64,000 bases of DNA from Piscirickettsiaceae bacterium. GTDB taxonomy: Bacteria > Pseudomonadota > Gammaproteobacteria > Nitrosococcales > Methylophagaceae. The stretch lies in assembly GCA_013215775.1 (NCBI GenBank), contig JABSQO010000005.1, forward strand, positions 1 through 64,000. The letters run 5' to 3'. The notes under the pieces are model-generated. The model did no database searches. It was not told the DNA's origin and saw only the letters and a program-made list of their open reading frames with translations. The position numbers were made by a program, and so were the translations under genes. This document shows, in pieces, positions 1-64,000 of the stretch (position 1 is the stretch's first letter; every line of letters begins with the position of its first letter).

Positions 1-259
1 TAATCACGATGGCACTGATCGCGGTATCACGTACAGCCCGACAAGGTTGTATTGCAGGGAAATCATCCATTTGTTTCTTAATATCTGGGGATGCATTAAA
101 CAAAATCCAATCCGTGCCATTAGCACTGATAGCAATAGATGATTGTGTACGTCGTGTTGCTTTAATAGTGCCTTCACGTACCCCTTTGCAATTCTCACAG
201 TTACAATTCCACTGTGGGAAACCACCACCAGCACCCGAACCTAATACATGTATGAACAT
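1..259 (-). CDS. pqqB: PqqB, PQQ biosynthesis metallo-beta-lactamase-fold protein (5' part; runs off the left edge)
   Basis: The reverse strand encodes about 86 residues starting [19 protein letters not shown], the characteristic PqqB N-terminus, followed by [11 protein letters not shown] and [10 protein letters not shown]. PqqB belongs to the metallo-beta-lactamase fold and acts late in conversion of the PqqA peptide to PQQ, probably as a hydroxylase of the tyrosine-derived part. The start is the ATG at 257-259; a weak purine-rich GGAAAAA lies about 10 nt upstream. The gene lies 123 nt downstream of a pqqA copy in the same orientation, the usual pqqA-pqqB order. It is cut by the window edge, not truncated biologically as far as can be seen. 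The N-terminal match is strong. Confidence 0.93.
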
Positions 260-286
260 ATTGTTATTTTTCCATTACGCCAAAAC

Positions 287-361
287 TAAATCAGATGATT
301 CTGATTACTCAAAATCATCTGATTTAATTTTGAAATACCCGGAGCCAAAAAATCAGCTCCG
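287..361 (-). promoter_or_regulatory. Two inverted repeats between pqqA and pqqB
   Basis: A perfect 14-bp inverted repeat (287-300 with 313-326, 12-nt loop) and a 6-bp GC-rich hairpin (340-345 with 356-361, CGGAGC/GCTCCG) lie between the pqqA copy at 383-454 and pqqB. Neither is followed by a convincing run of T on the minus strand, so they look more like mRNA-stabilising or attenuating structures than a simple terminator. A plausible role (inference) is to let the pqqA message outnumber the message for the biosynthetic enzymes. Confidence 0.5.
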
Positions 362-382
362 AGCATACATCAAAAACAGATA

Positions 383-454
383 TTAACGGTTGCAGATGTA
401 CATTGTTACTTCAAAACCGAAACGCATATCTGAATATTCTGGTGTAGTCCACAT
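383..454 (-). CDS. pqqA: PqqA, PQQ precursor peptide, copy 1 (operon copy)
   Basis: This 23-codon gene encodes MWTTPEYSDMRFGFEVTMYI followed by CNR. PqqA is the ribosomally made substrate of PQQ synthesis: the Glu and Tyr of the conserved E-x-x-x-Y motif (here E-V-T-M-Y) are cross-linked by PqqE/PqqD and become the PQQ skeleton. An AAGAGAG ribosome site lies about 7 nt before the ATG. It is followed by two hairpins and pqqB, so it is the copy attached to the pqq operon. The peptide is identical to copies 2 and 3, but its 5' leader just before the ATG differs from theirs. At 23 residues it matches the usual PqqA length. Confidence 0.95.
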   Translation of the reverse strand: MWTTPEYSDMRFGFEVTMYICNR

Positions 455-562
455 AATAATTCTCTCTTATATTTAATTAATAAAATACTGTTCGAACTAT
501 TTCAAACAGTGAATGAATATTACACTGCACTTATAGTCCTTACGTCAGGAATACCCGCCTCA

Positions 563-580
563 TCACTCAGGATTTTCCTT
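563..580 (-). promoter_or_regulatory. Conserved upstream element of pqqA copy 1
   Basis: The plus-strand 18-mer TCACTCAGGATTTTCCTT is present here and again, identical, at 3238-3255; a diverged version is at 852-867. In each case it lies 110-130 nt upstream of a pqqA start codon. The core AGGA-TTTT-CCT is a near palindrome. Conservation and constant spacing suggest a binding site for an activator of pqqA (inference). Confidence 0.5.
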
Positions 581-612
581 GTTTTCTAATATCCGAGGGT
601 TAAACTTTTAGG

Positions 613-650
613 CAAAAAAAAAGCCCCAATACTTTTCAGTATTAAGGCTT
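613..650 (-). terminator. Intrinsic terminator of the pqqA copy 2 cassette
   Basis: On the minus strand a hairpin (621-633 with 638-650, two mismatches, GAAA-type loop) is followed by an unbroken run of nine T (complement of 614-622). It lies 17 nt past the stop of pqqA copy 2 and separates it from pqqA copy 1. Confidence 0.85.
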
Positions 651-666
651 TCTGTGTTACGTTTTC

Positions 667-738
667 TTAACGGTTGCAAATGTACATTGTTACTTCAAAA
701 CCGAAACGCATATCTGAATATTCTGGTGTAGTCCACAT
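667..738 (-). CDS. pqqA: PqqA, PQQ precursor peptide, copy 2 (stand-alone cassette)
   Basis: This gene encodes the same 23-residue peptide as copies 1 and 3, with one silent difference (TACATT for TACATC at Tyr-Ile). The start ATG is preceded by GAGGTAA at a good distance. The leader, roughly 70 nt including GGTTAAGATTTTAAA and CTTTTAGAGGTAATTTATT, is almost identical to that of copy 3. The gene has its own upstream element and its own terminator, so it should be transcribed alone as a supplier of extra precursor peptide. It is the first gene after gorA on this strand. Confidence 0.94.
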   Translation of the reverse strand: MWTTPEYSDMRFGFEVTMYICNR

Positions 739-851
739 AATAAATTACCTCTAAAAGTTTTTTTAAAATCTTAACCGAACTATTTTTCGGCTTCTACAGT
801 TCTCACTATACGGCCATCATAAAAGTGATGTTAGCGGAAAAAACCTGAAGT

Positions 852-867
852 GATTCGGGATTTTCCT
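852..867 (-). promoter_or_regulatory. Conserved upstream element of pqqA copy 2 (diverged)
   Basis: GATTCGGGATTTTCCT is the diverged counterpart of the 18-mer at 563-580 and 3238-3255; the GGATTTTCCT core is kept. It lies about 11 nt past the gorA stop codon and about 115 nt upstream of pqqA copy 2. Between it and the gene, copies 2 and 3 also share a block ending in a TATAGT/TAAAGT -10-like hexamer and a small AGCCG...CGGTT hairpin. Confidence 0.42.
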
Positions 868-877
868 GAACTTAATA

Positions 878-2233
878 TCAATCTGCGACAGGCTCCCGCA
901 TGGTGACAAATTCTTCAGCCGCAGTCGGGTGAATACCAATCGTGGCATCGAAGTCAGATTTCGTTGCACCCGCTTTAATTGCAATGGCAATTCCTTGCAT
1001 AATTTCACCCGCATCAGACCCAACCATATGTACACCTAATATTTTATCCGTATCACCATCAACTACTAATTTCATTAACGTTCGTTCTTGTGAGCCACTG
1101 ATCGTATGTTTCATCGCTCGAAAACTCGATCGGTATTTCACCACATTAGGATATTCTGCTCGCGCCTGTTCTTCGGTCATTCCTACTGTACCGATATTTG
1201 GCTGACAAAAAACAGTGGTCGCAATATTACTGTAATCCATCTTCCACGATGCATTATTATAAAGACCTCGTGCTAATGCCATCCCTTCTTCCAAAGCAAC
1301 AGGCGTTAATTCCATACCGCCTGTTACATCACCTAAAGCATAAATACTGGCTTCACTGGTTTGAAATTGTTCATTCACTTTAATATAACCACTATCCGTT
1401 AACTTAATATTTACATTTTCCAAGCCAAGATTAGCTAACTGTGGTTTGCGACCCGTGGCATAAAGCACCGCATCTGCCTCAATTGAGGTGCCATCATTTA
1501 ATTCTATTTTTAATGTTCCATCTGCTTGCTTTGTAATCGATGTGACATCCGTATTGAAACGTAAATCGACACCTTTCTTAGCAATTTCCTGTGCAGCGAA
1601 ATCGCGAACTTCATTATCAAAACCTCGTAAAAATAGATCACCGCGATATAGTTGAGTGACCTGCGAACCTAAACCATTAAAAATACCGGCGAATTCAACG
1701 GCAATATAGCCTCCGCCCACCACCACTATTCGATTAGGAAATGTCTCTAAATCAAATACCTCATTCGAATTCACAACAAATTCTTTACCTTCAATATCCG
1801 GAACAAACGGCCATCCACCAACGGAAATTAAGATACGTTCAGTAGTGTATTTCTTCCCTGCCACTTCAACCGTATGTTGATCAACAACCTTGCCGCGTCC
1901 TTTGATAACATCAACATTGGCATTCGCTAAAATTCCATCATAAATACCATTTAATCGACTAATTTCTGCAATCTTATTATCACGTAATGTTGACCAATCA
2001 AAAGTGGCTTTTGCCGATTGCCAACCAAAACCTTCCGATTCATTGAAATGGGCTGAATATTCAGAGGCATACACATACAGTTTTTTAGGTACACAACCGA
2101 CATTGACACAGGTTCCCCCCATATAAAGGTCTTCACATATTGCTACACGAGCACCAAAAGATGATGACATTCGACTAGCACGGACACCACCGGAACCAGC
2201 ACCAATAACAAAAAGATCATAATCGTAATTCAT
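878..2233 (-). CDS. gorA: Glutathione-disulfide reductase
   Basis: This 451-residue flavoprotein disulfide reductase uses NADPH to reduce oxidised glutathione in the cytoplasm. It has the N-terminal FAD motif VIGAGSGG (residues 9-16), the redox-active disulfide GGTCVNVGCVPKK (Cys42 and Cys47), the NADPH-binding VVGGGYIAVEFAG segment, an Asp-containing ALGDVTGG FAD motif and the C-terminal active-site HPTAAEEFV with catalytic His-Glu. The length equals that of E. coli Gor (450). I chose the ATG at 2233 because AAGG lies 8 nt before it and the FAD fold begins at once; the ATG 14 codons further upstream adds residues without homology. It lies 83 nt downstream of a peroxiredoxin gene, with a terminator-like hairpin between them. 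Together they would make a thiol-peroxide detoxification pair. Confidence 0.93.
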   Translation of the reverse strand: MNYDYDLFVIGAGSGGVRASRMSSSFGARVAICEDLYMGGTCVNVGCVPKKLYVYASEYSAHFNESEGFGWQSAKATFDWSTLRDNKIAEISRLNGIYDGILANANVDVIKGRGKVVDQHTVEVAGKKYTTERILISVGGWPFVPDIEGKEFVVNSNEVFDLETFPNRIVVVGGGYIAVEFAGIFNGLGSQVTQLYRGDLFLRGFDNEVRDFAAQEIAKKGVDLRFNTDVTSITKQADGTLKIELNDGTSIEADAVLYATGRKPQLANLGLENVNIKLTDSGYIKVNEQFQTSEASIYALGDVTGGMELTPVALEEGMALARGLYNNASWKMDYSNIATTVFCQPNIGTVGMTEEQARAEYPNVVKYRSSFRAMKHTISGSQERTLMKLVVDGDTDKILGVHMVGSDAGEIMQGIAIAIKAGATKSDFDATIGIHPTAAEEFVTMREPVAD

Positions 2234-2261
2234 TGTATTTACCTTGCGATTTATTGCCATC

Positions 2262-2297
2262 AAAAAAGGCACCAAACTACTTAGTCTGATGCCTTTC
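2262..2297 (-). terminator. Terminator-like hairpin between prx and gorA
   Basis: On the minus strand AAGGCATCAGAC... pairs with ...GTTTGGTGCCTT (2266-2279 with 2282-2295, G-T pairs allowed), followed by six T. It ends 28 nt before the gorA ATG, so it may partly terminate transcripts from the peroxiredoxin gene and lower gorA expression. Confidence 0.6.
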
Positions 2298-2316
2298 TAT
2301 ATATTGACTTAGTTTC

Positions 2317-2835
2317 TTAGCTTAAGTAATTCAACATAGTATCAACATCACTACATGTAAACGGATCATCAAGGCAATTGTCCATCAAACCTGGCTCAGC
2401 AAATAGTTGTTTGATTTCACCATTCACTACATGCATGGAATAACGCCATGTCCGACTGCCAAAACCTAGATTTTCTTTCTTGACCAACATACCCATTAGT
2501 CGAGTAAAATCAGCATTACCATCTGGTAGCATTTTCACTTTTTCTATGCCTAAGTTTTTAGACCATTGGAACATAGTAAATGCATCATTCACGCTCAAGC
2601 AATAAACCTCATCAACACCTTTCGCTTTAAGCTCATCATATTTAGCTTCAAAACCAGGAAGATGTGTACTTGAACACGTTGGTGTAAATGCACCTGGCAA
2701 AGCAAGTACAACAATATTTTTATCTTTGAAGATGTCGCTTGATGTTACATCCTGCCAACGGAAAGGATTATCACCATCGATACTTTCATCACGCACACGA
2801 GTTTTAAATGTAATTTCTGGTACTTGGTTTGTCAT
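2317..2835 (-). CDS. Prx5-type peroxiredoxin
   Basis: This 172-residue thiol peroxidase reduces hydrogen peroxide and alkyl peroxides. The peroxidatic cysteine is Cys54 in the PGAFTPTC motif (47-54), diagnostic of the Prx5/AhpE-like branch; the partner SRTWRYSM segment holds the conserved active-site Arg. Many bacterial relatives are fused to a C-terminal glutaredoxin domain. This one ends after the peroxiredoxin fold, so glutathione and the adjacent glutathione reductase are its likely reductants (inference). The ATG at 2835 has AAGGAAACAATA before it. About 110 nt upstream is a short perfect inverted repeat (2945-2950 with 2956-2961) of unknown meaning. Confidence 0.9.
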   Translation of the reverse strand: MTNQVPEITFKTRVRDESIDGDNPFRWQDVTSSDIFKDKNIVVLALPGAFTPTCSSTHLPGFEAKYDELKAKGVDEVYCLSVNDAFTMFQWSKNLGIEKVKMLPDGNADFTRLMGMLVKKENLGFGSRTWRYSMHVVNGEIKQLFAEPGLMDNCLDDPFTCSDVDTMLNYLS

Positions 2836-3001
2836 TATTGTTTCCTTAGTTAATTAATCATGGGTTGAAACTTATCAATTACCCAATGACGATTATTATT
2901 AAGGATTTACAATTATTTGTGAAACAAGTTATTTCTATTGAATTAATCGTTTTTTACGATTGATGATGTTTTTAATATAGGTGAAGACATTTATTACAGG
3001 C

Positions 3002-3039
3002 AAAAAAAAGCCCTGATACTTTTCAGTAGCAGGGCTTTT
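3002..3039 (-). terminator. Intrinsic terminator of the pqqA copy 3 cassette
   Basis: Hairpin AAAAGCCCTG.TACT / AGTA.CAGGGCTTTT (3006-3020 with 3025-3039) with T runs on both sides, so it may work in both directions. It is clearly related in sequence to the terminator at 613-650, which supports duplication of the whole pqqA cassette. Confidence 0.85.
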
Positions 3040-3054
3040 TGTATTACTTATTGC

Positions 3055-3126
3055 TTAACGGTTGCAGATGTACATTGTTACTTCAAAACCGAAACGCATA
3101 TCTGAATATTCTGGTGTAGTCCACAT
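3055..3126 (-). CDS. pqqA: PqqA, PQQ precursor peptide, copy 3 (stand-alone cassette)
   Basis: This is the third 23-codon pqqA, encoding the same peptide as the other two. The ribosome site GAGGTAATTTATT-ATG and about 70 nt of leader match copy 2. The cassette is bounded by the shared upstream element at 3238-3255 and by the terminator at 3002-3039. It lies directly downstream of a response-regulator gene on the same strand, 149 nt after its stop. The short-ORF length, perfect peptide conservation and repeated regulatory frame leave little doubt about its identity. Confidence 0.94.
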   Translation of the reverse strand: MWTTPEYSDMRFGFEVTMYICNR

Positions 3127-3237
3127 AATAAATTACCTCTAAAAGTTTTTTAAAATCTTAACCGAAATGTTTTACGGCTTCCACGGTTCACACTTTACGT
3201 AGACTAGAAAATAAGTGTAAGAGGAAAAGTCTTTACT

Positions 3238-3255
3238 TCACTCAGGATTTTCCTT
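3238..3255 (-). promoter_or_regulatory. Conserved upstream element of pqqA copy 3
   Basis: The 18-mer is identical to the one at 563-580 and lies 112 nt upstream of the pqqA copy 3 start, in the short gap after the response regulator. See the copy 1 entry for the shared pattern. Confidence 0.5.
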
Positions 3256-3275
3256 AGTGCCAAGTTTATACGGAT

Positions 3276-3920
3276 TTATGCTTCCAACAGACCACTTCGA
3301 ATCGCAAGTCGAGCTAATTCCGCCGAGTTTGAAACGTCCAGTTTTTGTTTAATATTAGTATGGTGCGTTCCTACTGTTTTGGGGCTTAAGCTAAGAATTT
3401 CAGCGATATTATTAACGGTTTGGCCTTCGGCCAGCAATCTAAACACTTCAAATTCACGCTGACTTAATACATCCAGCACACTATCTGAACCTGTTAATTT
3501 TTGCATGGCTATTTTCTGCGCGATCTCAGGGTCAATACACATTTTACCTTGCGCGACTTGCTCTACTGCTTTAATCATTTCTTCAGGAGCGCTACGTTTA
3601 GGAATGAAACCCTTCGCCCCAGCTTGTAATGCCCTAGCGGTGAATATGCTGTCTTCATGCACACTTAAGATTAAAATACAGGCGTCCTGATCTCGAGCAA
3701 TAATTCGCTCAACCGCACCGATACCACCAATTCCGGGCATTGAAATGTCCATGACCACCACATCAGGATTAAGCTTCACATAATCTTGTACGGCCTGCTC
3801 ACCACTGCCTGCCTCAGCAATAACGGTAAACTTGTCACAATCTTCTATTAAGCGTCGGAAACCTGCACGAACCAACTCATGGTCATCCACTAGCAATACT
3901 GTTATTGCGTTATCACTCAT
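3276..3920 (-). CDS. NarL/FixJ-type response regulator
   Basis: This 214-residue cytoplasmic DNA-binding regulator has an N-terminal receiver domain (residues 5-120) with the acidic pair Asp12-Asp13, phosphoacceptor Asp58 in VVVMDISMPG, and Lys in PKRSAPEE. The C-terminal LuxR-type helix-turn-helix spans about 150-212 (LSQREFEVFRLLAEG...SPKTVGTHHTNIKQKL). Its start codon overlaps the stop of the sensor kinase by four bases (ATGA), so the two form a translationally coupled two-component pair. It sits 149 nt upstream of pqqA copy 3. Pairs of this type (MoxX/MoxY) regulate methanol oxidation in Paracoccus, so control of pqqA is plausible but not shown. Confidence 0.9.
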   Translation of the reverse strand: MSDNAITVLLVDDHELVRAGFRRLIEDCDKFTVIAEAGSGEQAVQDYVKLNPDVVVMDISMPGIGGIGAVERIIARDQDACILILSVHEDSIFTARALQAGAKGFIPKRSAPEEMIKAVEQVAQGKMCIDPEIAQKIAMQKLTGSDSVLDVLSQREFEVFRLLAEGQTVNNIAEILSLSPKTVGTHHTNIKQKLDVSNSAELARLAIRSGLLEA

Positions 3921-5629
3921 CTTGTTTTATCCGCCTCTAAAGGTATTGTTATATGAATCGACACACCATCACCAAGTGCACTGATTAACTGAAAGGTTCC
4001 ACTCATACTTTTCGCCCGTTCTCGCATACCTAATAAACCAAAATCAACATCCGAATGAAAATCCTGCACTTCCATACCTTTACCATCATCACTAATATCA
4101 ATGATCAATTGATTTTGCCCACTATCATGTTCATTCGTCACCGAAATGGCAATATTAGAAGCATCGGCATGACGAACAGCATTGGTAATCGATTCTTGTA
4201 CTACGCGAAAGACCGTCATATTCATCATTTCATTTAGGTTATCTAATGCACCTGAAACATGTAAGGTAAAATTAATTTCTGGTTTCCGTCCTTGCCAAGC
4301 AGAAATAGTTTCTTCCAATGTTGCCAGCAAACCCAAATCATCTAATGGGCTAGGCCGTAATCGAGTAATCATATTATGTACTACATCATAAATGTGGCTA
4401 GCAACATCAATAATGGCTTGGGCACTAGTAAAAACTTTAGGTTCTGTTTCTGCTGTCCTATTACGAATTAACACGGCATCGGTTTTAATCGCTGTTAAAC
4501 ATTGTCCTAATTCATCGTGTAATTCGCGAGCTAGATGACGACGCTCTGTTTCCTGAACTTCTGACATATGCTGCGCTAATAATCGCGTTTCTCGCAATTG
4601 ATTTTCTGCTGCTTCAGCCAGCTTATGTTCAGTAATATCTCGTAACGTACAAATTACACCACTCACGACTTTCTCTGCATCCAATAACCGTACTGTAGAC
4701 AGTAATATAGACTGTTCGCCACCACTAGCATTTGGCAATTGAGTTTCTAAATTTTCCACTATGTCGCAATTGTCCAACATCTCAGCGATACGCTGTTGAT
4801 TGTCTATAAAGCCAAATGTCGCTAATTTTCTCCCTAACAAATCAGCTGTTTTTTGATTCAACAAAATCTCTGCAGCCGGATTACACAGTGTAATAAGCCC
4901 TGATTGGTCCAGCGATAAAATAGCATCTCCAGATTGTTGAACTAATACTGCTAGGCGTCTGTTTTGTTCAATGCTTTCTTCTAATGCCTGCCCCATTCGA
5001 TTGAATGTTTGTCCAATCTGATCCATTTCTGCCAACGTAAATTTAGGAAGGCGCAAATGTAAATCACCACGTTCAAATCCTGCTAATGCATCTAATAAAC
5101 GTTGCAGTGGACGTATCAACCAATCAACACCCCAATATAGAAACAAGCCAACAAAAATAAATATCCCTAAACCTAAAGCAAAAATGCTTCGAATATCAAC
5201 CCAACGTTCGCCTATTTCATGGATAGGTGCTGCATAAATCACCATACGACCATCACCAAAACGTTTAGATAAGGGGCTGACATTAGGCAGCAATAAATCA
5301 ATAAACCATTCTGGCGGTTTTACATCAACATACTCTTCTGGCTCACCTTCAAACAACAAACCTTGAGAATCAAACAATAAAATATGCAGGCTGCGAATTT
5401 CGCTTAAGGCTTTAACCAGTTCTTGTAAATGTTCATAGATGCCGACATTTCTATTTAATGGGCTCCCTGATAGCGATACGGTGATTAAGCGTGCAGCTGA
5501 AGCCATGGTATCGGCCACATCATTTTCCACCGATTCACGGGCATTTGAGATCAATACACCCGTACTCGCTAGCAATGAAGCAAGCAGTAATAACGTAAAG
5601 AACAGATTTACTTTTAATCTAAGGCTCAT
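3917..5629 (-). CDS. NarX/UhpB-type membrane sensor histidine kinase with HAMP and PAS domains
   Basis: This 570-residue protein has a transmembrane segment at about 8-27, a periplasmic sensor region to about 145, a second membrane segment at 147-168, HAMP (about 168-222), PAS (225-335), HisKA_3 dimerisation with the phosphorylated His in RELHDELGQCL, and an ATPase domain with N-box VVQESITNAVRHA and G-box DDGKGM. It overlaps soxZ upstream and the response regulator downstream, each by ATGA. The periplasmic loop has no domain I recognise. Because soxYZ is co-translated, the signal could be the state of a periplasmic sulfur carrier, or a substrate of methanol/sulfur metabolism (inference). Confidence 0.88.
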   Translation of the reverse strand: MSLRLKVNLFFTLLLLASLLASTGVLISNARESVENDVADTMASAARLITVSLSGSPLNRNVGIYEHLQELVKALSEIRSLHILLFDSQGLLFEGEPEEYVDVKPPEWFIDLLLPNVSPLSKRFGDGRMVIYAAPIHEIGERWVDIRSIFALGLGIFIFVGLFLYWGVDWLIRPLQRLLDALAGFERGDLHLRLPKFTLAEMDQIGQTFNRMGQALEESIEQNRRLAVLVQQSGDAILSLDQSGLITLCNPAAEILLNQKTADLLGRKLATFGFIDNQQRIAEMLDNCDIVENLETQLPNASGGEQSILLSTVRLLDAEKVVSGVICTLRDITEHKLAEAAENQLRETRLLAQHMSEVQETERRHLARELHDELGQCLTAIKTDAVLIRNRTAETEPKVFTSAQAIIDVASHIYDVVHNMITRLRPSPLDDLGLLATLEETISAWQGRKPEINFTLHVSGALDNLNEMMNMTVFRVVQESITNAVRHADASNIAISVTNEHDSGQNQLIIDISDDGKGMEVQDFHSDVDFGLLGMRERAKSMSGTFQLISALGDGVSIHITIPLEADKTR

Positions 5630-5943
5630 TTAACCATTGTTTCCACAGAGCCTTTAGCGCCAAGATTATCCACCCAACGAATTGATATTTTATCGCCTTT
5701 TTGGCCACCCGCTAATTGGAACGAGAAATACGGGTTCTGCGCGGTGCCTGTGCCACATTTAATGGTCAGAACCTCCTCACCATTTCGCCAACAGCGAATA
5801 TCCTGAATAAATTCAGCAGGAATTAATTGTTCTCCTGCATCTTTTGCTCTGCCAGTATGCATTGGATGAGCGAGTAACAGACGAACATTAGTATCATCCG
5901 CTCTTAGTTTTGCCCGAATGCGATCTTTTGAAATCAATCCCAT
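5626..5943 (-). CDS. soxZ: SoxZ, sulfur-carrier partner protein
   Basis: This 105-residue immunoglobulin-like protein pairs with SoxY in the periplasm and helps present the SoxY C-terminal cysteine. Typical features are RIRAKL near the start, HPMHTGRAKD, IPAEFIQDI and the C-terminal KGDKISIRWVDNLG. There is no signal peptide, as expected: SoxZ is exported with the Tat-carrying SoxY. I chose the ATG at 5943, which overlaps the soxY stop by one base (TAATG) with GGAGG 9 nt before it; the ATG three codons upstream is too close to that site. The ribosome site is formed by the two Gly codons at the soxY end. It is coupled to the kinase gene downstream by ATGA. Confidence 0.9.
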   Translation of the reverse strand: MGLISKDRIRAKLRADDTNVRLLLAHPMHTGRAKDAGEQLIPAEFIQDIRCWRNGEEVLTIKCGTGTAQNPYFSFQLAGGQKGDKISIRWVDNLGAKGSVETMVK

Positions 5944-6434
5944 TAGCCACATCCTCCAATATCTACTTCAACAAATCGCGTCGTTTTATACAACTTGCCA
6001 TCTGCACGAATAATCGCCATGACTTGTGAGTCTTCACGTATTTTAATCATGCTCTTAAATGGCAATTTCACCACGGGCGTAAATTCCAAATTCATTACTA
6101 ATGGGAACGGATTTTTTTCAACTAACACGGCAATACGTTCAATATTTTTCAAATCACTTTGAATTTCGATAGGCACAGAGGCACCATTAACAGCATAACT
6201 TGGTGGCGCACCTACTTTAAAAGCTAATGCTGAATCCGTTGCCACTTCTGCCTCGCCTAACAGTGCCAATAAAGCATCTTCCACTGTTTCAGCAGAAAAT
6301 GCATCTGCTGGCCAATGTGCTAACAACCGTTGTGGCAAGAGTAACCCACTCGCCGCAACCAATGCCATTGTTGATGCTGATATTGCACCTTTAATAAAGG
6401 TTCTACGCTGTTGATCTGGTTTTTTTATCATCAT
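5943..6434 (-). CDS. soxY: SoxY, Tat-exported sulfur-carrier protein
   Basis: This 163-residue protein carries a twin-arginine signal (QQRRTFIKGAISAS, residues 9-22, then a hydrophobic stretch to about 39) and the C-terminal swinging-arm motif VDIGGCG, whose Cys carries sulfur as a persulfide or thiosulfonate adduct in thiosulfate oxidation. Canonical SoxY ends GGCGG; here one Gly is missing before the stop. The gene is joined by overlaps to an M48 protease upstream (ATGA) and soxZ downstream (TAATG). No soxAX, soxB or soxCD is in the window, so this may be a carrier for another pathway, as in SoxYZ-like carriers linked to quinoprotein dehydrogenases (inference). Confidence 0.9.
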   Translation of the reverse strand: MMIKKPDQQRRTFIKGAISASTMALVAASGLLLPQRLLAHWPADAFSAETVEDALLALLGEAEVATDSALAFKVGAPPSYAVNGASVPIEIQSDLKNIERIAVLVEKNPFPLVMNLEFTPVVKLPFKSMIKIREDSQVMAIIRADGKLYKTTRFVEVDIGGCG

Positions 6435-7879
6435 GATTCTTCTAATTGTGCCAAGGTGGTTTCCACCTCACGTAATCTGGAATTAATTTTAGACAATTGG
6501 TATTCATCACCTTTTGCGAAACCGGCAGCTAAACGCAATTGATCAGCTGCCTGCTCTAAACGACCAGCACTATAATAATACTCTGCTAACCAGCCATGAG
6601 ACTGACTTTTCTCACCCATTTTACCTTTAGCCTGTGCTAATAGCTTATAAAGCTGAGCTGACGGCGAGCCCAAATCTAATTGTCTTAATAATAATTGTGT
6701 TGCCTGCTTAGGTAAATTTGCTAGCAATAATGCAGCCACCTGATTCATCGTCAATGCTTGATCGTCAGGATATAATTTTTGATTAAATTGATAAATTTGC
6801 AATGCTGCTGATAATCGACCAACGGCTATTTCAATATCTGCTAAAGCTAACTGATAACTAAGGCGGTCACCATCCTGATCAATAAGGGTTTGCAGTACTT
6901 TCCTAGCTGAGGTGTAATTCCCTCCCGCGGACAAAGCAAGACTGTAACCATATTGCGTCGCGACATCATTCAAACCTTTACCTGTTTTCACGGCATCTTC
7001 ATAGTATTGTGTTAACTCCGTCAAATTGGGCGCAGCCATCACTCGCAATTTTTCTCGCATCAAATAAAAATGCAAGCTATCTCCTAACTGTCGCTGCAAT
7101 GGGTATCTCACGGCTCGCCCACGAGCATTAGCAATACGAGAAGTGGTGACAGGATGTGTTCGTAAAAATTCTGGCACCTTATTACCACTATAAAAACGAC
7201 TCGTTTTTTGTAATCGTTCAAAGAATGCAGGCATTGCCTGTGCGTCAAAACCAGAACGAACTAAAGTCAACATGCCTAAATTATCCGCTTCGCTTTCATG
7301 TGCTCGGGTAAAGTTTAATTGAGCTTGAACACCACCGGCTTGTACAGCCATTAATGCTGCCGAACCTGCCGCCGGATCAGCGGCCCCTAATAATAACGCG
7401 GCAATCAATCCTACCTTCGTCGCCAAATTTAACTGTTGTGATTTCTCAAAACTACGCAACAAATGACGCTGGGTGATATGAGCAATCTCATGAGCCAATA
7501 CAGATGCCACTTCATCTTCCGTCTGACTTGTTAAAATCAAACCGCTGTTCATTCCAATAAATCCACCTGGTGCTGCAAAGGCATTGACTGATGAGTCTGG
7601 CACCATAAAAAAGGTAAAAGGTAAATGAGGTGCATCACTACTAGCGACTAAGCGATAGCCCAAAGACTGTATGTAACTAGTCAGTTCAGGGTCAGAGATT
7701 AAATCGACCGATTGTTGTATTCGCCAAAAGAACGCCTGACCAATCTGATATTCTTGTTGGGGAGAAACTAAGGCACCTGCGCTATCGCCAATTTCAGGCA
7801 ACTCAATATCGGCAGAGTTCAACATGACCCACGGCCAGCTTATTACTCCTAACAACATTATTACAATGATTTTTTTCAT
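6431..7879 (-). CDS. M48-family zinc metalloprotease with TPR-like C-terminal half (BepA/YfgC type)
   Basis: This 482-residue protein begins with a signal or membrane segment (residues 4-20). The protease domain has the zinc motif HEIAH (130-134), a third ligand Glu in AHESEADNLG, and the family SSVNAFAAPGGFI sequence. The second half (about 290-475) is helical repeat sequence of the TPR kind (for example LALADIEIAVGRLSAALQIYQ). E. coli BepA, of similar length and layout, is a periplasmic protease/chaperone for outer-membrane proteins. Here it is the first gene of an operon with soxY and soxZ, so it might act on those exported proteins or a PQQ-linked protein (inference). It is divergent from tusA (103 nt between starts). 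Confidence 0.88.
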   Translation of the reverse strand: MKKIIVIMLLGVISWPWVMLNSADIELPEIGDSAGALVSPQQEYQIGQAFFWRIQQSVDLISDPELTSYIQSLGYRLVASSDAPHLPFTFFMVPDSSVNAFAAPGGFIGMNSGLILTSQTEDEVASVLAHEIAHITQRHLLRSFEKSQQLNLATKVGLIAALLLGAADPAAGSAALMAVQAGGVQAQLNFTRAHESEADNLGMLTLVRSGFDAQAMPAFFERLQKTSRFYSGNKVPEFLRTHPVTTSRIANARGRAVRYPLQRQLGDSLHFYLMREKLRVMAAPNLTELTQYYEDAVKTGKGLNDVATQYGYSLALSAGGNYTSARKVLQTLIDQDGDRLSYQLALADIEIAVGRLSAALQIYQFNQKLYPDDQALTMNQVAALLLANLPKQATQLLLRQLDLGSPSAQLYKLLAQAKGKMGEKSQSHGWLAEYYYSAGRLEQAADQLRLAAGFAKGDEYQLSKINSRLREVETTLAQLEES

Positions 7880-7982
7880 AACTCAATAGACATTTAATTC
7901 ATCCTAAGGGTTCCTACAAGACAAATACCCCTATTTCGGTTTATTATTACACGATTATATAGATAATATTTACGGGGATGCC

Positions 7983-8219
7983 ATGTCAGATTTTGATGTT
8001 AAACTTGATACGTCGGGCTTAAACTGCCCATTACCCGTCCTCAAAGCTCGTAAAGCTTTATCAGGCATGTCTATTGGCCAACGTCTTCTTTTAATCGCCA
8101 CCGACGAGGGCGCAAAGCAAGACATCCCTGCCTTTGCAAAAATGACCGGCAATACTTTAGTTGAAAGTCATGAGCAAGAGGGTAAATTCCACTTTATTCT
8201 CATCAAAGGGGATGAATAA
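7983..8219 (+). CDS. tusA: TusA-family sulfur-carrier protein
   Basis: This 78-residue protein of the SirA/TusA fold holds the signature LNCPLPVLKAR with the sulfur-binding Cys15. TusA proteins accept persulfide sulfur and pass it on, either for tRNA thiolation or, in sulfur oxidisers, within rhodanese-TusA-DsrE2 relays. The start at 7983 has GGGG 6 nt upstream. Its stop overlaps the dsrE-like start by one base (TAATG). Pairing with a DsrE2-type protein points to sulfur trafficking rather than tRNA modification (inference). Confidence 0.9.
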   Translation: MSDFDVKLDTSGLNCPLPVLKARKALSGMSIGQRLLLIATDEGAKQDIPAFAKMTGNTLVESHEQEGKFHFILIKGDE

Positions 8220-8683
8220 TGGCTAAAAAACTCGCAATTATCGCTAGCAAGGGCACACTTGATGGTGCTTACCCCCCATTTTTATTAGCATCAACAGCGG
8301 TAGCACTTGGCTTTGAAGTGAAAATATTTTTCACCTTTTACGGTTTACAATTACTCAATAAGAATCTAAATCTAAAAGTGTCTCCATTAGGCAATCCTGC
8401 GATGCCAATGCCTGTACCCATACCAAGCATCGTGCAAATCATCCCAGGATTGGAATGGTTTGCAACATGGATGATGAAACGCAAATTGAAACAAAAAGGC
8501 GTGGCTAGCGTAGAAGAATTACGTGACATTTGTGTTGAATCAGGCGTTGATCTTATTGCCTGTCAAATGACGGTTGATTTATTTGATTTCAATCCGGAAG
8601 ACTTCATCGATGGAATCAGTTCTGGTGGTGCGGCGACCTATCTAGAATTCGCTGGCGAAGCTGACGTTACACTCTATATTTAA
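8219..8683 (+). CDS. DsrE2-type sulfurtransferase-like protein
   Basis: This 154-residue protein of the DsrE/DsrF/PrmC-like superfamily starts with a Rossmann-like strand (KLAIIASKGTLDGAYPPFLLA). A hydrophobic middle (about 60-85, IPSIVQIIPGLEWFATWMM) is the feature of the membrane-associated DsrE2 branch. Cys115 in LIACQMTVDLF is the conserved sulfur-binding position; Cys105 is nearby. It overlaps tusA by one base. In sulfur oxidisers DsrE2 proteins sit beside tusA and rhodanese genes and bind sulfur. No rhodanese gene is visible here. Confidence 0.85.
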   Translation: MAKKLAIIASKGTLDGAYPPFLLASTAVALGFEVKIFFTFYGLQLLNKNLNLKVSPLGNPAMPMPVPIPSIVQIIPGLEWFATWMMKRKLKQKGVASVEELRDICVESGVDLIACQMTVDLFDFNPEDFIDGISSGGAATYLEFAGEADVTLYI

Positions 8684-8757
8684 ATTTTTAAGATGAACAA
8701 TAGTGGTCGATTAAACTCGATGACCATTGGGTAAGATATTTCAGCACAATTAGGTCA

Positions 8758-8829
8758 TGCCCTCGGCAAGAATCGAACTTGCATCTAAGTCTTAGGAGGA
8801 CCTTGTTTTATCCATTAAACTACGAAGGC
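8758..8829 (-). tRNA. tRNA-Arg (anticodon CCT)
   Basis: The 72-nt cloverleaf on the minus strand has acceptor GCCTTCG/CGAGGGC, D-arm GTTT-AATGGATA-AAAC, anticodon arm AGGTC-CTCCTAA-GACTT with anticodon CCT, and T-arm GCAAG-TTCGATT-CTTGC. The discriminator base is A, and the 3' CCA is not encoded. It reads the rare codon AGG. It stands alone between dsrE2 and glnK; I see no adjacent integrase or duplicated 3' end that would mark an integration site. Confidence 0.95.
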
Positions 8830-8994
8830 ATAGAGCTGTAATTATATTTGATCGAATCCGAATCACCTAACCTGAATTAATCACACTAAATATAATGCTC
8901 TTAACGACTATTTTTCTTGACGATTTGTCTTTTTTACGCTTTACTCACGAAGTTATCAAAATGCATCTTAAAAGCCCTCATAAATGGGCACTAA

Positions 8995-9348
<354 letters not shown>

Positions 9349-9377
9349 TAGTTTTAATTTTAAGAGAGTGAAATAGT

Positions 9378-10667
9378 ATGCCTATGTTTAAAAAAATAAT
9401 AGCAATGCTGGTATTGTTATTACCAATGTCGGTCTTTGCCAGCGATGAGTTCTCAGGTGCTGATACCGCTTGGATCTTAACCTCTACTGCATTAGTGCTA
9501 TTTATGACCTTACCCGGTTTAGCACTCTTCTATGGCGGTCTTGTTCGTACCAAAAACGTATTATCTGTCTTAATGCAATGTTTTTCCATTGCTTGTCTAG
9601 TCACTATTCTCTGGATAACTGTGGGATATAGCATAGCCTTTGGTGATGGTGGTTCGATGCAACAGTGGTGGGGCGGATTAGATAAAGCATTTATGATGGG
9701 CGTTGATTTTGATGCCATGACAGGTACCATTCCTGAATCCTTATTTGCTATGTTCCAACTAACTTTTGCCATCATTACTCCTGCATTGATTGTCGGCGCA
9801 TTTGCAGAACGTATGAAATTCTCGGCCATGCTACTATTTAGTGGTTTATGGCTAGTACTTGTTTATGCCCCTCTTTGCCATTGGGTATGGGGTGGTGGCT
9901 GGTTATCAGATAAAGGTTTACTTGATTTTGCTGGTGGTACTGTTGTTCATGTCAGTGCCGGTATCTCTGCACTTGTAGCCGCTATTTTAATCGGAAAACG
10001 TCGAGGCTTCCCTCAAACGGCTATGCCTCCACATAATATGACAATGACGGTAACGGGTGCTGCCATGCTATGGGTCGGTTGGTTTGGTTTCAATGGTGGT
10101 AGTCAATTAGCTGCAGATGGTGGCGCTGCAATGGCCATGTTTGTGACTCATATTAGTGCGGCTGTTGGTGCATTCACTTGGATGGTGATTGAGTGGGTTC
10201 GCCATGGCAAACCAAGCATGTTAGGTGTGGTGACAGGTATGGTTGCAGGTCTCGGCACTATTACACCAGCATCTGGCTTTGTTGGCCCAATGGGCGCATT
10301 GCTGATTGGTATGTCTGCCGGTATCGTATGTTATACCGCCACACAATATATCAAGCGCGTTCTGGTTATTGATGATTCTCTAGACGTATTCCCTGTGCAT
10401 GGTGTCGGTGGTATCCTCGGTACTCTACTTGCCGGTGTATTCATCTCATCTTCATTGGGTGGTGTGGGATTAGCGGATGGCATCTCTATGGCCGGTCAAG
10501 TCTTTATACAGTTTCAAGGTGTAATTGCGACATTAGTCTGGTGTGGTGTAATGACGTTTATTTTGCTTAAAGTCATTGATTCCTTTATCGGATTACGTGT
10601 CGATGCTGAAGAAGAAACTGAAGGTTTAGATTTAGTCGACCACGATGAACGTGGTTATAGTTTATAA
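9378..10667 (+). CDS. amtB: Ammonium transporter AmtB
   Basis: This 429-residue inner-membrane channel has an N-terminal cleavable signal (MPMFKKIIAMLVLLLPMSVFA, residues 1-21) followed by about eleven membrane helices. Family sequences include DTAWILTSTALVLFMTLPGLALFYGGL, the ASGFVGP-containing repeat, and the pore histidines in PLCHWVWGGGW and FPVHGVGGI. The length agrees with the family (about 430). GAGAG lies 9 nt before the start. It forms an operon with glnK and ends at a strong terminator. Confidence 0.95.
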   Translation: MPMFKKIIAMLVLLLPMSVFASDEFSGADTAWILTSTALVLFMTLPGLALFYGGLVRTKNVLSVLMQCFSIACLVTILWITVGYSIAFGDGGSMQQWWGGLDKAFMMGVDFDAMTGTIPESLFAMFQLTFAIITPALIVGAFAERMKFSAMLLFSGLWLVLVYAPLCHWVWGGGWLSDKGLLDFAGGTVVHVSAGISALVAAILIGKRRGFPQTAMPPHNMTMTVTGAAMLWVGWFGFNGGSQLAADGGAAMAMFVTHISAAVGAFTWMVIEWVRHGKPSMLGVVTGMVAGLGTITPASGFVGPMGALLIGMSAGIVCYTATQYIKRVLVIDDSLDVFPVHGVGGILGTLLAGVFISSSLGGVGLADGISMAGQVFIQFQGVIATLVWCGVMTFILLKVIDSFIGLRVDAEEETEGLDLVDHDERGYSL

Positions 10668-10688
10668 TTAGATCTTTCAGAACTTAAT

Positions 10689-10720
10689 TAAAAAGCCTGC
10701 TTTATTGCAGGCTTTTTTTT
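10689..10720 (+). terminator. Intrinsic terminator after amtB
   Basis: A perfect 10-bp stem AAAAGCCTGC / GCAGGCTTTT (10691-10700, 10707-10716) with a 6-nt loop is followed by eight T. The A run on the other side lets it also serve the convergent HDAC-family gene. Confidence 0.92.
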
Positions 10721-10742
10721 GCCTCTAATTAGGTACTAAATC

Positions 10743-11720
10743 TTATCCATCATCCATTAACGCAGTGATATGTGCTGCAACAGCATCGGCGTTACCTTGA
10801 AGGTTGTATCCCCCTTCCAACATAGAAATAATCTTACCATCACAATGTTTATCTGCTATTGCTTTGACCATTTCGGTAAGCTTAATAAATCCTTGATCGG
10901 TAATATTTAGGCAACCCAAGAGATCATCTTGTCGACTATCAAAACCAGCTGAAATCAAAATAATATCAGGTGAAAATTTGTTTGCTGCAGCTAGTAATTT
11001 ATGCTGAAAAGCATCGATAATATCTTTATCTGTTGAGCCACATTCTAGATGTACATTAATATTAAACCCTTTACCCGCCCCTTCACCTATCCTTGATGGG
11101 AAACCGGTACCAGGATAAGCAAAAACATCATGTGTTGAAAAATACAGCACACTAGGATCAGAATAAAATGCCCACTCAGTGCCGTTACCATGATGGTAAT
11201 CCCAATCCACAATAAGCACTTTCTTAACACCATACTGCTTCTGAGCATAACGAGCAGCAATCGCAATATGATTGTAATAACAGAACCCCTCTTCCTGTCC
11301 TGTATTTTTAGCATGATGTCCCGGGGGTCTAGAGGCACTAAATGCATTGCGAACATTATTTGAACACACTGCATCAACAGCCGCCAATACTGCTCCTGTA
11401 GCAACCAGCGCATGAGTATGCGCTTGTGCATCATTACGATTTATTGAATCAATATGGCTCTGTGAATGAATTAAATTAAGCCATTGTTCAATATCCTCTT
11501 TTGGCTTAATAAAAACTGCTTTATCTAAGATACCCTCGTTGTTGAGTTTCTCCGTAATAGCTTGATAACGTAAAGGCTTCTCTGGATGTTGAGGACTAAT
11601 ATGATGTTTTAAGAATCGCTGATCCAATACTAAGCCTGTCGATGATTTTTTCGGTTTGGCTTGCACGTATTTCGATAAAATCGTGAGTCCTGACAATGCA
11701 AGAAAATTTCGTCTTTCCAT
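10743..11720 (-). CDS. HDAC-superfamily deacetylase with an N-terminal Tat-like signal
   Basis: This protein of about 325 residues belongs to the histone deacetylase / acetylpolyamine amidohydrolase superfamily of zinc hydrolases. The active-site motifs are present: RPPGHHA (two catalytic His), DWDYHHGNGTEWAF (zinc Asp and His), STHD, SAGFD (second zinc Asp) and EGGYN (catalytic-site Tyr). The start at 11720 has GAAGG 9 nt upstream, and the protein then begins MERRNFLALSGLTIL...VQA-KP, an RR-x-F-L twin-arginine pattern with a short hydrophobic stretch and an AxA-like cleavage site. That suggests export to the periplasm, unusual for this cytoplasmic family. The natural substrate is unknown; acetylated polyamines or other amides are possible. 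Confidence 0.87.
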   Translation of the reverse strand: MERRNFLALSGLTILSKYVQAKPKKSSTGLVLDQRFLKHHISPQHPEKPLRYQAITEKLNNEGILDKAVFIKPKEDIEQWLNLIHSQSHIDSINRNDAQAHTHALVATGAVLAAVDAVCSNNVRNAFSASRPPGHHAKNTGQEEGFCYYNHIAIAARYAQKQYGVKKVLIVDWDYHHGNGTEWAFYSDPSVLYFSTHDVFAYPGTGFPSRIGEGAGKGFNINVHLECGSTDKDIIDAFQHKLLAAANKFSPDIILISAGFDSRQDDLLGCLNITDQGFIKLTEMVKAIADKHCDGKIISMLEGGYNLQGNADAVAAHITALMDDG

Positions 11721-11904
11721 TTGTTTTAACCTTCTTCTCATCAGCCTTCGTCAAATCATCTTACGACCCGAAGCATTCTATACGCCTCAAACAACCCTTT
11801 TGACAACTGTAATGGTGTTATTTCAGTTTAGCCTAAATCCATCAGAAACGGTATGATTAGCGACATTCCACTTACTATAATTACATTTAACCCTGCAAAT
11901 ACAT

Positions 11905-12936
11905 ATGACTAATCGAGCAGTATTATTAATCAATTTAGGTTCTCCTGACCAACCAGATACTAAATCTGTTCGTCGTTATCTTAACCAATTTCTCATGGAT
12001 CCTTATGTTATTCAATTACCTTGGTTATTACGCCGGTTAATTGTCAGTTTATTTGTCCTCCCTTCTCGACCAAAAGCGTCTGCGAAAGCATATAAAAGTG
12101 TTTGGTTGGCTGAAGGCTCGCCGCTGATCGTGTTATCTAATCAGCTCAAGCGGGCATTACAATTAAAAGTCACAATGCCTGTGGGTATGGCTATGCGTTA
12201 TGGCCATCCGAGCATTGAAAGTCAACTGTTAGAGCTTACTAAACAAGACGATATTTCTGAAATATTGCTTCTACCGCTTTATCCACATTACGCACAAAGC
12301 ACTGTCACTACTTCAATAAAACAAGCTCACTCTGTTATCAAAAAGCATCAACTTGATATTAAACTAACAACCATCTCGCCTTTTTATAATGATCCGGATT
12401 ATATTAATGCCCTAGTCGACAGCGCCAAACCGTACCTCGAACAAGATTTCGATCATATTGTTTTTAGTTATCATGGCTTGCCAGAATCCCACATTACTAA
12501 GCTAGATGAGTCTGGTACTCATTGCTTGCAATCTGAGAGTTGCTGTCAGCAACAAAATAAAGTGCATTCTCACTGCTACCGTCATCAGGTGTTACAAACA
12601 ACACAGTGTTTTATAGACAAAATTGGATTGCCAGCTGAGCGTTATTCAATCGCATTTCAATCTCGACTTGGACGCGCTAAATGGTTGGGACCGAATACTG
12701 AGGATCGACTACGAGAACTGGCCGTATCGGGTGTTAAAAATGTACTGGTGATTTGTCCGGCCTTTGTGACCGATTGCTTAGAGACGCTCGAAGAAATTGC
12801 ACTCCGTGGTCAAGAAGTTTTTATTGAAGCAGGAGGGGATTCTTTGACGCTTATACCCTGTTTAAATAGCCAGCCGAAATGGATTGATGCCTTAGCATCA
12901 TGGTGCCAAAATAATGGACTACACTCGACCCAATAA
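11905..12936 (+). CDS. hemH: Ferrochelatase (protoheme ferro-lyase)
   Basis: This 343-residue enzyme inserts Fe2+ into protoporphyrin IX, the last step of heme synthesis. The N-terminus is LINLGSPDQPDTKSVRRYL. The active-site His lies in FSYHGLPESH, and the family AFQSRLGRAKWLGP and CPAFVTDCLETLEEI segments follow. It is slightly longer than E. coli HemH (320). A cysteine-rich stretch (CLQSESCCQQQNK) just after the active site is typical of the family. It overlaps the convergent flgN gene by 18 nt and is divergent from the HDAC-family gene. Confidence 0.95.
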   Translation: MTNRAVLLINLGSPDQPDTKSVRRYLNQFLMDPYVIQLPWLLRRLIVSLFVLPSRPKASAKAYKSVWLAEGSPLIVLSNQLKRALQLKVTMPVGMAMRYGHPSIESQLLELTKQDDISEILLLPLYPHYAQSTVTTSIKQAHSVIKKHQLDIKLTTISPFYNDPDYINALVDSAKPYLEQDFDHIVFSYHGLPESHITKLDESGTHCLQSESCCQQQNKVHSHCYRHQVLQTTQCFIDKIGLPAERYSIAFQSRLGRAKWLGPNTEDRLRELAVSGVKNVLVICPAFVTDCLETLEEIALRGQEVFIEAGGDSLTLIPCLNSQPKWIDALASWCQNNGLHSTQ

Positions 12937-13407
12937 GGGCTGTCTAACTACCTGACTAGTATATTCACCACCTGGACCATAAGACGTTATATTTAAATCA
13001 CGGCCCCTTAAAACACTCATTGCACGGTGTAAATATTGACGATTGACATTAACGATACCACCATTGATTTGGTTATAATCGCGGCATTCTTGAGCAGTGG
13101 CACGTACTTGGACTAACAAATCGTTTAATTGCTGTGATTCTCTTTTATTTTGATTGGCAATAAAAGCCTCTAGACCATCTTTTCCTGATGAAAAACCTTC
13201 TGCTTGCAATATTCCTTCACGCTGACGACCAAGTTGCTCTAACTGGGTGAGTAGAGGTTGCTTGTTGGTATTCATCAAAGCCATCACATCGGCATCAGAT
13301 TTTACTAATGAATCTCGTTCGGCAGTTAAAATTTCTAAAAGTTGAGTTGCAGTATGTTGCTCAGCTTGCAGTACACTTCGAAGCTGTTGAGATGAAGTCA
13401 TCGCCAT
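12919..13407 (-). CDS. flgN: Flagellar chaperone FlgN
   Basis: This 162-residue, mostly alpha-helical protein is the cytoplasmic chaperone of the hook-filament junction proteins FlgK and FlgL. Family features are the N-terminal LLEILTAERDSLVKSDADVM heptads, the QREGIL stretch, and a C-terminal helix with NQINGGIVNVNRQYLHRAMSVL. AAGG lies 9 nt before the ATG at 13407. It directly follows flgM (20 nt gap) in the usual flgA-flgM-flgN order. Its last 18 nt overlap the end of hemH on the other strand. Confidence 0.88.
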   Translation of the reverse strand: MAMTSSQQLRSVLQAEQHTATQLLEILTAERDSLVKSDADVMALMNTNKQPLLTQLEQLGRQREGILQAEGFSSGKDGLEAFIANQNKRESQQLNDLLVQVRATAQECRDYNQINGGIVNVNRQYLHRAMSVLRGRDLNITSYGPGGEYTSQVVRQPLLGRV

Positions 13408-13427
13408 TACGTTACACCTTGAGTTAG

Positions 13428-13730
13428 TTATTGCTCAATATTAATTATATTTTGTGCTAACTCAGTGACGTCTACTTGATATGTTCCGTTTTCAATGGCT
13501 GATCGAAACGCATCAATGCGCGCTTGATCAACTCCAGATGAATCCGAAATGGTTTGTTGTAATGCCTGCAAATCAGTTGCAGTATTTGTCAAACTCACCG
13601 TATCAGTACGTGCCTCATTCGTTTGCACATTTCCCGATTTATTAGCGTTTACAGTATCTTGCGTATTAACATTACGCGCAGTGTCTACCGTCGATTGGCC
13701 AGATGGTTTGATGTTATCTATTACAGACAT
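13428..13730 (-). CDS. flgM: Anti-sigma-28 factor FlgM
   Basis: This 100-residue protein binds and inhibits sigma-28 (FliA) until the hook is complete, when it is secreted. It starts MSVIDNIKPSGQSTVDTARN. The N-terminal half is polar and low in complexity, as in other unstructured FlgM proteins, and the C-terminal sigma-binding part holds VDQARIDAFRSAIENGTYQVD. It is preceded by a near-consensus sigma-28 promoter, giving the usual feedback loop. Confidence 0.92.
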   Translation of the reverse strand: MSVIDNIKPSGQSTVDTARNVNTQDTVNANKSGNVQTNEARTDTVSLTNTATDLQALQQTISDSSGVDQARIDAFRSAIENGTYQVDVTELAQNIINIEQ

Positions 13731-13760
13731 TTAAATGTTTCCATATGTTTTATGCTCATT

Positions 13761-13787
13761 ACATCGGCCAATATTAAGATAACTTGA
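13761..13787 (-). promoter_or_regulatory. Sigma-28 (FliA) promoter of flgM
   Basis: On the minus strand TCAAGTTA - 11 nt - GCCGATGT matches the flagellar sigma-28 consensus (TAAAGTTT-N11-GCCGATAA) in spacing and in most positions. The -10 element ends about 30 nt before the flgM start codon. Confidence 0.8.
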
Positions 13788-13818
13788 ATTTAAAACGCCC
13801 CGCTTATTCAATCTAATC

Positions 13819-14526
13819 TCACATCGTTATTCTTACTATGCCGGGTGCATCCACTATGCCCTCGACAATTCGTTTGGAAGATAAGTTTTTAACACGTATT
13901 CGTTGACCCTGAGTAGCATCTGACAACGCCTTACCTGTCATTCTTACTTCCATATTTCCTGCTGTCGCGATCAACACAATCTGTTCACCACGATGTATCA
14001 CTTTTTTATCTACTAAACTACGTGGTTTAATCACCGTTCCTCTAGCAACGGAATATTTCAACTGTTGTCCAATCACCATTTTAGTATTTTGCAAATATCC
14101 TTGACGCAAAATAGAAATATCATGCTGTTCTATTCGTATATCAGCTTTTGTTATCTCATATCTAGCAGGCAATGATTTCACTACCACCACCACCGGTTGG
14201 AATACTTTTACCTGAATAGGAACATACACTGTCCAAGCAACTGGACGATGACATTTAACACCAATCGTTTGATTTCCTAAACCTGAATTTTGTGTGTTAG
14301 AAAAAGCTTCCAATTTACTATCACACGCTTGTAATCGTAATCTGGAATCCAGTGCAGTCATCACAATCTGAGGATTATCATATTGAGATTGTGCTTTCGA
14401 CAAACCATATTCATATGCTGCATGTTCAATATTATCTAAGGACTGTAAAGTCTCCGCTTTAGGTGCTGAAATAGCACCTGCACTGAGCAGTATTAATAGT
14501 ATTACTTTGTAAATTACTGTATTCAT
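13819..14526 (-). CDS. flgA: FlgA, P-ring assembly chaperone
   Basis: This 235-residue periplasmic chaperone helps FlgI form the flagellar P ring. It has a signal peptide (residues 1-24, ending APKA) and the conserved SAF-domain C-terminal half: YEITKADIRIEQHDI, VIGQQLKYSVARGTVIKPRSL, and the terminal QRIRVKNLSSKRIVEGIVDAPG. It begins 88 nt upstream of flgM on the same strand, has a sigma-54 type promoter at 14593-14610, and flgM has its own sigma-28 promoter. Confidence 0.92.
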   Translation of the reverse strand: MNTVIYKVILLILLSAGAISAPKAETLQSLDNIEHAAYEYGLSKAQSQYDNPQIVMTALDSRLRLQACDSKLEAFSNTQNSGLGNQTIGVKCHRPVAWTVYVPIQVKVFQPVVVVVKSLPARYEITKADIRIEQHDISILRQGYLQNTKMVIGQQLKYSVARGTVIKPRSLVDKKVIHRGEQIVLIATAGNMEVRMTGKALSDATQGQRIRVKNLSSKRIVEGIVDAPGIVRITM

Positions 14527-14592
14527 TTGAATACCTCATTTTCCTCATCAGTACTGCCAATTATCCGGCAGCATCGTCACTACAGTATAAAT

Positions 14593-14610
14593 AAGCAAAT
14601 AGCATGCCTG
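14593..14610 (-). promoter_or_regulatory. Sigma-54 promoter upstream of flgA
   Basis: The minus strand reads CAGGCATGCTATTTGCTT: GG and GC separated by exactly 10 nt, fitting YTGGCACGRNNNTTGCW at 12-13 positions. The predicted start would leave a leader of about 57 nt. FlrC, encoded in this window, is the expected kind of activator. Confidence 0.65.
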
Positions 14611-14711
14611 ATTGATTTACCTTTAATGATCTCGCTACGGTAAGTGGTAATCTTAAAATGAGCTCAATGATCCGACACCTTGAAGATCGGTAAAAACTGG
14701 AGAAGAATTCT

Positions 14712-14753
14712 ATGGCAAGCATGATTTATAACGCCAACCAACGTACCCTGTGA
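14712..14753 (+). pseudogene. Probable remnant of cheV: ribosome site plus the first 13 codons
   Basis: A clear ribosome site (TGGAGAAGAATTCT) precedes an ATG that opens MASMIYNANQRTL and then meets TGA. CheV proteins begin M-A-G/S-x5-N-Q-R-T-x-L. The location fits: in Vibrio and Pseudomonas cheV-cheR lies divergently beside flgA-flgM-flgN. Downstream, all three frames are broken (for example at 14751 and 14769) until the convergent DUF4340 gene, so the rest of cheV and cheR is absent. The identification rests on a short match plus gene order and is tentative. Confidence 0.45.
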
Positions 14754-14992
14754 TACAAGGCACACTAATCTTTGTGGCAAAGTGGTTATTATTTTTTAGC
14801 TATGGGTATCAGCGGGCAAACAGTCAACGTTTTATTGCATTCATCCATGAGTGATGAATTTAATTTCAATGACAGACAAAGTCGGAGTAGAAAAATTTAC
14901 CGGCAAATTTTCTACAGATGATCTCGCTAGTTCCGTACAAATTCTAATTGAACCGTGGAAACAACCATCCTCTATCGTAATCGTTTCAAGCT
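14754..14992. other. Gene-free stretch after the cheV remnant
   Basis: I see no supported gene here. A plus-strand frame at 14851-15033 can be read for 60 codons but lacks a ribosome site and ends inside the DUF4340 gene. The stretch looks like decayed sequence at the junction between the flagellar block and the ABC-exporter operon. Confidence 0.4.
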
Positions 14993-16102
14993 TTAAGGTG
15001 CCACACCCATCATATCTGCTGGCATTGGAATAGCATTGCCTGATGTTGTCACCATATCGGCTTTAGCACGCATTAAATTGGTACCTACAAAGCCACCAAA
15101 ACGATATACCCAAGCAGTTAACTCTTTATTAAATTTATCCACTTCTTGCTGAATTTCTTCCGGTGTTTTAAGTACACCTAGTTCTATAATATCTTTAGAA
15201 GGTGTAGTCACAAGTGACTGGTCACTCTCAGCAAAAAATGTGGTGAAATAATACCCATCAATAAACGAAGTTTCGGTGGTTATTTTTAAGCCATCAAAGG
15301 TAATAAACTCGGCCGTCACCACCTCAGAATCTTCTCTAGAGAAACCATCAAGTGGTTGCACATCTTCCATTCGTAACTGATATAAAGTGCTGGCAATATC
15401 ATAACCCAGTAAGTTATATTTGAAGACTGTTTTAGCACCCATCTCTGGTGTGCCAAATTTATCTTTTTGACCAAGATTAACAATAGTTGCTGTTTCACCA
15501 TTTGGTTGAATAATATTGACTTGAGTTATGCGTTCACGTGCAATATTCATGACTTCACTCTTAATCCAATTCAACATTAGTGGATTAATATTTAAGTAAC
15601 CTTCAGCCAACCATGAACCTTCTTCTCCTGCTCGACGAACATAAAACCGTCTTGTTCCTTGTCCTTGACCCAATTCACGTTCATTACCCAAAATAAGCCC
15701 AGCAACCTCTTGCTCACCACTGAACATGGTGACTTGAACTGATGAACCTTCGGCACCTTCAACACCTAACAATTCATAATATTCTGGATTACTTGTTTTA
15801 CGTTCAAGAATTTTAGCATCAGCGATATCGATTAATGCACGTTTAACCAGATTAAAATCAGCAAGATGATCCCATCGTTCTTTTACAAACCAATCTTCAC
15901 CTTGTTTAAATAATGTAAATTGATCTTGAGAACTGTTGAAAGTAATCTTATCGACCTCACCTAACTGCTCATATAGGGCCGGAAATAGTAATGAATAATC
16001 CTCATTGTTATCTCTAGGTCGTTGAATCGTCATCAACATCAACAACGACATCACTACCGTGACAATCACTAAAATGGTGAAACTATTTAATTTTTTAATC
16101 AT
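14993..16102 (-). CDS. DUF4340 protein of the Gld-like ABC exporter operon
   Basis: This 369-residue protein has one N-terminal membrane helix (about 5-25) and an otherwise periplasmic, beta-rich body of the DUF4340 kind (FTLFKQGEDWFV, AKILERKTSNPEYYELLGVEG, GLILGNE). It is the last gene of a four-gene operon with an ATPase, a permease and a GldG-like protein. In other bacteria DUF4340 proteins occur in the same set. The function is unknown; it is probably an accessory subunit of the exporter. The gene starts 36 nt after the GldG-like gene. Confidence 0.85.
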   Translation of the reverse strand: MIKKLNSFTILVIVTVVMSLLMLMTIQRPRDNNEDYSLLFPALYEQLGEVDKITFNSSQDQFTLFKQGEDWFVKERWDHLADFNLVKRALIDIADAKILERKTSNPEYYELLGVEGAEGSSVQVTMFSGEQEVAGLILGNERELGQGQGTRRFYVRRAGEEGSWLAEGYLNINPLMLNWIKSEVMNIARERITQVNIIQPNGETATIVNLGQKDKFGTPEMGAKTVFKYNLLGYDIASTLYQLRMEDVQPLDGFSREDSEVVTAEFITFDGLKITTETSFIDGYYFTTFFAESDQSLVTTPSKDIIELGVLKTPEEIQQEVDKFNKELTAWVYRFGGFVGTNLMRAKADMVTTSGNAIPMPADMMGVAP

Positions 16103-16137
16103 ATTTTTACAAACCTAAATTACAGTTTCTGTATTTA

Positions 16138-18054
16138 TTACTGCTCAAGCCTACCTTGAGTACGTTTTCGAACACGTAACCAACCTGTGAGCACTGCTAA
16201 TAACGCCACCAACAAAGGTATAAGGCCGATATTAAAGAATTTCATTTTGGTATCTAACGCATCAATATCTTTACGTAGATTACCCTGCACTTCACGCAGC
16301 TTTTGCTGTGTTTTATGCACCATTATCCGATGCTCCGTAATCTCTTGTTGCTGCTCAACATTGAGAAGTTCACCACCACTACCACTACGTTCCACTTCCA
16401 TTCTAGCAATCAGCTGTTTGGTTTCATCTAATGTTTTCTGTAATTCACGCTCTTGAGTACGATAATGTTTTTCTGCTTCCCGCTGTAGCGCTAAAACACG
16501 ATCAAATGGTCGTGAAAACCCTGCACGAGAACGTACACTAATCAAACCATTATTACCTGACATTTCATCAATCGCATTAATCAAGAAATCAATATTATTG
16601 GATGTATTATAGGTAATCTGTTCGCCATAAAAATCTTGTAACTGTACCCAGAATCGTTCTTTCAACATATCAACATCCGCAATCGCTATCACATCAATAT
16701 CTTGTTTTGATTCCGTTAAATGTTTAGATGACTTGGTAACGTTGCCATCAGCATCTTTAATACCATTAGGAAATACAGATTTAACGGGGCCATTGACTCG
16801 AATTGCAATCGGATAACTTAATGTTCCTGGTAGATATTTTGTTAAAAGCGCTAAGGGATCGTTACGGAACTGTACTACTCGTTTATCCACTAACATTGCT
16901 TCATCACTTGATGAAAACAAGGGTATTACATTCGTTGTTGCACCCTCAATTTCCTTAAAATAGCCGGTCGTAGCCACTTCAATTTTTTTCAATTGACTGG
17001 TAATCGCTTGCTCACTATTTAATTGATCAGCAGGAATAGCATGCCACAATACATAGTCAATCGGCTTATTGTTTGTTCGTGCGCCAAAATCTACTTTTAT
17101 TGCTGTTTTACGATCCGCTACTACATCTGCGGCAGCACGTTCGAAACCCCACGCTTTGAACAATTCAGGCATATTAGAACTACGTGAATACACTATTGCA
17201 GCCATCGGGTTTTCAGAATCTTTCTCTGGAATATCACTTTCAGAATAAGGGTCTACAAAGGTAATTAATTTACCGCCACGTAATACATATTGCTCAATGG
17301 CGTATAAAGTACTCTCCGGAAATTCCTTCGGGTGAATAACCATTAATACATCGATACTTGAAGGAATTCGACGGATCTCCATTGGCAGAGATGACACATT
17401 AAATAACTGTCTTAATTCCGCCATAAATGCCCATGGTTTTGCACCACCTGAAAGTATGTCACCTTTCAATGGGTCATAGTCTTGACCATCTATCTCTAAC
17501 TCAGCGGCGCTGATAACAGCCACTGATTTTCTATTTAAACTCGTTAATTTATAAATAAGTTTGGTTAGATCATATTCCAGCACATCTTCTTTTTCTGGCT
17601 GAAAAAATGAAATGCTTTCAACACCATCCAGCAAGTTACTACCTGCCAAGCCGAAATATAAAGGATCTGCTTCACCTTCAATGGGTACACCTTGTAAACC
17701 ATATTGTTTCGCTCGTTGCTCATTGTCTGAGAATGGTTCAGGGTTGATTATCGTTAATTCAATCATGCCATCGGAAGCACGTTGATATTCTTCTAATAAT
17801 TCTTGTACGCGCTGTGCATAAGATTTCAGACTCGGTAACTCTTGAGCAACTTTATCCGAAAAATAAAAACGTAAGGCAATAGGTTCTTTTAATGAGCCAA
17901 TGATATTCAATGTACCTTCAGACAAGGTATATAACTTATTTTCTGTTAAATCGATGCGAGCCGACTTTAAATTGCCATTGGTCACGATATTAAATGACAA
18001 AAAGAGAATCGTTGCCAGTATTAAACCTGTTGTCGATAATAGTTGTTTATTCAT
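16138..18054 (-). CDS. GldG-like ABC exporter periplasmic/membrane subunit
   Basis: This 638-residue protein has a membrane helix near each end (about 8-27 and 607-625) and a long periplasmic region between them, the layout of the GldG family (IDLTENKLYTLSEGT near the start, then a ThuA-like/IFT52-like fold with LITFVDPYSE). A coiled-coil stretch (about 515-600, rich in Glu, Gln and Arg) precedes the C-terminal helix. Together with the ATPase and permease it forms an ABC-2 type exporter of unknown cargo. In Bacteroidetes the related GldA-GldF-GldG supports gliding; here that role is not implied. Confidence 0.86.
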   Translation of the reverse strand: MNKQLLSTTGLILATILFLSFNIVTNGNLKSARIDLTENKLYTLSEGTLNIIGSLKEPIALRFYFSDKVAQELPSLKSYAQRVQELLEEYQRASDGMIELTIINPEPFSDNEQRAKQYGLQGVPIEGEADPLYFGLAGSNLLDGVESISFFQPEKEDVLEYDLTKLIYKLTSLNRKSVAVISAAELEIDGQDYDPLKGDILSGGAKPWAFMAELRQLFNVSSLPMEIRRIPSSIDVLMVIHPKEFPESTLYAIEQYVLRGGKLITFVDPYSESDIPEKDSENPMAAIVYSRSSNMPELFKAWGFERAAADVVADRKTAIKVDFGARTNNKPIDYVLWHAIPADQLNSEQAITSQLKKIEVATTGYFKEIEGATTNVIPLFSSSDEAMLVDKRVVQFRNDPLALLTKYLPGTLSYPIAIRVNGPVKSVFPNGIKDADGNVTKSSKHLTESKQDIDVIAIADVDMLKERFWVQLQDFYGEQITYNTSNNIDFLINAIDEMSGNNGLISVRSRAGFSRPFDRVLALQREAEKHYRTQERELQKTLDETKQLIARMEVERSGSGGELLNVEQQQEITEHRIMVHKTQQKLREVQGNLRKDIDALDTKMKFFNIGLIPLLVALLAVLTGWLRVRKRTQGRLEQ

Positions 18055-18068
18055 CTTTCTTAAAACTC

Positions 18069-18803
18069 CTAATCGGCTTTACGGGCATTAATGACAATGG
18101 CATTAGCAAATAGCCAAATCATAATAACTGATGCGAAATACAACATATCTCGGATATCAATCACACCTCTGGAAATTGCATCAAAGTGAGTCAAAAAACT
18201 AAAGGAGCTAATGGCTTCAACTAATACTGTTGGTGCCCAACTACTGAAAAAATCCAACACAATCCCGTAACCACTTAATACAAAAATCAAACTGACAATC
18301 AAACTTAAAACAAAGGCGATAACTTGATTTTTAGTGGTGGCAGAAATACAGGCACCAATTGCTAAAAATCCACCCGCCATCAAGAAGCTACCCAGGAAAC
18401 CAGCGAATATAACGCCATTATCAGGTGAACCTAAATAATTAACGGTTATCCACAATGGGAAATTAAGCAGCAATGCTAAACCAGTAAAGACCCATGCGGC
18501 TAGGAACTTACCCAATACAGCTTCAAAAACTGAAACCGGTAAGGTCATCAGTAATTCAATCGAGCCATTTTTACGCTCTTCTGACCATAAACGCATTGAA
18601 ATCGCCGGAATTAATAGCACATATATCCAAGGATGGATGGAAAAAAACGGATATAAATCAGCTTCGCCACGTTCAAAGAAATTACCGACGAAAAAAGTCG
18701 AAAAACCAGTTAGTAATAAGAAAATAATAATAAAAACATAAGCGACTGGCGTGGCAAAATAGCCATTCAGTTCACGTTTCATAATAAACCAGATATTGTT
18801 CAT
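18069..18803 (-). CDS. ABC-2 type permease (GldF-like)
   Basis: This 244-residue inner-membrane protein has six predicted helices and an ABC-2 signature early on (RELNGYFATPVAYVFIIIFLLL; RLWSEERKNGSIELLMTLPVS). The SEERKNGSIELLMTLP coupling segment is typical of GldF/NosY-type permeases. Its start overlaps the ATPase stop by one base, and the GldG-like gene follows after 14 nt. Confidence 0.9.
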   Translation of the reverse strand: MNNIWFIMKRELNGYFATPVAYVFIIIFLLLTGFSTFFVGNFFERGEADLYPFFSIHPWIYVLLIPAISMRLWSEERKNGSIELLMTLPVSVFEAVLGKFLAAWVFTGLALLLNFPLWITVNYLGSPDNGVIFAGFLGSFLMAGGFLAIGACISATTKNQVIAFVLSLIVSLIFVLSGYGIVLDFFSSWAPTVLVEAISSFSFLTHFDAISRGVIDIRDMLYFASVIMIWLFANAIVINARKAD

Positions 18804-19744
18804 TAAACGCCACCTTGTGTTGTGATATTTCGGAAAACCTCATCCAATCGGCCATGCTCAGCAAATAGCGAATCAATTTGCCAACCTTTGTTTCGAATTT
18901 CCTGTGATAATTCAGCGGTAATTTGCTGTTTATCGATTGGATAAACACGAACGCCACGTTCAGCGGTTAATGGCTCAACATGATCAACAAACGTAAGTTC
19001 ATTGAGGAAGGTTAAAAATGCTGAATCATCAACATTAGCCACCGAAACACATACTGCATTATGATAGGTCGACATCGCTTCTAACTCATGAGGCGTACCA
19101 TCAAACTTAATCTTGCCATTGGCAATCAATACATTACGGGTACAAAGCGCATGCACCTCTTCAAGAATATGCGTGGAAATGATAATGGCCTTATCTGCTG
19201 CCATATCATTGATTAATGTTCGTACTTCATGTTTTTGATTAGGGTCAAGACCATCAGTAGGTTCATCCATAATCAACACGGGAGGGTTGTGTAATATCGC
19301 TTGTGCCAAACCAACTCGACGCTTGTACCCTTTAGATAAAGTTTCAATTGGTTGGAACATAACGTGTTTGATTCGCGCACGTTCCGCCGCAGAAGCAACA
19401 GCACGTTTTTTGTCTGCACCGGCTAAACCGCGGATATCTGCAATAAATTTAAGGAAACCATCTGGCGTCATATCGGCATAGGCTGGCGCACCTTCTGGCA
19501 AATAACCTAAACTCGCTTTGACAGCAATAGGATCGGTAAGAACATCATGACCGCAAACACGGACAGTACCCCGTGTGGGTGCTAAAAATCCTGTGATCAT
19601 TTTCATTGTGGTTGATTTTCCCGCACCATTCGGCCCTAAAAAACCTAACACTTCACCTTTCTTAACTGAAAATGACACGCCATCAACGGCTTTAATAGCA
19701 CCGAAATGCTTGGCAAGATCTTCGATCTCGATTCTCAATGTCAT
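18803..19744 (-). CDS. ABC exporter ATP-binding protein
   Basis: This ATPase of about 313 residues has Walker A GPNGAGKST, Q-loop, signature LSKGYKRRVGLAQA, Walker B VLIMDEPT and the GLDPNQ D-loop, followed by a C-terminal regulatory part. I chose the ATG at 19744 because homology begins at once (MTLRIEIEDLAKHFGAIKAV) and a G-rich ribosome site (GGGGGA) lies 12 nt upstream; the reading frame continues 33 codons further upstream without homology. It powers the permease encoded next and is the first gene of the operon. Confidence 0.92.
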   Translation of the reverse strand: MTLRIEIEDLAKHFGAIKAVDGVSFSVKKGEVLGFLGPNGAGKSTTMKMITGFLAPTRGTVRVCGHDVLTDPIAVKASLGYLPEGAPAYADMTPDGFLKFIADIRGLAGADKKRAVASAAERARIKHVMFQPIETLSKGYKRRVGLAQAILHNPPVLIMDEPTDGLDPNQKHEVRTLINDMAADKAIIISTHILEEVHALCTRNVLIANGKIKFDGTPHELEAMSTYHNAVCVSVANVDDSAFLTFLNELTFVDHVEPLTAERGVRVYPIDKQQITAELSQEIRNKGWQIDSLFAEHGRLDEVFRNITTQGGV

Positions 19745-19917
19745 AATATAAAGCGTCCCCCGCCCATCAATCTTTTTTGCAAACCGGACATTATTCGGAA
19801 GTTGACAACTATAAGTCAAGTAAGAGTTGCATTGTTCTTCCATGAGTTATTGCCATCCCTTCTCCAAAGGCATAACCTATTTCTATTAATTTTGCTTATT
19901 CAGGACGAAAAAACACC

Positions 19918-20982
19918 ATGCTTATTAAACAAATTATTCAGCGCGTAAAAGATCTTAGCTGGACAATATTCGATAATATGAATGATTCATCTACCCGCCA
20001 GAAATTTTCTAAAATTGCGGGTTTCAGCATGGCTATTATTATCCTCTTTTTCCTACTTATCATGGCGTGGTGGGATCGTACCCCGAGTAATTTTGATCCC
20101 GTCGCCAACGCCTCACAAATTGCTACCGTTAAACAACACAACCTTGTGACGGGGTATACCTCAACAGCAACTTTGATTACCCTCACAAATAGCTTATTAG
20201 ATAAATCTGGCGGCTATCTCAGTAATGATGTCACACCGCCTTCAATATGGATGGACAACGTACCCAATTGGGAGTTCGGTGTATTGGTACAAATCCGTGA
20301 TTTTTCACGTTCCTTACGAAATGATATGAGCCGAAGTCAATCACAATCATTGGAAGATCCTGATCTATCAGTGGCAGAACCACAATTCAATTTCAATTCA
20401 GAATCGTGGTTATTTCCATCAACAGAACGGGAATATCGTAAAGGTAATGAAGCGCTAAATTCTTATCTTGCCCGGCTAAGTAATATTGAACAAGATGAAG
20501 CCCAATTTTATGCCCGTGCGGATAATTTAGCGGATTGGTTTGCCATTGTCGAAAAACGTCTTGGAAGCTTATCGCAGCGCTTAAGTGCTAGTGTGGGTCA
20601 AATTCGAGTCAATACTGATCTGGCAGGCGACCCTGAAGCACAACAATCAACACCTGCACCGGTCGAAATGGTCTCCAAAACACCATGGGCAAAAATTGAC
20701 GATGTATTTTATGAATCGCGAGGCTCTGCGTGGGCATTGATCCACTTACTTAAAGCAGTAGAACATGACTTTGCAGACATTCTTATTAAGAAAAATGCCC
20801 TAGTCAGCCTGCGCCAAATTATTCGTGAATTAGAATCGACCCAAGATGCTCTCTGGAGCCCAGTAATCTTGAATGGCAGTGGTTTTGGGTTTATGGCTAA
20901 TCATTCTTTAGTCATGGCATCTTACATCTCACGCGCTAATGCCGCGATTATCGACTTGCGTATTTTACTTAGCCAAGGTTAA
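19918..20982 (+). CDS. DUF2333 family inner-membrane protein
   Basis: This 354-residue protein has one membrane helix (about 37-54, FSMAIIILFFLLIMAWW) and a large, probably periplasmic domain typical of DUF2333 proteins of gammaproteobacteria (TLINSLLDKSGGYLSND, NWEFGVLVQIRDFSRSLRNDMSRSQSQS, FYARADNLADWFAIVEKRLGSLSQRLSAS). The function is unknown. It is divergent from the ABC exporter operon (173 nt between starts) and followed by a lipoprotein gene. Confidence 0.82.
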   Translation: MLIKQIIQRVKDLSWTIFDNMNDSSTRQKFSKIAGFSMAIIILFFLLIMAWWDRTPSNFDPVANASQIATVKQHNLVTGYTSTATLITLTNSLLDKSGGYLSNDVTPPSIWMDNVPNWEFGVLVQIRDFSRSLRNDMSRSQSQSLEDPDLSVAEPQFNFNSESWLFPSTEREYRKGNEALNSYLARLSNIEQDEAQFYARADNLADWFAIVEKRLGSLSQRLSASVGQIRVNTDLAGDPEAQQSTPAPVEMVSKTPWAKIDDVFYESRGSAWALIHLLKAVEHDFADILIKKNALVSLRQIIRELESTQDALWSPVILNGSGFGFMANHSLVMASYISRANAAIIDLRILLSQG

Positions 20983-21045
20983 ACTCCGCCGGTTTATTCA
21001 ATCCACAATTATTTATTACTTAACACTTTTAGGAGCTCAAATTTA

Positions 21046-21585
21046 ATGACAAAATTAACACTTTCCGCTTTAATTGCATCAGCCTTATTCATTTCAGCGT
21101 GTGACCAAAGCACTGAGAATGCAGCTGATACTGACAAATCAGCAGTTGAAATAACAGAACAAGCAACAGAAACTATGAGCAACGCGGCATCAACTGCTGT
21201 TGAGACCGCTAAAGAAATGACGACTGAAGTCACTACAGATGATGTGGCTGACACCGAGTCTTCTAACGATCTAGTTGATCAAGCCACTGAAGCTGTTGAT
21301 GAAACGGCATCTGACATCATGGAAAAACAAACTATTCCTGAAGTAGCAGATATCGCTGATACTGTCGCTACCGATGACATGATTGAACAAGCCGTTGATG
21401 CTGTTGAAGAAGTGGTAGAAGATTCAATGGAAGTGGCGAGTGAAATGGCAACTGATATTATGGAAGAACAGGCTATAGAGATGCCCGTTATTGAAGAAAT
21501 TCCAGCAGTTGAAGTACCTGCTGAAACTTCTGAAATTGATGTTGATGCAATGAAAGATGCCGCTGCAGATTTAATGGCGCATTAA
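21046..21585 (+). CDS. Acidic, low-complexity lipoprotein
   Basis: This 179-residue protein has a lipoprotein signal (LIASALFISAC, Cys19). The mature part is made almost wholly of Ala, Glu, Asp, Thr, Val and Met in short helical repeats (variants of ATDxMEEQA, AVEEV, ATETMSNAAS). The pattern recalls surface-extended alpha-helical lipoproteins, but I do not recognise a family. An AGGAGC ribosome site precedes the ATG, and a strong terminator follows. It is probably a real gene: the stop-free frame, ribosome site and lipobox agree. Confidence 0.75.
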   Translation: MTKLTLSALIASALFISACDQSTENAADTDKSAVEITEQATETMSNAASTAVETAKEMTTEVTTDDVADTESSNDLVDQATEAVDETASDIMEKQTIPEVADIADTVATDDMIEQAVDAVEEVVEDSMEVASEMATDIMEEQAIEMPVIEEIPAVEVPAETSEIDVDAMKDAAADLMAH

Positions 21586-21628
21586 TCATGCGTTTATTGA
21601 CTTATTCCTGTTAGGAATTAAGTGATAG

Positions 21629-21666
21629 AAAAAGCCGGAAAAGCACATGCTTTACCGGCTTTTTTA
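21629..21666 (+). terminator. Terminator between the lipoprotein and tupA genes
   Basis: The hairpin AAAGCCGG...GC-acat-GC...CCGGCTTT, with one bulge, is followed by six T; the A run on the 5' side lets it work in both directions for the two convergent genes. Confidence 0.88.
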
Positions 21667-21675
21667 TGTCTCGGA

Positions 21676-22479
21676 TTAATTCACCGCATCAGGATAAAAT
21701 AATTGCTGACCGGATATACGAAAAGTCTCAATAATAGCTTGGCCTTGTTCACCCGTGACAAAATCAATATATTTAATCGCCAAATCATAATTCACATAGC
21801 TATGTTTTTCAGGATTCACAGCCATAACATGGTAAGGATTAAACAGTACTTCGTCACCCTCATAAAGTAACTGCAAACGTATCTTGCCATCATAGGCAAT
21901 CTGTGTACCCCGATCTGTAAGAGTATAAGCCTGCTTTTCATTAGCCATGGTTAATACCGCGCCCATACTTTGACCGATATTAAGATACCAATCCCCTTCT
22001 GGTTCAACATTGGCCATAGCCCATAAGAACTTTTCTTTTTTATGAGTACCAGAATCATCGCCACGAGAAATAAATTCTGCCTCGGCATTTGCAATCCATT
22101 GTAAGGCTTGACTAACAGAGATTGCATGCTTGATATTTGCAGGATCACTTTCTGAACCAATGATGACAAAGTCATTATGCATCACCGCTTTTCGGTCAAT
22201 AAAATCACCTTGAGCAACGTATTTTAATTCTGCAGCGGGCGCATGTACAAACACCACATCGACATCACCTCGACTGCCCAATTTCAATGCCTTGCCTGTC
22301 CCAACGGCAATCACTTCAATCTTAATATCGTATTTTTCTTCAAAAACGGGGTGTAATACTGATAATAAACCTGAATTATCAGTACTGGTGGTAGTGGATA
22401 ATCTTAAACGTTCAACAGCAAAAGAAGAAGCAGTTATGACGCTAAAAAATACCAGCGTAAACCATTGTGTTAATTTCAT
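21676..22479 (-). CDS. tupA: TupA-like tungstate (or molybdate) binding protein
   Basis: This 267-residue periplasmic solute-binding protein has a signal peptide (1-21, ending SSFA) and the TupA motif STTTSTDNSGLL that binds the oxyanion. Further family sequences are GDVDVVFVHAPAAE, FVIIGSESDPA and FISRGDDSGTHKKE. TupA feeds the TupBC ABC importer; no tupB or tupC is in the window, so they lie elsewhere or another permease is used. It lies 23 nt downstream of a porin gene, and a ModE-type regulator and moa genes adjoin, which supports a Mo/W oxyanion role. Confidence 0.9.
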   Translation of the reverse strand: MKLTQWFTLVFFSVITASSFAVERLRLSTTTSTDNSGLLSVLHPVFEEKYDIKIEVIAVGTGKALKLGSRGDVDVVFVHAPAAELKYVAQGDFIDRKAVMHNDFVIIGSESDPANIKHAISVSQALQWIANAEAEFISRGDDSGTHKKEKFLWAMANVEPEGDWYLNIGQSMGAVLTMANEKQAYTLTDRGTQIAYDGKIRLQLLYEGDEVLFNPYHVMAVNPEKHSYVNYDLAIKYIDFVTGEQGQAIIETFRISGQQLFYPDAVN

Positions 22480-22502
22480 TTCTATACCTTAATTAATAAT
22501 CT

Positions 22503-23843
22503 TCAAAATGCCCATTGACTACGTACTTGGAACAAGCTTGGTTCTTCATTATCATAAGTACCACCTTTTACTTCCAATACATCGATATAGTTAGCTGAGA
22601 AACGTAATGTCGGTGTTGCATACCAGTTGAGTCCTAATGTGACAGAATCAACTTCACCACCATCAATGTCATTATCACTCAAATCAAGTGTGCTATATCG
22701 CAGGCCGAATTCCCACGCACCGATACCACCTTCACCGACAATACCTTTTGGTGTTATGCCGCCAAATGCACCTTTTTTATAGTGTCGCGATTCACCCGTA
22801 AAAAAGTAGCCACTTTGAATATACCAACCATCAAAATCTACATCGCTGCCACTACTACGATTAACTGAGGTAGTGATGTATTCAGCTTGCGCCGAAAATG
22901 GACCATAGACTGCCGCGACTTCTAACCCTAGTTTTAAGTAATCATTAACATCGAAAATGGTGCCAGTATCAACAATATTAATACCGGCAATATGTGACTC
23001 TGGTGTTTGCTTAAAACGAGCTATTTCATTATCGCCAGTATCACGATAATTAATGCCCAAACCCAAATGAATAATGGAACCTTTTTCATTTATAGGTGAA
23101 AAAGTAGCACGAGCACCTGCACCCCAACCTTCATCATCATCGCCACCTTTAGTGGTTAACGAATCACCGAATAAACCACCTGCCAATGACCAGTGTTTTT
23201 GTTTGCTGCTTACCATCATGCCAATATGACGCCCAGCAGCAAATGCAGTCGGTAATGATCGCTCTGTAAACAAGGTATATTTGGAGCTAGTCTGTTCTTG
23301 CAAACTGAATGGTTCTTTAAAATTACCCACTTTTAACTGTAAATCATCAAAGCCGTTATAGGTAATAAAAGCATCCGCTATTCCTTTGCCATTGGCCCCT
23401 GTACTAGCAAAATCATATTGCAATTTATATCCCCAGTCGTAATACATCGTGCCTTGTAAATACAAACGTGCACGGCGAATTTCTGTTCCATCACCCATGT
23501 CTGGATCGCCACTGTAGCTAGCTGCGTCAGCTTGTACACGACCACCCAATTTAGAGCTGAATTTTCCGTCACGTGTTTTAACTGTAATGCCACCGTTCAC
23601 TGACACTTCGACATCTGAAGGTTTGGTTACTTCAGCCAACTGTTTTTTCACTTCTGCTTTTTCTTGACTATCCTGAGTTTGATTTTGTTTTAACTCAGCC
23701 ACCAGCCGACCATATTGCTCATCACTTACTATGCCATTTTCATGCAGCATATTAATCAATGTTTCAATCTCCGAACCCGCCTGTACCGATACGCAGTTCA
23801 ACAATAAAGCTATTGCCGAAATTACCGTCATTTTTATTTTCAT
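22503..23843 (-). CDS. OprP/OprO-type outer-membrane porin
   Basis: This 446-residue protein has a signal peptide (1-22, ending VQA), a coiled-coil start (IETLINMLHENGIVSDEQYGRLV...LKQNQ) and a beta-barrel with alternating aromatic strands ending in ...QVRSQWAF, the terminal Phe needed for outer-membrane insertion. This layout is that of phosphate-selective OprP/OprO porins (trimers with an anion-selective pore). Because tupA follows in the same direction and a ModE-type regulator is divergent, I infer that the anion here is tungstate or molybdate. AGGGA lies 8 nt before the ATG. Confidence 0.88.
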   Translation of the reverse strand: MKIKMTVISAIALLLNCVSVQAGSEIETLINMLHENGIVSDEQYGRLVAELKQNQTQDSQEKAEVKKQLAEVTKPSDVEVSVNGGITVKTRDGKFSSKLGGRVQADAASYSGDPDMGDGTEIRRARLYLQGTMYYDWGYKLQYDFASTGANGKGIADAFITYNGFDDLQLKVGNFKEPFSLQEQTSSKYTLFTERSLPTAFAAGRHIGMMVSSKQKHWSLAGGLFGDSLTTKGGDDDEGWGAGARATFSPINEKGSIIHLGLGINYRDTGDNEIARFKQTPESHIAGINIVDTGTIFDVNDYLKLGLEVAAVYGPFSAQAEYITTSVNRSSGSDVDFDGWYIQSGYFFTGESRHYKKGAFGGITPKGIVGEGGIGAWEFGLRYSTLDLSDNDIDGGEVDSVTLGLNWYATPTLRFSANYIDVLEVKGGTYDNEEPSLFQVRSQWAF

Positions 23844-23872
23844 AATCTAATCCCTAACAATTAAATACCAGC

Positions 23873-23900
23873 CAATATATGCATATTCATACATATATTG
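23873..23900. promoter_or_regulatory. Perfect palindrome between the porin and the ModE-like regulator
   Basis: CAATATATG - 10 nt - CATATATTG is a perfect 9-bp inverted repeat. It lies 30-57 nt upstream of the porin start and about 66 nt upstream of the regulator start. ModE boxes of E. coli are also AT-rich inverted repeats (TATA-type halves). It is the best candidate operator for the neighbouring regulator. Confidence 0.6.
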
Positions 23901-23966
23901 ATTTCTTTATAAATCTAATATTAACAACTATTTGACCGACATAAAATATGTTTGTATATTCCTATT

Positions 23967-25034
23967 ATGGATATCAAATTAAATCTAAATTGGACAATAA
24001 GTCATGACGAAGTTCTAGACATTGACCCCGTTTTATTCAATTTACTCGAATCAATTCAACAACAAGGTTCCTTAAAAAAAGCAACTGAACAGACTGGGGT
24101 TTCTTATCGTTTTGCTTGGGGATTATTCGGCAAATGGGATAAATTACTGGGGCAACCTCTCATTATTCTTGAGCGAGGACGAGGGGCAACGTTATCCGTA
24201 TTAGGTGAAAAACTACTCAATGCTAACAAACAACTACTTGCCCAATTTTCACCTGGTCTTGATAATTTTGCCACTCAATTCAAGCAAGAATTCGAATCGG
24301 CCTTAACAGCAGCCAAAACACCTTCTCTAAATATTTTTGCAAGCCACGGCCTTGCCATTAGCACGTTAAGAGATTTAATTAACCAACAAGATAACTTCAA
24401 ACTTGATCTGCATTTTCATGGCAGCTTGAGAAGTTTACGTGCACTACAAAATGGTGATTGCGATATTGCTGGTTTCCATATTCCAGAGGGGTCTATAGCG
24501 AAAGATTTGATCCCCAAATACCTTGAGATGTTATCGCCAAATAAACATCAATTACTTTATGTCGTTAAACGAAATCAAGGGCTGATGTTTCAATCGGGTA
24601 ACCCTAATAAGATAACGGATCTTCATTCTCTGATAAACGACAATATAAGCTTTATCAATCGACAAGTAGATTCAGGCACACGCTTATTATTTGACCAATT
24701 ACTACACGTTGAGAATATTGTTCCAAGCCAAATTAAGGGTTATCAACATGAAGAATTTACCCATATGGCCGTTGCTGCAATGATCGCCAGTGGTGTTGCC
24801 GATGTAGGTTTTGGAATTGCCCCCATCGCAGCTAAATTTAACCTCGAATTTATTCCTCTAATCTGGGAACACTACTGCTTGGCTATTCCCAAAAATATTG
24901 GCACAGACGACCGCGTAACAAAAATAATATCTCTAATGCAAGGAGAATATTTCAAACAAACGCTATCAGGAGCACCTGGCTACGACACTTCACAATCTGG
25001 TGCTATCGTCAGTTTCAAAGAAATTTTTGGCTAA
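23967..25034 (+). CDS. ModE-like winged-helix regulator with a periplasmic-binding-type sensor domain
   Basis: This protein of about 355 residues has an N-terminal ModE/LysR-type winged helix (about 15-80: DPVLFNLLESIQQQGSLKKATEQTGVSYRFAWG) joined to a solute-binding-like domain (about 115-350: LNIFASHGLAIS...FHGSLRSLRALQNGDCDIAGFHIPEG). Such one-component regulators sense molybdate, tungstate or a related ligand. I start at the ATG at 23967 (MDIKLNLNW) rather than five codons earlier, since homology begins there. It is divergent from the porin-tupA operon across the palindrome at 23873-23900. It probably represses that operon when the oxyanion is plentiful (inference). Confidence 0.85.
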   Translation: MDIKLNLNWTISHDEVLDIDPVLFNLLESIQQQGSLKKATEQTGVSYRFAWGLFGKWDKLLGQPLIILERGRGATLSVLGEKLLNANKQLLAQFSPGLDNFATQFKQEFESALTAAKTPSLNIFASHGLAISTLRDLINQQDNFKLDLHFHGSLRSLRALQNGDCDIAGFHIPEGSIAKDLIPKYLEMLSPNKHQLLYVVKRNQGLMFQSGNPNKITDLHSLINDNISFINRQVDSGTRLLFDQLLHVENIVPSQIKGYQHEEFTHMAVAAMIASGVADVGFGIAPIAAKFNLEFIPLIWEHYCLAIPKNIGTDDRVTKIISLMQGEYFKQTLSGAPGYDTSQSGAIVSFKEIFG

Positions 25035-25036
25035 AA

Positions 25037-25516
25037 TTAAAGTTCTCTTACCCAATGGCCTGATTTTCCGCCCATTTTTTCCAACAGCCTGATGTCCGTC
25101 ATAATCATGCCGCGATCAACTGCTTTGCACATATCATAAATCGTTAACAAGGCAACTTGAACGGCGGTTAAGGCTTCCATTTCAACCCCAGTTTGACCGC
25201 TAGTTTCAACTTGCGCGAGACACTGTACTGCTACTTCATCTTCGAGTATTTTGAAATCAATCGTCACTTTTGCTAGCGCTAATGGATGACATAACGGAAT
25301 TAAATCTGATGTCTTTTTTGCCGCCATAATGCCGGCAATACGTGCAATACCCAATACATCACCCTTTTTATGGTTTCCTTGCTTGATCAAATCCAAGGTA
25401 TTTTCCAACATCATGATTTGACCTTCAGCAACAGCAACTCGCTTAGTCACCTCTTTATTGCCGACATCTACCATATGGGCTTCACCCGCTTGATTAAAAT
25501 GCGTTAATTCAGACAT
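25037..25516 (-). CDS. moaC: Cyclic pyranopterin monophosphate synthase MoaC
   Basis: This 159-residue enzyme makes cyclic pyranopterin monophosphate, the first intermediate of molybdenum cofactor, together with the radical-SAM enzyme MoaA. Signature residues are in [56 protein letters not shown] and [10 protein letters not shown]. The frame is open further upstream, but homology begins at [15 protein letters not shown], so I take the ATG at 25516. It is divergent from moaD (45 nt between starts) and converges with the regulator gene (2 nt apart). Confidence 0.94.
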
Positions 25517-25561
25517 CGTAAAATGGTATCCTGTAATCTTTGAACTGACAAAAACAATCAC

Positions 25562-25789
25562 ATGAGTATTCAAGTCAAATTCTTTGCTAGCCTTCGTGAA
25601 ACTATCGGCATCAGTGAAACTCAAGTTACTAGTGTATCAACTGCTGGCGATGTTTGGGATAGTGCCACGAATAATAGTGAACGTCCTATCAATGTGCTCG
25701 TCGCAGTTAATCTCGAATATGCTCAATTTGATAGCCTAATCAATGACGGTGACGAAGTCGCCTTCTTTCCACCCGTAACGGGCGGATAA
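25562..25789 (+). CDS. moaD: MoaD, small subunit of molybdopterin synthase
   Basis: This 75-residue ubiquitin-fold protein ends in FFPPVTGG; the terminal Gly-Gly is adenylated by MoeB and becomes the thiocarboxylate that supplies sulfur to the dithiolene of molybdopterin. It begins [16 protein letters not shown]. One base separates its stop from moaE, so the two subunits are made together. Confidence 0.92.
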
Positions 25790-25790
25790 A

Positions 25791-26228
25791 ATGTCCACCC
25801 ATATTTCATTACAAGCTTTTGACCCGTGGCGGGCTATTGCTGAACATCAACAACAATCGGCACTGGATAAACAGTTTGGAGCGACGGCAAGCTTTGTTGG
25901 CACCATGCGTGACTTTAATGATAGCGCCAATGTTTCTCGGATGGTATTAGAACATTACCCCGAAATGACACAACATTATCTTGAACAGCTTGAAAACCAA
26001 GCTCAACAAAAATGGGAGCTACTTGATAGTCTCATTATCCACCGTGTTGGCGAAATCACTCCCGCTGATCCGATTGTTCTTATTGCCTGCTGGTCAGCTC
26101 ATCGTCGTGCCGCTCTAGATGCCTGTAGCTGGTTAATCGAGGAGCTTAAACATAATGCCCCGTTCTGGAAAAAAGAATCGGGGCAAAATGGTGATCGCTG
26201 GGTAGAAAAAAATACCGATGGCCTTTAA
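25791..26228 (+). CDS. moaE: MoaE, large subunit of molybdopterin synthase
   Basis: This 145-residue catalytic subunit turns cyclic pyranopterin monophosphate into molybdopterin using MoaD thiocarboxylate. Conserved sequences are GATASFVGTMRDFNDS, MVLEHYPEMTQ, IIHRVGEITPAD, WSAHRRAALDACSWLIEELKHNAPFWKKE. The length matches E. coli MoaE (150). Confidence 0.94.
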   Translation: MSTHISLQAFDPWRAIAEHQQQSALDKQFGATASFVGTMRDFNDSANVSRMVLEHYPEMTQHYLEQLENQAQQKWELLDSLIIHRVGEITPADPIVLIACWSAHRRAALDACSWLIEELKHNAPFWKKESGQNGDRWVEKNTDGL

Positions 26229-26232
26229 TTTA

Positions 26233-26706
26233 TTAATTTGCCAAATTCCAACTGTGTAGCTGAACTTTCCATTCACCCTGTTCATTGAGTTTAGAAATAA
26301 GCGTTACGATACCTCCAAAGCTTGGAATAACACCCTCTTGTTCTTTTCCTGACGCACTCCAATTAGAAATTTGATACAAAGTATTACCATCACGAAAGCT
26401 ATCAATTACTGTGATTTGGTGAGCATGAACTCCATTATCAACAAAAGATTTGAACAAGGTTTCAATTTCTACTCGGCCATTTAAAGCTTGACCATTTCCA
26501 GGCGAAAGGATTGCGGTTTCACTATAAAGCTGAGCAACAGCATGCGCATCACCACTATTAAATAAATTATTCCAATTTTGGTTGAGTTGCTCGACTAATT
26601 GACGATCATTTATTTCTATATCGGCAGAAACAAATGACGAAGAAACGATAAGTGGTGTTATTAACATCACTTTCAATATTCGTACATAATATAATAACGG
26701 TTTCAT
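26233..26706 (-). CDS. Secreted SnoaL/DUF4440-like protein (NTF2 fold)
   Basis: The predicted product has 157 residues: a signal peptide (about 1-28, ending FVSA), then a compact NTF2-like domain (LVEQLNQNWNNLFNSGDAHAVAQLYSETAILSPGN..., then GRVEIETLFKSF and a C-terminal WKVQLHSWNLA). Proteins of this SgcJ/EcaC/DUF4440 type bind small molecules or act as isomerases; the function of this one is unknown. I chose the ATG at 26706 because GAGG lies 8 nt upstream and the signal peptide starts there. It is divergent from a LysR-type regulator. Confidence 0.78.
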   Translation of the reverse strand: MKPLLYYVRILKVMLITPLIVSSSFVSADIEINDRQLVEQLNQNWNNLFNSGDAHAVAQLYSETAILSPGNGQALNGRVEIETLFKSFVDNGVHAHQITVIDSFRDGNTLYQISNWSASGKEQEGVIPSFGGIVTLISKLNEQGEWKVQLHSWNLAN

Positions 26707-26809
26707 AGGTAATTCCTCAGTAATGTGCATTTATAAGCACCAATGCCAATGCAACTTGAGAAATTATCCATGGACATTCGATATCAGTCCAATATAGAAT
26801 AAACATCAA

Positions 26810-27718
26810 ATGATAACTAATTTATATCGGTGTAATTTTGATCTTCGACAATTGAGAACATTCTTAACGATCGCTCAAACCTTGAGCTTTCGTAAAGCCG
26901 CAGACCAATTACATATCGCTCAACCCGCTTTATCTCGCCAAATCTCACAATTAGAATCGGCATTAAATTGCCAGTTATTTGATCGGAAAAAACGCCAAAT
27001 AAAGCTAACGGCGGCAGGAGACTATTTATTTGATTGCCTACCGTCAATATTTGAGAATCTAAACCTTATCGCTGATCGCACAACGGCGATTGCTAACGGT
27101 AAAGTGAATAAGCTTAAATTTGGTTTTTCTAGTGCTGCAATGTCTAATTTTCTTCCGGCGATCATCAAGGAGTTACATCAAAAACTACCTGACTGCGAAT
27201 TTGAATTTGTAGAAAAAACATCGGAAAAACTCATTCAGGCTGTGATTTCAGAAACTTTAGATGCTGCTTTTATCCTTCAACGACCTCAAAATCCTTTGTT
27301 AAATACGATTCCAATTAAAGCGGGGCACATGGGATTAATCCTGCCTGAAAATCATCAATTGGCAGGCAAAATCTGTTTGAAATTTGAAGATTTACGTGAT
27401 GAAACACTGATCTTATTCCCACGTATGACCAATCCAACAATGTATGACGATATTATTAGCTATTGCCATCAAGCAGGTTTTAGCCCAAAAGCCATTATCG
27501 AAACAGCGCCTAGATCGACTGCGATTGGACTAGTTGCTGCGGGTCAAGGCATTGCCACTATTGCTGAATCTCTCAAACACACCTGCATCACAGGCACAAT
27601 ATATCGCCCATTACGTCAACCAGCTCCAATGATCAACTATAGCTGTATCACCCGCACTGAAATATCAGGTCATTGGATAAAGATATTAAAGAATTTTATC
27701 CAAACGACACTTGCATAA
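26810..27718 (+). CDS. LysR-family transcriptional regulator
   Basis: This 302-residue regulator has the N-terminal helix-turn-helix FDLRQLRTFLTIAQTLSFRKAADQLHIAQPALSRQISQLE (residues 9-48) and a C-terminal effector-binding domain of the periplasmic-binding fold (LKFGFSSAAMSNFLPAII onward). The LHIAQPALSRQI helix resembles the CatR/BenM branch, which respond to aromatic breakdown products, but the effector is not known. It is divergent from the DUF4440-like gene, its most likely target. Confidence 0.88.
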   Translation: MITNLYRCNFDLRQLRTFLTIAQTLSFRKAADQLHIAQPALSRQISQLESALNCQLFDRKKRQIKLTAAGDYLFDCLPSIFENLNLIADRTTAIANGKVNKLKFGFSSAAMSNFLPAIIKELHQKLPDCEFEFVEKTSEKLIQAVISETLDAAFILQRPQNPLLNTIPIKAGHMGLILPENHQLAGKICLKFEDLRDETLILFPRMTNPTMYDDIISYCHQAGFSPKAIIETAPRSTAIGLVAAGQGIATIAESLKHTCITGTIYRPLRQPAPMINYSCITRTEISGHWIKILKNFIQTTLA

Positions 27719-27732
27719 ATATTGTTTAATTT

Positions 27733-28116
27733 TTAATCGCGCTCAATTAACTCGACTTTGTAACCATCAGGATCGTCAACAAACGCTATCACGACCGTAC
27801 CGTGCATCATTGGTCCTGCTTCACGTACAACATTACCTCCTCGCTTTCTGATCTCATCACACGCAGCAGCGGCATCAGGCACAGCAATGGCAATATGACC
27901 AAACGCATTACCGACATCATAACTGTCCGTATCCCAGTTATGTGTTAGCTCTAAGACCGTATTATTTTCCTCATCACCATAACCTACAAAGGCTAAACTA
28001 AATTTACCGTCAGGATATTCTTCTTGTCTTAGTAGCTTCATACCCAACACCTCCGTATAAAACTGTAATGACCGTTCTAAATTACCAACTCGCAACATCG
28101 TGTGTAACATTCTCAT
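27733..28116 (-). CDS. gloA: Lactoylglutathione lyase (glyoxalase I)
   Basis: This 127-residue enzyme isomerises the methylglyoxal-glutathione adduct to S-lactoylglutathione. The metal ligands His5 (MLHTMLRV), Glu56 (TVLELTHNW), His74 (FGHIAIAV) and Glu122 (YKVELIERD) are in place, and the compact length fits the nickel-type bacterial enzyme (E. coli GloA 135). It converges with the LysR gene, with 14 nt between them. Confidence 0.95.
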
Positions 28117-28306
28117 TTTTGGCTACCTTCATGGCTAATTAATTTAACGTTGAATAGTTTGCTACAAAATAACAACAAGTACAATTAGCTGTTTACATCT
28201 CAATTGCCATTATTTTCTACCAAATTAATAGTCTTATCTAGTTGAGACATGCTTACACCATAATTCTCGGTTCTCGTTATTAACAAGTTAAACGCAATTA
28301 CATGGC

Positions 28307-28414
28307 ATGACATATACAGAAGAGCTACTAAATAATTTCAGGGACGAATATTTTAACGTTTGCCAAGGACTTGAAGGTTTAGAGCTAGAGAATGTTGTGG
28401 CAGGTCGGAAGTGA
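28307..28414 (+). pseudogene. Short broken reading frame of unknown identity
   Basis: In the 500-nt gap between gloA and the reductase gene, a plus-strand frame encodes 35 residues (MTYTEELLNNFRDEYFNVCQ then GLEGLELENVVAGRK) and stops. A shift into another frame right after the stop gives NLIAKEYLLHGAARRLSIIKKA before the terminator. The two parts read like one former protein of the helical HEPN kind, but I do not recognise it and no ribosome site is clear. The rest of the gap (28117-28306 and 28507-28620) shows nothing I can name. Confidence 0.25.
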
Positions 28415-28473
28415 CCAATCTTATCGCTAAGGAATATCTTTTACATGGTGCTGCTCGTAGATTAAGCATTATC

Positions 28474-28506
28474 AAAAAAGCCGCAATGAACTTAATCATT
28501 ACGGCT
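28474..28506 (-). terminator. Terminator of the MDR reductase gene
   Basis: On the minus strand AGCCG.AATGA / TCATT.CGGCT (28479-28489 with 28496-28506) is followed by six T. It lies 115 nt past the stop of the gene at 28621. Confidence 0.8.
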
Positions 28507-28620
28507 CTTAAGTTAATAGATTAATTATCCGTTATTAAAGCGTGCTGTTTTATTAAGGCAAATAATTCAACCAACATTGTCATTACCATCCACTTTCAAC
28601 AATATATCTTTTTATTTGAA

Positions 28621-29631
28621 TTAAAATTCAAGGCATATTTTCCCGAAATGACGATTGCTTTCCTGATACTCAAACGCAGCAACCATGTCATCAAGTGAGA
28701 ACACCTTATCTACTACTGGTTTCATTTGATTAACATCAATAGCTTTAATCATTTCTTGCTGCTGAGAACGGCTTCCTACAAGTACTCCTTGAAGTCTAAC
28801 TTGCTGTATAAATGCTTTAACAATATTAATTTCACATATTTGGCCAGACAGAATTCCGATTAGAGAAATTTGCCCCCCTACTCTTACAGCATTGACCGAC
28901 TGCTCTAATGTTTCCCCACCACCAATATCAACTACATGATCGACACCAACACCACCATTCAATTCTTTTGCCAGCACTCCCCAGTTGGGCTCCTCTCTAT
29001 AGTTGATAACATGATCGGCTCCCATGGCTTTCAGACGTTCCATTTTTTGTTCGCTCGAAGAGGTTGCAATGACTTTAGCTCCCACCATTTTTGCAAACTG
29101 CAAAGCAAAGATGGAAACACCGCCAGTGCCTTGCAATAAAACAGTATCGCCAGCTTTGAGAGTATTAAAGCACATCAACGCACGCCAAGCTGTTAGCGCG
29201 GCCGTAGTCAATGTTGAAGCCTCTACATGTGACCAGCCTTTAGGTGCTTTTGTGAATGAAGTTGACGAAGATGTAACATATTCACGAGCATAACCATCGA
29301 TACCATCTCCGGGTACAGTGGAAAATCCATCAACTACAGGTTCACCATTTATCCATGTAGGGAAAAAGGTACTCACGACTCTGTCACCAGTCTTAAATTC
29401 AGTCACGTTTTCACCAACATCAATTACCTCTCCTGCACCATCAGCCATAGGGATCCTTCTTTCCAATGGAGCCCAGAGACCTTTCACTACAGCATAATCA
29501 TGATAATTCAACGAATTAGCATGAAGCCTTACTGTTATTTCATCTGCAGCTGGCTTCTTTACTTTAAGCTGCTCAGTTGTGACAGTGTTAAAGCCTCCAC
29601 CAGCATTTACAAATATTGCTTTGCTTTCCAT
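28621..29631 (-). CDS. Zinc-independent MDR-family NAD(P)H quinone/enone reductase
   Basis: This 336-residue member of the medium-chain dehydrogenase/reductase superfamily has the N-terminal GroES-like part (ANSLNYHDYAVVKG...ADGAGEVIDVGENVTEFKTGDRV), the nucleotide-binding LLQGTGGVSIFALQFAKMVGAKVIATSSSEQK, and ends NRHFGKICLEF. The catalytic-zinc Cys/His ligands of true alcohol dehydrogenases are absent, so it is likelier to reduce quinones or activated double bonds. It is divergent from an HxlR regulator across an inverted repeat, a common arrangement for electrophile-responsive reductases. Confidence 0.88.
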   Translation of the reverse strand: MESKAIFVNAGGGFNTVTTEQLKVKKPAADEITVRLHANSLNYHDYAVVKGLWAPLERRIPMADGAGEVIDVGENVTEFKTGDRVVSTFFPTWINGEPVVDGFSTVPGDGIDGYAREYVTSSSTSFTKAPKGWSHVEASTLTTAALTAWRALMCFNTLKAGDTVLLQGTGGVSIFALQFAKMVGAKVIATSSSEQKMERLKAMGADHVINYREEPNWGVLAKELNGGVGVDHVVDIGGGETLEQSVNAVRVGGQISLIGILSGQICEINIVKAFIQQVRLQGVLVGSRSQQQEMIKAIDVNQMKPVVDKVFSLDDMVAAFEYQESNRHFGKICLEF

Positions 29632-29678
29632 AATTATTCCTTCGTTTAATTAAATATCGTTGCGACAAATATAACACC

Positions 29679-29717
29679 TAGGTTACAATAATCAACTAGT
29701 TAACTTTTTGTAACCTA
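29679..29717. promoter_or_regulatory. Inverted repeat, probable HxlR operator
   Basis: TAGGTTACAA - 19 nt - TTGTAACCTA is a perfect 10-bp inverted repeat, with the small palindrome AACTAGTT inside the spacer. It ends 6 nt before the hxlR-type start codon and lies 48 nt from the reductase start, so a dimeric regulator there could control both genes. Confidence 0.62.
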
Positions 29718-29722
29718 CAATC

Positions 29723-30037
29723 ATGAATAAAGAATGTTACGAACCCTGTCCTGTTGAGAGAGGCATGCGCATTATTGGCCATAAATGGACAGGGTCTATT
29801 TTATGGCATCTAAAAGACCAACCTATGCGGTTTAATGAAATTTCGCGACAGCTTGCCGGAGCCAGTAAAAAAGTGATTGCTGAGCGGTTAAAAGCAATGG
29901 AAGCAAATAAGCTCATCACCAGAAAAGTTATCTCAACGAAACCTATTGCTGTTAGTTACGAGATAGCAAAAAAAGGAGTAAGTGCACTATCAATTCTTGA
30001 AGAGCTCAAGGCATGGACGATTGAAAACAATCTGTAA
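29723..30037 (+). CDS. HxlR-family (DUF24) transcriptional regulator
   Basis: This 104-residue winged-helix regulator begins MNKECYEPCPVERGMRIIGHKWTGSILWHL. Cys5 and Cys9 at the N-terminus resemble the redox- or electrophile-sensing Cys of HypR/YodB relatives. The remaining family sequence is MRFNEISRQLAGASKKVIAERLKAMEANKLITR. Divergent from the reductase gene, it probably represses or activates it in response to quinones or aldehydes (inference). Confidence 0.9.
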   Translation: MNKECYEPCPVERGMRIIGHKWTGSILWHLKDQPMRFNEISRQLAGASKKVIAERLKAMEANKLITRKVISTKPIAVSYEIAKKGVSALSILEELKAWTIENNL

Positions 30038-30242
30038 TAACACCAAAGGACTGCCTTTTTCTCGTGTGGGTGCTACCGCAAAGTATTAGGTATGCACACT
30101 ATCTAACTGAGTTAAAAGACTACTTATCATCCAAGACTTTAGTAAATTGGCAAAAGCAATATATCAAAAAGTACCTAGAGGCTTTCGCTAAGCGCTAGTA
30201 TCTAGGTAAATCCATGGAATAAACTTCACTATCTCAGTGACT

Positions 30243-31709
30243 TTAGTCTATCTCTAGTGAACCCCAAATCTCATCAATACGTGTCACCACATCTGGATCA
30301 CGCTCAATAGGCCTACCCCATTCACGATCTGTCTCTCCGGGCAGTTTATTGGTTGCATCCATACCCATTTTGGAACCCAGCCCTGAAACAGGTGAGGCAA
30401 AATCAAGATAATCAATCGGAGTGTTTTCTATCAAAGTGGTATCTCGTGCTGGATCCATTCGGGTGGTAATCGCCCAAATCACATCATTCCAATCACGCAC
30501 ATTAATGTCATCATCGACCACAATGACAAATTTGGTATACATAAATTGCCGTAAGAATGACCATACTCCCAGCATCACTCGCTTGGCATGGCCAGGATAT
30601 TGTTTTTTCATGCTGACCACCGCCATTCGATAAGAGCAGCCTTCTGGTGGCAAATAAAAATCGACTATTTCTGGGAATTGTTTTTGTAAAATAGGTACAA
30701 AAACTTCATTTAATGCCACACCTAAAATAGCGGGTTCATCCGGTGGTCTACCCGTGTATGTACTATGATAAATTGGATCTTTTCGTTGGGTGATTCGTTC
30801 AATAGTAAATACTGGGAATTGATCTTTTTCGTTGTAATAACCAGTGTGATCACCATAGGGACCTTCTTCAGCCATATCATCAGGATATATAAAACCTTCT
30901 AATACAATTTCAGCGCTCGCCGGCACCTGAAGATCGTTACCCTTACATTTCACTAACTCGGTTTTAGAGCCGCGTAATAATCCGGCAAAGGCATATTCAG
31001 ACAAACTATCTGGAATCGGCGTTACTGCTGCCAATATAGTTGCTGGGTCACAGCCTAAAACAACACTCACCGGAAAGGGTTCGCCCGGATGTTCTTGCTG
31101 CCACTCTTTAAAATCTAATGCACCACCACGCTGTGACAACCAACGCATAATGACTCGATTCTTACCAATCACTTGCTGGCGATATATGCCCATATTTTGT
31201 CGTGGTTTATGTGGCCCTTTTGTCACCACTAATCCCCATGTGATCAACGGTGCGACATCTTCTGGCCAACAAAGTTGAATCGGATATTGGCTTAAGTCAA
31301 TATCATCACCTTCAATGATCTGTTGCTGACACGGTGCTGATTTCACTATTTTGGGTGCCATATTAAGCACTTGTTTAAAGATAGGTATTTTCTGCCACGC
31401 ATCTTTCATGCCTTTGGGTGGCTCGGGCTCTTTTAAAAAGGCCAATAACTTCCCTACTTCTCGCAATGAATCGACTGAGTCTTGGCCCATACCTAAAGCC
31501 ACACGATGTGGTGTGCCAAATAAGTTAGCTAAAACAGGAATATTACTGCCTTTAGGATTTTCAAATAACAATGCTGGGCCACCAGCACGTAATACCCGAT
31601 CACATATTTCAGTCATTTCTAAAACAGGATCCACTTCAACACTGATACGTTTTAGTTCACCTTGTTGTTCTAAATGATCGATAAAATCTCGAAGATCGGT
31701 GTATTTCAT
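30243..31709 (-). CDS. ubiD: 3-octaprenyl-4-hydroxybenzoate carboxy-lyase UbiD
   Basis: This 488-residue prenylated-FMN-dependent decarboxylase of ubiquinone synthesis begins [22 protein letters not shown]. Conserved sequences are [35 protein letters not shown] (with the catalytic Glu upstream in [12 protein letters not shown]), [13 protein letters not shown] and the C-terminal [21 protein letters not shown]. The length fits E. coli UbiD (497). Its start overlaps the prlC stop by one base (TAATG), so it is the second gene of that operon. Confidence 0.95.
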
Positions 31710-33748
31710 TATGCCGCGATCCCACTATGACGGAGTAAGGCATCAATTTTTGGTTCACGTCCACGGAATTCAATAAACAGGTCCATCGGCTCACGTGAAC
31801 CACCTTGTTCCAAAATAGCTTGAAGAAATTCAATACCGGTTTGGCGATCAAATATGCCTTTTTCTTCAAACTTAGAAAAGGCATCGGCTGATAAGACTTC
31901 CGCCCATTTGTAGCTGTAATAGCCTGCGGCATAACCGCCAGCAAAAATATGTGAAAAACTATTTGCAAAGCGGTTGAATTTTGGCGGCTTAACGACTGCA
32001 ACTTGATCGCGTACTTCTGCCAATATTTTATCGATCTGATTATCTTGCTCTGGGTCATATTCAAGATGTAAACGAAAATCAAATAATGAAAATTCAATTT
32101 GTCGCACCATCATCATGGCAGATTGGAAATTACGGGCAGCAATCATCTTATCGAACAAATCTTGAGGTAATACTTCTCCCGTTTCAAAATGTCCTGAAAT
32201 AAGGTCTAGTGCTTCTCGTTCCCAGGCCCAATTTTCCATAAATTGACTTGGTAATTCAACAGCATCCCAAGGCACGCCATTAATACCCGCCACACCGGCA
32301 TGATGAATTTTAGTCAACATATGATGCAAGCCATGTCCAAATTCATGAAACAAAGTAGTGACTTCATCATGGGTGAATAATGCGGGTTTATCACCTACCG
32401 GTTCTGAGAAATTACAGGTTAAAAATGCAACGGGGGTTTGAATTCCATCCTCTGTTTGACGACGAACCAAACACTCATCCATCCATGCGCCACCACGTTT
32501 ATGGCTACGAGCATATAAATCCAGATAAAATTGACCACGTATTTCATTGTCAGCATCAAAAATTTCAAAAAACCGAACGTCTTTATGCCAAGTATCAATA
32601 TCTTTCCGTTCTTTAATCTCTAAGCCATATAATTTATTCACGACACCAAATAAACCCGATACAACTTTATCTTCAGGAAAATAAGGTTTTAACTGTTCTT
32701 GTGATATTGAATAACGCTGCTGCCGTAATTTTTCGGCAAAATACGTCACATCCCATGCTTCAAGATCATCAAGATCAGCCGTTTCTTTTGCAAAGGTTTG
32801 TAGCTCTTCAAACTCTTGTTCTGCGATCGGTTTTGAACGTACCGCCAGATCACTCAAGAAATCCAACACTTGTTGTGGCGATTGCGCCATTTTTGTCGCT
32901 AATGAACGTTCGGCGTGATTAGCGAATCCAATAATTCCTGCTAATTCATGGCGTAGCTTTAAGATATCTGCCATTACTTCAGTATTATTCCATTTACCTG
33001 CATTAGGTCCTTGATCTGATGCTTTGGTCGCAAAAGCGGTATAGATCTCTTCACGAAAATCACGGTTGTCCGCATAAGACATAACCGGCATATACGAAGG
33101 GAAATCTAAGGTGAATAACCAACCTTCTAATTCATCACGTTTCGCAAATTGCGCTGCCATTTCTTTAGTTGAATCTGGCAAACCAGCAAGCAGAGCTTCA
33201 TCGGTAATATGTTTTTTCCATGCCTGTGTCGCATCCATTAAGTTTTCTTCAAACTTGGCTGTGCGTTCGGTGAGTAATTGCGATATTTTTTTAAATTGAT
33301 CTCGTTTTTGTTGTGATAACTCGACACCCGATAATCGAAAATCGCGCAAGGCATTATCTATTACCTTTTTCTGTGCCACATCTAACACATCATAAGCCGC
33401 ACTATTCGCTAAGGTTTTATACGCTTTATATAAGTCTTCATTTTGACCTAATTCCGTACCAAACTCGCTTAATTTGGGCAGACAAGCATTGTATGCAACA
33501 CGTAATTCATCTGAATTCATCACCGAATTAAGATGACTGACTGGTGACCACACATGATCAATGGTTGCATCCAGCTCTTCCATTGGAAGCACTAGTGACT
33601 GCCATGTTGGCTGCTCTATATTAGACACCAAGTCTGCAACCGTCTTCTTAGCTTGCGCTATCACTTGATTTAACGCGGACTCAATATATTCTGGCCGAAT
33701 GTCTGAAAAAGCAGGAAGTACATTATTCTTCGATAAAGGGTTAGTCAT
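31709..33748 (-). CDS. prlC: Oligopeptidase A (M3-family zinc peptidase)
   Basis: This 679-residue cytoplasmic metallopeptidase degrades signal peptides and other short peptides; E. coli OpdA/PrlC has 680 residues. The zinc site is [12 protein letters not shown] (His468, Glu469, His472), with the third ligand Glu in the [13 protein letters not shown] segment. The N-terminal domain begins [24 protein letters not shown]. It is followed by ubiD with a one-base overlap. The 238 nt upstream, to the divergent mlaA start, hold only promoter-like AT-rich sequence. Confidence 0.95.
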
Positions 33749-33986
33749 TATGGTTTACACAGTTATTAATGGTGGAATGATTATACGATATGGTATCTGT
33801 TGAGATGTATCAAATGTGAACAAGTTCACATTATTAGTATTTTTTGATTCACAAAGTCCTTTTATGGTGTTGCAATAAAACAACTTTGATAACTAATTGG
33901 GTATTTTTTACCACACTTAACTTGATCACACACAGTGACCATGAGATTATTCGCAACTGAAACTGTATTTTAGGGATATTGTGTAA

Positions 33987-34718
33987 ATGACTACGCTCAC
34001 TTCTTTTTTTAGAACAAGTCTATTAACCAGCGTTATATTGCTAAGTGGCTGTGCTACTACGCAACATGCTGATGGCGTGAATGATCCATTGGAAGGATAT
34101 AACCGTGTTATGTATGGCTTTAATGATGCTGCTGACCGTACTGTTCTTAAGCCTGCGGCCCAAGTTTATGATACGATTCTTCCCGATCCTCTTCAAAAAG
34201 GCGTGAGCAATTTCTTTAGTAACCTGAATGAAATAACCGTCATTATCAATAGCTTACTTCAATTTAAATTTGAACAAGCATACAACAGTACGGGGCGTTT
34301 TCTACTGAATACTACCGTTGGTGTTGCTGGCGTATTTGATATCGCAGGTCTTGCAGGAAATACCGGAAGCAATGAAGATTTTGGTCAGACTTTAGGCTAT
34401 TGGGGTGTGAATACAGGTCCTTACTTCGTGTTGCCATTATTTGGCCCAAGTACTATCCGTGATGGCTTTGGTGCGTTTGTTGATTTTAATGTTACCGATC
34501 CAATTGGCTATATAGACCATGTGCCTACTCGCAACCAACTATACGCTTTAAGGATTGTTGATACGCGTGCAAATTTTCTGGGTGCTGAGAAAGTATTAGA
34601 TGAAGCAACAGACGATGAATACATTTTCGTTCGTGATGCCTATCTGCAACGTCGCCAAAATCTAGTTTATGATGGCAATCCTCCCGAAGAAGACTTCGAC
34701 GTATTTTCTGACGAGTAA
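33987..34718 (+). CDS. mlaA: MlaA (VacJ) outer-membrane lipoprotein
   Basis: This 243-residue lipoprotein of the Mla pathway removes misplaced phospholipids from the outer leaflet of the outer membrane, working with a porin and MlaC. The lipobox is LLSGCATTQ (Cys22). Then come DPLEGYNRVMYGFNDAADRTVLKPAA, VSNFFSNLNE, GVAGVFDIA, EDFGQTLGYWGVNTGPYFVLPLFGPSTIRD, all strongly conserved. The C-terminus is acidic (EEDFDVFSDE). It ends at a strong terminator. Confidence 0.94.
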   Translation: MTTLTSFFRTSLLTSVILLSGCATTQHADGVNDPLEGYNRVMYGFNDAADRTVLKPAAQVYDTILPDPLQKGVSNFFSNLNEITVIINSLLQFKFEQAYNSTGRFLLNTTVGVAGVFDIAGLAGNTGSNEDFGQTLGYWGVNTGPYFVLPLFGPSTIRDGFGAFVDFNVTDPIGYIDHVPTRNQLYALRIVDTRANFLGAEKVLDEATDDEYIFVRDAYLQRRQNLVYDGNPPEEDFDVFSDE

Positions 34719-34758
34719 TATTTCAGCGGGACAATCTGCCCCCTACAACATATAATAA

Positions 34759-34786
34759 CAAGCCGGACATCAGTCCGGCTTTTTTA
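34759..34786 (+). terminator. Intrinsic terminator after mlaA
   Basis: A perfect 8-bp stem AGCCGGAC / GTCCGGCT (34761-34768, 34773-34780) with loop ATCA is followed by a run of T. It separates mlaA from the Kdo/Lpt operon. Confidence 0.92.
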
Positions 34787-34816
34787 TCACTAAACAAAAA
34801 GAATCCATCAGTATTT

Positions 34817-35803
34817 ATGACTACTGCACTTTTTATTCTCGCTATTATTATTGGTTTTTCTGTACTTATTTGGGGAGCAGAGCGTTTTATAGATGGTGCA
34901 GCCAACATCGCAGCTAACTATGGCGTTCCACCGCTTATCGTCGGTCTAACTATTGTTGGATTTGGTACATCTGCCCCAGAAATGCTCGTATCTGCACTCG
35001 CTTCTTTTGATGGTTCCCCATCTTTAGGTGTAGGGAATGCGCTAGGCTCTAATATTGCCAATATTGGTATGGTGCTGGGTATTACCATATTGGTCACTCC
35101 GCTCACTATTCACTCTGATACGTTAAAACGTGAATTCCCTATGTTAGCCTCGGTGATGGCGCTTGCTTTATACCTACTATGGGATCAGAACTTAAGTTAT
35201 CTTGATGGCATTATTCTATTCTCCGGTTTTATTCTTACCTTGTTTGGTATGGCTTATTTGGCTATTCGTAGCAGTAAGGGTGATCCGCTTGAGCAAGAAT
35301 TTGAACAGGAATATTCGCAACCCAAAATAACCACTCGCCAATCGGTCCTAAGTTTTATTATTGGTCTTATTGCTTTACTCATTGGCTCAAAATCCTTGGT
35401 TTGGGGAGCGGTAGGAATTGCTACTCAATTAGGTGTTAGCGAGCTTATTATTGGCCTCACTATCGTTGCTATCGGAACCAGTCTTCCTGAATTAGCGGCT
35501 TCTATCATTTCTGCTCTGAAAAATGAACATGATATTGCTGTCGGTAATGTTTTAGGCTCCAATATGTTCAATTTGCTGGCAGTATTAGCCATGCCAGGAC
35601 TCATTCAACCTACTAATATTGACTCTGCCGTGTTGTATCGTGACTTCCCAATTATGGTTGGCTTGTTTGTAATGTTGTACCTATTCGCTCGCACAGGAAA
35701 TAAAGGTAATATTGGTCGCTTAGCAGGTTCAGGTATGCTGCTTGTATATATCGCATATAATGGTCTTTTGGCATATCAAAGCACGACAGGAATACCTGTA
35801 TGA
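34817..35803 (+). CDS. yrbG: Calcium/sodium antiporter of the CaCA family
   Basis: This 328-residue inner-membrane protein has about ten helices and the two alpha-repeats of the CaCA superfamily: GFGTSAPEMLVS...GNALGSNIANIG and AIGTSLPELAAS...GNVLGSNMFNLL, whose acidic residues bind the cation. In E. coli the same gene heads the yrbG-kdsD-kdsC-lptC-lptA-lptB cluster, as here. It overlaps kdsD by four bases (ATGA). The physiological ion in bacteria is uncertain. Confidence 0.92.
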   Translation: MTTALFILAIIIGFSVLIWGAERFIDGAANIAANYGVPPLIVGLTIVGFGTSAPEMLVSALASFDGSPSLGVGNALGSNIANIGMVLGITILVTPLTIHSDTLKREFPMLASVMALALYLLWDQNLSYLDGIILFSGFILTLFGMAYLAIRSSKGDPLEQEFEQEYSQPKITTRQSVLSFIIGLIALLIGSKSLVWGAVGIATQLGVSELIIGLTIVAIGTSLPELAASIISALKNEHDIAVGNVLGSNMFNLLAVLAMPGLIQPTNIDSAVLYRDFPIMVGLFVMLYLFARTGNKGNIGRLAGSGMLLVYIAYNGLLAYQSTTGIPV

Positions 35804-36780
35804 CGAATACTGAAGCCCAGCAATTTAAATCATTAGGTCTTGCCGTTATCAACACTGAGCTTGATGCGATATCTGCTCTACGCGATCGCATTGATGATAC
35901 CTTTGTAGAAGCCTGCCAATATTTTCTAAACTGTAAAGGTCGAATCATTGTTATCGGTATGGGGAAATCAGGACATATCGCTGGCAAAATTGCCTCGACG
36001 CTTGCTAGCACAGGTAGTCCGGCATTTTTTGTCCATCCCGGGGAAGCTAGCCATGGTGATTTAGGCATGATCACAGACAAAGATGTGGTGCTCGCGTTGT
36101 CTAACTCCGGTGAAACTAGCGAAATTTTAACCATCCTTCCTATTATCAAACGATTAGGCGTGCCATTCGTTGCCATGACAGGTAAACCACACTCTACTAT
36201 CGCTCAAAGTGCCAATGCCCATATTGATGTCAGTGCATTAAAAGAAGCATGCCCATTGGGTTTAGCGCCAACATCTAGCACAACTACCGCCTTAGTCATG
36301 GGCGATGCATTAGCAATTTCATTATTAGAAGCGCGCGGATTTACTGCTGAAGATTTTGCACTGTCCCATCCGGGTGGCAATATTGGTAGACGGTTATTAC
36401 TTCACGTTAGCGATATCATGCATACCGGTGACGCCATTCCTCAAGTCAGTAATAAAGCATTGATCAGTGATGCCTTAATTGAAATAACAGAGAAAGGTTT
36501 AGGTATGACGGCCGTCATTGCTGATGACGGTAGTATTGCCGGCATCTTTACCGATGGTGATTTACGTCGCGTACTAGCTCAAACTATTGATGTGCATACT
36601 TCCTTAATCGCTGATGTGATGACGCCAGACTGTAAAACAGGTCAAGCCCGCATGTTAGCTGCTGAAGTATTAGAATTAATGCAGCGCCATAAAATAAATG
36701 CCTTATTAATCACTGATGATCAGCAGCAACTTGTTGGTGCCATCAATATGCATGACCTGCTACGTGCAGGTGTTGTTTAA
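35800..36780 (+). CDS. kdsD: Arabinose-5-phosphate isomerase KdsD
   Basis: This 326-residue enzyme converts ribulose 5-phosphate to arabinose 5-phosphate, the first step of Kdo synthesis for lipopolysaccharide. It has an SIS sugar-isomerase domain (IIVIGMGKSGHIAGKIASTLASTGSPAFFVHPGEASHGDLGM; SNSGETSE) and two C-terminal CBS domains (from about residue 205). The length equals that of E. coli KdsD (328). It overlaps yrbG and is followed by kdsC 15 nt later. Confidence 0.95.
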   Translation: MTNTEAQQFKSLGLAVINTELDAISALRDRIDDTFVEACQYFLNCKGRIIVIGMGKSGHIAGKIASTLASTGSPAFFVHPGEASHGDLGMITDKDVVLALSNSGETSEILTILPIIKRLGVPFVAMTGKPHSTIAQSANAHIDVSALKEACPLGLAPTSSTTTALVMGDALAISLLEARGFTAEDFALSHPGGNIGRRLLLHVSDIMHTGDAIPQVSNKALISDALIEITEKGLGMTAVIADDGSIAGIFTDGDLRRVLAQTIDVHTSLIADVMTPDCKTGQARMLAAEVLELMQRHKINALLITDDQQQLVGAINMHDLLRAGVV

Positions 36781-36795
36781 CAGTCATAGGACATA

Positions 36796-37320
36796 ATGAT
36801 GCAAGATATTCTCGCCCGCGCAAAAAATATAAAACTGGTCATTTTTGATGTTGATGGTGTGCTCACCGATGGCAGTATTATTATTGGCGATGATGGTGAA
36901 GAATATAAAGCCTTTCACTCTCGTGATGGTCATGGCATGAAACTCCTACAGTACACTGGAGTCGAAGTTGCCATTATTACAGGACGCACCTCAGCCGTAG
37001 TTGAACATCGAATGACAAGTTTAGGAATCAATCATTTGTATCAAGGACAGCAAGTCAAATTACCGGCTTTTGAACAATTGATTAAACAATTAAACTTAAC
37101 ACCTGAGCAATGTGCTTACGTTGGTGATGATTGGGTAGACTTGGCTATTATGAGTCGTGTGGGTTTAGCGATTGCGGTGCAAGATGCCGATGCTATTGTT
37201 AAAAAACATGCCCACTGGATAACACCCTCGAAAGGTGGAAAAGGTGCTGCACGTGAAGTCTGTGAATTAATTATGGAAGGACAGGGTACCCTGCAAGATC
37301 AAATTGAACGCCATTTCTAA
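36796..37320 (+). CDS. kdsC: Kdo-8-phosphate phosphatase KdsC
   Basis: This 174-residue HAD-superfamily phosphatase has the nucleophile motif IFDVDGVLTDG (residues 18-28), the GHGMKLL and IITGRTS motif II region and the VGDDWVDLAIM motif III/IV. It removes phosphate from Kdo-8-phosphate to give Kdo. The C-terminal KGGKGAAREVCELIM tail is typical. Its end overlaps the TTG start of lptC. Confidence 0.95.
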   Translation: MMQDILARAKNIKLVIFDVDGVLTDGSIIIGDDGEEYKAFHSRDGHGMKLLQYTGVEVAIITGRTSAVVEHRMTSLGINHLYQGQQVKLPAFEQLIKQLNLTPEQCAYVGDDWVDLAIMSRVGLAIAVQDADAIVKKHAHWITPSKGGKGAAREVCELIMEGQGTLQDQIERHF

Positions 37321-37879
37321 TATTCCTTTTTTAGCCAAAGTATTATTGCCGTTATTGGCAGTCATTACACTTTGGTTATTGTCTGGTGAAGATGACGTCA
37401 TCAAAGGTGAGAAATCTTATGGAATAATCCGTTCCAGTGACTATGCAATGACTGATTTCACCATGACGATCATGGATGATGAAGGTGAGCCCTCTCGCGT
37501 CATTATGGGTTCTGAAATGGCACATTATCCTGAAGACGATAGTACAGATATCATATTTCCTATCACTCAATTTATTAATAAAGAAAAAGAGATTTGGATT
37601 CTGTCATCCAATAAAGCGACCATGCAAGGCAAAGGAGAAGATATTTTCCTTACTGGCAATGTCATTATCACTCGTGAAAATAATAATGAGATTGAATTAT
37701 TGACGGAAGAGCTCCATTTAGATACTGAACACGATACAGCTTATACTGATGCAGCTGTGACACTAAAATCGCCTGAAGGTGAAACCAATTCTGTTGGTCT
37801 CCATGCTGCTCTTGCAGATAGGACGATTAACCTACACTCTAGGGTGAAAGGACATTATAATGCGCCACCTACACAATAA
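37304..37879 (+). CDS. lptC: LptC, lipopolysaccharide transport bridge protein
   Basis: This 191-residue bitopic inner-membrane protein has one N-terminal helix (about 8-26) and a periplasmic beta-jellyroll that passes LPS from LptBFG to LptA (SYGIIRSSDYAMTDFTMTIMDDEGEPSRVIMGSEMAHYPEDD). No ATG fits in frame near the helix, so the start is most likely the TTG at 37304, inside the last codons of kdsC; translational coupling would explain the weak ribosome site. Its last 20 nt overlap lptA. Confidence 0.9.
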   Translation: MNAISNIPFLAKVLLPLLAVITLWLLSGEDDVIKGEKSYGIIRSSDYAMTDFTMTIMDDEGEPSRVIMGSEMAHYPEDDSTDIIFPITQFINKEKEIWILSSNKATMQGKGEDIFLTGNVIITRENNNEIELLTEELHLDTEHDTAYTDAAVTLKSPEGETNSVGLHAALADRTINLHSRVKGHYNAPPTQ

Positions 37880-38684
37880 ATTATTACTGTCATTACTTCT
37901 GTTGTTGCCCACATTGGCATTGGCATTGCCTAGTGACCGTGAACAACCGATCGAAATTGAAGCTGATCATGCTCAACTTGATGATGAACAAGGCATTACC
38001 CAGTACAAGGGACGAGCCATCTTAACGCAAGGTAGCTTACGTATAGAAGGCGACATTATTACGTTCTATTATGATGATAATCAGCAAATTTCTAAAGCCA
38101 TTGCTCAAGGTAACTTAGCAACTTATCAACAAGTTCAAAAGGCGGGCGAAGAACCCGTACGTGCAAAAGCATTACAAATGGAATATCACGCCAAGGCACA
38201 AAAAATATACTTAATCGGCAAAAGTCAGGTCTGGAAAGACGGTGATGAATTTAGTGGTAATCGTATTGAATACGATATTGCTAAAAATGTGGTGAACATG
38301 AATTCCGCACCCGTCACTGTAGGTGGGGAGACGCAGAAAAGTGGTCGTGTCCATATTATTATTCAGCCACCTGGCAGCAAGAAAAAGTCATCCACAATTA
38401 AAAAATCAACAGCCACACCTAAAGTAGCCGATCCAGCTCCAATTATTGACGAAACGACCAACACTAGCCAAAAGGATAGTAAATATCCAACGGCTACCAC
38501 GACTTCCAACCTAAATATTCGTACAGGTCCCAGTACGCAATATGACAAACTCGGTACTTTTGGCATTGCCAGTGAAGTCATCGTACTGACCGAACAAAAA
38601 GAATGGGTGCAAGTCAGGGGAATGATTGATGAAAAAGTCGTTATCGGTTGGGTGTACCGCCGTTATTTACAATTTCCCAACTAA
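37860..38684 (+). CDS. lptA: LptA fused to a C-terminal bacterial SH3 domain
   Basis: This 274-residue protein is about 90 residues longer than usual LptA (about 185). It has a signal peptide (1-22), the LptA/OstA jellyroll (about 27-165: IEIEADHAQLDDEQGITQYKG, GNRIEYDIAKNVVNM), a Lys/Ser/Thr-rich linker (about 170-208) and a bacterial SH3b domain (about 211-272: SNLNIRTGPSTQYDKLGT ... GWVYRRYL). LptA forms the periplasmic bridge carrying LPS to the outer membrane; SH3b domains of this type often bind peptidoglycan. The extra domain could tether the bridge to the cell wall (inference). There is no stop or frameshift at the junction. It overlaps lptC by 20 nt. Confidence 0.92.
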   Translation: MRHLHNKLLLSLLLLLPTLALALPSDREQPIEIEADHAQLDDEQGITQYKGRAILTQGSLRIEGDIITFYYDDNQQISKAIAQGNLATYQQVQKAGEEPVRAKALQMEYHAKAQKIYLIGKSQVWKDGDEFSGNRIEYDIAKNVVNMNSAPVTVGGETQKSGRVHIIIQPPGSKKKSSTIKKSTATPKVADPAPIIDETTNTSQKDSKYPTATTTSNLNIRTGPSTQYDKLGTFGIASEVIVLTEQKEWVQVRGMIDEKVVIGWVYRRYLQFPN

Positions 38685-38702
38685 ACTATTCAGAATTAAA
38701 TA

Positions 38703-39428
38703 ATGAGTCTTTTATCCGCCCAACAATTGAGCAAACATTTTGGTGACCGCCAAGTTGTAAAAAACATTTCACTGGAATTAAATAGTGGTGAAATTGTCGG
38801 TTTATTAGGTCCTAACGGTGCGGGTAAAACAACGTGTTTTTATATGATCGTAGGTTTAATCCCTGTCGATCATGGGACGATATTTCTCGATCAACAAGAA
38901 TTAACACGTCATCCTATCCACGAACGAGCCCAGCTTGGTATTGGTTATTTACCCCAAGAAGCCTCGGTATTTCGTAAGCTTAGTGTCGCCGATAATATTT
39001 ATGCCATTATCGAAACACGTGACGAATTAAACGAAACTTCGAAAGAAGATCTGCTTGAACGATTATTATCCGATTTTCATATAGAGCATCTCCGTGATTC
39101 GCTGGGCATGTCCTTATCGGGTGGTGAACGTCGTCGGGTTGAAATTGCTCGAACCTTAGCTATGGATCCACAATTTATCTTACTCGATGAACCTTTTGCC
39201 GGTGTCGATCCTATTTCTGTACTTGATATTCAAGGTATTATCAAAGAATTGGCAGATCGGGGGATCGGTATATTAATTACCGACCATAATGTTCGTGAAA
39301 CACTCTCCGTCTGCGAACGTGCCTACATCTTTAATGAAGGTGAGGTTATCGCCAAAGGTACACCCGAAGAAATTTTAAAAGATAAACAGGTTCTCAGTGT
39401 TTATTTGGGTCGTGATTTTAGACTGTAA
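38703..39428 (+). CDS. lptB: LptB, LPS-exporter ATPase
   Basis: This 241-residue cytoplasmic ATPase powers LptBFG extraction of LPS. It has Walker [10 protein letters not shown], signature [16 protein letters not shown], Walker [14 protein letters not shown], and the H-loop His in [11 protein letters not shown]. The length matches E. coli LptB (241). It is the last gene of the operon here. In many relatives rpoN follows directly; here an oppositely oriented M23 peptidase gene comes next. Confidence 0.96.
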
Positions 39429-39445
39429 TAATAAGTTCTAAAGAT

Positions 39446-40294
39446 CTACTCTTTCTCATCACCTTCAATAGCTTGTCGTTCTGGGAAAAACAACCGTGGT
39501 TCAACACGCTGATCATTAAGACTGACACCCAAATGTAAATGAGGGCCCGTAACTCGCCCTGTCATGCCTACTGTACCGATCACTTCACCTTGTTGAATAA
39601 TTTGACCCGCGACAACATCAATCTGATCCATATGACAAAACATAGTGACTAAACCTTGGCCATGATCAATAAACACGGTGTTGCCATTAAAAAAATAATC
39701 TCCCGTATCTCTTATCACGCCAGCGGCAGGTGCATGAATTTCAGTACCTGTCGGTGCGGCAATATCCATCCCACTATGTGGTCGTCTCGGTTGACCATTA
39801 AACACACGTCTTCGGCCAAACAAACCACTTACCCGACCCTCGACTGGCCAGATAAATTGCGGTGGCAAGGTATCACTATCGGTCCAATAACGAAGTGCTT
39901 TTTTGATTTTTATTGATTCGGGGCCAATGCGATTCATATCTAACTTGTTAGGATTCACTTTTCGTTTATCGGTGATCGTAATATGTTGAGTTGGGTAAGC
40001 TTTATCCTCAATCTCAAACAATGTAGTGCTCGTTGAGCCACGAGATACAACTGTCAAAGTTTGCTTGCCAATTGTTGCCGTCAATGGCACTCCTACTACA
40101 GCTAACCACTGCTGATCTTGCTGAACAACCATCACTTGTCGATGCTTGTATTTCACTACTGGTTTGTTCTCAATAGACACGACTAATGGCACAATTACTA
40201 CACCACCTGGCACCGCAGATTGTTGAGGCAAGCCTTCGGCAGATATTGTAAAGCTGAGTAATAAACACAAGCCTACCCATACAGTCCTAATCAT
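39446..40294 (-). CDS. M23-family peptidoglycan endopeptidase (LytM domain)
   Basis: This 282-residue protein has a signal peptide (1-19, ending ISA). The M23/LytM domain (about 140-275) holds the zinc ligands in PHSGMDIAAPTGTEIHAPAAGVI and the GPHLHLGVSLN motif near the end. The FIWPVEGRVSGLFGRRRVFNG entry strand is typical of active enzymes. It acts in the periplasm on cell-wall cross-links, or as a lipoprotein-free relative of NlpD/YebA. The gene overlaps xseA by 8 nt and is transcribed with it. Confidence 0.92.
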   Translation of the reverse strand: MIRTVWVGLCLLLSFTISAEGLPQQSAVPGGVVIVPLVVSIENKPVVKYKHRQVMVVQQDQQWLAVVGVPLTATIGKQTLTVVSRGSTSTTLFEIEDKAYPTQHITITDKRKVNPNKLDMNRIGPESIKIKKALRYWTDSDTLPPQFIWPVEGRVSGLFGRRRVFNGQPRRPHSGMDIAAPTGTEIHAPAAGVIRDTGDYFFNGNTVFIDHGQGLVTMFCHMDQIDVVAGQIIQQGEVIGTVGMTGRVTGPHLHLGVSLNDQRVEPRLFFPERQAIEGDEKE

Positions 40295-41648
40295 TTTTTA
40301 CCTCTTTGACTTCACACCGCAATTGTCCCTGTTGTAATCGGACATTGATATGTTGACCCAATTCAATATTGTCCACATTTCGTAATACATCTCCTGAGAC
40401 GATTGCAGTGGTAATACTATAACCTCTCTCCAATGTATTCAACGGACTCACTGCTGCCAAGGTCCTTATCTGTTGACCAAGATTGGCGCGATAGTGCTCC
40501 ATCTTATGTTGGATAATTTGCTGCAATCGATCATGAAAACTTGCCACTTTATAGTGTTGCGTTTCAATTTTTGCTTGTGGATGTTTAAGTCGTACCGACC
40601 AATAATCAAGCCGTTGTCGTTTAGTCTTAATCAGTTGTAAATAACTACGTTGGAACTGTTGTTGCAGGTTATCAAGCCTTTGAGTTTGTTGTTCTATCTT
40701 GGTTTGAGGTGACAATAATCTTTGCTGTAAATAATTAAAATTCCGCCGTTCATTTTTTAAATAATCTGTTAATAATTCACTTAACCGTTGGCGATAACTA
40801 TTTATCTTCGATAACCAATCCGCTGTATCAGGCACAGCGATTTCAGCCGCAGCCGAAGGTGTAGCAGCTCGTACATCAGCAACAAAATCTGCAATGGTGA
40901 AATCAACTTCATGGCCTACAGCACTAATAATTGGTAATTCACAGGCAAAAATAGCACGTGCCACTTGTTCTTCATTAAAACTCCATAGATCTTCTAACGA
41001 ACCACCACCTCGACCAATGATCAATAGATCACATTCTTGTCGTTGATCCGCTAAAGCAATGGCTTGTGCAATCTGTTTCGCCGAATCATTACCTTGAACG
41101 GCGACAGGATAAAGAATGACATTCGCCGCTGGGAATCGACGATTTAATACCGTTAAAATATCGTGTACTGCTGCCCCATCTGGCGATGACACAATTCCAA
41201 TACTCTTTGGCATGGAAGGTAATTCTTTTTTAGTCGCTTGATCAAACAGGCCTTCTTCACCCAAGCGATGTTTTAAAGCTTCATAAGCGCGTTGTAATGC
41301 GCCGCTTCCTGCCTCTTCCATATGTTCAACAACAAGCTGAAACTCACCTCGACCTTCGTATAAAGTGACTCGAACGCGGAGTAACACTTGGATGCCATTT
41401 TCAGGCACAAAGCGCAGTTGACGGTTTCGATTGCGAAACATTGCACATCTCACTTGTGCTGCTTCATCTTTCAAGGTGAAGTAAATATGGCCCGAAGCCG
41501 GCATGGCAAGATTAGATATTTCCCCTTCCACCCACAGTAATGGAAACGATCCTTCCAGCACGCCCCGCGCTTCACGTACCAGTCGAGAAACGGCATAGAC
41601 TTCTTTGACAGGTCTTGCTGCTAAAGTTGTATTACTATTTACTGCCAT
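40287..41648 (-). CDS. xseA: Exodeoxyribonuclease VII large subunit
   Basis: This 453-residue protein has an N-terminal OB fold (LVREARGVLEGSFPLLWVEGEISNLAMPASGHIYFTLKD), the catalytic domain with GIVSSPDGAAVHDILTVLNRRFP, IIGRGGGSLEDLWSFNEE and ISAVGHEVDFTIADFVAD, and a long coiled coil (about 275-390). It degrades single-stranded DNA in both directions together with XseB. It is divergent from guaB (93 nt), the arrangement seen in many gammaproteobacteria. Confidence 0.95.
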   Translation of the reverse strand: MAVNSNTTLAARPVKEVYAVSRLVREARGVLEGSFPLLWVEGEISNLAMPASGHIYFTLKDEAAQVRCAMFRNRNRQLRFVPENGIQVLLRVRVTLYEGRGEFQLVVEHMEEAGSGALQRAYEALKHRLGEEGLFDQATKKELPSMPKSIGIVSSPDGAAVHDILTVLNRRFPAANVILYPVAVQGNDSAKQIAQAIALADQRQECDLLIIGRGGGSLEDLWSFNEEQVARAIFACELPIISAVGHEVDFTIADFVADVRAATPSAAAEIAVPDTADWLSKINSYRQRLSELLTDYLKNERRNFNYLQQRLLSPQTKIEQQTQRLDNLQQQFQRSYLQLIKTKRQRLDYWSVRLKHPQAKIETQHYKVASFHDRLQQIIQHKMEHYRANLGQQIRTLAAVSPLNTLERGYSITTAIVSGDVLRNVDNIELGQHINVRLQQGQLRCEVKEVKND

Positions 41649-41714
41649 AAACTCTTAAAGCCTCTATATTAATTCAAGGATTGTTGTGAGAATCCTGATA
41701 TAATGCACGGTTAA

Positions 41715-43205
<1,491 letters not shown>

Positions 43206-43210
43206 ATCTA

Positions 43211-43243
43211 AAAACAATGGCTGTTCAATACGGCCATTGTTTT
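43211..43243 (+). terminator. Strong hairpin between guaB and guaA
   Basis: A perfect 11-bp stem AAAACAATGGC / GCCATTGTTTT with an 11-nt loop lies between the guaB stop and the guaA start. The T run is only four long, so it is more likely a partial terminator or a stability element than a full stop. Confidence 0.65.
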
Positions 43244-43271
43244 ATATAAACATTCTATTTATAGAGAAGTC

Positions 43272-44849
43272 ATGACTCATAATATTCACGACCACCGGAT
43301 CCTTGTTCTTGATTTTGGCTCACAATACACTCAACTTATTGCTCGTCGAATTCGCGAAGCTGGTGTTTATTGTGAGTTAAGAAACCCTGAAATTACTCAA
43401 GCCGAACTTAAAGAATTTAATCCTAAAGGTATCATTCTATCTGGTGGTCCCGATTCAACTATCGGTAATGAAGCTCCGATTGCTCCACAATTTATATTTG
43501 AACTCGGTATTCCCATCTTAGGTATTTGTTATGGCATGCAAACCATGGCTATGCAATTAGGTGGTCAAGTAGAATCATCTGAACATCGCGAATTTGGCTA
43601 TGCTCAAATCCGTGCCCGTGGCCACTCTGCTTTATTACGTGATATCGAAGACCATACTACTGAAGAAGGTTATGGCCTACTTGATGTCTGGATGAGCCAT
43701 GGTGATCGTGTTGCCGCATTACCTGAAGGTTTTAAAGTGATTGCCAGCACAGACAGTGCTCCTTTTGCAGGAATGGCTGATGAAACACGTCAATTTTATG
43801 GTGTTCAATTCCACCCGGAAGTGACTCACACGGCTCAAGGCCAACGAATTATTGAACGCTTCCTCACTGAAATCTGTGGTTGTGACACCTTATGGACATC
43901 CGCACAAATCATTGAAGATAGTATTAAAACTATTCATAAACAAATCGGCACTGATCATGTTTTATTAGGCCTTTCTGGCGGTGTTGATTCATCTGTAGTT
44001 GCCGCACTATTACATCAAGCTATTGGTGATAAATTAACCTGTGTATTTGTTGATAATGGCCTACTTCGTGAAAATGAAGGTGATCAAGTGATGGCCATGT
44101 TTGCTAAACATATGGGCATTAAAGTCATTCGAGTTAATGCTGAACAACGCTTCCTTGATGAACTTGCTGGGGAAAATGATCCAGAGAAGAAACGCCGTAT
44201 TATTGGCCGTGTATTTGTCGAAATTTTTGAAGAAGAATCAAACAAACTGACCAATGTGAAATGGTTAGCCCAAGGCACTATTTATCCAGATGTAATCGAG
44301 TCCGCTGCGGCTAAAACTGGTAAAGCTCAAGTGATTAAAACTCACCATAATGTGGGTGGCTTACCTGATCATATGAAGCTTGAATTGCTTGAACCTTTAC
44401 GTGAATTATTTAAAGATGAAGTGCGTAAACTTGGCGTTGAGCTTGGACTGCCTCGCGACATGGTTTACCGCCATCCATTCCCTGGTCCAGGACTCGGTGT
44501 TCGCATATTAGGTGAAGTTAAAAAAGAGTATGCCGACCTATTACGTAAAGCCGATAAAATCTTTATCGACGAACTATATAATCATGATTTATACGATAAA
44601 ACCAGCCAAGCTTTTACTGTGTTTTTGCCAGTTAAATCGGTGGGTGTGATGGGTGATGGTCGTCGATATGATTATGTGGTCTCATTACGAGCAGTTGAAA
44701 CTATTGACTTCATGACTGCTCGCTGGGCACATCTACCGTATGACTTTCTTGGACTAGTGTCTAACCGCATCATCAATGAAGTTGAAGGTATTTCGCGAGT
44801 TACTTATGATATTTCTGGCAAACCACCTGCAACTATTGAGTGGGAGTGA
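43272..44849 (+). CDS. guaA: GMP synthase (glutamine-hydrolysing) GuaA
   Basis: This 525-residue two-domain enzyme converts XMP to GMP. The N-terminal class I glutamine amidotransferase has the catalytic Cys in [10 protein letters not shown] and His/Glu in [11 protein letters not shown]. The C-terminal ATP-pyrophosphatase has the P-loop [16 protein letters not shown] and the dimerisation region ending KPPATIEWE. The length equals that of E. coli GuaA (525). Confidence 0.97.
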
Positions 44850-44886
44850 AGCAGGTTATTGTAGTGTAAAACCTGAATCCGTAACA

Positions 44887-46032
44887 TTACGATATATCAA
44901 AATCAGTATTACTCAATAACAATCCATCCGTAACGGTTGCAAATAATATTGCATTACTAGCTATGCCTCCGTCATTATCGTAATAAATATCCCCTGTACT
45001 TTCTTCATAAAGGATACTTGAACTGTCTGTGTCTGACAGCACTTCACCAAGTGAAAGTACTTCTGATGAAAAGAAATGTGTGGCATCAAGATACTGACCA
45101 CTACTTAGCACTTCTGTCAATCCAGTAAAAATAGAGCTATCCAATTCAAAATGGTCAGCACCTATTCTAAATCTCTGCACCGTATCAGTACCATTAAGTG
45201 AATCCATTACAAAGGTATCATTACCTCCACCGCCTTTAAGAACATCATCGCCTACGCCACCAATCAGTATGTCATCACCGCCTTGACCCAACAATATGTC
45301 ATTACCATCTCCGCCAATTAATGTATCAGCGCCAAGCTTACCAACTAGCTTATCATTACCAGCATTACCAATTAGCGTATTATTACCAGCATTTCCTATA
45401 ATAATATTGCTTAGCGTGTTACCTGTACCATTGATATTACTCTCATCTATCAAAAGTAGCTTTTCGACATTATCACCCAGGGTAAAACTCACCGTGCTTT
45501 TTACCGTGTCAATGCCTTGTCCGGCATTTTCAAATACAGTGTCATTGATGTTATCAACGAAGTAGCGGTCACTACCGCTACCGCCTATCATTGTATCCGC
45601 ACCTGTGCCGCCTTTGAGCACATCATTACCACTACCACCAATTAATGTATCGTTTCCGCCATTTCCTATTAACAGATCATTTCCCAAGTGCCCATTGACT
45701 TCATCATCTTGATTTGCACCTTTAAATGTATCGTCTCCTGAAAAAAGGTACATATCTAAAGAATCTAAATCTAAACTGTCTATGGTTAAGACATCATAAT
45801 TGGCATCCTTAATTTCAAAAACCTTTGAACCTTGATCAAGAAAATTTATACCCGTTATCGTCCCTGCTAGATTCCCACTATAGGTGAAATGACCATACAA
45901 ATTAATGGCATACTGACCCAGTACAGCTTTAATATGTGTTGAATTTGCAATAGTAATATTAGCGTTAGTATTATTGAGTGTGTCGTTAAATTCATTAACG
46001 TTAAAATAATCGTACACGGTGAAAATAGCCAT
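44887..46032 (-). CDS. RTX-type calcium-binding repeat protein
   Basis: This 381-residue protein has two blocks of nonapeptide repeats of the GGxGxDxLx kind (about 112-150 and 205-275; for example [21 protein letters not shown] and [17 protein letters not shown]) that form a calcium-binding beta roll. It has no N-terminal signal and ends [18 protein letters not shown], as expected for a type I secretion signal. The N-terminal 100 residues match no domain I know. No type I exporter genes are in the window. It is probably a secreted or surface protein of unknown role. Confidence 0.82.
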
Positions 46033-46227
46033 AACAAATCCCTTTTTAATTAACTGTAATCATTCATTTGATAGTATTTTACTTGCTGTCAAGTATATTT
46101 GAAAAGCACAACATTTAAAATATAAATTTAAGGAATATAGCCCAGTCAATAAACATCTCAAAGATATTTGAGCTCATTTTGCTCTTGTTCATACTAAGAA
46201 AGAGCATCACCTTGTTCTGATGCTATC

Positions 46228-46332
46228 TTACATATTGATAAAGCTTTGTTCATCACTCTCACGCTCGTCATAACATGCAGCCCATATTACTGAGATTGTG
46301 AACATCATAAGAAATAACACTATTTTGCTCAT
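46228..46332 (-). CDS. Possible 34-residue membrane peptide
   Basis: In the 437-nt gap between the RTX gene and the small membrane-protein gene, a minus-strand frame encodes MSKIVLFLMMFTISVIWAAC followed by 14 polar residues. It looks like a signal or membrane helix with a cysteine at a lipobox-like position. The ribosome site is weak (GAGACTGTG) and I know no family, so it may be chance. The rest of 46033-46469 is AT-rich sequence with promoter-like character and no other gene I can support. Confidence 0.22.
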   Translation of the reverse strand: MSKIVLFLMMFTISVIWAACYDERESDEQSFINM

Positions 46333-46469
46333 CACAGTCTCAATATTCATTCAAAATAGCTAAGATTAGATTCGTATATTACACTATAATCAGTTCAAAA
46401 ATTAAGGGCTTTATATACTAATGATAGTGGCATCATTGGTTTTATTATTCGATATAGAATGAGGATATT

Positions 46470-46900
46470 ATGCTAGGAAAACGTTTTACTTGGCACAGTT
46501 TTTTTTTCGTTTCGGCTTTGCATTAGTTCTTGTTTATGCAAGCTATAATCCGAGCGGCTATAGCCTTTATCATTGGGCTAAAGAAACGGTTTTCGGTGAT
46601 GCCTTTGCGATTACCCCACCTTTCGCCATGTCAGCAATTGTATTAATGATTGGTTGGACAATTTATATTCGTGCCACACTAAGATCGCTTGGTGCATTTG
46701 GCTTAAGTTTAGCCTTTGCATTTTTTGCTATTATAATTTGGTGGCTAGTGGATATCGGCCTACTTGGAATTGATAGCGTATCGATATTTACCTATATCGT
46801 GTTGTTCTTATTAGCCGCTATTCTTGCCACTGGAATGTCGTGGTCACATATCCGTCGTAGAATGTCGGGGCAATCTGATGTTGATGATCTGGAGGACTAA
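46470..46900 (+). pseudogene. Small four-helix membrane protein (DUF6524-like) with a frameshift in a T9 run
   Basis: The ATG at 46470 has a good ribosome site (GAGGATATT) and opens MLGKRFTWHSFFF, then runs out of frame at nine T (46499-46507) and stops after 18 codons. One base over, the frame continues FRFGFALVLVYASYNPSGYS for about 130 codons with four membrane helices (last residues DVDDLED). The family I recall starts with an FTW...RF segment, which is restored if the run had ten T. So one gene has lost one T, or it is read by slippage, or the assembly is wrong by one base. The alternative TTG start at 46490 has no ribosome site. The function of the family is unknown. Confidence 0.6.
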
Positions 46901-47052
46901 AATAGTCCAAGGATTCAAGCAATAAACTCTAAATGATTTCACTAGCCCTTGCCTAGCAGGCTCTCATATAGTTAGCTAGATAATGTAGCAGAATGCCTTC
47001 AACAGTTTATGTACTAACTTAATATGCTATATCCATTAGAACGCCGTATATT

Positions 47053-48522
47053 TTAAGCATAAAGACTAACACCCACTTCAAGATCTTGTTCGATTTCTAC
47101 TGACTGTTGTTCTTGCTCACTGTCATCACCATTTGATACATTCACTGAACCTGAATTGCTATTTATATTTTCATTATCTTCCTGATCATAAGCCTGATCA
47201 GATGATTCCGATGACACATCTGCATTTGCCAATTCTAAGCCATTTTCAGCAAAGCTTTCACGCAATCTTGGCAATGATTGTTCTAATGCATCACGTGTCG
47301 CGGCATGCTGAGCTATAAATGTCACGTTGGTAGTATTAGTATCATTATTCATACTAATTTTAACTTCAACCGGCCCTAAATTAGCAGGGTTCAATTTCAG
47401 TGATGCTTGTTGTATTCCTTCTTTCGCCATCCAAACAACACGACTACTTAACACTCGACTCCAAGCCTTACTTTGCAATGAAGGCTGAATATCTAAAGTC
47501 GGTGAGTCTGCTTTAATGACTTTCTCAGTATGATTGACGGCTTGACCGTGTATGAGTGATGCTAAGGTACTTCCAAAACCACTTGCTGTTCTATCCACAG
47601 CAGGTCCTGCTGATTGTACCGATAATTTTTCTTGTTTCACAACATCTGGTAATTTTAATTGCTTATCCCCAGACAATTTTTCATCAAGCACATTGCCATT
47701 TGCTGGTAATACGAATTTATTCTCTTTAGGAGCAGTAGTATTATCACTTGTAGCGGGTTTAACCGATAATGCTTGTAAAATATCAGGTCTTATATTTGCC
47801 TTTTCTTGGCCCTTATCTTGTTGTTTATTTTCAGAATTTTTATTATTAGCGCCTTGAGCAGCAACCGATATTTTTTGTGCTGCCCCTGAAACAATCTTAC
47901 CTACTTGGTTTTTTACATCACTGTCAGTTGCTTTAGCCGTTGTAACCTGCTCTTTAATTTGGTGCGCAACAGCATGTAACTCCTGATTTTTAATTAATCC
48001 TACTGGATCAATAACAGGTTTGTTCTCTGGTTTTATCGCTACTGAATTTTGTTCCTCACCTTCTGATTCAACAACTAATTTAGTTGTATCACTTGTCTGT
48101 TTTCCTGTGTCACTCACTTGCCCAATATCATCCAACACTTGTGATGCTACTTGTGAAACATCAATTTCAATATCATCCAGCACTTGTGATGCTACTTGTG
48201 TAACATCAATTTCAATGACGGGCGCAGTATTTTCGCCAACTAATGCCCCATCCGGCAAAATCTTGCCGTTTTCAGGATCTGATTTTTCCGCTTTTTGTGA
48301 TTGTTTGTTAGAAGGTTCTTCAGGCTGTTGTGACGGCTTAACCGATAAAGCTTGCTCCGCTTTAGGCGTCTCCTGCTTTTCAATTTGCTTACCCAACTCA
48401 GATGAAAAGGCTTGCGGCTCTTTGTTTTCATTACTCGGCCGGCTATTTACACCCTGCGGCTGAGCATTCGATTTACTAATCACCGATCGATTATTAATGT
48501 TCGGTACAAACTCTTGATTCAT
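47053..48522 (-). CDS. fliK: Flagellar hook-length control protein FliK
   Basis: This 489-residue secreted ruler protein sets hook length and switches export from hook to filament proteins. The C-terminal globular domain (about 370-440) is conserved: SLKLNPANLGPVEVKISMNND, then ALEQSLPRLRESFAENGLELAN. The N-terminal two-thirds is polar, low-complexity sequence rich in Gln, Lys, Ser, Glu and Val, as in other FliK proteins. It contains a 15-residue tandem duplication (48127-48216). A sigma-54 promoter lies just upstream, so it can be transcribed apart from the chemotaxis genes. Confidence 0.88.
   Translation of the reverse strand: MNQEFVPNINNRSVISKSNAQPQGVNSRPSNENKEPQAFSSELGKQIEKQETPKAEQALSVKPSQQPEEPSNKQSQKAEKSDPENGKILPDGALVGENTAPVIEIDVTQVASQVLDDIEIDVSQVASQVLDDIGQVSDTGKQTSDTTKLVVESEGEEQNSVAIKPENKPVIDPVGLIKNQELHAVAHQIKEQVTTAKATDSDVKNQVGKIVSGAAQKISVAAQGANNKNSENKQQDKGQEKANIRPDILQALSVKPATSDNTTAPKENKFVLPANGNVLDEKLSGDKQLKLPDVVKQEKLSVQSAGPAVDRTASGFGSTLASLIHGQAVNHTEKVIKADSPTLDIQPSLQSKAWSRVLSSRVVWMAKEGIQQASLKLNPANLGPVEVKISMNNDTNTTNVTFIAQHAATRDALEQSLPRLRESFAENGLELANADVSSESSDQAYDQEDNENINSNSGSVNVSNGDDSEQEQQSVEIEQDLEVGVSLYA
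48127..48216 (-). repeat. Tandem 45-bp duplication inside fliK
   Basis: Two adjacent 45-bp units (48127-48171 and 48172-48216) differ at 2 of 45 positions and encode EIDV[T/S]QVASQVLDDI twice. The unit is in frame, so the FliK ruler region is lengthened by 15 residues. Confidence 0.92.
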
Positions 48523-48571
48523 GCCTTCTCCCTAACGTCATGATGTAACGTTATCTTCAGTACTGAGAATG

Positions 48572-48589
48572 TAGCAATCAATATGCCAA
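48572..48589 (-). promoter_or_regulatory. Sigma-54 promoter upstream of fliK
   Basis: The minus strand reads TTGGCATATTGATTGCTA: GG and GC are separated by 10 nt, with TTGGCA and TTGCT halves as in the consensus. The predicted transcript start is about 40 nt before the fliK ATG. Confidence 0.7.
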
Positions 48590-48608
48590 CGTATTAGCAA
48601 TCAGAAAT

Positions 48609-49265
48609 TTATGATATCCAGCTATATACTGCGTGAGCAATATTACCATGACCGCTATAATGGAACTCACTACACAGCTGCTTAACCAAGCCTTCACCTC
48701 GGCCACATAATCCTTCATTTTCAGCCAGGTTTTTTACATGTTGTTGATAATCAAAACCATCACCGCTATCTTCCACGACTATTGTTAACTGTCCACCCTC
48801 TTTATTAGCTTGATGCAACAAAGATACCTTAATTGAATTGTCTGATAGTTCAGCTAAACGTTGACCACGTAGGGTGTAATATTCAGCAAAACCATTGGCA
48901 CTTTGTTTTAGTTTTGAATCTAGTTTTAATAAACCATGTTCAAGTGCATTACTGCACAATTCAGTTAATACAGTATAAATACGTTGCTGGTGTTTATGGG
49001 ATGCTTGAATCTGCATGACAACATTGACGAGTAGCGGCACAATATCAAGAGTACGTAATGTCTCAGCAGAAAAACAAAAATCAGCTTGCCATTTGGATGC
49101 AAATAATACAATATCGCTGCAAAAAATCTTTAACGGTTTCTTAAGTACCGTTAATCTAGGCAGATCAACTGGGTTCATCTTAGCGATACGCTCAAAAAAA
49201 TGAGCTGCGATCGCTAGATTCTGGTCGTGGTCAGTTTGAAGGCCTTTGAGATCCATAGTCAACAT
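48609..49265 (-). CDS. Anti-sigma-factor-type ATP-binding protein (HATPase, partner switching)
   Basis: The product has about 218 residues. The C-terminal half is an HATPase_c domain of the RsbW/SpoIIAB kind (VLTELCSNALEHGLLKLDSKLKQSANGFAEYYTLRGQRL, then VEDSGDGFDY and GRGEGLVKQLCSEF). This and the preceding part match the end of the larger REC-PP2C-HATPase proteins such as Pseudomonas HsbR, but the receiver and phosphatase domains are absent. The start is one of two close ATGs (49265 or 49256); ORF continuation to 49340 overlaps the STAS gene. With the STAS protein encoded upstream it would form a kinase/antagonist pair that switches its partner (inference). Confidence 0.72.
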   Translation of the reverse strand: MLTMDLKGLQTDHDQNLAIAAHFFERIAKMNPVDLPRLTVLKKPLKIFCSDIVLFASKWQADFCFSAETLRTLDIVPLLVNVVMQIQASHKHQQRIYTVLTELCSNALEHGLLKLDSKLKQSANGFAEYYTLRGQRLAELSDNSIKVSLLHQANKEGGQLTIVVEDSGDGFDYQQHVKNLAENEGLCGRGEGLVKQLCSEFHYSGHGNIAHAVYSWIS

Positions 49266-49299
49266 TCCATCATCGATGATGAAACAAATTCTTGCTATA

Positions 49300-49596
49300 T
49301 TAGCTGATTTTGAACAACTTTTGGAAGTTGGATATTTCAAGAATATTGCTGATTTCAGCTTTGCAATTAATCAGCTCCATCAGTGCACTTTCACCACCCG
49401 CATAATCACGTAACAGTAGCAACATGCCTAATGCTGAACTATCCATGTAATCTGCTGCTAGAAAGTCGATAATGAATAAGCTATTTTTTTCTGCTACTTC
49501 GTATGCTTCACGGAATTCACTCTGCACATTAAAATCAAAGCGGCCGTGAATTTTAATGATATATTTATTACCATCGGTCTCAGTTGAAATATTCAT
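49300..49596 (-). CDS. STAS-domain anti-sigma-factor antagonist (HsbA-like)
   Basis: This 98-residue single-domain protein has the SpoIIAA fold: YIIKIHGRFDFNVQSEFREAYE, then FIIDFLAADYMDSSALGMLLLLRDYAG, where the DSS serine is the phosphorylation site. In Pseudomonas, HsbA joins a REC-PP2C-HATPase protein and FlgM to control motility. It is encoded just before the HATPase gene and near fliK. No sigma-28 or sigma-54 promoter was clear upstream. Confidence 0.85.
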   Translation of the reverse strand: MNISTETDGNKYIIKIHGRFDFNVQSEFREAYEVAEKNSLFIIDFLAADYMDSSALGMLLLLRDYAGGESALMELINCKAEISNILEISNFQKLFKIS

Positions 49597-49661
49597 TTAT
49601 CATTTAGTCCTTACTTTTTCTCAGCGCGCATTCTAATCTAATCTTGCAACAATTGCTTGAA

Positions 49662-49846
49662 CTAAAACAATTCAATTTCACCTGTATCAAGATCTTGCTG
49701 AGAAACAGCTTGGTGCTCTACCGATTTAATTTTTGGTTTTAATACTTCTAAGGAAGTTTCAACATTTCTAAGAAGTTCTCGGAAATCATTCAAACTTCTA
49801 AAAAAGGTACCCCTCCATAACTATCTTTAAACCCTTTATGTTGCGT
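49662..49846 (-). pseudogene. Broken small reading frame of unknown identity between the chemoreceptor and STAS genes
   Basis: The minus strand reads TQHKGFKDSYGGVPF in one frame, then, across a run of six T (49800-49805), RSLNDFRELLRNVETSLEVL and on to DLDTGEIELF in the next frame, ending at TAG (49662-49664). One extra T would join them into about 60 residues of fluent protein sequence. No start codon is evident because a TAA precedes the first part. It could be the tail of a lost chemotaxis gene; I do not recognise the family. The rest of the gap (49597-49661, 49847-49863) shows nothing. Confidence 0.42.
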
Positions 49847-49863
49847 TAGTTAAAAATTATTCC

Positions 49864-49930
49864 TTAAAATTCGTCCCGTTCGTCGTCATCTTCTGCCGCT
49901 AGTTTAGGTATGATTTTTTTAGCCGTTAAT
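49864..49930 (-). other. Out-of-frame true C-terminal tail of the chemoreceptor
   Basis: After a C5A6 run near 49965-49975, the +1 frame of the receptor gene stays open past the annotated stop and encodes [16 protein letters not shown], then LTAKKIIPKLA, then AEDDDERDEF, ending at TAA (49864-49866). A basic flexible linker capped by an acidic peptide ending in Phe is the layout of chemoreceptor tails that dock CheR and CheB. Removing one C or one A from the run restores the frame. Confidence 0.6.
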
Positions 49931-51982
49931 TTAGCCTTTGGCAATAACTTCTTCGGTACCTTTTTTGGGGGTTGGAGCAATCTTTTCTCCACCCGTAGTA
50001 AAGAATGACATCAGACGTTGCAAGTTTTTACCTTGGTCATCCAGTGATTCACTTGCCGCTGTCGCTTGTTCTACCAATGCGGCATTTTGTTGCGCCATCT
50101 CATCTATTTGAATAACCGTTTTATTGATTTTCTCTATACCTTGCATCTGCTCTGCACCGGCTGCTGCAATTTCAGAAACAATATCACCAATTTTTTTTGT
50201 ACCAGTCACAATTTCTTCTAGAGTACGACCTGACTCATCCACCAGCATAAAACCTTCTTTCACACTTTCTCCACTGTCATTTATCAACTCTTTAATCTCT
50301 TTCGCTGCTGATGCTGAACGTTGAGCTAAATTACGCACTTCGGATGCAATTACTGCAAAACCCCGACCTTGCTTTCCTGCTCGTGCCGCTTCTACCGCCG
50401 CATTCAATGCCAGTAAGTTGGTTTGGAAAGCAACCTCATCAATAACACCGATAATATCGGTGATCTTCTTACTTGATGTGCTAATTTTAGCCATCGCTTC
50501 AATGGCTTGTTTTATAACTAAACTAGCTTTTTCAGCTTGTTCGCACGCTCCTGCCGCCAGTTGATTTGCCTGACGAGCATTATCTGAGTTTTGGCGAACT
50601 GTACTGGTTAGCTCTTTCATACTAGAAGCAGTTTCTTCCAGTGAAGATGCTTGTTGCTCTGTACGGTGACTTAAATCAATATTACCTTCTGAGATTTCAG
50701 TTTCCCCCGTGCTAATAGCATTTGAAGAGTCATTAATTTCTGCTACCGTTTCAGCTAATTTATTAACCGTCGAATTCAACGCATCAGCAAGATCTGCAAA
50801 CATGCCAGAATATTCACCCTCTAAATTCCGAGTCAAATCACCTTCAGATAAAGCTTGTGCAACACGGATAGTTTCTTGTACAGGCATTAATACTGCATCC
50901 ATTATGCTATTGATACCATCAGCAACATTTTTCATAAAACCATTATAAGATTTAGCATTAATGCGTTTTTCTAATTGACCAGCCCCTGCTGCTGAAATTA
51001 ATGCTTGGATGGCATTTTCGGCATTCACTTGATCGGTAATGTCTTTGCACTCAATCATATTACCCATTTGATTGCCATCGCTATCTAACAGTGCAGTGAA
51101 GGTCAGATCAAAATGTAAGTCTAATAACTGGATTTGAGTGTTATACGGCATATTATTAATATCTTGTAAAATCGCCTTATGTTTAGATGGAACCTCATGG
51201 AAGTCATCGATATTGGTAGCCATTAAATTCTCTAAACTAAAACCGGGGAACACTTCTTTTAAGGTATCGACATATGGGCTCAACATGGTCACGATGGCAT
51301 GATTGACATAGGTGATATTAAAATCACGATCAATCATCATGATCGCAGTCATCGCGCCATCAACCGCCGCTTGCATTCTGATCGAATTTTGTTGGTCTGC
51401 CACTGATTGTTCATTCACAGCCGTTTCATCTGCCTCCACCGGCTGATATGCATCTAACATAATTGTTACAACTGTATTTAATGTGTTTTCCCATGCTTGC
51501 TGCACATCAGGTGTCCACAAATCACCTGCAAACTCTTCCATTACCGCGAGTAAAGTTTCTGTCACCATTGGGTAGTGTTTTTCGGTAACCCCATAATGCA
51601 CATGTCGTGCGCCCAAGCCCATTAAATAGTCTTTTAATACTTCGGGGTTATTTAGGTTTTGTACCAATAACACTAGCGATGCCAACAGTTTCTTCTCTTG
51701 CCCAGCCAGTGAAACCCCATCGAATAAAGGAGCCACAGCAGGATACTGTTCAAATAAACGTTCATAGAACCGAGCAGCAAGTTGAGCACCTTGTGGTGCT
51801 AAAGCGGCAAAACTGTCTTCGACTAATTTAATTTCTGTCTTAACCTTTGCCGGTTTTTTAGCTATAGCACGTTTTCGAGTCCGCTTTTTGGGGTTCACCA
51901 TTATTTTTTCCGCCGTTTTATCGCCATCGTTAGCCAACCACGCTAATGGATCATCTCCCATTGGAGGTTTCTTTTCTGCCAT
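49931..51982 (-). CDS. Soluble globin-PAS chemoreceptor (methyl-accepting chemotaxis protein)
   Basis: This 683-residue cytoplasmic receptor has no membrane helix. Order: an N-terminal DPLAWL motif (11-16) and basic linker; a haemoglobin-type globin domain (about 50-178: [16 protein letters not shown]; probable haem ligand His127 in [18 protein letters not shown]); PAS (about 200-318: [16 protein letters not shown]); a HAMP-like segment (about 365-415); and the signalling coiled coil with the tip [22 protein letters not shown] (about 514-536). It should report oxygen, NO or redox state. The globin resembles Vitreoscilla/flavohaemoglobin type rather than the HemAT type. Its ATG overlaps the parA stop (TAATG). 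The tail is out of frame (see 49864-49930). Confidence 0.88.
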
Positions 51983-52737
51983 TAGCAGGTTCTCCCTTCT
52001 ATTAAGTCTTTCGCAAGTGAGAGATAATCTTCAGCACCTGCATTTTTTTGTTTATATTCAAATATCGTTTTTCCAAAACTTGGACATTCAGCCAAAGCAA
52101 CACTCTCACGAATAACGGTACTAAATACTCGCCCAGGAAAATATTGCAAAATTCGCTTTCTAATTTCATGTGCGAGCCGCCGACGGATATGCATTCGCGT
52201 TGTGACTAACCATAGTCTAATGTCATGACCGGATATTGATTCGGCTCTTTTCAAAATTTGCATCAGGCGTGACAATCCCTGTAAAGACAGGTAATCACTG
52301 GATACGGGGACAAGCACTTCACCTACGGCAAACATGGCATTAATCCCTAGTAATCCTGATGATGAGGGACAGTCAATCAATATATAATCCTGTTGTAATG
52401 ATAAACCTTCAATTGCCAGCCTTAATTTATGGCCGCGACTGGAACCACCTTCAGAGACATGTTCAAAATCGGCCAACTGTTTACCAGCAGGTACAATGGT
52501 TAAATTGTCTCGTGTTTCTACCATCACATCATCAATCGCTGTATCTTCTAATAAAACGGCGTCTAATCCGGGTATATCAGCATCTAAACCATAACTTGCT
52601 GCTACCTGACCTTGTGGGTCCATGTCTAATAACATCACGTTCTTACCCATTAAAGCCAACGCATGACCCAGGTTAATTGTCGTAGTTGTTTTACCTACGC
52701 CACCTTTTTGATTCATTATCGCTATTATTCGAGTCAC
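51982..52737 (-). CDS. ParA/MinD-like ATPase of the chemotaxis operon (ParC-like)
   Basis: This 251-residue deviant-Walker ATPase has the motif [23 protein letters not shown], then [17 protein letters not shown] and the [14 protein letters not shown] segment. It starts with GTG at 52737; the AGG of a ribosome site overlaps the cheW stop, and the next ATG lies too close to the P-loop. ParA homologues encoded inside che operons (Vibrio ParC, PpfA-type) position chemoreceptor arrays. Chromosome segregation is less likely because no parB is adjacent. Confidence 0.88.
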
Positions 52738-52746
52738 TGCCGATAC

Positions 52747-53241
52747 CTAACCAATAGCCTCGACACTCAATAAATAATCAATATTGAGAATCATCATCAT
52801 TTTGTCGCCAATGGGAACTAGGCCACTAATATATTGGGTATCAATTTGAGAACCAAAGTCTGGAACGGAACGAATATCATCTGGGAGAACATCATGGGTA
52901 TCGGATACACCATCTACCACAATACCCACTATTCGATTTGTTACACCTTCAACATTCAGTACAATAACGACCGTCGTCGCGGTATAAGGCATAACGGGCA
53001 TATCGAATCGTCGGCGTAAATCCACTATTGGCACAATAGTGCCACGATGGTTCAATACACCACATAAATAATGAGGTGTATTAGGAATATTGGTGACATT
53101 ATCCCAAGCTTTCATTTCTTGAACTCGAAGAATCTCAACACCATATTCTTCTTCACCCAAAACAAAGGTTAAATACTGTTCGGTATCTTCTTCATTCTCA
53201 TTAACAGTAAAAGCATCAACAACCTGTTCTACTTCACTCAT
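52747..53241 (-). CDS. cheW: Chemotaxis coupling protein CheW
   Basis: This 164-residue protein links receptors to CheA. It has an acidic N-terminal extension (about 1-18), then QYLTFVLGEEEYGVEILRVQEMKAW, NTPHYLCGVLNHRGTIVPIVDLRRRF and the C-terminal DKMMMILNIDYLL. It lies 11 nt downstream of cheA and 9 nt before the parA start. Confidence 0.95.
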   Translation of the reverse strand: MSEVEQVVDAFTVNENEEDTEQYLTFVLGEEEYGVEILRVQEMKAWDNVTNIPNTPHYLCGVLNHRGTIVPIVDLRRRFDMPVMPYTATTVVIVLNVEGVTNRIVGIVVDGVSDTHDVLPDDIRSVPDFGSQIDTQYISGLVPIGDKMMMILNIDYLLSVEAIG

Positions 53242-53252
53242 ATTGTTACTCC

Positions 53253-54944
53253 TTAGGCTGCCTGCTCATCGCTTATCACCACCTTGGCCAAAGAAGGCTC
53301 TTTAAACAGTGTGATAAGTCCCGGTATATCTAAAATTAATGCGACTGTACCATCCACCAGAATAGTCGCTCCTGACACACCTAATACTTTACGGAAATTG
53401 GTTTCTAAGCTTTTAATCGTCACTTGTTGTTGTCCTAACAAGTCATCAATAAACAATCCTACCTTCTGATCGTCAGCATCAACCACGACTAACAAACCTT
53501 CTTCCAAATCGGTGATATGTGGTTCTAAATTGAATACGTCGTAGATTCGGATAATCGGTATGTATTCATTGCGTAGTAGGTATAACTCACCTTTACCTGG
53601 TACACGTTTGATCGCAGTGTTACTCACTTCCAATGATTCAATAATTGAAATCAATGGAATAATGTAATGTTCACCTGCCACGCTAATGGTCTGACCATCC
53701 ATAATACCTAAGGTTAATGGTAATCGAATAGTAAAGGTTGAACCTTCACCCTGTTTTGATACCATTTCTACACTACCACCTAAACTGATAATGTTTTTAC
53801 GCACGTCACCCATATCGACACCGAAACCAGATACATCGGTCACCACATCAGCAGTTGAAAAACCTGGCAAGAAAATTAATTCATGTATCTTTTGTGGGCT
53901 TATCTCATCTGAGGCTTGGATTAATCCATTTTCAACTGCTTTATCAAATATTTTCTGCTCGTTAAGACCAGCACCATCATCACTAATTTGAATGACAATA
54001 TTGCCACCTTCATGAAAGGCTTTTAGTTCTAATATCCCCACTTCATCTTTACCGGCTGCCAAACGAACGTCTGGTGTTTCTAGACTATGATCAAGTGAGT
54101 TACGAACCAAATGCACTAGCAGATCGCCAATTTTTTCCATCACGGTTTGATCAAGTTCTATTTGATCACCTGATAGTTTCAGATCAACTTTCTTGCCCAT
54201 TTTATCTGTCATATCCTCGACTAATCGTGGGAAACGATTAAAGGCAAAACTGATAGGTAACATCCGAATACTCATAATGGCTTTTTGCATTTCACGCGAA
54301 TTACTTTCTAATTTCGCTAAACCATCGATTAGTTGTGGCAACATATCTTCGGTAAAATTATCACCAATCTGCCTTAACATTGATTGGGTAATAACCAATT
54401 CACCGACAAGATTACTCAATGAATCCATTTTATCTGTACCCACACGAATTGAGGCCGTAGCAGGCGAAGCGGCGGCTTTAGAGATACTTTCTGCTGAACT
54501 TTTGGCAGATTCAGATTTTGTTTCTAAGGCGGCTACAATTTCATCTACAGAGTCCACTAATGGTTCAACAGGTTCAACGCTTATGTCGACAACATCTACA
54601 ATCGGCTTAATACTTAAATAACAATCATCCTTCACCCATTCAAAAATCTCGATAACATCCTCTTTAGTAATGTCACCGACAATGGTTAACTGCCATGATA
54701 AATAACTATCTTCTGGTTCTAAATCTGCAAATGATGGTAATTTTGAATCATCGACAATAACTGTTAATTCACCTAAGCTTTCCAGCTCACGTAACAGACG
54801 AACTGGGTCGGTTCCCATTTGCAGCAAATGTGCATGAGGTCTGAAATCAATTTCCCAACCTTTCCGTGAATCACCTTCGTCTGTCACTGTTTGTGTATCC
54901 CTAATATATTCCAAACGCACCCCCATAAAAAACAAGATAAGCAA
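53253..54944 (-). CDS. cheA: CheA-type histidine kinase lacking the Hpt (P1) domain
   Basis: The frame encodes 563 residues. Recognisable parts are a P2-like segment (about 28-110: GWEIDFRPHAHLLQMGTDPVRLLRELESLG), the P3 dimerisation helices (about 165-230, VGELVITQSMLRQIG), the P4 ATPase (HLVRNSLDHSLE, SDDGAGL, GFGVDMGDVRKNI) and the P5 CheW-like domain (about 425-553). The N-terminal Hpt domain with the phosphorylated His, normally the first 120 residues, is missing, and cheY ends only 23 nt upstream, leaving no room for it in any frame. The start is a TTG or the ATG at 54926, neither with a convincing ribosome site. So the gene has been cut at its 5' end, or the enzyme works with a separate Hpt protein. 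Confidence 0.85.
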   Translation of the reverse strand: MLILFFMGVRLEYIRDTQTVTDEGDSRKGWEIDFRPHAHLLQMGTDPVRLLRELESLGELTVIVDDSKLPSFADLEPEDSYLSWQLTIVGDITKEDVIEIFEWVKDDCYLSIKPIVDVVDISVEPVEPLVDSVDEIVAALETKSESAKSSAESISKAAASPATASIRVGTDKMDSLSNLVGELVITQSMLRQIGDNFTEDMLPQLIDGLAKLESNSREMQKAIMSIRMLPISFAFNRFPRLVEDMTDKMGKKVDLKLSGDQIELDQTVMEKIGDLLVHLVRNSLDHSLETPDVRLAAGKDEVGILELKAFHEGGNIVIQISDDGAGLNEQKIFDKAVENGLIQASDEISPQKIHELIFLPGFSTADVVTDVSGFGVDMGDVRKNIISLGGSVEMVSKQGEGSTFTIRLPLTLGIMDGQTISVAGEHYIIPLISIIESLEVSNTAIKRVPGKGELYLLRNEYIPIIRIYDVFNLEPHITDLEEGLLVVVDADDQKVGLFIDDLLGQQQVTIKSLETNFRKVLGVSGATILVDGTVALILDIPGLITLFKEPSLAKVVISDEQAA

Positions 54945-54967
54945 TTGTTTCCCATGAGATTTAGTGC

Positions 54968-55330
54968 TTACTCCAGCACTTCCCGGATCGTGGCTAATAA
55001 TTGGTCAGGATTAAACGGTTTGACTAGCCAACCCGTTGCTCCAGCGGCACGACCCTCTTGTTTTTTTTCTATACCAGCTTCAGTCGTTAACACCAAAATA
55101 GGTGTAAACCGATAAGCGGGTAATGCCCGCAATTCTTTGGTCAATGTAATACCATCCATAATAGGCATATTTACATCTGTTAGCACCAAATCAAACGATT
55201 GCCTTTTAGCGATATCAAGTGCTTGTTTACCATCAGCCGCATCGGTCACAGTATGACCCGCACCTTTTAATGTAAACGCAACCATTTGTCTCATAGAAGC
55301 TGAATCATCAACTGCTAAAATTTTTGCCAT
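54968..55330 (-). CDS. cheY: CheY-type response regulator
   Basis: This 120-residue single receiver domain has the acidic pair Asp7-Asp8 (ILAVDDSASMRQMV), the phosphoacceptor Asp in LVLTDVNMPIMDG, Thr in LVLTTEAG, and Lys in WLVKPFNPDQLL. The sequence GATGWLVKPFNPDQLLATIREVL is characteristic of the CheY encoded beside STAS and cheA. Its end is 23 nt before the start of cheA. Whether it is phosphorylated by the P1-less CheA is open. Confidence 0.93.
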   Translation of the reverse strand: MAKILAVDDSASMRQMVAFTLKGAGHTVTDAADGKQALDIAKRQSFDLVLTDVNMPIMDGITLTKELRALPAYRFTPILVLTTEAGIEKKQEGRAAGATGWLVKPFNPDQLLATIREVLE

Positions 55331-55424
55331 GATTCGTTATTTCTCCTCATTTTGGGCATTTATATCAGATGTCACCCAAAATCTATTTTCAATAGCAGTT
55401 TTCGTTAGCGTTTAAATCTACTCG

Positions 55425-55712
55425 CTAGCCACTAGCGTTATCTATATTCATCCGTTCTGCCAAACCTAATAATCGGGCACGTCGAATAAAGGCCTCACTC
55501 GGCGGTTCCCATTTCAGTGCAAGCCCATGTACAACTGCCTCTTTACTAAAGGCATAGAGCAATTGCAGCCCTGCTGCATCAATACGTTCAATCTGGCTAC
55601 AATCAATTTTCACCGATTTATTTTCTGCCAATAATCTGAGTAATGTTCCGTACACAGTAGCTACATCTGCAATACTTAATACATCACCACAATCTAGTAC
55701 TTCATCGGTCAT
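55425..55712 (-). CDS. STAS-domain protein of the chemotaxis operon
   Basis: This 95-residue protein has the STAS fold (LDCGDVLSIADVATVYGTLLRLL, VKIDCSQIERIDAAGLQLLYAF), with Asp-Ala-Ala in place of the usual Asp-Ser phosphorylation motif, so it may not be regulated by serine phosphorylation. STAS genes of this kind commonly precede cheY-cheA in such clusters. The exact role is unknown. Confidence 0.85.
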   Translation of the reverse strand: MTDEVLDCGDVLSIADVATVYGTLLRLLAENKSVKIDCSQIERIDAAGLQLLYAFSKEAVVHGLALKWEPPSEAFIRRARLLGLAERMNIDNASG

Positions 55713-55747
55713 GATTTAGCTTCCATTTCTTCTTCTTATCGTCTTTA

Positions 55748-55930
55748 TTAACGAATCGAATAGTCCTGACACATCTGTAAAACATTCTGCCAACGATCAT
55801 TGTTGACCGTCTGATTCTTGCCTGTAGAAGCCATGGTCATTTTTGCCGCTTTCAACTTGCCACTCAAACCTGATTGTGACTGTTTCTGCCGTTCATTATT
55901 AGTACCTAATACTGGTCTAACCCTTATCAT
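55748..55930 (-). CDS. 60-residue conserved-looking hypothetical protein
   Basis: A strong ribosome site (GGAGG, 9 nt spacing) precedes an ATG at 55930 encoding MIRVRPVLGTNNERQKQSQS, a basic polar middle and the end NNDRWQNVLQMCQDYSIR. The frame is open upstream, but the ribosome site decides the start. It lies between fliJ and the STAS gene, all on one strand. I do not recognise the family. Confidence 0.65.
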   Translation of the reverse strand: MIRVRPVLGTNNERQKQSQSGLSGKLKAAKMTMASTGKNQTVNNDRWQNVLQMCQDYSIR

Positions 55931-56064
55931 AGCTTGCTTCCTCCATCTCTGATAGACAAAAAACAAAATATTCTTATTCCTTACTATTCCAATAATGCAG
56001 AGACCATGCCAGTAAGCTATTTTTAGCACTATTTACAGAGAAAAATATTGTCGTCCCAAATTGG

Positions 56065-56091
56065 ATAACGACATTTATTATGTAAACTAAA
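56065..56091 (-). promoter_or_regulatory. Weak sigma-28-like promoter ahead of the chemotaxis genes
   Basis: The minus strand reads TTTAGTTT - 11 nt - GTCGTTAT, matching the sigma-28 pattern in spacing and about 11 of 16 positions. It lies in the gap after fliJ, about 135 nt upstream of the 60-residue gene, a sensible place for a promoter of the chemotaxis operon. Confidence 0.3.
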
Positions 56092-56169
56092 ACACATACT
56101 GGTATTACCGTAATATTTAAATTGAAATCATGCTGAATATAGAAGGGAACAACAAAGAAATTAGCTTAA

Positions 56170-56613
56170 TTATTTCGGTTTTCGTATCCATTGCAAGGTG
56201 TTTCGTTCATCGTTATCAAGTTGCTCTTGTTTCAATTCAACTTGAATTTCTTCATGATGATAACGACCCACTAAAGATTGCATAGCCTGCTCTTTACTGC
56301 GCGTTGTTTTCCAGAAGGTTTGCTGCTGTTGCAGTGTAGTAAGACTCCGTTCTACTTGCTGGCGTTGTACTTCCATAGCCTGATCTAACTGAACAAGAAA
56401 CCCTCTTAATTCAAGCACCTTCTGAGCACTCATCGACAATTGCTCACCTGAACGGAGTTTCGCTAAATATTCACCTTTATAACGACCCAACTCTTCTAAC
56501 TGTTCAGTATCCCGCAGCCATATTGCATTGGCTTCCCCAACTCGTATTAATGCTGTTTCAGTTGCCTTTTCGGCAAGTTCAACAATGGGATTTAATCTCT
56601 GTGATCGTTTCAT
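56170..56613 (-). CDS. fliJ: Flagellar export protein FliJ
   Basis: This 147-residue coiled-coil protein works with FliH and FliI as chaperone and stalk of the flagellar export ATPase. It starts MKRSQRLNPIVELAEKATE and is almost wholly helical, rich in Gln, Glu, Arg and Leu (VQLDQAMEVQRQQVERSLTTLQQQQ). Its length equals that of Salmonella FliJ (147). It lies 45 nt after fliI. Confidence 0.9.
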   Translation of the reverse strand: MKRSQRLNPIVELAEKATETALIRVGEANAIWLRDTEQLEELGRYKGEYLAKLRSGEQLSMSAQKVLELRGFLVQLDQAMEVQRQQVERSLTTLQQQQTFWKTTRSKEQAMQSLVGRYHHEEIQVELKQEQLDNDERNTLQWIRKPK

Positions 56614-56658
56614 CAGATAACTATATCAAGTTTCCTCGCCACATTTATTTAATCAGAT

Positions 56659-58083
56659 TTAAGATTGATTAAACAAGCTTGGCATCTGCAGATTAACATC
56701 ATCAGTTTCTACTGAGGTTTGTTGCATCGTTGTCATTAAATTATCAACGCTTTGTTGCCAATCAATGGGATCATTCATTCCTTGCTGAATAAGCTCTTGC
56801 AAACGTGGGAACATTGCAATCGCCTCATCAATTTTTGGATCTGTTCCCGCAGCATAAGCTCCAACATTAATAAGATCTTGGTTTTGGGTATAGGTTGAAT
56901 AAATCCGTCTAAAATACTGAACCTGTTCTAAATGATTTTCATCAACAATTTGCGGCATAACGCGACTGATCGATCCTTCAATATCAACAGCAGGATAAAT
57001 ACCTGCTTCTGATAATCGACGCGATAATACGATATGACCATCTAAAATAGCACGCGCGGCATCGGCCACCGGATCTTGCTGATCATCACCTTCCGTTAAT
57101 ACGGTATAAATAGCCGTAATAGCGCCGCCGTTAGCACCATTTCCTGCTCTTTCAACCAACTGCGGTAATAATGAAAATACGGAGGGTGGATAACCTTTTG
57201 TTGCAGGTGGCTCGCCAATTGCTAAGGCAATTTCACGCTGTGCTTGAGCAAAACGGGTTAATGAATCCATTAATAAGAGAACTTGCTTACCCTGATCTCG
57301 AAAATACTCAGCAATACTGGTTGCTAACATGGCGCCATGTAATCGCATTAAAGGCGAATGATCGGCTGGCGAAGCCACTACAACAGCACGGGCTAAACCT
57401 TCTTCACCCAAAATATCTTCAACAAATTCCTTAACTTCACGACCACGTTCGCCAATTAAACCAACCACAATTACATCTGCTTCAGTAAAACGCGTCATCA
57501 TGCCTAACAACACACTTTTACCAACACCACTACCAGCAAACAGACCTAAGCGTTGTCCACGACCCACACTTAATAAAGCGTTAATGGCTTGCACTCCGAC
57601 ATCTAGGTGTTGTCTGATGGGAGCTCTATCTAATGGGTTAATCGGTTTCCCATGCAATGGCACACTATCTTTAACTCGCAGTGCACCTTTGCCATCGAGT
57701 GGTTTACAGGCACCATCGACTATTCGACCTAATAAGGCTTCACCAACAGGTACTTGGGAATCACTACGAATAGGTTTGACACGTGCGTTAGGAACTAAAC
57801 CTCGGATATCGCCGGTTGGCATTAAATATAATATTTCACCTGAAAAACCAACCACTTCAGCTTCTATTGGTTTACCGCCGGCACCTTGAATCTCACATCG
57901 GCTGCCAATAGGAGCCTGAAATCCAACAGCTTCAAGTGTTAACCCGACCATTCTAGTTAATCGACCTTCTATCGATAATACTTCAGAGGAATCATTATCT
58001 AAACGATGTTGATAATCTGCTAAGCGTGCATGCCAATTTGCGGTTCTATCAGCAAGTAATCCAGTGTCACTCGCTTGTGTCAT
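56659..58083 (-). CDS. fliI: Flagellar export ATPase FliI
   Basis: This enzyme of about 474 residues belongs to the F1-beta-like export ATPases. It has Walker [34 protein letters not shown], Walker [20 protein letters not shown] and [21 protein letters not shown] start at the ATG at 58083 (GAGAG 8 nt upstream) instead of the GTG two codons before it. It overlaps fliH by 17 nt. Confidence 0.95.
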
Positions 58084-58741
58084 CCGCACGCTCTCTACCT
58101 AACAATTTACTAATCACACTTTCCAGACGCCCTTCAACAGTAGCATCGACCATCGTGTCGGCTGTTTCTAAGCGACATCCACCACGTGTGAGCAAAGGAT
58201 CTTCTATCCACTGCCAACTCACACCATCATCATCAATTGATAAGCCTTTTTTGACCAGTTCAATATCTTGTGGATGCACATATATTTTAAGTTTTCGATC
58301 ATTGATCGGTAATACTGCAATCGCAGCACGTACCGCACCAATAATATGTTCTGGCTCAGATTTCAATTCTCGCCTAATCACTTGTCTTGCCACACTTATC
58401 GCTAACGTGACTAAATCATTTTCAATCTGCTGGTCAAGATCATTAAGCGGTGTATTCAAGCTTGTCATGATCTGTTTAAGATAACCAATTTGTTGGGTGA
58501 TATCCGTTTGACCTGCCTTCAAACCAGCTTTACGCCCTTCATCAAAACCTACTTTATACCCTTCCTGTTGAGCTTCTTTTTGCATTGATTCAATGCCTTC
58601 AACAGTCATCAACGCACTATTTTTACCACTAATATCTGTTACAGATACCATCTGAGGAGCTTTCCAGCGTTGGTACTTCGATAATTCTTCTGCTGTTACC
58701 TCAGCAGCCTGAGCAGTGATTAATTCATCAGAGGAAGTCAT
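58067..58741 (-). CDS. fliH: FliH, regulator of the flagellar export ATPase
   Basis: The product has about 224 residues. The centre contains the Gly-rich helix repeats typical of FliH ([24 protein letters not shown]), and the C-terminal domain (about 110-215: [24 protein letters not shown]...VHPQDIEL) resembles the E subunit of V-ATPases and binds FliI. The ATG at 58741, with GGAGG 8 nt upstream, is preferred over the GTG five codons before. It overlaps fliG by 14 nt. Confidence 0.92.
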
Positions 58742-59744
58742 CTCCACTGCCTCCACCTAACATAATCTCACCTTTGTCAGATAAGGTACGTGCTGCAACA
58801 AGAATTTCTTTTTGTGCAGCTTCAACGTCACTCACTCTAACAGGGCCCATTGCTTCAAGATCATCACGCATCATTTCAGCAGCTCGTTGAGACATATTGC
58901 TCAAGAATTTTTCTTTCAATGCATCATCTGCACCCTTCAAGGCAAGTTGTAGTTGATCTGTTTGAATTTCACGCATTAACGTTTGGAAACCACGATCATC
59001 AACATCGATAAGGTTCTCAAATACAAACATCAAATCTTCAATGTTTTGACCCAAATCGGGTTCCGTTTCTTTAACGGTCTCCATAATAGATGCTTGGACT
59101 GTTCCTTCAACAAAATTAAGAATATCTGCTGCTGTTTTTAAACCACCGACACTGGCGACTTGACCGCTAGAACTACCACTAAATTGTTTTTCTAAAATTT
59201 CATTTAATTCTGTTAGTGCCGAGGGCTGAACACCCTCCAACGTCGCAATACGAAGTAATATATTTGCTTGGTCACGTTCAGGGAATAAACCCAATACTTG
59301 TGCAGCTTGATCAGGATCTAAGAATGAACTCACGATAGCAATAATCTGTGGATGTTCTAATTTAATAACCTCATAGATACCTCGTGCATCCATCCATTTG
59401 AGTTGTTCTAGTCCGGTCGTGTTACCACCTGATAAGATACGATCTAAGATACTGCCAGCTTTATCTTCTCCTAAGGCACCCACCAGCATATTTCGAACAT
59501 AATCTTGCGAACCAATTCCTAGACCCGTTTGTTCTTCAACAGTGGTAATAAAACTATCGAGCACACCTTGTACTTCCTCACGAGAGACATTGGTAAGGAC
59601 GGCCATGGCTTGACCTACTTTCTGAACCTCTTTGGGGTTCATATGCTTCAGTACCTCTGAAGCTTCTGATTCACCAATTGAGCGTAAAAAGACCGCCGCT
59701 TTCTCCGTACCGTTTAATTCTCTAGTTTGAGCTTGCTCTGCCAT
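58728..59744 (-). CDS. fliG: Flagellar motor switch protein FliG
   Basis: This 338-residue rotor protein transmits torque from the stator and binds FliF and FliM. It has the N-terminal LNGTEKAAVFLRSIGESEASEVLKHM, the middle EHPQIIAIVSSFLDPDQAAQVL (the EHPQ motif) and the C-terminal torque helix DQLQLALKGADDALKEKFLSNMSQRAAEMMRDDLEAMGPVRV with the conserved charged residues. Its start overlaps the fliF stop (TAATG). Confidence 0.96.
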   Translation of the reverse strand: MAEQAQTRELNGTEKAAVFLRSIGESEASEVLKHMNPKEVQKVGQAMAVLTNVSREEVQGVLDSFITTVEEQTGLGIGSQDYVRNMLVGALGEDKAGSILDRILSGGNTTGLEQLKWMDARGIYEVIKLEHPQIIAIVSSFLDPDQAAQVLGLFPERDQANILLRIATLEGVQPSALTELNEILEKQFSGSSSGQVASVGGLKTAADILNFVEGTVQASIMETVKETEPDLGQNIEDLMFVFENLIDVDDRGFQTLMREIQTDQLQLALKGADDALKEKFLSNMSQRAAEMMRDDLEAMGPVRVSDVEAAQKEILVAARTLSDKGEIMLGGGSGDDFL

Positions 59745-61420
59745 TAGGCTGCCTCACCTTCTTTTGTCCAATTTTTAACCACCTGTGCCACTAATGCTGG
59801 ATCTTGTTGTACTAAACTACGCACATTATTTATCTGTCCCTCCACATCATCTGAACCTGTGGTTATTTTCTCAATATCATCTGCGCCACTTGTTGTGGCC
59901 CCCATCGCTAAGGCTTGTTCGGGTGTCATGCCACTACCAGCTTGATTAGCCAAAGTTGCCGGTACGGTATTTAAATCTTTGAAAGCGGGTCGAATCACCC
60001 CAAATACTAGGAATAATACCAGCATTCCACCTAATACCTGCTTAACCGTATCCCATACCCAAGCTTGCTTCCATATTGCCAACTCAGGCAATGGTTCAGC
60101 TGATGGTGGCACTACAAAGGGTGCATTGACGACATTTAATCGATCACCCCGTGCTTGATTAAAGCCAATGGCATCCATAATTAATGCATTTATTCGTGTC
60201 ATTTCCATTTCAGATAACGGGGAAGATGTCACATTACCCTCATCATCAATACTGCGACGCTCATCTACTAAAACAGCCACACTTAATTTTCTCACTGACC
60301 CTGGCGCTATTCGAGTATGACTAATAGTTCGATCTAATTCAAAATTACGCGTACTGCTTTTGCTATTGCTACCTGGGGAGGTTTTAGCAACCGCAACACC
60401 TTCCTCACCCGTTGCGACTTCTGGTGCAATTCCACCACCCGGAGGCTGATTACTTAATGCACCCGGTATACCCATCGCACCTGCAATTCCTACTCTATTA
60501 TCTTCCTGAACCTGCTCACTACGCAACACCCTCATATCAGGGTTATAGCTTTCATGAGTTTGCTCGGTCATCGTGAAATCAACCTCAGCAACAACTTGGG
60601 CTCGAACACCATCAATACCAACGATAGGGGATAAAATATCTTCAATTCGTCTGATATAACCTTGTTCTAATTTCTGAGTAAATTGTAACTGAGTATCACT
60701 CATAGCAACGCCTGCATCTCGGTCTGGCTGACTCAACAATCGACCTTTTTGATCGACTACCGTGACATTACTACTCGATAAATTAGGAATACTGGAAGCA
60801 ACCATATGGGTAATAGCCGAAACCTGACCTCGTTCTAAATTACGACCTGCATACAAATTAACGATAACAGAAGCTGTTGGCGGTTTACGTTCACGAACAA
60901 ATACAGATTGTTTTGGTGTCGCTAAATGTACTCGGGCACTGCTAACGTTATACATACTGGAAATTGATCGTGATAATTCTTCTTCCATCGCACGCTGATA
61001 ACGTGCTCTTTCAACAAACTGACTGGTGCCAAATCCTTGTTCCTCATTAAGCATTTCCATACCCCGCGATGAACTACGAGGTAAACCTTCTGACGCCAAT
61101 CTCAACCGTAAAGCCTGTAACTGTGATGATGGTACTAAAATAGCACCTGAACTTGGATCCAATTTATAACCAATATTTGATTGCTGTAAAACAGCGACTA
61201 CTTCAGATGACTCTTTGGCTTGCATACCACTAAATAACACCTGATAGTTAGGCGTTTGTGCCCACATTAAGACATAACCACCCAAAGCGATGCTGGCAGC
61301 AATTGCCAATAAAAATCCAATTTGTTTCGTCACTGATTGTCGTGAAATATTGGATTGCATCGCGCCTAGTGGCGTAGTGGGTACAGCCATTGAAGCAGTT
61401 GTTGCAGGTACATTTTCCAT
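59744..61420 (-). CDS. fliF: Flagellar MS-ring protein FliF
   Basis: This 558-residue inner-membrane protein has helices near 37-54 and 437-456. Periplasmic ring-building motifs include YQVLFSGMQAKESSEVVAVLQ, EEQGFGTSQFVERARYQRAMEEELSRSI, ARVHLATPKQSVFVRERKPPTASV and NFELDRTISHTRIAPGSVRKLSVAVLVD. The cytoplasmic C-terminus (about 520-558) that binds FliG is present. It has the usual family length. Confidence 0.96.
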   Translation of the reverse strand: MENVPATTASMAVPTTPLGAMQSNISRQSVTKQIGFLLAIAASIALGGYVLMWAQTPNYQVLFSGMQAKESSEVVAVLQQSNIGYKLDPSSGAILVPSSQLQALRLRLASEGLPRSSSRGMEMLNEEQGFGTSQFVERARYQRAMEEELSRSISSMYNVSSARVHLATPKQSVFVRERKPPTASVIVNLYAGRNLERGQVSAITHMVASSIPNLSSSNVTVVDQKGRLLSQPDRDAGVAMSDTQLQFTQKLEQGYIRRIEDILSPIVGIDGVRAQVVAEVDFTMTEQTHESYNPDMRVLRSEQVQEDNRVGIAGAMGIPGALSNQPPGGGIAPEVATGEEGVAVAKTSPGSNSKSSTRNFELDRTISHTRIAPGSVRKLSVAVLVDERRSIDDEGNVTSSPLSEMEMTRINALIMDAIGFNQARGDRLNVVNAPFVVPPSAEPLPELAIWKQAWVWDTVKQVLGGMLVLFLVFGVIRPAFKDLNTVPATLANQAGSGMTPEQALAMGATTSGADDIEKITTGSDDVEGQINNVRSLVQQDPALVAQVVKNWTKEGEAA

Positions 61421-61466
61421 AGTCTTGCTCTGTGTTATTGGGTGTTTAATTAATCGATTTTAAGCG

Positions 61467-61793
61467 CTAGATGCTCATTCTCATGATTTCTTCGTAAGCG
61501 TTAACTATCTTGTTTCGTACTTGAAGTGTTGCCTGAAAAGCGACCGATGCCTTTTGTGATGCAATCATGGCATCAGCCAAACTTACATTAGGATCACCCA
61601 TTTCAAATGCTGTTTTTAACTTACTCGAAGCTTGCTGTGTTTCATTAACCTGGTTAATAGCTGACTTCATTAACCCCGAAAAATTAATATCATTTGTACC
61701 ACCCGTTTGTGGATTAAGCGTCACTTGTTGTGTCGCTTGTGCTTGAGCAGCACGCATCTGTGTTAACAGTTGACTTGGATCAATGGTATTCAT
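61467..61793 (-). CDS. fliE: Flagellar basal-body protein FliE
   Basis: This 108-residue protein joins the MS ring to the rod. It has the C-terminal FliE signature NETQQASSKLKTAFEMGDPNVSLADAMIASQKASVAFQATLQVRNKIVNAYEEIMRM in conserved order. I start at the ATG at 61793 (MNTIDPSQLL; GGGAG 10 nt upstream) rather than the TTG seven codons before. A sigma-54 promoter lies just upstream, within the 3' end of flrC. It is the first gene of the fliEFGHIJ operon. Confidence 0.95.
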   Translation of the reverse strand: MNTIDPSQLLTQMRAAQAQATQQVTLNPQTGGTNDINFSGLMKSAINQVNETQQASSKLKTAFEMGDPNVSLADAMIASQKASVAFQATLQVRNKIVNAYEEIMRMSI

Positions 61794-61830
61794 AATAGTG
61801 TTTCTCCCGAACAATTTATTCTTTAATTAA

Positions 61831-63189
61831 CTATGCAGATTTCTTGCCAACCTTTTCAGGAATTGAAATACCGAGCTCTCTAAATTGAGATAATTTATAT
61901 CTTAGTGTGCGTTCACTTATCCCTAACGCCAACGCTGTCGATCTTCTATTGCTATTATTCATTTCTAATGCATCGATAATATGTCGTTGTTCATGACTAC
62001 GTAAATCATCACCTAAATTAGCAACCGTCTTAGAATTGACGAGTTCAGTGATATTATTTTGTGGATTGGTCATTGTTTCAAATGCCAAATCATTGGCAGT
62101 AATGGTGTGACTAGGCTGTAATATCAAAGCACGTTGTAAGACGTTATCTAATTCACGAACATTACCTTGCCATAAATGTTTTATTAATCGCTCCTCAGCA
62201 CCACTACTAAATCGAGGAACTGAACGTCCAGATTGTTGGCAATGCTTACGTATCACCTGTTGTGCCAATGGCAAAATATCATCAGTGCGCTCTCTTAATG
62301 GTAAGAGTTGCAATGGGAATACATTCAATCGATAGAATAAATCTTCCCTAAACTTGCCCGAATTAACCTCTTCACGTAATATTTTATTGGTCGTCGCCAA
62401 CACACGGACATCTAGTGAAATAAGCTTGCGGCCACCAATACGTTCTACTTCCCGCTCTTGTAGAACGCGTAATAACTTAGCCTGTAAGTTCAAGTCCATT
62501 TCTGATATCTCATCCAGCAAAATGGTGCCCTGCTGAGCTTGTTCAAACTTGCCCGCATAGGCTTGACTTGCGCCGGTAAATGAACCTTTTTCATAACCGA
62601 ATAAGGTTGCTTCAAGCATATTTTCTGGAATGGCAGCACAATTAATCGCGATAAAAGGCTTATTTTTCCTTACGGAGTTATTGTGTAAAAAACGAGCAAG
62701 TACCTCTTTACCGGTACCACTCTCGCCACTAATTAAGACTGTTGCATCAGTATCGGCAACACGTCTTGATAAGGTCAATAAATCACGTGATGATTTATCC
62801 ACTGCTATCATCTCATCCAGTGAAACTGTACGTATATAACGCTGCACCCTTTCCAACAGATCATCTGCTTCAAAAGGTTTAATCAGATAATCACTTGCTC
62901 CCTCATGCAAGGCATCGACGGCACCTTTAACGGTACCATAGGCTGTCATAATTAATACTGGGAGCTCTGGCAACATTGCTTTCGCTTTTTTCAATAAGGT
63001 ATAGCCGTCCATTGGACGCATTTGCAAATCGCTTAATAATAAACCAATTTCTTCATTCGCCAACTTATCCAGTGCACTTTGCCCTTGATCGGTTGCTGAA
63101 ACGTTGTAGCCTGCTAGTTCTAAAGTATCGCTCAATGCACCACGCAAATCACTATCATCTTCCACGATTAAAATGGTTTCTTTAGCCAT
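61831..63189 (-). CDS. flrC: FlrC/FleR-type sigma-54-dependent response regulator
   Basis: This 452-residue activator has a receiver domain (1-115; phosphoacceptor Asp in LLLSDLQMRPMDG), an AAA+ domain with Walker A GESGTGKEV, the sigma-54 contact loop GSFTGA (Ser in place of the commoner Ala), Walker B GTILLDEI and the Arg finger region, and a C-terminal Fis-type helix-turn-helix (RSTALALGISERTLRYKLSQF). It activates class III flagellar genes in Vibrio and Pseudomonas relatives. Its partner kinase is encoded directly upstream (3 nt gap), and fliE follows. Confidence 0.93.
   Translation of the reverse strand: MAKETILIVEDDSDLRGALSDTLELAGYNVSATDQGQSALDKLANEEIGLLLSDLQMRPMDGYTLLKKAKAMLPELPVLIMTAYGTVKGAVDALHEGASDYLIKPFEADDLLERVQRYIRTVSLDEMIAVDKSSRDLLTLSRRVADTDATVLISGESGTGKEVLARFLHNNSVRKNKPFIAINCAAIPENMLEATLFGYEKGSFTGASQAYAGKFEQAQQGTILLDEISEMDLNLQAKLLRVLQEREVERIGGRKLISLDVRVLATTNKILREEVNSGKFREDLFYRLNVFPLQLLPLRERTDDILPLAQQVIRKHCQQSGRSVPRFSSGAEERLIKHLWQGNVRELDNVLQRALILQPSHTITANDLAFETMTNPQNNITELVNSKTVANLGDDLRSHEQRHIIDALEMNNSNRRSTALALGISERTLRYKLSQFRELGISIPEKVGKKSA
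61833..61850 (-). promoter_or_regulatory. Sigma-54 promoter of the fliEFGHIJ operon
   Basis: The minus strand reads TTGGCAAGAAATCTGCAT: TTGGCA, 10 nt between GG and GC, with a TGCA -12 half. It lies over the last codons of flrC, with the predicted transcript start about 30 nt before the fliE ATG. Confidence 0.7.
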
Positions 63190-63192
63190 TAT

Positions 63193-64000
63193 TTAAACTC
63201 CTGTTAATTCCTGCGCTTTAAGCGTATTTTTCCCCACGGCTTGATAGATCGGCAAACGAATACTAAATGTACTGCCATCACCTTCATCACTTGCAAACCA
63301 CAATATTCCTCTATGTGATTTTGCTATTGACTTCACCACAGCAAGTCCTAAGCCTGTTCCTGCAGAACGTGTGGTGTAAAAAGGTGTCAGGATTTTTTCC
63401 TGATCATGTTTCGAAATACCTACACCGTTGTCTTCGACACTAATCTCGATACAATCCACGCCGTCTTCATCTTCTACATATTCAGCATAAATAGTAATTT
63501 CACCCTCCGTCTCACATGCTAATCTAGCGTTATTCACCAAATTATTAAGAGCGCTGGTCAAGGCATCTTTACTACCATAAAAATAACCATCATCAACTGA
63601 ACTATTAACTTCTAAATTGAATTTTTCTGCGTCAGGCTGGGAAAGGAACTGTTGTTCCACGGCGATTAATAACTCTGTTACCGAAACGGGAGCAGGCTTT
63701 GCCATATCCCCACGAGAAAAAGCCAACATATCTTTAACCAATTGCTCCATATGGCTAATGCTGTTGTGCAATTTTTTAGCAAAGCGTTGCTGCAAAGAGC
63801 GATCAACATTCTCTTTCAATAACGGTGAAATATATAGCAATGCTGAAGATAAAGGGGTTCGTATTTGATGAGCGAGTCGAGCCGCCATTTCACCCATCGC
63901 TGATAATCGCTGTAAATGAGAAACTTTAAATTGTAGTTGGCGAGTTTCCGTCACATCATGTAACAACACAATTTGACCTGGCTCACTATCTAAAGGACTA
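63193..64000 (-). CDS. flrB: FlrB/FleS-type sensor histidine kinase (3' part; runs off the right edge)
   Basis: The frame stays open to the window edge, so the start is missing; an apparent GTG at 63969 is internal. What is visible: the end of a PAS domain (PLDSEPGQIVLLHDVTETR), the HisKA dimerisation helix with the phosphorylated His in RLAHQIRTPLSSALLYISPLL, and the ATPase domain with N-box ALNNLVNNARLA, VEDNGVGI and TRSAGTGLGLAVVKSI. Cytoplasmic kinases of this type phosphorylate FlrC, which is encoded 3 nt downstream. Confidence 0.92.
   Translation of the reverse strand, partial: SPLDSEPGQIVLLHDVTETRQLQFKVSHLQRLSAMGEMAARLAHQIRTPLSSALLYISPLLKENVDRSLQQRFAKKLHNSISHMEQLVKDMLAFSRGDMAKPAPVSVTELLIAVEQQFLSQPDAEKFNLEVNSSVDDGYFYGSKDALTSALNNLVNNARLACETEGEITIYAEYVEDEDGVDCIEISVEDNGVGISKHDQEKILTPFYTTRSAGTGLGLAVVKSIAKSHRGILWFASDEGDGSTFSIRLPIYQAVGKNTLKAQELTGV

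Follow-up and report, generated by a model that had tools for sequence, protein, structure and literature searches.

In Paracoccus and Methylomicrobium buryatense, methanol dehydrogenase is under the control of the MxaYX/MxaY regulators, and the locus described here has the same HisKA_3 kinase, LuxR-type regulator and mxa/xox/pqq island; MxaYX/MxaY also have a LapD/MoxY-like periplasmic domain, to which our kinase gives a weak match (PMC5018670). The locus also encodes a SoxYZ pair, which belongs by sequence to the same families as SoxYZ of the canonical Sox thiosulfate pathway (TIGR04488/TIGR04490) and shares with it the Tat signal and the C-terminal cysteine arm. Earlier work has described SoxYZ-like carriers next to quinoprotein dehydrogenases and proposed carbon-side roles for them (PMC11237559, PMC12997753). 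This group (TIGR04557; SoxYZ-S2/S4 of PMC11237559; PP_2677 of the ped cluster) is likewise of SoxYZ type, is found in a PQQ dehydrogenase neighbourhood and is suspected of a role outside sulfur oxidation. A description of the gene order reported below was not found in the open-access literature.

The window analyzed is a 64,000-nucleotide stretch of a Methylophagaceae genome (contig JABSQO010000005.1), in which the following features were located:

6431–7879, minus strand: BepA-type zinc metalloprotease of family M48, with a TPR region (PF01435, 1.1e-35; HEIAH motif present)
5943–6434, minus strand: SoxY with Tat-type RR signal, one C-terminal cysteine and tail GGCG (PF13501, 7.9e-24; alignment)
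5626–5943, minus strand: SoxZ (TIGR04490, above cut-off)
3917–5629, minus strand: sensor histidine kinase, TM–periplasmic LapD/MoxY-like (weak)–TM–HAMP–PAS–HisKA_3–HATPase (domain profiles)
3276–3920, minus strand: NarL/LuxR-type response regulator, UvrY/SirA/GacA-like (Response_reg and GerE; best model UvrY/SirA/GacA)
7983–8219, plus strand: tusA sulfurtransferase with NCPLP motif (profile match; divergent from the operon)
8219–8683, plus strand: dsrE2 membrane sulfur-carrier protein (NF047629, 255 bits, above cut-off)
383–454, minus strand: pqqA copy 1 (ORF)
667–738, minus strand: pqqA copy 2 (ORF)
3055–3126, minus strand: pqqA copy 3 (ORF; 149 bp downstream of the regulator)
3240–3254, minus strand: conserved near-palindromic sequence AGGAAAATCCTGAGT just ahead of pqqA copy 3, a candidate operator/promoter element of pqqA

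The five minus-strand genes from M48 to the regulator form a single overlapping unit, as an earlier note on this DNA had claimed; taken in the order regulator, kinase, SoxZ, SoxY and M48, the four junctions overlap by 4, 4, 1, and 4 bases (ORF coordinates; those of SoxZ rest on a TAATG start). The note was also correct in placing a divergent tusA-dsrE2 pair, whose genes overlap by 1 base, beside the unit, and in finding no further sox genes nearby; the others of this genome are located on contigs C15, C16, and C24. Its claim that the operon runs directly into pqqA did not hold, since the regulator is parted from pqqA copy 3 by the 149-bp gap with its own near-palindrome. All three pqqA copies encode an identical 23-residue product, and further near-palindrome sites are present at 565–579 (exact) and 853–867 (two mismatches), giving three matches in the window against 0.16 expected by chance. 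The near-palindrome was considered as operator of the operon's own regulator and rejected as specific evidence for such a role. Its occurrence in PQQ genomes without this kinase (G025, G026, G035, and G052) speaks against a tie to this regulator in particular, and it is absent upstream of M48.

The M48 protein matches the solved BepA structure over its full length (PDB 6sar, 3.9e-74). It has the HExxH motif and TPR region common to the M48 family member BepA (YfgC), the beta-barrel assembly-enhancing protease; its score against the BepA model, 401 bits, is below the NCBIfam equivalog cut-off of 570. A dedicated SoxYZ protease is unsupported, as tusA-M48 adjacency occurs without SoxYZ, and M48 would rather be an ancestral neighbour with a BepA-type role in envelope quality control that is co-transcribed with soxYZ.

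SoxY exceeds the Pfam SoxY cut-off and matches a SoxY of known structure (PDB 2nnc, 1.7e-15), with a score of 107.7 bits against TIGR04488 (cut-off 125) and the tail GGCG in place of the canonical GGCGG. SoxZ scores 102 bits against TIGR04490 (cut-off 76), and its two cysteines, at about residues 51 and 63, are preserved throughout the family. Against the fused carrier model TIGR04557, SoxY and SoxZ, which are separate genes, reach 60.5 and 53.8 bits (cut-off 140). The genome has two other carriers, a second SoxYZ with tail GGCGG on C15 and a fused SoxYZ on C24 adjoining an XoxF-like PQQ dehydrogenase, while SoxB and a SoxA-like gene are found on C16. A complete sox cluster elsewhere that already uses the operon genes would have counted against the reading in the earlier note. 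This is half the case: a separate sox system does exist, but the C15/C16 cluster has its own SoxYZ, and membership of the operon SoxYZ in it was rejected.

A search for the same five-gene order, as the earlier note had proposed, recovered it in 44 of the 57 genomes of the Methylophagaceae, with Methylophaga among them. The order is therefore not unique to this genome, so that one objection foreseen in the note falls away, and its conservation is more than chance. Among 321 sampled genomes of the class, the full-length kinase is confined to Methylophagaceae. In other Gammaproteobacteria, M48-soxYZ occurs without the kinase, often together with tusA-dsrE2, and in a sister family tusA/M48 adjoins pqqABCDE with neither soxYZ nor kinase. 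The Methylophagaceae operon is the meeting point of these two older neighbourhoods, tusA/M48-pqqABCDE and tusA-dsrE2/M48-soxYZ. The PQQ surroundings, which the earlier note found suggestive, are accounted for by the older M48-pqqA adjacency, and their value as evidence for a SoxYZ–quinoprotein link is weakened. These distributions also favour the possibility, which we regard as a serious one, that two unrelated modules share one transcript, an MxaYX-type methanol regulator and a historically adjacent sulfur-side M48-soxYZ, neither sensing nor sensed by the other. Their joint absence from G035 and G025, which lack M48, soxYZ, and the kinase and keep pqqA-pqqBCDE, is explained by a block deletion. 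What such a historical association explains less well is that 49 of 53 loci, drawn from every genus sampled, keep a soxZ/kinase overlap of exactly 4 bases, that the kinase is never found without a cysteine-bearing SoxY in the 57 genomes, and that loss of the SoxY cysteine is confined to the clade in which the kinase was lost.

The kinase is a paralogue of kinases located beside mxaF and xoxF, with ~30–41% identity to the MxaY-like paralogues beside mxaF, and the regulator is 48–50% identical to regulators beside mxaF/xoxF. Its periplasmic LapD/MoxY domain (PF16448) is weakly recognized; all 21 members tested match, with a best value of 2.1e-5, and the window kinase scores 18–19 bits, below the Pfam cut-off of 25. 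A Foldseek search with the AlphaFold model of the sensor fold (pLDDT 75) gave no match at E<=0.001. The succession of a HisKA_3 kinase and a LuxR-type regulator is that of MxaY/MxaX, and location with PQQ methanol dehydrogenase and pqq genes is seen in the maps of loci L212, L214, and L217 and in the co-occurrence with TIGR03075. In M. aminisulfidivorans, the operon continues on the same strand into kinase-regulator-xoxF units, more xoxF genes, and pqqBCDE. PQQ methanol dehydrogenase (TIGR03075) was identified in 23 of 24 genomes with the kinase and in 3 of 12 without it (Fisher p 2e-5, ignoring relatedness), whereas SoxB shows the inverse relation, 2 of 24 against 7 of 12. This genome does have SoxB, which 22 of the 24 operon-bearing family genomes tested lack. 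Because the kinase tracks PQQ methanol dehydrogenases rather than SoxB, and is paralogous to the kinases beside mxaF/xoxF, methanol/PQQ oxidation is most likely what the pair controls.

The SoxY cysteine follows the kinase closely. SoxY ends in GGC[G/A/S] in 44/44 genomes with the kinase and lacks any cysteine in 8/8 genomes that keep M48-soxYZ but neither kinase nor PQQ dehydrogenase; co-retention of kinase and cysteine is perfect (44/44 versus 0/13). Purifying selection continues to act on the cysteine-less SoxY, whose dN/dS is about 0.1. Since the eight genomes form one clade, which lost the PQQ enzymes as well as the kinase, the correlation amounts to one event, which would fit a SoxYZ–kinase link but is no proof of it. 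The earlier note offered a reading in which the kinase follows the sulfur loading of SoxYZ, or a related signal, and the regulator governs oxidation of sulfur or PQQ-dependent oxidation; the kinase would then read SoxYZ by contact in the periplasm. Part of this stands, as the unit is shared across a family that oxidises methanol, heads a PQQ/methanol island, and keeps the SoxY cysteine exactly where it keeps the kinase; in addition, G025, G026, and G035 have a PQQ dehydrogenase and lack soxYZ and kinase together. We nevertheless consider direct sensing unlikely, given the single event, the inverse relation to SoxB, and the mxaF/xoxF-side paralogues, which have the same periplasmic domain with no SoxYZ adjoining. 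No cysteine was found in the periplasmic domain of the kinase, and therefore no simple sulfur relay from SoxY is expected. A variant that seems quite unlikely has SoxYZ recruited as periplasmic signalling partner of the MxaY-type kinase, its cysteine-bound sulfur state setting methanol/PQQ expression, with a second, cysteine-independent role, perhaps with M48, surviving in the clade without kinase and cysteine.

The divergent position of tusA-dsrE2 relative to M48-soxYZ, seen in most Methylophagaceae and in several other families of Gammaproteobacteria, could point to a sulfur-import branch in which SoxYZ gathers periplasmic sulfur for DsrE2 and then TusA, and the two-component system induces it on reduced sulfur, which methylated sulfur compounds might supply. 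A precedent is Hyphomicrobium, where sulfur passes from SoxYZ to the cytoplasm through SoxT (PMC12423496). However, of the 44 genomes that have both the kinase and a SoxY with its cysteine, 9 lack DsrE2, tusA-M48 adjacency is no sulfur signature because it occurs without SoxYZ, and the kinase follows PQQ enzymes; this branch is thus improbable.

The explanation we prefer, tentatively, is a Methylophagaceae-specific operon that couples a Sox-pathway-independent SoxYZ to an MxaYX-like two-component system heading a methanol/PQQ island. The kinase and regulator would adjust methanol-dehydrogenase/PQQ expression in response to some signal in the periplasm, and SoxYZ, produced in step with the quinoproteins and working in their compartment, would hold sulfur/thiol intermediates from methanethiol, sulfide or thiosulfate on its cysteine. 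Since the carrier has its cysteine only in genomes with the kinase, this family may link its methanol oxidation to the handling of sulfur.

We know of no established function for SoxYZ-like carriers adjoining PQQ dehydrogenases. The operon is a genetically simple, family-wide case of a separate SoxYZ in one operon with a methanol-type sensor kinase, and Methylophaga species with this family's operon exist in culture. The clade without kinase, PQQ enzymes, and SoxY cysteine, in which SoxYZ is yet under selection, offers a natural experiment. Two questions thereby become testable, whether methanol oxidation is regulated by sulfur load and whether SoxYZ has a cysteine-independent role.

Among the known systems, MxaYX differs from the operon in that the window kinase has an extra PAS domain and is encoded together with M48-soxYZ, an association that also sets the M48 protein apart from BepA. 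RsrS-RsrR of Acidithiobacillus caldus (tetrathionate pathway) is likewise a two-component system regulating sulfur-compound oxidation, and its title and abstract describe neither a SoxYZ–kinase operon nor a PQQ link (PMC5093147). Compared with canonical SoxYZ, the operon type has a SoxY tail one residue shorter and forms a separate clade, mostly in genomes without SoxB. The TIGR04557-type carriers are fused single chains adjoining SoxH, whereas the operon described here encodes SoxY and SoxZ as separate proteins far below the cut-off of that family.

In the window, the five overlapping minus-strand genes described in the earlier note were confirmed, with overlaps in transcription order of 4 (M48/soxY), 1 (soxY/soxZ), 4 (soxZ/kinase) and 4 bases (kinase/regulator), as was the divergent orientation of tusA and dsrE2. 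The features are as follows.

6431-7879, minus: operon gene 1, BepA-like M48 protease
5943-6434, minus: operon gene 2, SoxY with Tat-type signal
5626-5943, minus: operon gene 3, SoxZ
3917-5629, minus: operon gene 4, HAMP-PAS-HisKA_3 kinase
3276-3920, minus: operon gene 5, LuxR-type regulator
7983-8219 and 8219-8683, plus: tusA and dsrE2
8758-8829, minus: tRNA gene, flanked by dsrE2 and a glnK-amtB pair
383-454, 667-738 and 3055-3126, minus: pqqA copies 1 to 3

The operon had been described as running straight into pqqA; however, 149 bp separate the regulator from pqqA copy 3, which has its own upstream element and is therefore better described as a neighbouring unit than as a sixth operon gene. 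The element, a near-palindrome (AGGAAAATCCTGA; TCAGGA-AAA-TCCTGA) on the minus strand at 565-579, 853-867 and 3240-3254, precedes each inspected pqqA copy by about 110-125 bp and is likely a pqqA operator. Its exact 13-mer was found in 45 of the 57 Methylophagaceae genomes, some PQQ genomes without the kinase among them, and in none of those 57 that have a cysteine-less SoxY or lack the PQQ dehydrogenase (TIGR03075 type). Since its distribution follows PQQ genomes with or without the kinase, the element belongs to pqqA and was rejected as evidence for the operon regulator.

The gene order is not unique to this genome but recurs in Methylophagaceae, including Methylophaga thiooxydans, M. sulfidovorans, M. 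aminisulfidivorans, M. muralis and M. lonarensis; no description of it was found in the open-access literature searched. The kinase is present in 44/57 family genomes (43 full length, one interrupted by a contig end), and in all 44 SoxY ends in GGC[G/A/S]. Counting some genomes twice, the SoxZ/kinase overlap is exactly 4 bases in 49/53 loci and the SoxY/SoxZ overlap 1 base in 56/59. Among 321 genomes sampled evenly across the class, the full-length kinase is restricted to Methylophagaceae, and three genomes outside the family match it solely from the second transmembrane segment onward. Several Methylophaga lack dsrE2 yet carry soxYZ and the kinase, and dsrE2 has an in-frame stop in two genomes (G024:C103:5214-5615 and G004:C64:39340-39802).

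M48-soxYZ occurs in many Gammaproteobacteria outside the family, often with divergent tusA-dsrE2, and the kinase pair was absent behind soxZ from all such loci inspected. A second, distinct M48-soxYZ clade (loci L154, L155, L156, L164, L165, L185, L187, L188 and L190; tails mostly GGC[GAD]) has a divergent neighbour resembling a phosphofructokinase-type enzyme and, in several loci, a conserved membrane protein of ~295 aa next. In the sister family (G057-G062), tusA is divergent from M48 in 5/6 genomes; the genes after M48 are pqqA and pqqB in the four g7 genomes and complete pqqABCDE in G059, with neither soxYZ nor the kinase there. At five sister-family loci (L254-L257, L284), the beta-barrel protease M48 and PQQ genes share one locus with tusA divergent. 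Because the sister family has M48-pqq without soxYZ or kinase, this neighbourhood probably predates the operon; in Methylophagaceae, soxYZ and the kinase pair are placed between M48 and pqqA. The PQQ surroundings, previously taken as a functional hint for SoxYZ, thereby lose most of their weight.

The kinase periplasmic domain contains no cysteine. In 21/21 members it matches LapD_MoxY_N, at best with 2.1e-5, the window protein falling below the curated cut-off. The closest paralogues of the kinase (30-41% identity) share this domain and adjoin mxaF, xoxF or, in the window genome, a TonB receptor gene. In M. aminisulfidivorans (L212, 5475-18268), the operon leads on one strand into kinase-regulator-xoxF units, additional xoxF genes and then pqqBCDE, with four xoxF-like genes, two kinase-regulator pairs and one orphan regulator between operon and pqqBCDE. 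Among 36 family genomes tested, PQQ alcohol dehydrogenase was found in 23/24 with the kinase vs 3/12 without, and SoxB in 2/24 vs 7/12, the p-values treating these genomes as unrelated. The PQQ dehydrogenase is present and M48, soxYZ and kinase are all missing in G035, G025 (82% complete) and G026 (69%).

M48-soxYZ without either kinase or PQQ dehydrogenase is found in eight family genomes, where SoxY ends in GGDA, GGDI, GGNA, GGVE, GGAV or GGNP (L060, L080, L082-L086, L204), and cysteine is absent throughout SoxY in 7/7 proteins readable in full, soxY of G003 being divided between two contigs. Six of the eight also carry SoxB as well as another SoxY that is more canonical. The seven genomes placed in the tree form a single clade inside the kinase-bearing genomes (support 98/97), so the pattern counts as one event. 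In the two completely mapped loci, L060 and L080, the genes behind soxZ are msrA, pcm, rhodanese and tolC, and in G035 pcm-rhodanese-tolC comes after pqqBCDE; a single block deletion from kinase through pqq is thus likely in this clade. The cysteine-less SoxY cannot serve as a covalent cysteine-bound sulfur carrier. The dN/dS of cysteine-less soxY and soxZ (0.07-0.12) is similar to that of cysteine-bearing ones, and this constraint argues that SoxYZ has some cysteine-independent role. SoxZ has two cysteines, at about residues 51 and 63, that almost every family member retains even where the SoxY cysteine was lost; they are possibly a structural disulfide.

A functional link tying SoxYZ to the quinoprotein/kinase system would leave a SoxY cysteine pattern of this kind, but one event and block deletions make a link to the kinase inseparable from one to the PQQ enzymes. 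Most likely, the two-component pair serves methanol/PQQ control and SoxYZ is co-made with it. The kinase may also sense SoxYZ directly, as the earlier note proposed.

M. thiooxydans was reported to carry soxCDHYZ and two soxYZ fusions without SoxAB, their role being left open by the authors (PMC6548844), and a role in carbon metabolism is suspected for SoxYZ variants adjoining quinoprotein dehydrogenases (PMC11237559). An independent precedent, with a different mechanism, for control of PQQ genes by sulfur comes from Hyphomicrobium, where a second pqqAED cluster is affected when sulfane-sulfur repressors are lost (PMC12423496).
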